Origin: a virus
Strand: one strand, 5' to 3'
DNA length: 26,158 bases
IMG/VR virus record: IMGVR_UViG_3300010885_069969
Span: 1 to 26,158 of that record
In this document: in pieces, positions 1 to 26,158 of the stretch
How positions within the stretch are numbered: the first letter of the stretch is position 1
How the letters are laid out: every line of letters starts with the position of its first letter
Translations under genes and position numbers: made by a program
Notes under the pieces: generated by a model
The model's input: the letters and a program-made list of their open reading frames with translations, nothing else
Databases searched by the model: none
Told to the model about the DNA's origin: nothing

Positions 1-1487
1 AAGAAATTTTTCAAAAAGATAATTATTTACTAGATAATACAAATACATCAGGCGTTGAATTACAAAATCTAATTAAAGAATTACTATATAGCACAGCAAA
101 TAATCCTAATAATAAATATTCTATAGTAGATCTTAAATCAGCAGATTTTAATGATGTGACTGGAGACGTATTTTTTACTAATGATGATAATATTATATGT
201 GATAATGGAGAATTAATTTTAGAAAATGATTATATTGAGAAAAAAATTCTTAATAATTTAACCCAAAATGAGATAGATATTATCGTTGAAAGACTATTTG
301 AGGTTTTATTAAAACCTAATATTGATTTAATAGATCAAATTGGAGATGAAACAAAAACACAAACTATTATTAATACTGGAAGCATATCAAATATAGAGTC
401 TCATTATAATAAACTACCAAATGATCCCGTATCTTGTTTTAGTAGTAATCCATCCGGAGACTGCTGGAAAAAAAAGACCAAACAAGCTCTCTCTGATAGA
501 TATTTAGAAAAAAGTAGACTAATGGAGCTTCTGGAAGGATTCTCATCCAAATCTATTGATATTAATAATAATATTATCTATAAAGAAATTTCTGGAAATA
601 CAATCTTACCACAAATCAAACAAAGTTTAGACTATAGTAATTCTCCTGTGCTTACAAAATATAAAGAAATATTTATTAAATATTCTTATCCAGATTATTA
701 TTGGATTAATATTGATCCTAAACAACAATGCTCTCTAGCTCAAGAGGATACTCTAAAAGTGTTTAAAAAAACAATAGTGGAATGTGGTACTATTGGTGGA
801 ACTAGTACTATAATTGATTTAGAGGCAGATCATATCTGTCCGGTAAAAGTGAACTCTAAGACCTTAGCAGATGGTCATTTTAATTTTTCTAATGAAGGAT
901 CAAAGTTTATATATGAAAGACCTACGAGAGATGTTGAGACTTTAAAATTAAAGATTGAGCAAGGAGTGTCTGGGGGAAGACTAAAATGGAAAGATATAGA
1001 TATAGTAAAGACATTTTTTATAAATGCTAATGGTCCCAGGGATACCTTAGTAACATCAACAGAGACTTATGAAATCCCTATAGACGAAACTATTCCTATT
1101 GATGATTATTCTAATATTAAAAATAGAGTTTGTAGTATTTTTAATCTAGATGATGTTGATAGCATTCGGGTTAGATTTAAAAATATTCCCAGAAAATTAA
1201 AAGGGGTTGATCCTATTTATGATAGATATGCTCCTAATAAAGACGGGGATTTAAGTAAAACCTTAGTCCCTTCTCCCGGTGGTCCGGTTAATAATGGAGT
1301 AGCTTATTGGAATTGTGTAGATAAAGAGACATTAAAATTTATAGACCCGCCACCATATTTACAAGTACAAAATGAGATGATATACAGGGCATTTTTTAAT
1401 AGTACTGATTTAATAGAGCACAAAGACATTGTTATGGAGAGCTTATACCCGTGGGAGTGGATACCATATGAATACGACTTCGACTAA
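1..1487 (+). CDS. Large phage protein, 5'-truncated, function unknown (probably structural)
   Basis: The reading frame is open from base 3 to the TAA at 1485-1487 with no stop, so the gene enters from outside the window. A GTG at 156 lies inside this frame, has no good ribosome-binding site, and should not be taken as the start. About 494 residues are visible. They are acidic and Asn/Ile-rich, with no signal peptide or membrane segment that I can see. The C-terminus is aromatic (residues WEWIPYEYDFD). I recognise no enzyme motif. A structural or baseplate role is inferred only from its opposite strand to the replication genes and from the small zinc-ribbon gene that follows, a type often found beside tail genes. 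It overlaps that gene by 20 bases. Confidence 0.7.
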   Translation, partial: EIFQKDNYLLDNTNTSGVELQNLIKELLYSTANNPNNKYSIVDLKSADFNDVTGDVFFTNDDNIICDNGELILENDYIEKKILNNLTQNEIDIIVERLFEVLLKPNIDLIDQIGDETKTQTIINTGSISNIESHYNKLPNDPVSCFSSNPSGDCWKKKTKQALSDRYLEKSRLMELLEGFSSKSIDINNNIIYKEISGNTILPQIKQSLDYSNSPVLTKYKEIFIKYSYPDYYWINIDPKQQCSLAQEDTLKVFKKTIVECGTIGGTSTIIDLEADHICPVKVNSKTLADGHFNFSNEGSKFIYERPTRDVETLKLKIEQGVSGGRLKWKDIDIVKTFFINANGPRDTLVTSTETYEIPIDETIPIDDYSNIKNRVCSIFNLDDVDSIRVRFKNIPRKLKGVDPIYDRYAPNKDGDLSKTLVPSPGGPVNNGVAYWNCVDKETLKFIDPPPYLQVQNEMIYRAFFNSTDLIEHKDIVMESLYPWEWIPYEYDFD

Positions 1488-1875
1488 TCCTTTTTGTGAA
1501 TTTACAACAATAGATAATATTAATTTTGAATGTAAAAATTGTGGATTAAAAATATCTACAATGGAAGGAATCCCCCCGTTCTTGCCCTGTAGAAAACTAT
1601 TATCTAGAACAGAAAATCAGAGCGAGCCTTCTTTTGCAGAAAAGATTATGAACTTTGCCAATGCTACAATAGGACATATCAAAGAGGGAATGCCTCAATG
1701 TACTCAGGAGCAGATCATAGAAAGACACAACATTTGTGTTGGTTGTGAATTTTTTAAAGATGATACTTGTTCTAAATGCGGATGTCCCCTAATCCGCAAC
1801 AAGCAATTCGTAAGCAAATTAGCTTGGGCGGATCAGGAGTGTCCGGTTGGTAAATGGGGCAAATTAGTTAATTAG
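1468..1875 (+). CDS. Small zinc-ribbon protein, DUF6171-like
   Basis: A 135-aa protein with two Cys clusters. The N-terminal one contains CKNCG. The C-terminal one has the pattern CVGCEFFKDDTCSKCGCPL, followed by CPVGKW. This spacing, ending in CPxGKW, matches small zinc-binding phage proteins of the DUF6171 type; the family assignment is from memory of the pattern. A longer frame could begin at TTG 1429, but ATG 1468 has GGGAG about ten bases upstream and is preferred. The start overlaps the preceding gene by 20 bases, suggesting coupled translation. Its stop overlaps, tail to tail, the stop of the convergent minus-strand gene (1868-1875), so there is no intergenic terminator here. The molecular role is unknown. 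Confidence 0.72.
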   Translation: MNTTSTNPFCEFTTIDNINFECKNCGLKISTMEGIPPFLPCRKLLSRTENQSEPSFAEKIMNFANATIGHIKEGMPQCTQEQIIERHNICVGCEFFKDDTCSKCGCPLIRNKQFVSKLAWADQECPVGKWGKLVN

Positions 1876-2197
1876 ACTTACTGTCTTTAACCCACTTGTG
1901 CCATCCACGCTTAGGTAAGTAATTACCCTCATCGTCTTTTCTCTTGGGGAAAAGAGTTCCACCCTTTTTATGCTGACCAAAACCCAAGATGGCCCCACAA
2001 TCATTACATCTTAATTCGTAATAATCATTACCATCAACATTTCTCACCACAAACTTTAAATTTGTACTACCACATTCTCCACACTTTTCTTCCGAAAAGA
2101 TCTCTTGGATCATAGCTAGTTCTTTAAAGATTTCTTTCTGACCAGAACCTTCCAACTCAAACTGCAACTTATCATTAGCCTTATATAAAACTTTCAT
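1868..2197 (-). CDS. Zinc-ribbon protein next to the annealing-protein gene
   Basis: A 109-aa protein with an N-terminal region of about 40 residues and a four-Cys zinc ribbon (CGEC, then CNDC about 27 residues later). A basic/aromatic tail follows, including GFGQHKKGGTLFPKR and GWHKW. An in-frame ATG lies upstream at 2209, but ATG 2197 has GGAAG five bases upstream and starts two bases after the stop of the preceding gene, so 2197 is chosen. It is the last gene of the minus-strand block. Position directly after a putative single-strand annealing protein suggests a helper in recombination or DNA binding. That is context only; no function can be read from the sequence. Confidence 0.7.
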   Translation of the reverse strand: MKVLYKANDKLQFELEGSGQKEIFKELAMIQEIFSEEKCGECGSTNLKFVVRNVDGNDYYELRCNDCGAILGFGQHKKGGTLFPKRKDDEGNYLPKRGWHKWVKDSKSN

Positions 2198-2199
2198 AA

Positions 2200-2925
2200 T
2201 TACTTCCATTCGCTAGAGTAACCCAATAAATCGGGCGAAATTGTATCCATACTCCGTTGATGTTCGGTTAAAAGTCTAATTATTTTTATGGCATCAGTAT
2301 GCTGTAATTCATAAATATTCTTAGAATCTAATCCTTCATCATTTAGTAGTTGGACTACATTTATATTAAGTCTTTTTGCTACTGTGTCAATAAAATTAAT
2401 CTGATTATTGCTGATTTTTGAGACCGTATGTTCATCAGGATGATCTTCTACAGCGGAGGTTATTTCTTCTGCTGCAACAACTTTCCGTAGCTTTAATGCT
2501 CGTCTCAAAGCTCGTCCTTCTGCCCGTGTTTCTGCAACAGCCACAGGATGGTTCCTATAGACCTTGTCGCAGTTGCCCCAGTATACGTCTGCGGCCCCAG
2601 AAACGCTCCTAGAGACGTAATTTAAATCCGATCCTCTCGCAGCATCCTTGTTTAAAATATAGGTCAAGGAATGGACCACAGTGGCTCGTTTCTCATTATC
2701 TATAGAAGGAGACTGAATCACATTACTGATAGAACTAATTAGACTACAATTTAATGTCCTTTCAAATATTCTTCTTAAACCATCAGTAGTAGGATTACCG
2801 CTAATTTTTTCATCATCGCTTAATAAACTTAATACATGATCAGTCCACTCTAAATCATTAGGTGTAACATCTTTCTTATTCTCTTCAGTAATCACAACAT
2901 CCTCTTTTTTGTTTTTAGCCATCAT
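2200..2925 (-). CDS. Putative single-strand annealing protein (Rad52/ERF-like)
   Basis: A 241-aa protein. The centre carries the motif AETRAEGRALRRAL (about residues 130-143). The pattern AETRAxGRAL recurs in phage annealing proteins of the Rad52/Sak/ERF group. The C-terminal 60 residues (NNQINFIDTVAKRLNI, then a Leu-rich helical stretch) resemble the small helical domain often attached to such proteins. The N-terminal 30 residues are charged and probably flexible. If correct, it would anneal complementary single strands during phage recombination and replication, alongside the RecA-like protein and SSB encoded upstream. The start ATG 2925 has GAGGA nine bases upstream; a second ATG follows directly. 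The assignment rests on motif resemblance only; a profile search could change it. Confidence 0.55.
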   Translation of the reverse strand: MMAKNKKEDVVITEENKKDVTPNDLEWTDHVLSLLSDDEKISGNPTTDGLRRIFERTLNCSLISSISNVIQSPSIDNEKRATVVHSLTYILNKDAARGSDLNYVSRSVSGAADVYWGNCDKVYRNHPVAVAETRAEGRALRRALKLRKVVAAEEITSAVEDHPDEHTVSKISNNQINFIDTVAKRLNINVVQLLNDEGLDSKNIYELQHTDAIKIIRLLTEHQRSMDTISPDLLGYSSEWK

Positions 2926-2930
2926 AATTA

Positions 2931-3728
2931 TTAGTCCTCTATTTGAAACTTATTAAGTTTAGATCCTGATAGTATATCGTCTAAAACAGCCTTTAACTTG
3001 CTATACAACAAATTACCGCGAGCTTTAGAAAAGTCCTTTAACTGCTTTATTCTTATTAACTTCCATCCTCGCCCCAAAATCAATCCTTCTTTTTTCTGAT
3101 CATATGAGATATTTTTATTTAATGAATCTTCTCCCCATACTGGAAGAAAATGAGAAGGTCCGTCAATTTCAATAGCTGTATTCATCTTAGGTAGGAAAAT
3201 GTCAATTTGCAACCTTGTTGTTACTAGTCCTTGCTCTTTATGAAATTCTACAACAAATCCATCTTTTAGCAGATTGGATAGTATAAATTTTTCTAATTTT
3301 GACCCTAGTTTACTACTAACCCTAACGGCGGTATTAGCGGCCCGCTGCATATTTGCTTTATCATCAACATTCATCTTTTCCCAATTTTCTTTACATTTGG
3401 TTTTTCTAGCTTCTAACACAGAATCATCTAAATTTTCCCAAGACTGAAGAACTCCATTACCAATCTTATTCTTAATATCTTCTGATCTTTCTGTCCCCTT
3501 TGTAGGATGCTTATGTTTTCCTGTTAATAGGGCATTTTTTTGAGCTTCAGATTTATCACGAATTTCTATACCAAGTTTTATAGCGTCTCTTCTCACTTTA
3601 TTAGCATAAGTCCCGCAAGATAAAGCTATATCTGCAAAACTTTTTTGCTTTTCATGGTATTCTTTTTGGATCAAGTCCAACTTTTGTTCTTTAGATAGTT
3701 TATCATAAACTGTGTTTGAGCTTTTCAT
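2931..3728 (-). CDS. Free-standing Vsr-like (EDxHD) homing endonuclease
   Basis: A 265-aa protein. Residues about 15-55 look like a helix-turn-helix (KSFADIALSCGTYANKVRRD). Residues about 68-90 resemble a NUMOD3-type DNA-binding repeat (TGKHKHPTKGTERSEDIKNK). The C-terminal half has the order of acidic residues and His seen in EDxHD nucleases of the I-Bth0305I type, with a PD-(D/E)XK/Vsr fold: Glu in SKLEKF, Asp in QIDIF, EIDGPSH, Asp in SYDQKK, then a GWKLIRI strand. No intron or intein is visible around it, so it is probably free-standing. It overlaps the upstream gene by 26 bases, with AAGG seven bases before its ATG. It likely cuts a related phage locus lacking it. Confidence 0.7.
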   Translation of the reverse strand: MKSSNTVYDKLSKEQKLDLIQKEYHEKQKSFADIALSCGTYANKVRRDAIKLGIEIRDKSEAQKNALLTGKHKHPTKGTERSEDIKNKIGNGVLQSWENLDDSVLEARKTKCKENWEKMNVDDKANMQRAANTAVRVSSKLGSKLEKFILSNLLKDGFVVEFHKEQGLVTTRLQIDIFLPKMNTAIEIDGPSHFLPVWGEDSLNKNISYDQKKEGLILGRGWKLIRIKQLKDFSKARGNLLYSKLKAVLDDILSGSKLNKFQIED

Positions 3729-4164
3729 AATCGAACCTTTCTGTTACACATAAGGGTTTTTTCCAACACTTACTATATATTTGGTCTATTTCTTCATTTT
3801 TAGCTATAATTTGTAAAAACTCATTATTTAATAACTTATGCCAATCAAAATAATTGGTTTCTTTAGATATGGTCCAAGGAATATCTTGGGCATATAGATA
3901 CTTAGTTGCTACGTTGGGAAAAGATTTTGTTAGTAATAAAGAAACCATATCAAAAATAAATAAATCCCCATAGAAAAACTTCGCTTGACTAAGATGTAAA
4001 ATAGGAATATTGAACGTATTAATCTTTTCAGAATAACTATTAAAAATTACTATTTGATTGGAAGGATTATCATAAATACAAGATTGTATAGCTGTTAATA
4101 TATCATCATATATCTGATTATTAAACATCTTAATCAAAACAAAACCGATATCTTTATTTTTCAT
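3703..4164 (-). CDS. Unknown protein of the glycosyltransferase-like block
   Basis: A 153-aa protein, AT-rich in coding and rich in Asn, Ile, Phe and Tyr like its neighbours. I recognise no catalytic motif. The pattern of short hydrophobic strands (IGFVLI, QIVIFNSY, IPILHL, DLFIFDM) would fit one Rossmann-like half of a GT-B fold. This is a guess from strand spacing. Its ATG overlaps the stop of the preceding gene in an ATGA (4161-4164). Its 3' end runs 26 bases into the endonuclease gene, so it may have been disturbed or shortened when that gene arrived. Function unknown. Confidence 0.55.
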   Translation of the reverse strand: MKNKDIGFVLIKMFNNQIYDDILTAIQSCIYDNPSNQIVIFNSYSEKINTFNIPILHLSQAKFFYGDLFIFDMVSLLLTKSFPNVATKYLYAQDIPWTISKETNYFDWHKLLNNEFLQIIAKNEEIDQIYSKCWKKPLCVTERFDYEKLKHSL

Positions 4165-4913
4165 AGAATAATTTCTTCCATAAACTTAGAATATGTTGTA
4201 TAATTATCATCCGTAGAATTATCGTGGTGATGAAATAGTGACCTTAATTGTTTAGGGCCAGAATTAGCTAAATCCCCCAATTCATCAATACTCCATACAG
4301 AACATCCGCATTTTTTAGCCTCTTGAACATACTCTCCATCTAAACTAAGATAGTTCTTTGACATATTTAGAATCATAGATTTATCTAGTTCTGATAATAG
4401 TCCTAGGTTTTGAGGATGATTTATATTTATGTTATTAAATAGTTTAATAGGAAGATTATTACTATTTGGCAACAGGTATTTAGCTAAGTTTTCTGGTATA
4501 GAATTAAAATTATCCATAAAACATACTATATCATTATTCTTAATTAGATTTTTATCATTAAACAGCTGATCATTATATAGTTTAGGTAGCAGTATGGCAT
4601 TATTTATCTTTTTATCCGAAGATTCTACCAATTGTTTTGCGGCGATATGGTAGTCTTCTATGATTTGTAAATTAACTTGCTTATCGTGATAAATAAAAAT
4701 TTTAACATCTTGGAAAAACTCTGAGGTAAATTGTAGAATTTCTGGAGAAAGCAAGCTCTCCATAAAAATAGCATGGGTAAATTTCCATCCATAAAATATC
4801 TTGTATAGATTTCCATTGATTGGTTCGCACAATATGGAAAAATCATCAGACTTTAGAGTTTTGAGATTATTAACAAATTTATTATTACAAGATTGTATTA
4901 GTATGTTTTTCAT
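4161..4913 (-). CDS. Unknown protein of the glycosyltransferase-like block
   Basis: A 250-aa protein with alternating hydrophobic strands (MKNILIQSC, FTHAIFMESL, VKIFIYHD, NDIVCFMDN) that would suit a GT-B-like or other Rossmann-like fold. No confident catalytic or nucleotide-binding motif is visible. Near the C-terminus there is a His run (LFHHHDNS). Its ATG shares ATGA with the stop of the preceding nucleotidyltransferase-like gene (4910-4913), so the two are probably translationally coupled. Its location inside an uninterrupted run of sugar-related ORFs is the only reason to suggest a role in glycan or nucleotide-sugar chemistry. Confidence 0.55.
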   Translation of the reverse strand: MKNILIQSCNNKFVNNLKTLKSDDFSILCEPINGNLYKIFYGWKFTHAIFMESLLSPEILQFTSEFFQDVKIFIYHDKQVNLQIIEDYHIAAKQLVESSDKKINNAILLPKLYNDQLFNDKNLIKNNDIVCFMDNFNSIPENLAKYLLPNSNNLPIKLFNNININHPQNLGLLSELDKSMILNMSKNYLSLDGEYVQEAKKCGCSVWSIDELGDLANSGPKQLRSLFHHHDNSTDDNYTTYSKFMEEIIL

Positions 4914-5593
4914 ATGAATGTTTTTGTTTTTGTGAGATCCTTTATGCTAGACACTTTCATTATAGTTTTTTTGGGGAGATAGACTTTATCAAAAATAATA
5001 CTGTTTTCTATTAAAATATTTACTATTTCAAAAATATACATCTGATCTAGGTTTCTTTTTTTATTATAATCTTTAATCGTATCTATGGCTTGCTTATTTA
5101 AAAACACACACTCTGACCATGCTTGAGGAAGATCATAAAATAAATATTCAGTTTTATTAGTATTATTACAGCCTATATCAAAATTATTTTTGGGTTTATC
5201 TAATAAATATATTTTAGAATTATTCTTAAGAGTTGATGATGTTATTGAGGGGCTGTTGAAAATTATTCCACTATTTATAATTAACAAATTATCATCAAGA
5301 TTATTGTTTTCTAAATATAAATTTAATGACCTACCCTGATTAGTATTCTCAAATTGTTCATTATGACTGATTTTGATTTTACTATATTTTTTTTGATCTA
5401 AAACTTTATCAATATTTTCTTTATCGAATCCTGTTGCTATAGTAATACTAATGTTTCTATTGATTAGTTTTAATTGTTGAATTTGATGTTCTAGTATGAT
5501 AGACGAATTCTTAAGTTTTAATAAAGACTTAGAACCAATAGATTTCATCCCTTTAGTAATTTCAGGGATAATGATTATTGCATTAATCTTCAT
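4910..5593 (-). CDS. Sugar nucleotidyltransferase-like protein (degenerate)
   Basis: A 227-aa protein whose N-terminal layout resembles sugar-1-phosphate nucleotidyltransferases. It has a hydrophobic strand (NAIIIIPEIT), then IGSKSLLKL in place of the usual KPLLPI segment. A helix with ILEHQIQQL and a strand ISITIATGF follow. The usual glycine-rich GGxGTRL nucleotide-binding loop is not clear (ITKGMKSIGSKS stands in its place), so activity is uncertain. If active, it would make or modify an NDP-sugar for the neighbouring glycosyltransferase-like proteins. It overlaps the upstream gene by 11 bases and the downstream gene by four. Confidence 0.5.
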   Translation of the reverse strand: MKINAIIIIPEITKGMKSIGSKSLLKLKNSSIILEHQIQQLKLINRNISITIATGFDKENIDKVLDQKKYSKIKISHNEQFENTNQGRSLNLYLENNNLDDNLLIINSGIIFNSPSITSSTLKNNSKIYLLDKPKNNFDIGCNNTNKTEYLFYDLPQAWSECVFLNKQAIDTIKDYNKKRNLDQMYIFEIVNILIENSIIFDKVYLPKKTIMKVSSIKDLTKTKTFI

Positions 5594-6347
5594 AATACAT
5601 TACATGATCTGGGTTTAAGTCTATTAATTCTTGTAAGGCTAAATCTAATGTTTTTTTTATGCTTTCTTTAATGCTCTTATAGTTAGTAAAAGTCATAAAT
5701 AGCCCATTATAGTTATCTTTATTTTTATTAAACTTTAGAAAGCCACAAGAAGGCTGCAATACATGTACTATATAGTTTATATTATTTATAGAGTCTTTTT
5801 CTATCATTTCAACAATATTTTCTGGAGTACTTATCCAGAAAAAATCTGTATTATTAGCGTTAGAGTTAGTATCAAATATAACTTCTAGCATATCATTTTT
5901 ATCAATATTTTCTAGAAAATTATGAACCTTCCACTTTATGGATTTTTCTAAATTTTCTCCTATTGTATCTATTATATTTTTAGAATCATTATTATTGTAA
6001 AATATAAAAGAAATAAAATTAGGAAGAATACTAAGAGAATTTATGTTTTCGCAACATTCTTTAACTGAAGACGAACTATTAGTAAAATCTATAACTAAAT
6101 AATAGTTTAATAATTTTTTATTTAAGATATAGCTTTTAATATCTATCTTATGAAACTCATCATAATATTTAAAATAGGTTTCTTTTGATAAGCCATATTT
6201 ACAAGCATAGTTATTAATATAGTTATAATTTTCTTTGACAGTAATGCTCTTGCTGTCTTTTATACTGTCTATAATTTTCATAGAGCATGACTCTTCAGAA
6301 TCTGCCGATTCGGCAAACATACAATTTTTACAATATGTATTATCCAT
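5583..6347 (-). CDS. Protein with N-terminal Cys cluster, sugar-block neighbour
   Basis: A 254-aa protein. The first 50 residues contain CKNCMFA, a Cys about 14 residues later and ACKYGLS after that. This four-Cys layout may bind zinc or another metal. The rest is AT-rich and Asn/Ile/Ser-rich, with strands such as YYLVIDFTNSS and FISFIFYNNND. I recognise no enzyme family; a GT-A-like core is possible but not shown. It overlaps its upstream neighbour by one base (TAATG) and its downstream neighbour by 11. Function unknown; it is placed with the glycan-modification block by position. Confidence 0.5.
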   Translation of the reverse strand: MDNTYCKNCMFAESADSEESCSMKIIDSIKDSKSITVKENYNYINNYACKYGLSKETYFKYYDEFHKIDIKSYILNKKLLNYYLVIDFTNSSSSVKECCENINSLSILPNFISFIFYNNNDSKNIIDTIGENLEKSIKWKVHNFLENIDKNDMLEVIFDTNSNANNTDFFWISTPENIVEMIEKDSINNINYIVHVLQPSCGFLKFNKNKDNYNGLFMTFTNYKSIKESIKKTLDLALQELIDLNPDHVMYYED

Positions 6348-6760
6348 TATTTAATTCTCTCTAAGATAACAACATAATAATCTTCTTCTTTATCAAGCTT
6401 AACAAAAGCAAAATTCTCATTATCCATAAGAGAATATAGTAGATTTAATGACATAATAGATTTTTTATTTTGGATTAAAGAAAATAAAGTAGCGTCATCT
6501 ATAATATTATTAATATATTTTTTAGAAGCCTCTTTAAAATCTAGAAATCTAATAATAACTTTTCCTTGGGGTCTAATCTTATTATAAATTTCTGCGAAAT
6601 ACTTTTTAAGATCATCAGACTTAATATATTCTGGAATAAAAAAGTAAAGATGATCAACAGAATAATTAACTATTTTTTGTAGATTGTTTATATTAATATT
6701 ATCAATATTTTTAATCATATCTTGTTTACTATCGCAATATAAATTAACGCTTCTGTTCAT
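6347..6760 (-). CDS. Truncated SAM-methyltransferase-like protein
   Basis: A 137-aa protein resembling the second half of a class I SAM-dependent methyltransferase. LYFFIPEYI stands at the position of the usual motif after the SAM pocket. YNKIRPQGKVIIRFLDF matches the common RVLKPGGKLIIRVPDF segment found in methyltransferases of glycan clusters. The SAM-binding glycine motif (GxGxG) is absent and the protein is far shorter than the usual 200-250 aa. It is therefore either a degenerate relic, a partner subunit, or no longer catalytic. It begins at ATGA (6757-6760) shared with the stop of the previous gene. Confidence 0.5.
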   Translation of the reverse strand: MNRSVNLYCDSKQDMIKNIDNININNLQKIVNYSVDHLYFFIPEYIKSDDLKKYFAEIYNKIRPQGKVIIRFLDFKEASKKYINNIIDDATLFSLIQNKKSIMSLNLLYSLMDNENFAFVKLDKEEDYYVVILERIK

Positions 6761-7614
6761 AGTATAAAAGGCTCCATTTTAATATGGGAAAATGACTTTT
6801 TTAAATTAATGGAAAATTCATCAAAAGAATATTTATCAGATAGATTCTTTGAGTTATTTAGATCTAAAATTTTATTATCAAAAAGGTTTATTTTTTGTCT
6901 GATGATATTGTCTATATTTTCAAAAGTATTAATTTTAGTATAATTTGTTTCTTCTAATACCGAAGATCCAATAGTTTCACATCCACAATAAAGAGAAAAT
7001 AAATTATTAATTTGAGAATCTATATCTATACATACTTTAAAGCCTCCGATAATATTAGCTAAGTTTTCTAAAGAATATGTTTCTAAATTCTCTAATAATG
7101 CAGAATCGTTAAATACTCTATTTAAATTTTGAAAAAGAGAAGAGATTTGGGGATTCTTTTTTGAGTTTAATACTACTAATGATTTTTTATGTGGGGAATT
7201 TTTGAATTCTATTTTTGGTAAACCATATTTTATTTGAGTTGACAATTCTGGTATTTTCCAGTGGTTGTACAAATCTTCGGACATCATGATTTTATACGTA
7301 TTTTTTAATGCGCTCTGTAATATAAACTTATCTTCTTTTTTGAAATTAGAGTCTATATAATTATGAAAAAATACAACACCATTTAGTTGAAGATTCTTTA
7401 TCTTGTCTATTGAATTAGAATAGTCTAAATAATTATTAGAAGAGCATAAATGATAAATATTATTAAATAATAGTTCATCATTAGAATCTATAATTTTTAT
7501 ACCTTCAACTCTTTTTATAATATGATCAAAAATAGTATTAGAATTTTGATATAAAATATTAATATCAGAATCTATTACTTTACTTATAGCATTTGTTGTT
7601 AAGAAACTATACAT
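6757..7614 (-). CDS. GT-B-like glycosyltransferase relative (weak)
   Basis: A 285-aa protein, AT-rich in coding. The order of strands (GVVFFHNYI, IKYGLPKIEF, KSLVVLNSKKNP, IGGFKVCIDI) and the stretch LYCGCETIGSS near residue 205 resemble the C-terminal half of GT-B glycosyltransferases. In such enzymes a Glu- and Gly-containing loop contacts the nucleotide sugar. The classical EX7E motif is not clear. The start ATG overlaps the preceding stop within ATGTATAG (7607-7614). Family membership is inferred by context and general pattern. Confidence 0.5.
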   Translation of the reverse strand: MYSFLTTNAISKVIDSDINILYQNSNTIFDHIIKRVEGIKIIDSNDELLFNNIYHLCSSNNYLDYSNSIDKIKNLQLNGVVFFHNYIDSNFKKEDKFILQSALKNTYKIMMSEDLYNHWKIPELSTQIKYGLPKIEFKNSPHKKSLVVLNSKKNPQISSLFQNLNRVFNDSALLENLETYSLENLANIIGGFKVCIDIDSQINNLFSLYCGCETIGSSVLEETNYTKINTFENIDNIIRQKINLFDNKILDLNNSKNLSDKYSFDEFSINLKKSFSHIKMEPFIL

Positions 7615-8632
7615 ATTGTTCTAGTAGTGTTTTAAAGGATGGTGTGGGAGTAGTATTCCAGCTGGAATTACTTGGTTTCGATTTAATTTTTTGATCTAAC
7701 TCATTTGATAGTTTAGATTTCATTTGTTCAATCAAACTATTCTGTAATACATAATAGAATTTTTCTGAATTATAGGTATTATTATTAATGTAAGTATCAA
7801 ATGTTTTAACATCAAATAATGAGATAGATTTATTTTGACAAAATTCACAGTATTGTTCATTTAGATTAGAAAGAACACTTTTATTTAAATTCAAAAATAT
7901 ATCACAGGAACGATGGGCAACAATAAGATCTTGATTATTTTTAGGAGCTTGTATAATAAGTGTTTTTAATAGATTTATTTGGATCTTTAATGAAGCCAAT
8001 ATATTTTGAATATATTCTTGAATATTTTTTTCATCAAAATTATTTAGAAATAAAACTAAACAAATGTCGTCTCTATCAATATATGAAAGATAAAAAGATT
8101 CTAATATATTATGGACTAAATCTTTATTTTCTCTATAGTCCCCGATAAAATATAGTTTTTTTAATGGAGCATAAACTCCAGTATTATACTTTGCGTCTTT
8201 GAGGCTTTGTAATTCTTCATAGTTTATGTCGTGTTTAAATAATATTACTTTATTAGTGAGATAATCTGACAAAGAGGTTCTGATTTTAAGCTCATTTATT
8301 TTTGAATCAACTAAAATAGTATCAAACTTATTAAGTTTATCTGCTTCTATATCTGATATCGGAGTATCTGACATAATAGGGATAAGAATATTTTTAACCT
8401 TAGTATTTACTGAACAATGACTAATAGGTAGATGTTGAATAATAATATCATAAGAGCTATAAATACTTGACTCATTTTGAGTTTTTGCAGAACTATCTAT
8501 GTCTGTGGGGTTTATATAGATACATCTACTGGTTACTTTATGACTAGATGAAGATAGAGCTTCTAAATATTTTTTAGAACATATGCCTAGTTCATCATTT
8601 TGTCTATAGGGGCCTAAATATAAGATATTCAC
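7607..8632 (-). CDS. GT4/GT-B-like glycosyltransferase relative
   Basis: A 341-aa protein starting MNILYLGPYRQNDELGICSKKYLEAL, which matches the first strand and helix of GT-B (group 1) glycosyltransferases. Further strands (YDIIIQHLP, KLYFIGDYRENKD, DICLVLFLNN) fit the fold; FIGDYRENKD sits where GT4 enzymes have the first motif of the second domain. No clear EX7E motif is seen, so it may be diverged. The start is GTG 8632, which forms GTGA with the preceding stop, and GAAGG lies ten bases upstream. It is coupled to the large glycosyltransferase gene before it. Substrate unknown. Confidence 0.55.
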   Translation of the reverse strand: MNILYLGPYRQNDELGICSKKYLEALSSSSHKVTSRCIYINPTDIDSSAKTQNESSIYSSYDIIIQHLPISHCSVNTKVKNILIPIMSDTPISDIEADKLNKFDTILVDSKINELKIRTSLSDYLTNKVILFKHDINYEELQSLKDAKYNTGVYAPLKKLYFIGDYRENKDLVHNILESFYLSYIDRDDICLVLFLNNFDEKNIQEYIQNILASLKIQINLLKTLIIQAPKNNQDLIVAHRSCDIFLNLNKSVLSNLNEQYCEFCQNKSISLFDVKTFDTYINNNTYNSEKFYYVLQNSLIEQMKSKLSNELDQKIKSKPSNSSWNTTPTPSFKTLLEQYV

Positions 8633-10305
8633 GATTGTTGAGCCTTCATCTTTGCATAAATTATAAAATCTTCATTGAATGTTACATTATTAGATCTAAC
8701 AGATTCTGCTTGATTATTATTGTTGATTGTAATTTTTGTATGTTCTACAATATCTTTAAAGCTGAATGGTCTTGTTTGTACTCCCATAGATATAAAAGAA
8801 TAATCAGCATCATTTAACATGTTTAGGTATGTCATAGAAGACATATTGTCAATATCTTTTAGATAATTAGTACATAGTGTTACTGTAGAATCAAATATTT
8901 TATCATTATTAATTTCTGGTATATTTTCTTCTATTGGAGACATATATGTTGCTGCTGCGGACCAGTTTGCTCTATACCCACTAGAGTCTAATTGATCTAA
9001 ATATTTTTCCCATTTAGTAGCAATAGTATTCCAACAATAGTGTTTTTCTGTTAGCTTTCTTACTTCAAATCTTTTTTGGTTTCTTATAGATGTTGGAAGC
9101 TTAATAAAAGCTAAAAGTTTTTCTATTAGATCATTATTATCAGGATAAACTCTTAATGCCTTAGTTTCTAGTTCTTTAAATGTTGTTTGTATTTTAATTG
9201 GTGTTGCATTTAATTTTTGAATAACATCACACATAGCACTATAGTCAACTGAGAAGATCGGAATTCCACAAGCTCCCGCCTCTACTTGAGGCATACCAAA
9301 ACCTTCACAAATCGAGTATTGTACATAAGCATCAAACAAATTAAATATTTTAGCTAAATCTTCTGGAGATACTCCATCGGCAACTGTGGGGAAAACTGCC
9401 GATTTATTTAAGCATTTTTTACAAATATTTTGAGGCCCCTTAAAAACCTCACAAGTAACATTTTTGCATTTTTTACATACATAAGTAAATAGAACCTTAT
9501 TAGAAACCCGATTATCTTTTAAGAGTTCCGGAATATCCCACCCAGCATCTGGAAAACTAGTATGAAGATATAAGTATGTTTTTTTGCTTAATTCTGGATC
9601 TTCAATATCTAGTCTATCTAGTATTTTTCTAAAAGAAGAAAACAATTCGGGTATAAGTTTTCTCTTCTGATTTCTCATTACTGATCCGATTATTACAGAA
9701 TCAGATGGGAGACCAAATGAATTTTTTAGAGAAGCTTTATCCTGTATAATTTTAAAAGTATCTAAATCTACTCCCGGCGATGTTGTGTCTATATAATTAA
9801 TTTGACCAGAACTTTGTCTTTTTAAAACATCAGCACCCCAGTCCGAATATGTAAAAATAGCATTAGCAGATAAGAACATATCGATCCAATCCTCTTGTTG
9901 AGGTTCGGAATCTACTGTGGGCATTAAAATCCAGTGAAAGTATTTTCTTAAGGGTGAACAGTATTGATATGCTGTCATCCAATAATCTCTAACATCTATA
10001 ACAACATCTGGCTTAAAATCTAATAAAACCTTTTCAAATCTCCATCTACCAAATTGGTTGTCTGATCTTGAACTATACTCAGCATGTCTAGGGTCGCCCT
10101 CTTTAACAGCATTCGCGTAATAAATCCAATCTATACTTTGATCTCTGGGATCATTAACAACACCGTAAGAAGCAAATTCTGCTACAATATATTTGTCAGT
10201 TTTATGAAGTCTTGATAGTATTTCTTTGGCGTAGGTTCCGAATCCAGATTTTAGGAAACTGGCTTCAGAACACATCAAGATTTTTAATTTATTTTTGGTT
10301 GTCAT
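8629..10305 (-). CDS. Group 1 (GT4-type) glycosyltransferase with a zinc-ribbon insertion
   Basis: A 558-aa protein, the best-conserved member of the sugar block. It opens with KILMCSEASFLKSGFGTYAKE, the usual glycine-containing acceptor-side loop. The second domain starts about residue 210 (IIGSVMRNQKRKLIPEL). The donor-binding motif EGFGMPQVEAGACGIP gives the EX7E arrangement of GT4 enzymes. Between the domains lies a four-Cys insertion (VCKKCKNVTCEVF, NICKKC) that probably binds zinc and is not part of the standard family. About 140 extra C-terminal residues follow the catalytic fold. It is first in the block and preceded by the ssb terminator. The substrate is unknown: a virion glycan, a host envelope glycan or modified DNA are all possible. 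Confidence 0.75.
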   Translation of the reverse strand: MTTKNKLKILMCSEASFLKSGFGTYAKEILSRLHKTDKYIVAEFASYGVVNDPRDQSIDWIYYANAVKEGDPRHAEYSSRSDNQFGRWRFEKVLLDFKPDVVIDVRDYWMTAYQYCSPLRKYFHWILMPTVDSEPQQEDWIDMFLSANAIFTYSDWGADVLKRQSSGQINYIDTTSPGVDLDTFKIIQDKASLKNSFGLPSDSVIIGSVMRNQKRKLIPELFSSFRKILDRLDIEDPELSKKTYLYLHTSFPDAGWDIPELLKDNRVSNKVLFTYVCKKCKNVTCEVFKGPQNICKKCLNKSAVFPTVADGVSPEDLAKIFNLFDAYVQYSICEGFGMPQVEAGACGIPIFSVDYSAMCDVIQKLNATPIKIQTTFKELETKALRVYPDNNDLIEKLLAFIKLPTSIRNQKRFEVRKLTEKHYCWNTIATKWEKYLDQLDSSGYRANWSAAATYMSPIEENIPEINNDKIFDSTVTLCTNYLKDIDNMSSMTYLNMLNDADYSFISMGVQTRPFSFKDIVEHTKITINNNNQAESVRSNNVTFNEDFIIYAKMKAQQS

Positions 10306-10314
10306 AAGATACCA

Positions 10315-10340
10315 AATACGGGGGCTTTCGCCCCCATATT
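10315..10340 (-). terminator. Hairpin terminator after ssb
   Basis: In the 58-base gap after the ssb stop there is an 11-bp stem, read on the minus strand as AATAT + GGGGGC, loop GAAA, GCCCCC + GTATT. It has one U-G wobble and a stable GNRA tetraloop. The following sequence is only weakly T-rich, so termination may be incomplete or the hairpin may serve as an RNA-stability element separating ssb from the glycosyltransferase block. It is the strongest hairpin noticed in the window. Confidence 0.65.
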
Positions 10341-10363
10341 CGATTAATTGTTAAAGGGATTGA

Positions 10364-10744
10364 TTAGAATGCCATTTCTTCAGAAGTCTCTTCTGATGTT
10401 GTCTTGGTTGGCTTATTTAGCTTAGTAATCTTAGAGAAGTTATTAACTCTAACCTTCAAAGTGCTATGCTTCTGTCCATCCTTCTCCCAGCTCTCATTTC
10501 GTAGAGAACCTTCAACCATTACTGGATCACCCTTCTTAAAAGAATTACCAATAATTTCCGCTCCAGTATCCCATGCTTCACAATTAATAAATGAAGCAAT
10601 CTTATCCTTCTCTCCGTTGGCCTTTGTATATTCTCTAGAAACTGCAACTGTAAAATTTACAACCGAAGTAAGCTTTCCAGAAGTATTGACCTGACGAAGT
10701 TCTGGATCGCGTGCTAGATTGCCCCTCAAAAGTGTAATATTCAT
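10364..10744 (-). CDS. ssb: Single-stranded DNA-binding protein
   Basis: A 126-aa protein with the bacterial-type SSB OB fold: MNITLLRGNLARDPELR at the start, NFTVAVSREY, FINCEAWDTGAEI and KGDPVMVEGSLRNESWEKDG. A short linker rich in Thr/Lys leads to an acidic tip (SEETSEEMAF) that resembles the partner-binding C-terminal peptide of SSB proteins. It coats single-stranded DNA during replication and recombination, and fits with the polymerase, primase, helicase and recombinase encoded upstream. It has its own promoter (10792-10819), an AGGAG ribosome-binding site before ATG 10744, and a terminator behind it, so it can be expressed as a single high-level transcript. Confidence 0.93.
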   Translation of the reverse strand: MNITLLRGNLARDPELRQVNTSGKLTSVVNFTVAVSREYTKANGEKDKIASFINCEAWDTGAEIIGNSFKKGDPVMVEGSLRNESWEKDGQKHSTLKVRVNNFSKITKLNKPTKTTSEETSEEMAF

Positions 10745-10791
10745 TACAAGAATCTCCTAATGTTTAATCAAAAAATATCGAACCACGATCT

Positions 10792-10819
10792 ATAATACTC
10801 TAACGTCCCATAATGTCAA
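10792..10819 (-). promoter_or_regulatory. Sigma70-type promoter for ssb
   Basis: On the minus strand there is a perfect -35 box TTGACA (10819-10814), a 16-base spacer and a -10 box TATTAT (10797-10792). Transcription would start near 10785, about 40 bases before the ssb ATG. The -35 box overlaps the stop codon of the dnaE C-terminal gene. Confidence 0.7.
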
Positions 10820-11943
10820 GTTCGTGGGGCAAAACATTTTTCAACAATCAGTCCATCCTTTGATTTGCTGCGAGAGCCAACAAATATTAGGATGTTATTG
10901 ATGAAAATATGCGGCTTGTATTCGCTCCACTGCTCTGGAAATAATATTACAGAATCTAGTAGGCCGAATTGATCTTCTATACTTACAAAGGCCATTTCTT
11001 GTCCGGGGTTTTTTCCAACCTTTGTTTTAGTAACATTAACATTACTTATTTGACCAGCAATAATAATATTTTTTGTCATATTAGAATTTTTAAACTCTTT
11101 ACAATCAGTATTTGCCATACTAATATCATATATATCTAATTTAGAACAACTAATTGCTACTCCTAGTGACGAATTCTCTGAATCCGATAACCATTCTATC
11201 TTATCTAATAGCGAATATGGGGGATTTTTAAGAGAATTAATTAAATTATTCATTACATCTACTCTATTTTTATTAACTTTTTTAGTGGAAACTAAAATTT
11301 GTAATATTTTTTCTATTCCTATATTTGGATTCTCTATTAAGATATCATCATAATATGTCATCTCTTTTTTAGTTAGATTAGAACAAATATCAAACTCAAA
11401 AAGCATTTCTGTTCTATTTTTCTTAAAATAATCTAATGCCCCAGCACTTATAAGAGCTTTTGCTGCTATAGAATTAATATTCAGTAAAAGTTTGGATAGT
11501 ATCTGCGGCCATGTTAGCTTACCAATATCCTCACTATTAGTTAGGGTTAATATTTTTTTATATACAGAAGCCCCAACCCCCTTTATGTCCGTTGATCCGA
11601 AATAAATATTCTTATCTTTAAGAATAAAAAACTCATTAAGATTTCTTAAATCTGGAAGATGAACCAATATATCCATTTGGTTCGCATTTTTTACTAGTTC
11701 TTTAATTTCTTGCTGTGGATCTATTTTATCTTTTGCATATCTAAGATATGATGCAAAGAATACTCTTGGAAAATGAGCTTTAGCATAGGCCGATAAATAT
11801 CCATTAATAGCATAACTAACAGCATGAGAATTTGATGTTGCTATACCATTACCATAGAATAAATGATTGTCTGAGGATACTTCTATGTCTACTGTTGGCT
11901 TAATACCAATTTTTTCAATTTTAATAATTTTTTGGGGGTACAT
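10816..11943 (-). CDS. dnaE: DNA polymerase III alpha (DnaE), C-terminal piece with C-part of split intein
   Basis: A 375-aa primary product. Residues 1-38 are a C-terminal intein fragment with the block-F pattern (TVDIEVSSDNHLFYGNG) and the end IATSN. Residues 39 onward begin SHAVSYAINGYLSAYAKAHFP, the continuation of the conserved DnaE FNKSHAVAYA motif. A helix-hairpin-helix-type region (FGSTDIKGVGASV, LISAGALDYF) follows. The last 100 residues look like the OB domain (IIAGQISNVNV, EMAFVSIEDQFG). The first 23 bases overlap the 3' end of the endonuclease gene. It has no polymerase catalytic Asp of its own and must be joined by protein trans-splicing to the fragment encoded at 12876-13775. 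Confidence 0.9.
   Translation of the reverse strand: MYPQKIIKIEKIGIKPTVDIEVSSDNHLFYGNGIATSNSHAVSYAINGYLSAYAKAHFPRVFFASYLRYAKDKIDPQQEIKELVKNANQMDILVHLPDLRNLNEFFILKDKNIYFGSTDIKGVGASVYKKILTLTNSEDIGKLTWPQILSKLLLNINSIAAKALISAGALDYFKKNRTEMLFEFDICSNLTKKEMTYYDDILIENPNIGIEKILQILVSTKKVNKNRVDVMNNLINSLKNPPYSLLDKIEWLSDSENSSLGVAISCSKLDIYDISMANTDCKEFKNSNMTKNIIIAGQISNVNVTKTKVGKNPGQEMAFVSIEDQFGLLDSVILFPEQWSEYKPHIFINNILIFVGSRSKSKDGLIVEKCFAPRT
11830..11943 (-). other. Split intein, C-terminal part (DnaE)
   Basis: 38 residues from Met1 to the terminal Asn of IATSN. The layout closely follows the C-parts of cyanobacterial split DnaE inteins such as Npu, which ends GFIASN; the penultimate residue is Ser in both. 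The residue after the junction is Ser (SHAV), which would be the nucleophile in trans-esterification. Confidence 0.88.
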
Positions 11944-12838
11944 TATAAATTTTCCTTAAATAATTTTTTCTTGCTTGAATGGCTTTTGGGGATCTGTTTG
12001 GAAGTAAAGTTATTAAATTTTTTGTATCTCTTTGATTTAAATAAGAAATAATTATATCGTCTTCTAGTTTGGACCAAAATTTATATTTATTATTTATCAA
12101 TAAAAATTTATTATATTTTCTATCTAGCTTAAATTTAGCATCTTTATACATAATATTAAATAATTTTAGACAGTCTGTTTGGGAGAATGTTAATTCATAA
12201 TATTTATCTTTGACTTTACGCAAGTTACCGAACCCAAGATAATTTTGAAAATCTATTAAAATTTGTTGTGAAGCAGATACGATGTTGGAATAGTAATAAT
12301 CTTTACCTCCTTTATAAAAATTAGTTTTCCATATTGATCCGTCGCCATCAAAAAATCCTCTTAAAAAGTGGGCAATATATTTATTAGGTATTTTTTTAGG
12401 TAGTTCTAAATTAAAAGTTTTCTCATGATCAATACCAAAAGTTAATAATTTTTTATGTAATTGTTTTGAATATATACATAATTGACATTTATCTTGAGAT
12501 ATTCTAACTTTAGAAGTTGGGGATAGACGGTCTCTAATAAAGTTTAAAACTAAAATATCATTTTTATTAATTCCTATGGTTATATATGGCCTATTTTTCC
12601 ATACATGTCCATCCGAAGCTATAAAACCAAGACAGTAAGCCATATCATCTGACCATGTATTAAAATATGTATCTATAGCATGGTATTTGATTTGTGATCC
12701 ACTTGATTTTTTAGGAATATTATATTTTGTTAAATAATTTAGTACTGTAGTTTTTCCTATATTTTTTATATTAGATATCTGTATAGAACTAAGATTTTGA
12801 TTAATATATAGTTCATATAGTTCATTTTTTGTGATCAT
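11921..12838 (-). CDS. Free-standing LAGLIDADG homing endonuclease between split-intein halves
   Basis: A 305-aa protein. Residues about 14-45 look like a helix-turn-helix (SSIQISNIKNIGKTTVLNYL). Two LAGLIDADG helices follow: CLGFIASDGHVW (about 69-80) and FLRGFFDGDGSIW (about 158-170), each with the metal-binding Asp. The C-terminal 45 residues resemble a Myb/SANT-type DNA-binding domain (FWSKLEDDIIISYL, LLPNRSPKAIQARKNYL). It lies exactly in the gap between the two intein halves, where bifunctional inteins carry their endonuclease domain, but has its own start (ATG 12838, GAG about nine bases upstream) and stop. It probably spreads the intein locus by cutting intein-free dnaE. Its 3' end overlaps the downstream gene by 23 bases. 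Confidence 0.85.
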   Translation of the reverse strand: MITKNELYELYINQNLSSIQISNIKNIGKTTVLNYLTKYNIPKKSSGSQIKYHAIDTYFNTWSDDMAYCLGFIASDGHVWKNRPYITIGINKNDILVLNFIRDRLSPTSKVRISQDKCQLCIYSKQLHKKLLTFGIDHEKTFNLELPKKIPNKYIAHFLRGFFDGDGSIWKTNFYKGGKDYYYSNIVSASQQILIDFQNYLGFGNLRKVKDKYYELTFSQTDCLKLFNIMYKDAKFKLDRKYNKFLLINNKYKFWSKLEDDIIISYLNQRDTKNLITLLPNRSPKAIQARKNYLRKIYNVPPKNY

Positions 12839-12875
12839 AAATAATTCTCAAAGAGTATGGTTTAATAAATATTAT

Positions 12876-13775
12876 TTATATACACATAATTTCTAGTTGA
12901 TTTAATAAAATTTCCGATAAAGGATATATTTTCCCATCATTACATAAAAATTTATGCTCCATAGTACAAGTAATAGATTTTCCATCTTCCAGAGTAATTT
13001 TAAATACTTCTTGTTCACCATGATCATATTTATTTATTACTTCAACATATTCGTCTTTGTTGCCGGAATTAGGAGCTAAGATTTTCTCACCTATTTGAAG
13101 ATCTTTTATTTGTTTATCTCCGTATGGAGTAGAAACCATAGTATCCTCTAAAATCGACTTATTAAAAGAATACCTCTGACTCTTTTCGATCCAACCAAAG
13201 ATTTCTTCAGCTTCTTCTGTAGTTACTATTTTTAGCTTTTTAGCTCCCTCTATAAACTTAATTTTCACCTTTGCCATTTCTTCTGGCTTCTTTTTACCAA
13301 TAGCTTTTCTTAACATATCAGCTTCTTGTAAATCAAATCCGGCAATAGCCTGAGTAATTTGCATAGCCTGCTCTTGATAAATCATCTCACCATATGTACT
13401 TTTTAAAGACGGCTCTAATGCAGGATGAAAATAGTCTACGCTCTCTAGATGGTTTTTCTTATCTATAAAATGATTTGCTACGCTTTTACCATCTCTAAAA
13501 GCCTCCAACGATCCCGGCCTCATAATACTAATTAGAGCTGATAATTGTTCTATATTTTCTGGCTTTAGTTTTTTAGCCATACTTTGTCCCAATCTAGACT
13601 CTAACTGAAAACATCCTTTAGTATTACCCTCTCCAATTAAATCCCAAGTTCTTTTACAATCTAGACTGATATCCTCAATCTTTGGAGAAAACAAGATTTT
13701 TGGAAATGCTTTATTAGATCCATCTAGAACAGGGAATTTACATCCACAATCCTCAAACTTAAAAAAATCAGACAT
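12876..13775 (-). CDS. dnaE: DnaE middle piece with N-part of split intein
   Basis: A 299-aa primary product. Residues 1-206 are the fingers region of a C-family polymerase: TKGCFQLESRLGQSMAKKL, ISIMRPGSLEAFRDG, STYGEMIYQEQAMQI, FDLQEADMLRKAIGKKKPEE, then QRYSFNK. The last 93 residues are an N-terminal intein fragment. A longer frame reaches an ATG at 13829, but ATG 13775 is chosen: it has GTGGGG upstream, overlaps the exonuclease stop in ATGTCTGA, and the extra 18 residues would not match DnaE. The catalytic Asp residues lie in the separate upstream piece (14656-16541). How that piece associates with this one is not visible; it may be non-covalent. Confidence 0.88.
   Translation of the reverse strand: MSDFFKFEDCGCKFPVLDGSNKAFPKILFSPKIEDISLDCKRTWDLIGEGNTKGCFQLESRLGQSMAKKLKPENIEQLSALISIMRPGSLEAFRDGKSVANHFIDKKNHLESVDYFHPALEPSLKSTYGEMIYQEQAMQITQAIAGFDLQEADMLRKAIGKKKPEEMAKVKIKFIEGAKKLKIVTTEEAEEIFGWIEKSQRYSFNKSILEDTMVSTPYGDKQIKDLQIGEKILAPNSGNKDEYVEVINKYDHGEQEVFKITLEDGKSITCTMEHKFLCNDGKIYPLSEILLNQLEIMCI
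12879..13157 (-). other. Split intein, N-terminal part (DnaE)
   Basis: 93 residues beginning Ser1 (SILEDTMVSTPYG, block A) and containing block B (TCTMEHKF). The stretch GEQEVFKITLEDGK is strikingly like Npu DnaE-N (GEQEVFEYCLEDGS). It ends at IMCI and a TAA. Cys1 of the cyanobacterial inteins is Ser here. The extein before the junction ends FNK; the C-part continues with SHAV, so splicing restores FNKSHAV. Confidence 0.9.
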
Positions 13776-14481
13776 TGTTCCCCACTGTTTTGTTTGCGAA
13801 AGATCCCTTGAATGTAACCTTTTTTGCACAAGTTCTATGTAGCTTTAGAAATCTAATCAGAATATCTGCTGTATCCCTAACATCCTTTAGAGCATCATGC
13901 CCACCCTCTTTACTTATGCCAAAATAATCTCTTAAATTATCTAAAGTATAGCTCTTTACTTCACTATTCCCCTCAAACCAATAGAAGATCAAATTCATAA
14001 CATCAATAACATCTCTTGGATAAAATAGATTAGATGTTCCTTCTTTATTGACATTCTTATATTTCTTACTTAGTCTATCGGTAATTCTCAAATCATACCT
14101 ATTAATATTAAACCCCGATGCTATAGGAGCACTAAATAGGGATTTTCTATCATTTCTGGTATGATACATATCCAAGTAAGAGATGAATAATTTCCACCCC
14201 TGTTCTTGCTTTTGATAAGTCTTCCACTCTGCTAAAACTTGATCTTTAGTAGAAGATTTTACTTTAGCATGAAAATCTAGGACATCACTATCTTCATAAG
14301 CATAATTAGGATTAGCATCCAATGATTCTGGCCTCATATTAATATTAAATTCAGAATCTTTAACTATTTCTAGTCTAATGGGGTCAATTATTAATGCCGC
14401 AATTTGAACTGGACTACAAACTTCTGGATTTTTACCATCGGTTTCTAGATCGAATACACAGATTTTTTGAAAATTAGCCAT
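13768..14481 (-). CDS. 3'-5' proofreading exonuclease, DnaQ-like (DEDDh)
   Basis: A 237-aa protein with the ExoI motif FDLETDG (Asp11, Glu13), a central NINRYDLR region likely to hold the ExoII Asp, and the ExoIII motif HDALKDVRDTADILIRF (His195, Asp200). This is the DEDDh class of DnaQ/epsilon-type exonucleases. It would remove mismatched 3' ends for the phage DnaE polymerase, whose gene pieces flank it on both sides. The first codons overlap the stop of the 59-aa gene (ATGGCTAA) and its own stop overlaps the next dnaE piece (ATGTCTGA). Expression of polymerase and proofreader is thus coupled. No clamp-binding peptide was recognised. Confidence 0.88.
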   Translation of the reverse strand: MANFQKICVFDLETDGKNPEVCSPVQIAALIIDPIRLEIVKDSEFNINMRPESLDANPNYAYEDSDVLDFHAKVKSSTKDQVLAEWKTYQKQEQGWKLFISYLDMYHTRNDRKSLFSAPIASGFNINRYDLRITDRLSKKYKNVNKEGTSNLFYPRDVIDVMNLIFYWFEGNSEVKSYTLDNLRDYFGISKEGGHDALKDVRDTADILIRFLKLHRTCAKKVTFKGSFANKTVGNNV

Positions 14482-14653
14482 TTGTAATAACTGTAGAGTC
14501 TCCTGAGATAAAATTTATATTACTGGGATCGCCCGATACATAACAATTTACTGATGAGCAACAACTTATTTGAACTGTATCCATCTTAACGTATTCTGTT
14601 TGACTAAATACAAACTTTTCGCCTACTGCAACATCTCTAAAAGCTTTTTCCAT
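14474..14653 (-). CDS. 59-aa protein of unknown function
   Basis: A small gene with good start signals: GGAG, seven bases, then ATG 14653. The ribosome-binding site lies within the last codons of the dnaE N-terminal piece, whose stop is at 14656-14658. The product begins MEKAFRDVAVGEKFVFSQTEY. This opening (hydrophobic/basic start, VGEKF, then an aromatic residue) recalls small bacterial and phage proteins that begin KxFxDVPVGxxF. It contains CC and a further Cys but no clear zinc site. The stop overlaps the exonuclease start by eight bases. Its placement between polymerase and exonuclease suggests involvement in replication, with no direct evidence. Confidence 0.65.
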   Translation of the reverse strand: MEKAFRDVAVGEKFVFSQTEYVKMDTVQISCCSSVNCYVSGDPSNINFISGDSTVITNG

Positions 14654-14655
14654 TT

Positions 14656-16541
14656 TTATTCTCCATTTTTTAATATGTCTGAAATTGTCATAAGTTTATC
14701 TAACACAGCAACTCCTAATATATCAAATTTAATAATCCCCAAAGCTTCCAAATCTTGCATCTCCATTCCTGCAATAGTTTGTTTGTTTTTGGAATCATAA
14801 ATCATAGGACATACTGAAGATAGATTTTCGCTACTGATAACTACACCGGCGGCATGTTTAGACTGATTGGCTTTTGTTCCTTCTAATCTAATAGCCTGTT
14901 CAAACCTTTTGGCAAGGGGGCCAGCCAAACTTCCGTCATCGTCTATATAACACCACTCTTTTAATTGTTCAACATTATTTTCCAAGGCCCATCTTATAAT
15001 TGATGGATCTTCTCCATCTTGTCTCATTTGTTCCAATTCATCGGAAATTTTAGCTTCGTCTGGTATGCTTTTCGTTATTTTATTCATTTCTTCAAACGAA
15101 ATATTACCATATACTCTTAATACTTCTTTTAGGGCTCCTCGACCTTTCATAGTATTATATGTGATCATTTGAGAGACTTTTTTATGACCATATTTATTCT
15201 TGATATATTCTATTATAAATTCTCGCTTATTAATAGGAACGTCAACATCAATATCTGGCATAGAAATTCGGTCTTTAGTATTTCGACCAGAGTTATAAAA
15301 CCGCTGGAAAATTAAATCGTACGGGATAGGGTCTATGGACGTAATACCAATTAAATACGACACCAAACAGCCGGATGCTGACCCTCTGCCCGGCCCCGGC
15401 AACCATCCCTGCTCCCGTACAAAGTTAACAATATCTTGAACAATTAGGAAGTAACTAGACAAGCCAGCACCCTGCAATACTTCCAGCTCATATTTAATTC
15501 GGTCAACATAAATTGAATGCTTTTCTTTATCTATAGTCTTGTCAATTTTCTGCTTCCATCCTTCTCTACACAGCTGCCTTAAATAAGTATCAGGATTATA
15601 TTCTTTTGGACACTCAAAAGAAGGTAATAACGGCTTGCTTAAAATATTATACTCTTCACATAAACTATCTACATAATTAGTATTCTCTATTTCTTCCGGA
15701 GTATGCAATTCGGCCATTTCTTCTGGAGATAGAATATAGAAATTATCAGATCTAAAAAAACAACTCATTGGAACTTTCTCATTATTTAATAATTTCTTAT
15801 TAATATCAACAATAGTTGTTTTTAAAGTATTACATAATAATATTCTTTGATCAACAGCGTCCTCTTTTTCACAATAATGAGCGTCGGGAGTACAAATAAC
15901 CTTAGTTTTAGTGAGCTCTCCAATTCTACGAATATGCTCAGTCATCTCTGTCATTTCTGGAGTATATTTATAATCCATCAATTGTGATTCAAGATAGAAA
16001 TTATCCTGCCCAAAAATATCTTTCATTTTTGCAACAAATTCGATTCCTATTTTTGAAGCATTGTCTCGATCTTGTTGTATTAGGTCGGACAAATAAGAAC
16101 CAAGATGTCCACAAAAACCAATAATATTACCGTCTAAAAATTGAGACAGCTTATCAAAATCTAATCTTGGCTTATGATAAAAATTGTCTCCAGAATTAGA
16201 GGCTGAAACAATCTGGATTAAATTTTTCCATCCTTTATAGTTTTTTGCTAATAATAAAAAGTGGCTAAGATCACTATTTTCCTTAGTTTTAATATTACTA
16301 TCTTGATGAGATAAATATATTTCACAACCGAGAATTGGTTTAATCTTTTTAGCTTTCATAGCCTGATAGAATTGTACACAACCAGATATTGATCCATGAT
16401 CTGTTATGGCACAAGATTTAACATCTATTTTAGTACATCTTTGAGCTATTTGGCTTGGTTTACTGAGTCCATCCAAAAGTGAATAATGAGATTCACTTAA
16501 GAATGGACGTGTAAAGGACTATATTCCTTAATCACGCCCAT
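14656..16541 (-). CDS. dnaE: DnaE N-terminal piece: PHP and palm domains, start interrupted by an 11-nt gap
   Basis: Uninterrupted coding runs from about 16518 to 14656. Numbered from TTG 16476 (606 aa), the PHP domain has metal ligands Asp26-His27, Glu52, His72, His124, Asp198 and His200. The palm has GPGRGSASG (361-369), PDIDVDV with Asp408 and Asp410, and KFDILG with Asp585, the three polymerase carboxylates. The missing PHP HxH strand is present upstream in another frame: ATG 16541 (AAGGAG ten bases before) encodes MGVIKEYSPLHVHS, then TAA. Skipping 16489-16499 gives HVHSHYSLLDG and a 624-aa product. If not recoded, translation must begin downstream (for example TTG 16476) and lose the HxH. 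It ends in the linker just after Asp585; the rest of DnaE is at 12876-13775. Confidence 0.8.
16477..16502 (-). promoter_or_regulatory. Candidate translational bypass (recoding) site in dnaE
   Basis: On the minus strand: codon TCT (16502-16500), stop TAA (16499-16497), GTGAA, a second TCT (16491-16489), then CAT TAT TCA. A hairpin AAGTGAAT / loop CTCATT / ATTCACTT with an 8-bp perfect stem occupies 16498-16477. If peptidyl-tRNA leaves the first TCT and lands on the second, 11 nt are skipped and the PHP motif HVHSHYSLLDG is restored exactly. Matched codons, an immediate stop and a hairpin are features of the T4 gene 60 bypass. This is an inference; no expression data are available. Confidence 0.45.
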
Positions 16542-17250
16542 ACTTTATATTCTCCTTGTTTTTTGTGACCCGTCCGCACATCTGAATAAAATCAGAAAGA
16601 GGAAAGTCTAGTTTCATTTTGTTGATTTTTGTATCCGTCCACCAAACATTATCTTTCGTGTATCCTTTGGTGCTATCTATCCTATCCACAGATCCGTTTT
16701 TGTCAAGATCTATTTCTAATCCAGTAATCGCACATTTGCGATGTTGTTTCTCAAATAAATCCCATAAAAATTTTGCAGTAAGATTGAATTGAAAATTCTT
16801 TTTTTTTGCTCTTAATCGGATTTCTGCTATTCTACTACCACTAACTCCACAATATCCTTTCCATCTATGATTTTTGAGTCTTTTGCGATAACACCCACAA
16901 CTACCAACTCTTCCATTTTTTAGTTGTGAGGTTCTTACTTTAGTAGTCTTTCCACAAGAGCATTTACATAACCAAATTAAAGTGCCGTTTTTAGATTTGC
17001 TATCTACACTAATAGTAGTTAAGTATTTAAATGTATCTCCTATATTAATTTCTTTGGTTCTTTTTTCTTGAGGGATACCGTAATATTCTAGATAGTTATA
17101 AATAGTTTTTGCTGAAACCCCTAATTTTTTTGCTATTACATATGGTCCTTTTTTACTTTTACAATATTCTTCTTCTAAATATTCTTTAGTAATTTTTTTA
17201 TCGTATGCTTTTACAAATCTTCCATTGCTAACTTTCCTGCCTCTTTTCAT
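16528..17250 (-). CDS. HNH homing endonuclease inserted at the start of dnaE
   Basis: A 240-aa protein. Residues about 20-60 form a likely helix-turn-helix (GPYVIAKKLGVSAKTIYNYL). The middle has a four-Cys zinc-type module (WLCKCSCGKT, VGSCGC) common in phage HNH proteins. The C-terminal nuclease has CAITG, SVDRIDSTKGYTKDNVWW and NKMK, the layout of phage HNH endonucleases. The start ATG 17250 has AAAGGAG seven bases upstream. It is flanked by two copies of the beginning of dnaE, so it probably cuts that site in a related phage. Its last codons overlap the second dnaE start (ATG 16541). No group I intron core was found around it, so it seems to be a free-standing (intronless) element. Confidence 0.85.
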   Translation of the reverse strand: MKRGRKVSNGRFVKAYDKKITKEYLEEEYCKSKKGPYVIAKKLGVSAKTIYNYLEYYGIPQEKRTKEINIGDTFKYLTTISVDSKSKNGTLIWLCKCSCGKTTKVRTSQLKNGRVGSCGCYRKRLKNHRWKGYCGVSGSRIAEIRLRAKKKNFQFNLTAKFLWDLFEKQHRKCAITGLEIDLDKNGSVDRIDSTKGYTKDNVWWTDTKINKMKLDFPLSDFIQMCGRVTKNKENIKYGRD

Positions 17251-17262
17251 ATTTATCTCCTT

Positions 17263-17279
17263 TATGATATATTATCATA
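17263..17279 (-). repeat. Stem-loop next to the endonuclease ribosome-binding site
   Basis: A perfect inverted repeat, TATGATA / ATA / TATCATA on the minus strand, directly 5' of the AAAGGAG of the HNH gene. It could modulate translation or RNA stability, as hairpins do before some phage homing-endonuclease genes. It is short and AT-rich, so its stability is limited. Confidence 0.4.
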
Positions 17280-17302
17280 TACACCAAAATTTTAAATTTT
17301 AG

Positions 17303-17341
17303 TTAGTGAGCATGTACATGGAGAGGAATATAATTTTTCAT
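17303..17341 (-). pseudogene. Stranded first 12 codons of dnaE
   Basis: ATG 17341 shares ATGA with the stop of the 69-aa gene and reads MKNYIPLHVHAH, then TAA. PLHVH(A/S)H is the HxH start of a PHP domain and continues naturally into YSLLDG, which now lies about 0.8 kb downstream beyond the HNH gene. The remnant matches the second copy (EYSPLHVHS) at protein level, but codons differ (CTC/TTA, CAT/CAC, GTA/GTC), so the two copies come from diverged dnaE alleles. This was probably the original start, cut off when the endonuclease gene arrived. Confidence 0.7.
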
Positions 17342-17547
17342 TTATCTCTAATTGATTGAAGGGCTTTTTTGGCTACTTGTTTTGCTTCATACAAACTATT
17401 GCTATCTAATATAGAAAGTAGTGATATTTGCATATTTTTAATTATAGGATTTATACTATCTTCAGCAAATAAATTATTATACCAATTATCATCATAATAT
17501 AATGTTTCTTGTAAATATTCTTGTTGCTGAATTTGTCTTTTGGTCAT
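17338..17547 (-). CDS. 69-aa protein of unknown function, first gene of the polymerase operon
   Basis: A small acidic/Gln-rich protein (MTKRQIQQQEYLQETLYYDD at the start, helical C-terminus YEAKQVAKKALQSIRDK). No family recognised. It has AGGA six bases before ATG 17547 and is the first gene after the strong promoter at 17578-17606. Its TGA overlaps the original dnaE start in ATGA, pointing to former translational coupling with the polymerase. Confidence 0.65.
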   Translation of the reverse strand: MTKRQIQQQEYLQETLYYDDNWYNNLFAEDSINPIIKNMQISLLSILDSNSLYEAKQVAKKALQSIRDK

Positions 17548-17577
17548 CGTTTGTCCTTTGTTGTGTTTAACTATGGT

Positions 17578-17606
17578 ATTTTATCACACATTACGGATTT
17601 TGTCAA
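17578..17606 (-). promoter_or_regulatory. Sigma70-type promoter for the polymerase operon
   Basis: On the minus strand, perfect -35 TTGACA (17606-17601), a 17-base spacer and -10 TAAAAT (17583-17578). The start of transcription would be near 17571, about 25 bases before the 69-aa gene. It sits in the 66-base gap after the nuclease gene and would drive the 69-aa gene, the HNH gene and the dnaE pieces. Confidence 0.78.
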
Positions 17607-17613
17607 GAAAGAA

Positions 17614-18657
17614 TTATTCTGTACTGCCGGGAGCTTTATATTTACCAAAAGCATGATTGGGGTGTTTATAAGCATCAACAACAAAATCTATCCCATATAA
17701 ATCCAAGTCGTGTTTTACTTGCTGACATTTGGTCATAATAGATCCATTTGAGCAGGTTTGATTATCCCTATATTCTTCGGTTGGTTCAATGTGAGAATTC
17801 TCAAAGGTGGTTTTTCCAAAATGACATAATTTGCTACACATCCAACTTTTATTTAGTCTCGGTCTTTTATTGTTCTTGATAGCGTCAAATTTTTGTCGTA
17901 ACATTTGTTCGGTACTAGCTAAATCAGACTTATCAAAACATAGGGTAAATGGCCCACCATCATTAATAAAATAGATAGAGAACATGATATGATCAATATG
18001 GGGATATAGTTGACTAATAGCATAGTGATATATTTTTAATTGTGGATCATTTTGTAGCTTTTCTTGAGTCTTTACTTCTCCGGTGGCCCAATCTAATCTT
18101 TTTCCTGTTTTGTAATCAATAACTTCAATTGTATTATCATTAACAAGAGTTATTAAATCGATAGTTCCTTTTAGTGCAAGATTTCCTTCTAGTTTTCCTT
18201 CTGGAGTATCAAAAGAATACTTAGCCCAAGGTTTTTTAATCTCAAAATCAAAATGTTGTTCTGGCTGTAATATATTTTGTTTTAAAGGATTAAACATTCC
18301 ACTATTATATTCTATGGTTTTATAAATCCAAGCACGACAATCCTTATAATCTTTAGCTGTCCATTTATTATGAGAGTCTGCTGTTGAATAATAAGCATAA
18401 ACCTTTTCTATAATTTCGTCTAAATTATAGTTATTGATTTGTAAATCTCCGACAACGTCATCAACTATAATAGATTTATTATCTTGTTCTGCTTTTTTAA
18501 TAACTGCTAAAATTTCTAATACTTTATGCACAGTCGTTCCTTTATTTGCTTTGAGACCACTAGGGCCTCTCCAACCAAGAACATACTCAATAAAATATTG
18601 TTGCTCACAAAGACTATGCGTGTTATAAGAAGAACTACGAAAATATGTAATTATAAT
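17614..18657 (-). CDS. Cas4/RecB-like PD-(D/E)XK nuclease with probable Fe-S cluster; non-ATG start
   Basis: The first ATG/GTG/TTG in the frame is GTG 18531. However, 42 codons upstream of it are clearly part of the protein: TYFRSSSYNTHSLCEQQYF, then EYVLGWRGPSGLKANKGTTVHKVLE, the usual N-terminal helix and Cys of this family. The likely start is ATT 18657, eight bases after AGGAG; ATA 18654 or ATT 18651 are alternatives. This gives about 347 aa. The nuclease core has GTIDLI, EVIDYKTG and QLKIYHYA. The N-terminal Cys plus CSKLC, TCSNG and KCQQ could hold an Fe-S cluster, as in Cas4 and AddB. It probably processes DNA ends in replication or recombination. It overlaps the kinase gene by seven bases. 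Confidence 0.8.
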   Translation of the reverse strand: MIITYFRSSSYNTHSLCEQQYFIEYVLGWRGPSGLKANKGTTVHKVLEILAVIKKAEQDNKSIIVDDVVGDLQINNYNLDEIIEKVYAYYSTADSHNKWTAKDYKDCRAWIYKTIEYNSGMFNPLKQNILQPEQHFDFEIKKPWAKYSFDTPEGKLEGNLALKGTIDLITLVNDNTIEVIDYKTGKRLDWATGEVKTQEKLQNDPQLKIYHYAISQLYPHIDHIMFSIYFINDGGPFTLCFDKSDLASTEQMLRQKFDAIKNNKRPRLNKSWMCSKLCHFGKTTFENSHIEPTEEYRDNQTCSNGSIMTKCQQVKHDLDLYGIDFVVDAYKHPNHAFGKYKAPGSTE

Positions 18658-19412
18658 TTTAGAATCTCCTGAAGTGTTTTTTGTAATTTAATAGATTGAT
18701 CATATAGCGAACATTCTGAATTATCAATAATATGATCAAAATTATTATAATCAAAATTATCTTTGTCTAGAGCAACTTCAGCAGACGAGATCGAGTTGAA
18801 TGGATTCCTAGTTAATCTAATGATTTGCCCATTTTTATTTTTAATACTATTTATTTCATTTGGAAATCTACAATCAGAGATTATAGACATAGCAGATTTA
18901 TCTAGTTCTATTTTATTAAGAGTACGTTGGGTCCATACTTCTTCATACATTTTCCTAAAAATATTTGTTCCAACATACTCCATAACTTCTCTAGCTGTCA
19001 TATTTCCAGTACCAAACGAAATATTATAGTCTGGCATATCTTCCCATTTTAGATGTGTTAGTGAATTTTTATCTTCATCAGACCCATAGCATTGACTATA
19101 GGATAATCCTAAGATATTAATACATATTTCTTTTTTAAGAGCATCAGCAAAACTATATACTCTAACAAAAGGATTTAACTGAGTAAAAACTTTCTCTAGA
19201 TGATAATCATTTTGAATATTATCACTATTAGTTGGATCAAATTCTCCAGCATAATTTTCATCTCCTAGTAAATCAGAAACAATAATTTTACCTTCATCAT
19301 TTAAATAGACCTTATTGGATAATCCTAATTGGGCCATATATAAAGAAACAATAAAATTGCTTGCTGTACTTTTACCAGACTGCTTTCTTCCAGATATTCC
19401 TATTATTGGCAT
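18651..19412 (-). CDS. Deoxynucleoside monophosphate kinase (T4 gp1-like)
   Basis: A 253-aa P-loop kinase. The Walker A loop is GRKQSGKST (residues 8-16). The central TAREVMEYVGTNIFRKMY and the SDCRFPNEINSIK stretch are typical of phage dNMP kinases related to T4 gp1. This enzyme raises dNMPs to dNDPs for phage DNA synthesis; in T4 it also accepts a modified nucleotide (hydroxymethyl-dCMP). It fits the replication operon, overlapping the primase gene by ten bases and the nuclease gene at its 3' end. The exact substrate cannot be read from the sequence. Confidence 0.85.
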   Translation of the reverse strand: MPIIGISGRKQSGKSTASNFIVSLYMAQLGLSNKVYLNDEGKIIVSDLLGDENYAGEFDPTNSDNIQNDYHLEKVFTQLNPFVRVYSFADALKKEICINILGLSYSQCYGSDEDKNSLTHLKWEDMPDYNISFGTGNMTAREVMEYVGTNIFRKMYEEVWTQRTLNKIELDKSAMSIISDCRFPNEINSIKNKNGQIIRLTRNPFNSISSAEVALDKDNFDYNNFDHIIDNSECSLYDQSIKLQKTLQEILKL

Positions 19413-20584
19413 AGTGTAAATTTCTCTACTAGGGGTTTAATTTCTTCAACAACTTGTTCTTTAGACATCTTAGCAATATCATTATATGATAATTCTATAT
19501 TTTTGATATTATATGTTCTTTGACACTTCTCTTTAATTTGTACTGCTGCTGTTTTTCCAGCACTATCATTGTCCATAATGGTTATTATAGTCATGGCCCC
19601 AGAAATGTCTAAGGTCATTTTTTGCCTATCTCCTAATGAAGATCCAAATATTGCTACAGAATTATGGATACCAGACTCCTCTAACCTCCACACATTACCG
19701 GGACTTTCTACTAGAATAACAACGCCGGATTCTTTAATAACTTTTTTAGCAAACCAGAAGTTGTATAAGTATTCATTAGCTTTAAATCCTTTACTGTGTT
19801 TCCACTTTGAATATTTCCACAAATTATCCTTATCTGGACAATCAGAATTTGGATCATGATAATGTCTACACTTTATGCAAGATCTAGCAAATAGACTTCT
19901 TCCGGAGCAGCCAACCATATATTCATAATCATTATCATAAATAGGAACAACAGCACGATTATACATCTCTTTACCACGAATTAAACATTCACCAACATCA
20001 TATTTTGTTAGTATAGATTCGCTGAATTTATCTTCAGATTGATTTAAATAATAATTAGCTGGTATAGTTAGGGCTTTTTTAATTAATGTTCTGGATATTT
20101 TGGGAATATCTGGGGCGACTGATTCATTTATATACTTGACGGTATTAACAAATGAGCTTTTCTCTTTTTCTTTTTTAGATACTTTTAATTTTGAGATATC
20201 TTGTTTAGTAAAACTAATAGCAAATTCTACAGCCTCATTAAATGAAACTAGTTTATCTCCAGATTTTTCCCAACCATGCTCGTTATGAGATAAACAACCT
20301 CTAATAAATCCAATAATAGAAGACATAAATACTTTTTCGCATTGATGGGTTCTACATTTCCAGTTCCCTCTATAAGATTCTCCTTGATGATATAGATTAC
20401 AAGCAGATTCATTATCTCCTCCATGAATTGGACAACTCATGGTTACCATCTTATCTAATATTTTATAGGAGACACCAAGAGTTTCTAGTAGATTCTCAAT
20501 ATCGTCGCAAACTAAATCACATAAATTTTTAAGCTGAAACTGATCATACGAAGGGGATTTCTTCTTCATTATTTGCTGTGTCAT
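19403..20584 (-). CDS. DnaG-type primase
   Basis: A 393-aa protein. The N-terminal zinc-binding region has CPIH (Cys51, His54) and CRTHQC (Cys77 to Cys82), comparable to the CHC2 finger. A Toprim domain follows: VESPGN with Glu293, then MDNDSAG with Asp338 and Asp340, the metal-binding residues. Between them is an additional Cys/His knot (CIKCRHYHDPNSDC, about 236-249) not typical of DnaG. The C-terminal helicase-binding domain of bacterial DnaG is short or absent. It would lay RNA primers with the helicase encoded directly upstream, whose gene it overlaps by 41 bases. A second ATG at 20569 is possible; neither has a clear Shine-Dalgarno sequence. Confidence 0.88.
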   Translation of the reverse strand: MTQQIMKKKSPSYDQFQLKNLCDLVCDDIENLLETLGVSYKILDKMVTMSCPIHGGDNESACNLYHQGESYRGNWKCRTHQCEKVFMSSIIGFIRGCLSHNEHGWEKSGDKLVSFNEAVEFAISFTKQDISKLKVSKKEKEKSSFVNTVKYINESVAPDIPKISRTLIKKALTIPANYYLNQSEDKFSESILTKYDVGECLIRGKEMYNRAVVPIYDNDYEYMVGCSGRSLFARSCIKCRHYHDPNSDCPDKDNLWKYSKWKHSKGFKANEYLYNFWFAKKVIKESGVVILVESPGNVWRLEESGIHNSVAIFGSSLGDRQKMTLDISGAMTIITIMDNDSAGKTAAVQIKEKCQRTYNIKNIELSYNDIAKMSKEQVVEEIKPLVEKFTLCQ

Positions 20585-22007
20585 TTACTATAAAACCATC
20601 TTTCTTAGACTTGACATTGTGCATAGACTCCAATTTTGTTTTACCCTCAATTATTTTCGCACACCACCCCTTCATGTGGCAGTTGATATAATCATTATCG
20701 TCCAATCCACCACCGTGTCTACTAATTACTGGAATTAACTTTCTATTACCAACATCGGGACCATCTTCAGCGATTTCTTCATCAGATTTTCTTTTAAATA
20801 TACTGAAGTTACTACATAGCCAAATGATTCTGTCCGAACCGCTAGCAGAATCGGTACTTTCTTTAGTAATCCCATCCCGATTTAACTGAATAAAGGCAAC
20901 TATAGGAACTTGATATTTTACAGCAAAATTGTGTAATGCTGTCATCATAAAACCTAGTAACTGATATTCCTTTAAGTCTTTGTCCATCCCGGAAGTATCC
21001 ATCAATTTCAAATAATCGTAAAAAATAACACAGTCTTTTGCTGTGCCATCATCTTTTAATCCTACATCTTTAACAATCCATCTCCTCATAATTGCTAATT
21101 GTTCTTCGAAAGGTTTTCCAGCAATTACCTTGTGTTTAAGAGGAAGTCCTTTTAGTTCTTTTCCTGCCTCTATAATTTTCATTGTATTTACCGGAGAATC
21201 AGAAAATCTGCCAGTTTCAATCTTATTAATCTCTATCTCTGTTGCCATAGCCAATAATCTATGAATATGATCTTTCTTACTCATTTCAGTATCCATATTT
21301 AATACTGGAATACCTAACTTAGCAACATTTCTACCCATATTATCAGACAATAGAGTTTTTCCAGTTTTTGGTCTGGCTCCAATAACATTTACTGTTCCCC
21401 TTCTTAATCCACCACCAATAGCCTGATCATATACTGGAAATCCAGTAGATATACCAACCTGATCAACAATATTAGTCTGTAGATATTCGATATATTCTTC
21501 AATACCTTCGCCCATTAATTCTGGAGATCCGTCTCCATCATTATTCATAGAGGACGAAAAATTAAAGATGGAATCTTCTGCTATTCCTAATATTGATGAA
21601 ATAGTTTCAGAACCAGTAACATCTAATAGTTTTTCTTGAGTAACTTCTAGAGCTTTATGTAATGACCGGGCTATTTCTAATTTTCTAATCTTAGCTGCAA
21701 ATTTTCTAATATTATCTATATTTACTGGAAAGTCTTTAATAGCTTTTAAGTGTTGAGCTTCTTCTTTTTTGGCAAGAATGTGTGATAGTCCTAACTCTTG
21801 AGCGACAGAATATATAGAGGCCATATCGATATTAGGCTTACTATTCTTTTCACATATTTCTTTTAAGCATTTATAGATAATTTGATTACTATCTATAGTA
21901 AAAGAAGATTCTTGAATAATATCTGAAATATCTAAGAATGCAGTTTCACCATATTGTAGAATACCACTTAATACTGCTCTTTCCGCTGATGGATCACATA
22001 AAATCAT
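20544..22007 (-). CDS. Replicative DNA helicase, DnaB-like
   Basis: A 487-aa protein with the DnaB plan. The helical N-terminal domain (SAERAVLSGILQYG) is followed by a linker and a RecA-type motor from about residue 185. Walker A is GARPKTGKT (210-218), the catalytic Glu is Glu241 in MDTEMSK, and Walker B is VIFYDYL (Asp331). An IQLNRD segment and a basic ISRHGGG region follow. The C-terminus is acidic (NNEEEIPFV), slightly like an SSB tip. It unwinds the phage replication fork and should work with the primase whose gene overlaps its 3' end. The start ATG 22007 has AAGG seven bases upstream. No intein is present. Confidence 0.92.
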   Translation of the reverse strand: MILCDPSAERAVLSGILQYGETAFLDISDIIQESSFTIDSNQIIYKCLKEICEKNSKPNIDMASIYSVAQELGLSHILAKKEEAQHLKAIKDFPVNIDNIRKFAAKIRKLEIARSLHKALEVTQEKLLDVTGSETISSILGIAEDSIFNFSSSMNNDGDGSPELMGEGIEEYIEYLQTNIVDQVGISTGFPVYDQAIGGGLRRGTVNVIGARPKTGKTLLSDNMGRNVAKLGIPVLNMDTEMSKKDHIHRLLAMATEIEINKIETGRFSDSPVNTMKIIEAGKELKGLPLKHKVIAGKPFEEQLAIMRRWIVKDVGLKDDGTAKDCVIFYDYLKLMDTSGMDKDLKEYQLLGFMMTALHNFAVKYQVPIVAFIQLNRDGITKESTDSASGSDRIIWLCSNFSIFKRKSDEEIAEDGPDVGNRKLIPVISRHGGGLDDNDYINCHMKGWCAKIIEGKTKLESMHNVKSKKDGFIVNDTANNEEEIPFV

Positions 22008-22025
22008 TATCTTACCTTTGTTTAA

Positions 22026-22433
22026 TTAGCCCGCAGAGGCTGAACAAGTATTGCATTTATATCGACTGGGACTATCAGAAATTAATAATGCCGGACTTAT
22101 GGTTTCTTTTTTGCCGCAAACTCTACAAGTAACATCGATCATTTCGAACTCTCTCATTCTAGCCACAGGAGCGGCAACTGACAACAGCTTATCAATCTTA
22201 CTATCGTCCTTATGAAGATTTTTTTCTTGCATCTGCAAAAATTTATTATTATCAGCAGTTCCACGTTTTCTTTTTGTGGTTTTAGTCTTAATCATCTTAT
22301 TATTAAATTCTTGAGGCTCATCTTCAGCTTCTTCTGAAACAGAGTCTTTAGTATCTTGAGGAACTAAAGCCTGAAGAGTTTTAATTAGTTGCTGAATTTG
22401 TTTGGGGTCTTTTAAAATATCGTTAAGATCCAT
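22026..22433 (-). CDS. Zinc-ribbon protein of unknown function
   Basis: A 135-aa protein. The N-terminal part is a Gln/Leu helix followed by an acidic stretch (EEAEDEPQEF) and a basic run (KTKTTKRKRG). The last 45 residues carry a four-Cys zinc ribbon: CRVCGKKE and YKCNTC. Such a small acidic/basic protein with a ribbon could bind nucleic acid or a replication partner, but no family is recognised. It overlaps the upstream gene by 11 bases and ends 18 bases before the helicase start. Confidence 0.65.
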   Translation of the reverse strand: MDLNDILKDPKQIQQLIKTLQALVPQDTKDSVSEEAEDEPQEFNNKMIKTKTTKRKRGTADNNKFLQMQEKNLHKDDSKIDKLLSVAAPVARMREFEMIDVTCRVCGKKETISPALLISDSPSRYKCNTCSASAG

Positions 22434-22911
22434 TTTTCACCTTATTTATTTGAACAGATTGAACATTTTCCGAAAGATTTTTAATACAGTTTGCTAAGTA
22501 TGATAATCTATCCATACGTTGTTTAGCATATCTACGAATATTATTTAGCGATGAAGCTTTATCATTATGTTTTATAGCTTGTCCACTTTTTTCTATATAA
22601 CCGTAACCCTTATAGTTATTTAATTCATCCGCTATAACATCTTTAATTAAATCATCTGCCCAATTATATCGGGCTATTTCTCTATTAATGGTTCTTTGAA
22701 CATGAAAAGCAAATTGGGTTAGCCTTAAAGACATTTCCGAGCAATCAATACTTGTTAACTTTTCTATAGATGCTCTATCCATGCTCAAATATGACTGTAG
22801 TTCGCCTTCTGGTAAACCATCTGCTTTATATTTAGGAAATCCAATACTAGTTTCATACTCATCTAGAATTGTATCCCACTTTTCCATTTCTTCTTTAGCT
22901 GATTTCATCAA
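22423..22911 (-). CDS. Conserved-looking helical protein, function unknown
   Basis: A 162-aa, mostly helical, charged protein with no cysteine cluster, signal peptide or membrane segment. Features that could be traced: KWDTILDEYETSIGFPKY near the N-terminus, FAFHVQRTINREIARYNWADD in the middle, and a C-terminal basic helix (RRYAKQRMDRLSYLANCI). I do not recognise it. It sits between a Vsr-like nuclease and a zinc-ribbon gene in the recombination/replication operon and overlaps both. Confidence 0.6.
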   Translation of the reverse strand: MMKSAKEEMEKWDTILDEYETSIGFPKYKADGLPEGELQSYLSMDRASIEKLTSIDCSEMSLRLTQFAFHVQRTINREIARYNWADDLIKDVIADELNNYKGYGYIEKSGQAIKHNDKASSLNNIRRYAKQRMDRLSYLANCIKNLSENVQSVQINKVKNGS

Positions 22912-23299
22912 TTAGGTCTTTCCAGTTATCTTGGGAGTTATAAGGTAATTCTATAAACGAAAAACTATTTATTTCACACCATTGTTTTTTTTCTAAATCT
23001 CTCTTTTTTGCTTTTGCAAAATCCATTAAACTACCATGAAAATGAGGAACAAACTTATAATGTTGTTCTCCATGAACTTCTATGCATTTTTTAATTAATG
23101 GTATATAAAAATCTAAATAAACAATTTCATTCTTTCTAATATATACAGGCACTTCTTCTAGTACATGCATAGTTGGATAGATTTCTTTTATTAATTTTCT
23201 AGCAGCAAGATGGTATGATGATTTTGCTGAAGCATTTTGAAAACATCCATTTATATTCCAATTAATTGAATTACCGTCTAGATCTCTAACTTTAATCAT
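22895..23299 (-). CDS. Small Vsr-like/PD-(D/E)XK endonuclease
   Basis: A 134-aa protein. The core VYLDFYIPLIKKCIEVHGEQHY shows the Asp...Glu-x-HGxQHY pattern of Vsr-like and DUF559-type nucleases. KKRDLEKKQWCEIN and FSFIELPY follow, the usual conserved helix and last strand. It is shorter than the EDxHD protein at 2931-3728 and has no DNA-binding repeat, so it looks like an operon nuclease (for example junction- or branch-cutting) rather than a clear homing enzyme; that distinction is inferred. It begins right after the recA gene and overlaps the next gene by 17 bases. Confidence 0.68.
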   Translation of the reverse strand: MIKVRDLDGNSINWNINGCFQNASAKSSYHLAARKLIKEIYPTMHVLEEVPVYIRKNEIVYLDFYIPLIKKCIEVHGEQHYKFVPHFHGSLMDFAKAKKRDLEKKQWCEINSFSFIELPYNSQDNWKDLIDEIS

Positions 23300-23300
23300 A

Positions 23301-25373
23301 TTATTCCTTTACAAAGCCAAGCATCTTTTTGATATCTAGATATAGATTATTATAGATTTCTTTATTTTCTATTAAATAGTTTCTAATCTTTTCTGTTCCT
23401 TGAAATTTGGGCTTATCTTCTAAAAAGGATAGAGTATACCAAGAACCAGTTTTTTCTATTAATCCAAAACTAATAGCTAATTCTATAACTTCCTTATATT
23501 CATCTATACCTTCTCCATAACGAATATAGCTAACAGTTTCTCCTCCGGGAGCCCCTAATGCACACCATTGTACAGTCCAATGAACCTCTTGGCCGATTGG
23601 ATTACCTTCTTGGGTTAAAGACCATAAAGTGTGATATTTTGCTCTTAATTTAACGTCACCCTGATAACCAATACCTTGACCGCTTTTTTCTTTCCACTCA
23701 GCATGTCCATTACCGGGATTTCCCATTAAATGAGTAATACCAATAACGATATTTTTATTAACAGCAATAACATTCGCTACTTTTCTACAAAATTTAGATA
23801 ATAGTTTTGGACCATCTGCTCTTTGCATCTTATCCATATCGCTCGTTAATTCTGTTTCTGTACATAATGCAGAATAGGAGTCTATAATTACTACGCAACC
23901 GGGTTCTTCATTAATTACTCTATCCGCAATTTGCAGAAACTTTTCAGCAGTAAGAATGTTCCCTTGTTCTGAACCAATGATGTGAAACTTTTCTTTATTG
24001 ATTCCGGGAATACCAGCTAAATCTCGTGGCTTTATTCTTCCTTCCACATTAAAATAATAAACATTTCTATTACCATATTCGGGTTTTTGTGCATTCGCAG
24101 CAAAAGATAAACTGGTGAGGGTATTATGGGTTATAATAAATTCATTAGTTAAAAAAAGACCGTCTTGGGTATTGATTTTAATACATGTTGCCTTTTCCCG
24201 ACATATATGTGAAACATTAGTTATTGTTCTGAATAAAGGAGGTTTTTTTCTTGGGTTATTGAATTTTTTTCTCTTTAACTGGAATAGAGAATCTATATTA
24301 TTTCCATGAATATATAAGCGATAAGATAGAAATTTCTGGTTTGATCCAGTATAGCTTGTGTATCTGGAGACTATTTTAGCTGTATACCCTAGAGATTGCA
24401 AAATTTCTTGAACATCTTTAGCTAGAGTTTCTGATACGCTAGTATATTCGGCTCTAAAACCGTCACTACTACCATCAGTATCCATCAAACCCCTAATTAA
24501 TTTAAGTCTATTCTTTAGACTGCTATATTTATAGCTTTCTGGAATAAATTTAGTATGAGAATTAGTTCCCATTATATTAATTCTTTTAAGTTTTTTGGTT
24601 AAAGTATTTCCAGAATTTTTACTTTGTTCAACAATATGAAAATCGATATTATTTTTTATAGTAATTTTTAATTTATTATTCTTGGCATACGTTGTAAATT
24701 TTTTTCTAATAGATTTATCACAAGTAGACATTCCAGGAGTTTTGGCAGATAGACATCCGTCACCGATCAGGCATCCGAAAATATATGGGTCAATTTCTAG
24801 CTTGTCGTTTCTATTAAATTGTACTGGTTGAGTTAAAGATATTTTCCACTTATATCTATCATTATATCTGAGTCCAGATTTTAGTATTTCTTCTAATGAC
24901 ATTGTTATAAATTTATTAGATCTATTATTTTTTGCTACAGTCCAATTGTGGTCTAGTGTGCATTTTGCTTTTGATCCGTCATTAAAGGTAACTTCATAAA
25001 TATCCATTTCTCCTTGAGGATATACTCCGATTACTTCGGCTGTATCTCCAGCTGGAGTATTTACAATATCTCCTAGTGAAATTTCTCCCATTTTTTTAGG
25101 GCCTTTAGGAGTATAAACTATAGAAGAATTAGCTAAACTTTTCCCACATTTTGGCTGACCTGTAAATACCACAAAGCTACCTTCTGGTATACCCCCTCCT
25201 AAAATTAAGTCAAGAGCTGGGCTAACAGGAATGACTATGGTTTTCTTATCCATCACATAATTTGCATCCACCACTATACCAGCCCCGAAATCTTTTTTAA
25301 TGCTACTTAGCATTTTATCCGAAGCATTTACAGATTTTTCAGAATCAACTTCCTTTTCCTTCGTTTTAGCCAT
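23301..25373 (-). CDS. recA: RecA/UvsX-like recombinase with an in-frame intein
   Basis: A 690-aa precursor. Residues 1-78 are RecA up to the Walker A loop GQPKCGK; 79-417 are an intein; 418-690 continue TLTSLSFAANAQ. Splicing gives a 351-aa protein, the normal RecA size, with P-loop GQPKCGKT. Later motifs include VVIIDSYSAL (Walker B) and VIGITHLMGNPG (DNA-binding loop region). It catalyses strand exchange during phage recombination and repair. Because the intein sits in the ATP site, the precursor should be inactive until spliced. The first codons overlap the upstream stop in ATGGCTAA. Confidence 0.93.
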   Translation of the reverse strand: MAKTKEKEVDSEKSVNASDKMLSSIKKDFGAGIVVDANYVMDKKTIVIPVSPALDLILGGGIPEGSFVVFTGQPKCGKSLANSSIVYTPKGPKKMGEISLGDIVNTPAGDTAEVIGVYPQGEMDIYEVTFNDGSKAKCTLDHNWTVAKNNRSNKFITMSLEEILKSGLRYNDRYKWKISLTQPVQFNRNDKLEIDPYIFGCLIGDGCLSAKTPGMSTCDKSIRKKFTTYAKNNKLKITIKNNIDFHIVEQSKNSGNTLTKKLKRINIMGTNSHTKFIPESYKYSSLKNRLKLIRGLMDTDGSSDGFRAEYTSVSETLAKDVQEILQSLGYTAKIVSRYTSYTGSNQKFLSYRLYIHGNNIDSLFQLKRKKFNNPRKKPPLFRTITNVSHICREKATCIKINTQDGLFLTNEFIITHNTLTSLSFAANAQKPEYGNRNVYYFNVEGRIKPRDLAGIPGINKEKFHIIGSEQGNILTAEKFLQIADRVINEEPGCVVIIDSYSALCTETELTSDMDKMQRADGPKLLSKFCRKVANVIAVNKNIVIGITHLMGNPGNGHAEWKEKSGQGIGYQGDVKLRAKYHTLWSLTQEGNPIGQEVHWTVQWCALGAPGGETVSYIRYGEGIDEYKEVIELAISFGLIEKTGSWYTLSFLEDKPKFQGTEKIRNYLIENKEIYNNLYLDIKKMLGFVKE
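24123..25139 (-). other. Full-length intein with LAGLIDADG endonuclease in the RecA P-loop
   Basis: 339 residues. It starts Ser1 (SLANSSIVYTPKGPKKMG, block A), with block B near TLDHNW. Two LAGLIDADG helices are visible (IFGCLIGDGCLS and LIRGLMDTDGSSDG). It ends with block F/G (GLFLTNEFIITHN). The residue after the junction is Thr. All splicing and endonuclease residues seem intact, so it should be both able to splice and to home. Confidence 0.92.
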
Positions 25374-25788
25374 TATCTAATTCCTTAAGCTTTGATAAGA
25401 TATTTTTAGTAGATTTTTCTTGTCTATGGGTTTTTTCTTCAGACCGATTTATTTCCAATTTAAAATCTGTATTTTCAGATTCCACAAGCTTCTCGTAGTG
25501 ATCTATTATAGCTATGAGGTGAGGCGCCCGCAAAGAGTAAATTTTTGAAGCTTTACTATCTGACAAAGCTTTGATTATAGCTTTTGCTGAATATTTTTCT
25601 AATAATTTATTAGCAGAAGCTATCTGATTTCTATAATAACTAGACCACTTAGGAGTTACCCAGAACCTATAATGTAGATCTATTTTATCTAACTTAGCTT
25701 TATTTTCACAAATAATTTCGGTAATATACTGGGCCGGAGAAACTAATTTCCCATTAGAATAACGAGAAGGGTATATATTTTTTGACAT
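25366..25788 (-). CDS. Phage protein upstream of recA, function unknown
   Basis: A 140-aa, helical, Lys/Ser-rich protein. It contains the aromatic stretch DLHYRFWVTPKWSSYYRNQI (about 38-57), a Leu/Ala helix and a charged C-terminal tail (EEKTHRQEKSTKN). No family recognised. It is coupled on both sides: TAATG with the gene before it and ATGGCTAA with recA. A role in DNA metabolism is suggested only by this position. Confidence 0.6.
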   Translation of the reverse strand: MSKNIYPSRYSNGKLVSPAQYITEIICENKAKLDKIDLHYRFWVTPKWSSYYRNQIASANKLLEKYSAKAIIKALSDSKASKIYSLRAPHLIAIIDHYEKLVESENTDFKLEINRSEEKTHRQEKSTKNILSKLKELDNG

Positions 25789-26126
25789 TATTTTTTTGGT
25801 CTGAAAATTCCTTTTTCTGATTTGGAAACAGTATGCTTTTTTCTCATTTCATCAGCTAATTCGCTGGCAGCCTGAGTCATAATAGCGACAGACTTGGTTT
25901 TCTTGCTGCCCGTTTCTGTAATCATAAGATTTTTAGGGCTTATTGCTGGGGCTGTAGATGTTTTAATAATATCATTTGGAGCCTTTGTAGCCTTGGTAAA
26001 CTTCTCAACTACAGGAGATACTTGATCTTCTTTAAGAGCTAGTTCTTTTGCTATTTTGGTACTGTCAAGACCTTGAGAATCTAGCCAACGAATAGCATAG
26101 GTTTGAGTTTTATTTAATTTAGACAT
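25788..26126 (-). CDS. Small helix-turn-helix protein, function unknown
   Basis: A 112-aa basic protein. Residues about 8-42 read like a helix-turn-helix (YAIRWLDSQGLDSTKIAKEL, then KEDQVSPVVEKF), followed by a Pro/Thr/Ser-rich linker and a Lys-rich C-terminus ending FRPKK. It may bind DNA as a regulator or an accessory factor. It starts at ATG 26126, sharing TAATG with the end of a further upstream frame. Confidence 0.6.
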   Translation of the reverse strand: MSKLNKTQTYAIRWLDSQGLDSTKIAKELALKEDQVSPVVEKFTKATKAPNDIIKTSTAPAISPKNLMITETGSKKTKSVAIMTQAASELADEMRKKHTVSKSEKGIFRPKK

Positions 26127-26158
26127 TATGATCGCTCTCTTTCTGCATTATTTAAGTA
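26126..26158 (-). CDS. Possible C-terminal end of another operon gene (partial)
   Basis: The last ten codons (YLNNAERERS) of an open frame that continues beyond the window end at TAA 26128-26126, overlapping the next start as TAATG, the same junction as at 25788. The stretch is too short to be sure it is coding. Confidence 0.35.
   Translation of the reverse strand, partial: YLNNAERERS

Follow-up and report, generated by a model that had tools for sequence, protein, structure and literature searches.

The question raised by this locus is how a DnaE polymerase could be made from a gene whose conserved N-terminus is closed by a stop codon and lies in a different frame from the rest of the protein. 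The window, which is the whole analysed stretch of 26,158 nt from the virus record IMGVR_UViG_3300010885_069969, carries on its minus strand a dnaE body (14656..16488) with the PHP and DNA_pol3_alpha domains (Pfam PF02811 and PF07733), where the protein resumes at HYSLLDG. CAT at 16488 is the first codon of HYSLLDGLSKPS..., in a frame that differs from that of the upstream leader ORF MGVIKEYSPLHVHS (16500..16541, minus strand). The leader forms a cassette-borne new 5′ end of dnaE; its ATG (16541-16539) is preceded by the Shine-Dalgarno sequence AAGGAG (16551..16556, minus strand), and a purine-rich site lies upstream of the ATG in the element-bearing leaders listed. Its last codon, the take-off codon TCT (16500-16502), is directly followed by the stop TAA (16497-16499), which opens a gap of 11 nt, TAAGTGAATCT (16489..16499), and the 3′ end of the gap is a second TCT, the landing triplet (16489-16491), all on the minus strand. 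Counted from TTG at 16476, the DnaE ORF comprises 606 residues with the PHP and polymerase parts. The sequence features given in a preliminary description of the locus, namely the ATG with its AAGGAG, the leader peptide, the TAA behind TCT and the second TCT 11 nt further on followed by DnaE in another frame, were all re-read and are correct. Very probably, the arrangement represents a mobile cassette that combines an HNH endonuclease gene with a short programmed ribosomal-bypass element and has been inserted near codon 12 of a phage dnaE.

The interruption recurs in relatives. The preliminary description had proposed a search for related dnaE genes with and without the insert, and when viral contigs were searched with the dnaE body alone, 19 of the 80 dnaE loci found were interrupted in the identical manner and 61 were uninterrupted. 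None of the 80 showed any other kind of damage, leaving just two states at the 5′ ends. Together with pattern scans, the body search located the element on at least 74 contigs, which come from 64 metagenomes and comprise 47 distinct core sequences; one further true copy was found on a Chitinophagia MAG contig (L148), while a candidate in genome contigs (L147) was judged to be a chance match. Since the pattern scans specified some bases beforehand, including part of the motif, and the shuffles described below are partly bound by relatedness, the argument from recurrence is carried by the unbiased body-search set. A covariance model scored the elements at 64-100 bits and everything else at no more than 31 bits, the latter consisting mainly of starts of intact dnaE genes and of element sequences read on the reverse strand; it detected no decayed or intermediate copies and, in 0.97 Mb of loci, no element outside dnaE. 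The cassette sits at one exact spot of dnaE in many environmental phages. Among GenBank phages only distant DnaE relatives were found, with identities of at most 34% among the matches listed.

Both halves of the interrupted gene are under selection, and the DnaE residues are intact on both sides of the gap in the elements. The leader peptide YxPLHVHS is invariant in all 20 sequences that were selected without that peptide, with its proline and leucine codons (CCN and YTN) varying silently. The dnaE body evolves at dN/dS of 0.02-0.09, similarly to intact genes, and the element has been kept between related genes at dS of 1-2.4. A hop from TCT to TCT had been noted to give HVHSHYSLLDG, as expected for the start of the PHP domain, and the hop product indeed attains the best PHP score in Pfam with 116.4 bits, compared with 106.4 for a -1 frameshift product and 93.5 for a truncated product. 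Aligned with the DnaE chain 2hpi, it also shows no gap across the first metal-binding motif.

Comparison of the 47 distinct elements reveals what is fixed and what varies at the junction. A stop directly follows the serine codon in all 47 (TAA in 26, TAG in 19 and TGA in 2), and while the pattern behind this tally required a stop, the unbiased body-search set shows it too. The homologous gaps range from 8 to 12 nt (8 nt in three elements, 9 in 11, 10 in 15, 11 in 17 and 12 in one), and the in-frame 9- and 12-nt gaps retain the stop, though a single stop mutation would open the frame. Because the gaps occur in all three frame phases, no fixed frameshift can explain the elements; the two coding segments belong to one protein that no single frameshift bridges, and the PHP domain is continuous across them. 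The landing triplet has C as its middle base in every element and is TCT, TCA or TCC in 30 and ACT, GCT or GCC in 17; relative to the take-off codon it is the same codon in 12, another serine codon in 18 and a two-of-three match in 17. The matched-codon hop put forward in the preliminary description therefore holds for the TCT/TCT pair of the window but fails as a strict rule for the family, where pairing at landing must be partial given the 17 landings on ACT, GCT or GCC. Variable gaps and non-serine landings had been overlooked there, as had the native 5′ end, the larger 5′ stem-loop and the lower take-off stem.

Two hairpins in the mRNA flank the take-off codon, one being the 5′ stem-loop and the other, which begins at the stop, the take-off stem-loop. 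The former, found by folding, covariation and arm swaps, consists of outer arms at 16533-16541 and 16503-16511 (9 bp including a G-U, minus strand) and an inner helix at 16525-16529/16514-16518. Its start-codon region ATGG[AG]CRTG pairs with CAYGTCCAT, the codons for HVH, and the structure ends exactly at the take-off codon. The inner helix is formed between codons 4-6 and the Pro-Leu codons, whose silent codon choice it follows, with arm pairs such as AGAGG/CCUCU, AAAGG/CCUUU, AGCG/CGCU and AACG/CGUU. The upper part of the take-off stem-loop, AAGTGAAT (16491-16498) paired with ATTCACTT (16477-16484, both minus strand), is the 8-bp hairpin over the gap and landing site that had been described previously, and places the landing codon in or next to the loop. 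According to the minimum-energy fold it continues into a lower stem of GTCCATTC (16501-16508) and GGATGGAC (16467-16474, both minus strand), which holds most of the take-off codon and both excludes and competes with the outer arm of the 5′ stem-loop. GGATGGAC, a motif that the pattern scans favour in part, is present in 40 of the 47 elements versus 6 of 39 intact genes. The fold z-score is -5.1 for the 76-nt region and -5.5 for the 5′ stem-loop alone; with the recurrence in 47 distinct cores, this puts the anatomy of the window far beyond chance.

The pairing is maintained by covariation. Among the distinct leaders, 19 have G-C, 10 have A-U and 2 have G-U as the main covarying pair of the 5′ stem-loop, with zero exceptions, and when inner-helix arms were swapped between elements, 0 of 500 and 0 of 5000 swaps matched the native pairing, with relatedness partly remaining in the comparison. 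In the take-off stem, the stop codon and the bases next to it pair with the Tyr-Ser-Leu codons through 24 distinct arm pairs, which include TAACGA/TCGTTA, TAGCGA/TCGCTA, TAGTGA/TCACTA and TAGAGAAT/ATTCTCTA; the arm-swap test gave 6.51 against 4.81 (sd 0.17; 0 of 1000), again with some relatedness retained. As a point against, the stem contains an internal mismatch in two elements (L099 and L110). With the structure as written out, 97.2% of the cells are paired compared with 32-56% when it is slid, and double changes number 21 against 6.6 in shuffles that remove relatedness only partly. G-U cells outnumber A-C cells by 41 to 3, indicating that the folded molecule is the sense RNA and ruling out a DNA cruciform or an antisense structure. 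The synonymous codon choice downstream is also distinct, with serine TCA in 27 of 33 genes with the element versus 3 of 39 without it, and leucine CTT in 29 of 33 versus 3 of 39.

Directly upstream of the element in the window lies an ORF of 240 aa (16528..17250, minus strand) with matches to the HNH and endonuclease families phrog_374, 3118 and 3322 and with an HNH-type nuclease domain, a putative homing endonuclease. The new dnaE start overlaps with the 3′ end of this ORF, in which the Shine-Dalgarno site of the leader is also located. Further upstream, at 17303..17341 (minus strand), the displaced native 5′ end of dnaE, MKNYIPLHVHAH*, has been severed from the body by the insertion; 11 of its 12 residues equal those of MKNYIPLHVHSHYSLLDG, the uninterrupted start of the nearest intact relative (L001). 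Displaced start, HNH ORF and leader together show that the window contains a native start, an inserted endonuclease gene and a stop-ended replacement start. HNH genes that are 58-59% identical occupy the same place in five other loci (L139, L140, L093, L141 and L142), and the six homologues conserve CAIT...DRIDS..GY..NVWW.

Among 43 distinct elements, a full-length HNH ORF is found directly 5′ in 8, fragments in 4 and none in 31. The ORFs at elements form one family of 238-245 aa and overlap the element ATG or end just before it, and in one case (L060/L061; L061 around 4430-4725) a C-terminal HNH remnant extends over the start codon of a dnaE that is not interrupted. Such a mixture of full, fragmentary and absent genes would be expected if a homing gene had been gained, had degenerated and had been lost, and the link to homing is indirect, given that 31 of 43 elements have no HNH gene and one intact dnaE is preceded by a remnant. 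On a maximum-likelihood tree of the dnaE body, element-bearing and intact states interleave with 15 changes, at least 8 of them forced by well-supported branches, giving a patchy distribution. As a homing endonuclease, the HNH enzyme would cut the element-free allele and favour its own inheritance. The distant HNH relatives L237-L287 display no bypass signature at their 3′ ends. Related HNH genes without a bypass signature are also located directly 5′ of a dnaE-adjacent PD-(D/E)XK nuclease gene (L120:7450-7977, L109:3329-3847 and, in L264, upstream of 3702). In another phage (L237, 3001-3700) an HNH relative overlaps the start of an ORF resembling the C-terminal part of DnaE, which suggests that the split polymerase has been targeted repeatedly.

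From these features we infer the following course of translation. The cassette would bring a ribosome-binding site, a start codon and a copy of the DnaE N-terminus (M..YxPLHVHS), followed by a stop in the same frame and by a few bases that stay untranslated and join exactly before HYSLLDG. A ribosome initiating at 16541 would stall once its P site holds Ser-tRNA on TCT and its A site UAA. The hairpin downstream, UAAGUGAAU...AUUCACUU, may form at or in the A site and exclude the release factor. The peptidyl-tRNA would then detach from the mRNA, and the 5′ stem-loop would zip behind the ribosome, the inner helix before the 9-bp outer stem, and push the mRNA 11 nt forward. By the hairpin loop, the tRNA would re-pair at the NCN triplet right before CAT, and decoding would continue as HYSLLDG. 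The predicted product is an uninterrupted DnaE including the HxH metal-binding motif, and the predicted tryptic peptide across the hop junction is EYSPLHVHSHYSLLDGLSKPSQIAQR. The gap and hairpin probably ruin the endonuclease target, which would make the cassette immune and leave intact dnaE alleles to be cut and converted. Bypass is supported by the stop in every copy, the gaps of 8-12 nt in all phases, the conserved flanking peptide, the covarying hairpins and the patchy mobility. The earlier proposal of a second cassette in which a short bypass akin to that of T4 gene 60 is coupled to an HNH gene has thus gained support, being the sole reading found to fit all of the comparative data.

One point against bypass is that the ACT, GCT and GCC landings (17 of 47) match the serine anticodon at two positions only. 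The leader spans 13-14 codons, its conserved Y.PLHVHS is accounted for by DnaE function and an equivalent of the KKYK signal is not possible at the T4 distance; with a nascent chain of 14 residues, too short for a T4-type tunnel signal, retention of the peptidyl-tRNA needs another explanation. The hop could instead be set by the hairpin, with the landing triplet at the top of the take-off stem, one arm skipped, two-of-three pairing and no long nascent signal, a proposal to which we give an even chance. If true, a hairpin-set hop of 8-12 nt that tracks stem length would be a mechanism distinct from the long sliding in T4.

The alternatives to bypass fare poorly against the comparative evidence. 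Translation could stop at the end of the leader and re-initiate downstream, giving a truncated DnaE from TTG 16476 (MDGLSKPS...) or a nearby start, and nearly all elements indeed have TTG as the fifth codon behind the gap, with an ATG at the resume codon in ATG-type elements. However, the gap has no Shine-Dalgarno sequence, the TTG adjoins a hairpin arm, and L004 has CTG in its place with the next ATG only at codon 43. Re-initiation would also leave the silently varying YxPLHVHS of the leader unexplained, while the PHP score is best with the leader included, and a truncated start, named earlier as a simpler explanation, is contradicted by the 9-, 10- and 12-nt gaps and by retention over dS above 1; we regard it as improbable. 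A -1 ribosomal frameshift at the stop or ahead of it would suit the 11-nt gap of the window, for which it had been suggested with the product HVHS-LSES-HYSLLDG. It is nevertheless most improbable: the window has no slippery heptamer (X XXY YYZ), gaps of 9, 10 and 12 nt in the relatives would require other shifts or readthrough, a series that contradicts the suggestion, and the frameshift product scores 10 bits below the hop product against PHP.

The gap might also be removed at the RNA level, with the hairpin cut and the mRNA re-ligated as a mini-intron. A strong conserved RNA hairpin does span the gap, and RNA ligases can be phage-encoded. No known intron class fits, however, as there is no Rfam match and no group I or II boundary and the gap has 8-12 nt, and a stop behind the serine codon would need no conserving, yet every element has one, with all three types represented; RNA-level removal is accordingly rated as quite improbable. 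Splicing of a group I or II intron or another type over the whole HNH insert was considered separately and rejected, since the insert is nearly all ORF, has no Rfam match and has junctions without a G-ending or GUGYG boundary. Finally, the sequence is a metagenomic assembly, and a damaged gene or an assembly error had been listed among the simpler explanations. The chance of this is negligible, considering the at least 74 contigs from 64 metagenomes, the retention over dS of 1-2.4 with body dN/dS of 0.02-0.09 and the failure of the covariance model to find decayed copies; for the family, damage is refuted by recurrence and purifying selection.

Bypassing in phages is, to our knowledge, firmly established for one T4 gene only, and no report of bypassing in dnaE was found in the open-licence literature. 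Descriptions of T4 gene 60 call it apparently unique, and shorter counterparts have long been presumed by reviewers to exist (PMC3014915, PMC5009743). The dnaE cassette shares with the gene 60/mobA pair an upstream HNH gene in the same phage gene, a take-off codon followed immediately by an in-frame stop that is placed in the A site, a take-off stem-loop that involves this codon and the stop, a distinct 5′ stem-loop of two parts shortly before it, a change of frame at resumption and the existence of related phages without the insert (PMC5009743, PMC3014915, PMC11194080). In contrast, the gap measures 50 nt in T4 and 8-12 nt in the dnaE cassette, the landing site is beyond the take-off hairpin in T4 but in or beside the loop in dnaE, where landings are often matched at two of three positions, and the KKYK-type tunnel signal of T4 lies about 30 residues back, which the 13-14-codon dnaE leader cannot accommodate. 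The dnaE cassette, moreover, is located in a different gene and forms a family in dozens of phage lineages. Owing to the differences in gap, landing and leader it is a variant of T4 gene 60 and not a copy, and it is in these same differences that the mechanistic model is weakest.

Other systems resemble the dnaE cassette in single aspects. The byps of Magnusiomyces capitatus are likewise many short bypassed inserts with a sometimes imperfect match between take-off and landing, but are mitochondrial and seemingly independent of mRNA context (PMC5009743), whereas the dnaE elements have hairpins conserved by covariation and a single insertion site and are found in phages. The terminase gene of the Streptomyces phage Hau3 is a likely case of short-gap bypass in a phage gene, although it is unproven, associated with a UUA codon and possibly regulatory, and the source mentions no homing endonuclease (PMC5009743). 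With MobE in nrdA of phage Aeh1, an HNH gene has likewise entered an essential phage gene at a functionally critical part, but it divides nrdA into separate coding regions (PMC2988022); the dnaE cassette provides both a bypass and a 5′ end to replace the old one, and one protein is predicted.

The dnaE elements turn an apparent one-off bypass into a testable family, for which dozens of natural variants, covarying structures and element-free sister genes are available, so that evolutionary comparison can disclose the rules that govern take-off, gap length and landing, and short constructs can serve to test them. The elements also support the view that bypass elements are disseminated in mobile cassettes together with homing endonucleases, and polymerase genes with the element are likely annotated as truncated by gene callers. 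In the window, the polymerase gene (10816-16541) is also split in two, with a DnaQ-like exonuclease gene (13768-14481) between the parts and the dnaE body as the first half, and its C-terminal part contains an intein-like segment with a LAGLIDADG ORF (11921-12838). Another putative homing endonuclease, with matches to HNH/homing PHROG families, is encoded at 2931-3728. A search for tRNA genes found none in the window. A RecA/UvsX-like gene at 23301-25373 is interrupted by an intein-like segment, and its PHROG matches comprise recombinase families as well as unrelated families that are probably intein-bearing.

Follow-up and report, generated by a model that had tools for sequence, protein, structure and literature searches.

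The 5' end of the dnaE gene studied here probably carries a mobile cassette, made up of an HNH homing endonuclease gene and a short programmed translational bypass element. It also seems likely that elements of this type form a widespread family of natural, short-range programmed ribosome hops, spanning 6-9 nt from the base of a hairpin to its loop, on which uncultured phages rely to make their replicative polymerase. On this reading HNH endonucleases spread the elements, and dnaE could no longer do without them once the endonuclease was lost. The observations behind this reading are the anatomy of the site, its conservation and covariation, the linkage to HNH genes, and the patchy spread among relatives. 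The window is the whole 26,158-nt stretch analysed (IMGVR_UViG_3300010885_069969); the relevant features are listed below in their order along the minus strand.

17338-17547, minus: 69-aa ORF, upstream of the stranded start
17303..17341, minus: stranded native dnaE start MKNYIPLHVHAH*, with 11/12 residues as in the native start of relative L001
16528..17250, minus: HNH endonuclease gene, 240 aa, matching PHROG endonuclease profiles
16552..16557, minus: Shine-Dalgarno (SD) sequence AAGGAG of the new dnaE start, within the HNH reading frame (from the sequence)
16500..16541, minus: leader ORF MGVIKEYSPLHVHS, with the putative take-off codon TCT at 16502-16500; 31 distinct leaders compared
16503..16541, minus: alternative 5' hairpin (predicted), ATGGGCGTG (16541-16533) with CACGTCCAT (16511-16503); 99.1% of cells paired
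16467..16508, minus: take-off hairpin (predicted), MFE -27.7, z -5.25
5' side of the take-off hairpin in the fold, minus: GTCCATTC (16508-16501), TT, AAGTGAAT (16498-16491)
Loop and 3' side of the same fold, minus: CTCATT, then ATTCACTT (16484-16477), TT, GGATGGAC (16474-16467)
16492..16499, minus: non-coding gap TAAGTGAA, whose first codon is the stop TAA (16499-16497); 6, 7, 8 or 9 nt in relatives
16489..16491, minus: putative landing codon TCT; NCN in 38/38 elements, with the HVHS-HYSLLDG spacing restored
14656..16491, minus: rest of the DnaE N-terminal part, from landing codon to stop; PHP and polymerase regions intact

On the minus strand a PDDEXK gene is followed by the 69-aa ORF, MKNYIPLHVHAH*, the HNH ORF, AAGGAG, the ATG at 16541, MGVIKEYSPLHVHS, and TAA. 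The first-pass annotation had described two copies of the dnaE start that differ in their codons, and had taken the upstream copy, coupled to the 69-aa ORF through ATGA, for the resident start; both points are borne out. It also had the downstream copy continue directly into the rest of DnaE, which is incorrect, since the stop codon and the change of frame were missed: TAA occupies 16499-16497, and the dnaE frame is back only at 16491 after an 8-nt gap. The leader thus ends in TCT-TAA, and dnaE picks up 8 nt on in another frame as S-HYSLLDG. This remainder (from ...SHYSLLDGLSKP) reads TCT CAT TAT TCA CTT TTG GAT from 16491, and decoding would restart at the CAT at 16488, after the landing TCT. 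The Pfam models PHP and DNA_pol3_alpha match the DnaE N-terminal part, and the same part is uninterrupted in relatives.

We retrieved 80 IMG/VR relatives using DnaE residues 3' of the junction, so the sample is not biased towards any form of the dnaE start. In 61 of them the start is uninterrupted (M..Y.PLH.H[S/T]..SLLDG), usually with an ATGA overlap with the PDDEXK stop; the remaining 19 have a stop-plus-gap element at the same point as the window. The nearest element-free relative, L001 (DnaE 79% identical to the window), begins with MKNYIPLHVHSHYSLLDG. This native start matches the upstream copy, which is therefore native and not a chance resemblance; its overlap with the stop of the 69-aa ORF has the same ATGA form as the native overlap with the PDDEXK gene. 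The comparison of dnaE 5' ends also shows that the downstream copy is not the native start, and here the first-pass annotation stands. The 69-aa ORF had no family match and was absent from every fetched relative. A second stranded start, MKNYIPLHAHSH*, was found in L137 and is broken at the same codon as that of the window, so that the cassette's left border falls at HVHSH|Y.

A pattern scan yielded 56 stretches and two more scans added 3 further contexts; together these were reduced to 38 distinct elements. Because the pattern required parts of the motifs ATGGRCRTK and CAYGTCCATTC, the invariance of these motifs is to be judged on the 20 unbiased cases retrieved by DnaE alone, all of which keep the CAYGTCCATTCY part. 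The finding of 38 distinct elements in many contigs rules out an assembly error. A scan of genome contigs gave 20 matches, of which 19 were unrelated to dnaE and were taken as chance; the remaining one, L165, is a phage-like contig in a Chitinophagia MAG bin and has the element and an HNH remnant.

The site of the element is the dnaE start in 38/38 cases, and an SD-like motif precedes 37 of the 38. The take-off codon is TCT (25) or TCC (13), and it is followed immediately by TAA (23), TAG (13) or TGA (2). The distance from stop to landing codon is 6 nt in 10 elements, 7 nt in 12, 8 nt in 15, and 9 nt in one. Landing codons are TCT (12), TCA (9), ACT (7), GCT (6), TCC (3) and GCC (1). If the ribosome hops from the Ser to the NCN codon, the native spacing HVHS-[H/M][Y/F/D]SLLDG results in every element. 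The set shows what is expected of programmed bypassing of the gene 60 type: in each of the 38, a stop directly follows the take-off TCT or TCC and a non-coding gap lies between two conserved frames, and across the set, with gaps of 6, 7, 8 and 9 nt, no one simple frameshift accounts for the resumption. The window has TCT at both positions, and the landing codon is cognate to the take-off tRNA-Ser in 15/38; it is non-cognate in the 9 elements with TCA and the 14 with ACT, GCT or GCC, so re-pairing there would use two of three bases. Mismatches between take-off and landing codons also occur in Magnusiomyces capitatus (PMC5009743).

As the gap lengths cover all three phases, no one fixed frameshift or read-through can serve all elements. 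That each lineage uses its own kind of ordinary frameshift or stop read-through is very unlikely: one suitable shift does leave an open path in 35/38 elements, but several different events (+1, -1 and read-through each fit part of the set) would be needed at one conserved site, 2-4 extra residues would enter a conserved PHP motif, and in three elements (L002, L065, L093) a TGA also closes the shifted frame.

The residues Y, P, L, H, V, H and S (Y.PLHVHS) are invariant in the 31 distinct leaders, while their codons vary synonymously (two each for P, H, S and Y, and five for L). The codons GTC CAT do not vary, which a need for GTCCAT to pair would explain. This pattern suggests that the leader is translated as part of DnaE; leader conservation by itself could also reflect DnaE function and not a nascent-peptide signal. 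The HxH motif of the leader is one of those of the PHP domain; the others, TDHG, GCE and PDAHY, align with Thermus DnaE. In an unlikely alternative, the 14-aa leader would be a regulatory uORF, and re-initiation at the TTG at 16476 or at a post-stop GTG would give a DnaE that does without the HxH motif. Gene finders place the start at this TTG, which is found at codon 5 past the landing codon in most elements; but it lacks an SD sequence, sits within the hairpin, and is CTG in L004 and L094, the former having no other start before codon 44, while the GTG is in frame only in the gap-6 elements. A uORF would not need the exact native Y.PLHVHS residues, and the PHP remainder retains metal-site-like residues in the alignment to Thermus DnaE, which also speaks against an enzyme without the HxH motif.

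Two RNA hairpins are predicted at the site. The take-off hairpin of the window folds as GUCCAUUC-UU-AAGUGAAU-[CUCAUU]-AUUCACUU-UU-GGAUGGAC, with the take-off codon at the internal loop, the stop codon in the 5' arm and the landing codon at the loop. A predicted take-off stem-loop that involves the stop codon, together with a 5' stem-loop, is a further expected feature of bypassing. The median fold z-score is -4.8 in the 38 carriers versus +0.2 in 49 non-carriers. In the carriers' 3' arm, the major-codon fractions for S-L-L-D-G are 0.84, 0.92, 0.95, 1.00 and 0.95, against 0.51, 0.49, 0.59, 0.73 and 0.51 in non-carriers, and they fall to 0.63 and 0.42 at the next two codons. The synonymous sites of dnaE are thus frozen exactly over the 3' arm of the hairpin; recent co-conversion as the source of this freeze was ruled out, since it stops at the hairpin's end. 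Pairing holds in 94.5% of cells for the take-off hairpin, with double changes in 3 pairs and few variable pairs. In the 5' hairpin (AUGGRCRUG/CAYGUCCAU), a GC to AU double change is present in 6/24 sequences. Both hairpins need GUCCAU and are therefore mutually exclusive; a switch between them as the ribosome passes is possible.

The hairpin is an inverted repeat in DNA as well, and it might be a palindromic recognition or protein-binding site with the frame break as a tolerated defect. We give this very little credence: the reading frame is intact on both sides of the gap, and the element persists in many HNH-less lineages, in the sole dnaE found in large carrier records. Twelve such records (86-238 kb) contain one dnaE each (in two pieces in G010), and no PolA-type polymerase was detected in them. 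This makes it very likely that carriers need the gene, although the records may be incomplete and carriers may have a second polymerase.

The HNH protein has an N-terminal HTH, a Cys-rich zinc-finger-like segment and a C-terminal HNH. It matched PHROG profiles 3322 (E 7e-22), 374 (E 7e-17) and 1035 (E 7e-16), and had no match to Pfam or NCBIfam HNH models; the HNH alignment, used as a profile against the PDB, found no match, and the AlphaFold model (pLDDT 57.5) was too poor for use. The HNH stop codon falls within the leader of the new dnaE start. Nine contigs, the window among them, have a full-length HNH ortholog (57-74% identity), and in 9/9 the gene lies directly upstream of the element. 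The first-pass annotation had supposed that a homing endonuclease moved in with flanking dnaE sequence from a diverged phage; this linkage agrees with an HNH cassette having brought the new start, although the start is not simply diverged dnaE and belongs to a conserved element with a stop, a 6-9 nt gap and a large predicted RNA hairpin. Remnants of the HNH gene are present in L057, L094, L065 and L165, and most other carriers appear to have lost it, the distance from PDDEXK stop to leader ATG being 2-102 nt. On the DnaE tree, the presence of the element requires at least 14 changes, at least 6 of them forced by supported branches (by a quick method). The patchy spread and the HNH linkage together fit homing-driven horizontal spread and later endonuclease loss.

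N-terminally truncated, more distant HNH genes precede an uninterrupted dnaE start in L060 (1-338) and L061 (upstream of 4725); possibly the element was lost along with HNH activity, or this is a different HNH. In L004 and L010, a related HNH gene (35-42% identical) is located one gene further upstream, 5' of the PDDEXK gene.

HNH genes are often found within introns, and one proposal sees the T4 bypass as a degenerate intron (PMC5009743). Splicing of the mRNA at a group I intron, another kind of RNA intron or an intron remnant is nonetheless exceedingly improbable: there was no Rfam match, even at a relaxed E-value, HNH-less carriers would lose just 6-9 nt, and 2-102 nt leaves no room for a ribozyme. 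A AAGGAATATAGTCC motif before the junction resembled a group I intron core and was rejected in view of the Rfam result and the lack of room in HNH-less carriers; a conserved ribozyme core between exons, the mark of a group I intron, was not found.

Under the bypass reading, the endonuclease would presumably cut dnaE genes that lack the insertion, close to the HVHS-HY codons, and repair would then copy in the cassette together with the dnaE start that it carries. Translation would begin at the new SD-ATG and run through M..Y.PLHVHS until the Ser take-off codon is reached with the stop codon in the A site, where the hairpin starting in the stop codon would block release. The peptidyl-tRNA-Ser would then detach, the mRNA would slide by the length of the hairpin's 5' arm, 6-9 nt, and at the loop edge the tRNA would pair again, on the NCN landing codon, with HYSLLDG... 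coming next. The ribosome thus probably hops the gap to make the polymerase. We infer this hop, the nuclease specificity and the protection of the host gene from the sequences compared; with its target divided by the gap, the nuclease should spare the host gene, a form of protection also proposed for T4 mobA and gene 60. Retention of the bypass after HNH loss in many lineages would follow from dnaE now depending on it. Bonocora et al. (2011, in PNAS) reportedly regarded the T4 nuclease and bypass as one mobile cassette in which the bypass guards against self-cleavage. The same nuclease-bypass cassette idea for T4 is given in PMC5009743 (its ref. 158).

The first-pass annotation had likened the site to the splitting of a T4 topoisomerase gene by mobA. 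The likeness to mobA holds, but the comparison is not with gene splitting only, as the gene 60 bypass sequence also belongs to it (PMC3014915, PMC5009743, PMC11194080). Both systems have an HNH gene upstream, an essential replication gene, a take-off codon with a stop directly behind it, a stem-loop starting in the stop codon, a 5' stem-loop, and relatives in which the gene is uninterrupted. T4 gene 60 encodes a topoisomerase and has a 50-nt gap, a leader of 46 codons and a Gly take-off, whereas the window-type element lies in dnaE, with a gap of 6-9 nt, a leader of 13-14 codons and a Ser take-off. Unlike in T4, the landing codon is in the predicted hairpin loop and often non-cognate, many phages and lineages are involved, many of them without HNH, and the gene gets a new start instead of being split by the insertion.

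The byp elements of M. capitatus mitochondria are also numerous short inserts bypassed in translation, but they occur in many genes and reportedly do not depend on the mRNA context (PMC5009743), in contrast to the single phage dnaE site and strong predicted structure here. The candidate in the terminase of Streptomyces phage Hau3 likewise involves a phage, a short coding gap and a suspected hop; it is tied to a rare UUA codon, and no homing endonuclease is mentioned (PMC5009743). The free-standing mob endonucleases of T4 are also HNH enzymes encoded between or inside essential genes, overlap their neighbours and show no promoter of their own (PMC2988022), but differ in domain make-up from the protein described here, which has an HTH and a zinc-finger-like part ahead of the HNH.

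For bacteria and their phages, T4 gene 60 is the long-standing reference for programmed bypassing, and the arrangement has so far been known mainly from this one gene; counterparts, perhaps of shorter range, have long been presumed to exist (PMC5009743). The 38 distinct natural variants of one predicted hop amount to a ready-made mutational series in gap, stop and landing codon. They also lend independent support to homing endonuclease and bypass travelling together, with stages represented by full HNH, remnant and none.

Further interruptions were seen elsewhere in the window, all on the minus strand where a strand is given. A DnaQ-like exonuclease gene (13768-14653, minus) lies between the N-terminal and middle parts of dnaE, a split common to the whole phage group. 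Within 10816-13829 (minus), the DnaE middle part ends in an intein N-half, and the intein C-half carries the DnaE C-terminus; with a LAGLIDADG ORF (11921-12838) between the halves, this is a split intein with a homing endonuclease inside, and it was present in no fetched relative. From a reading of the sequence only, a RecA-like protein (23301-25373, minus) appears to hold an intein with an endonuclease-like region.
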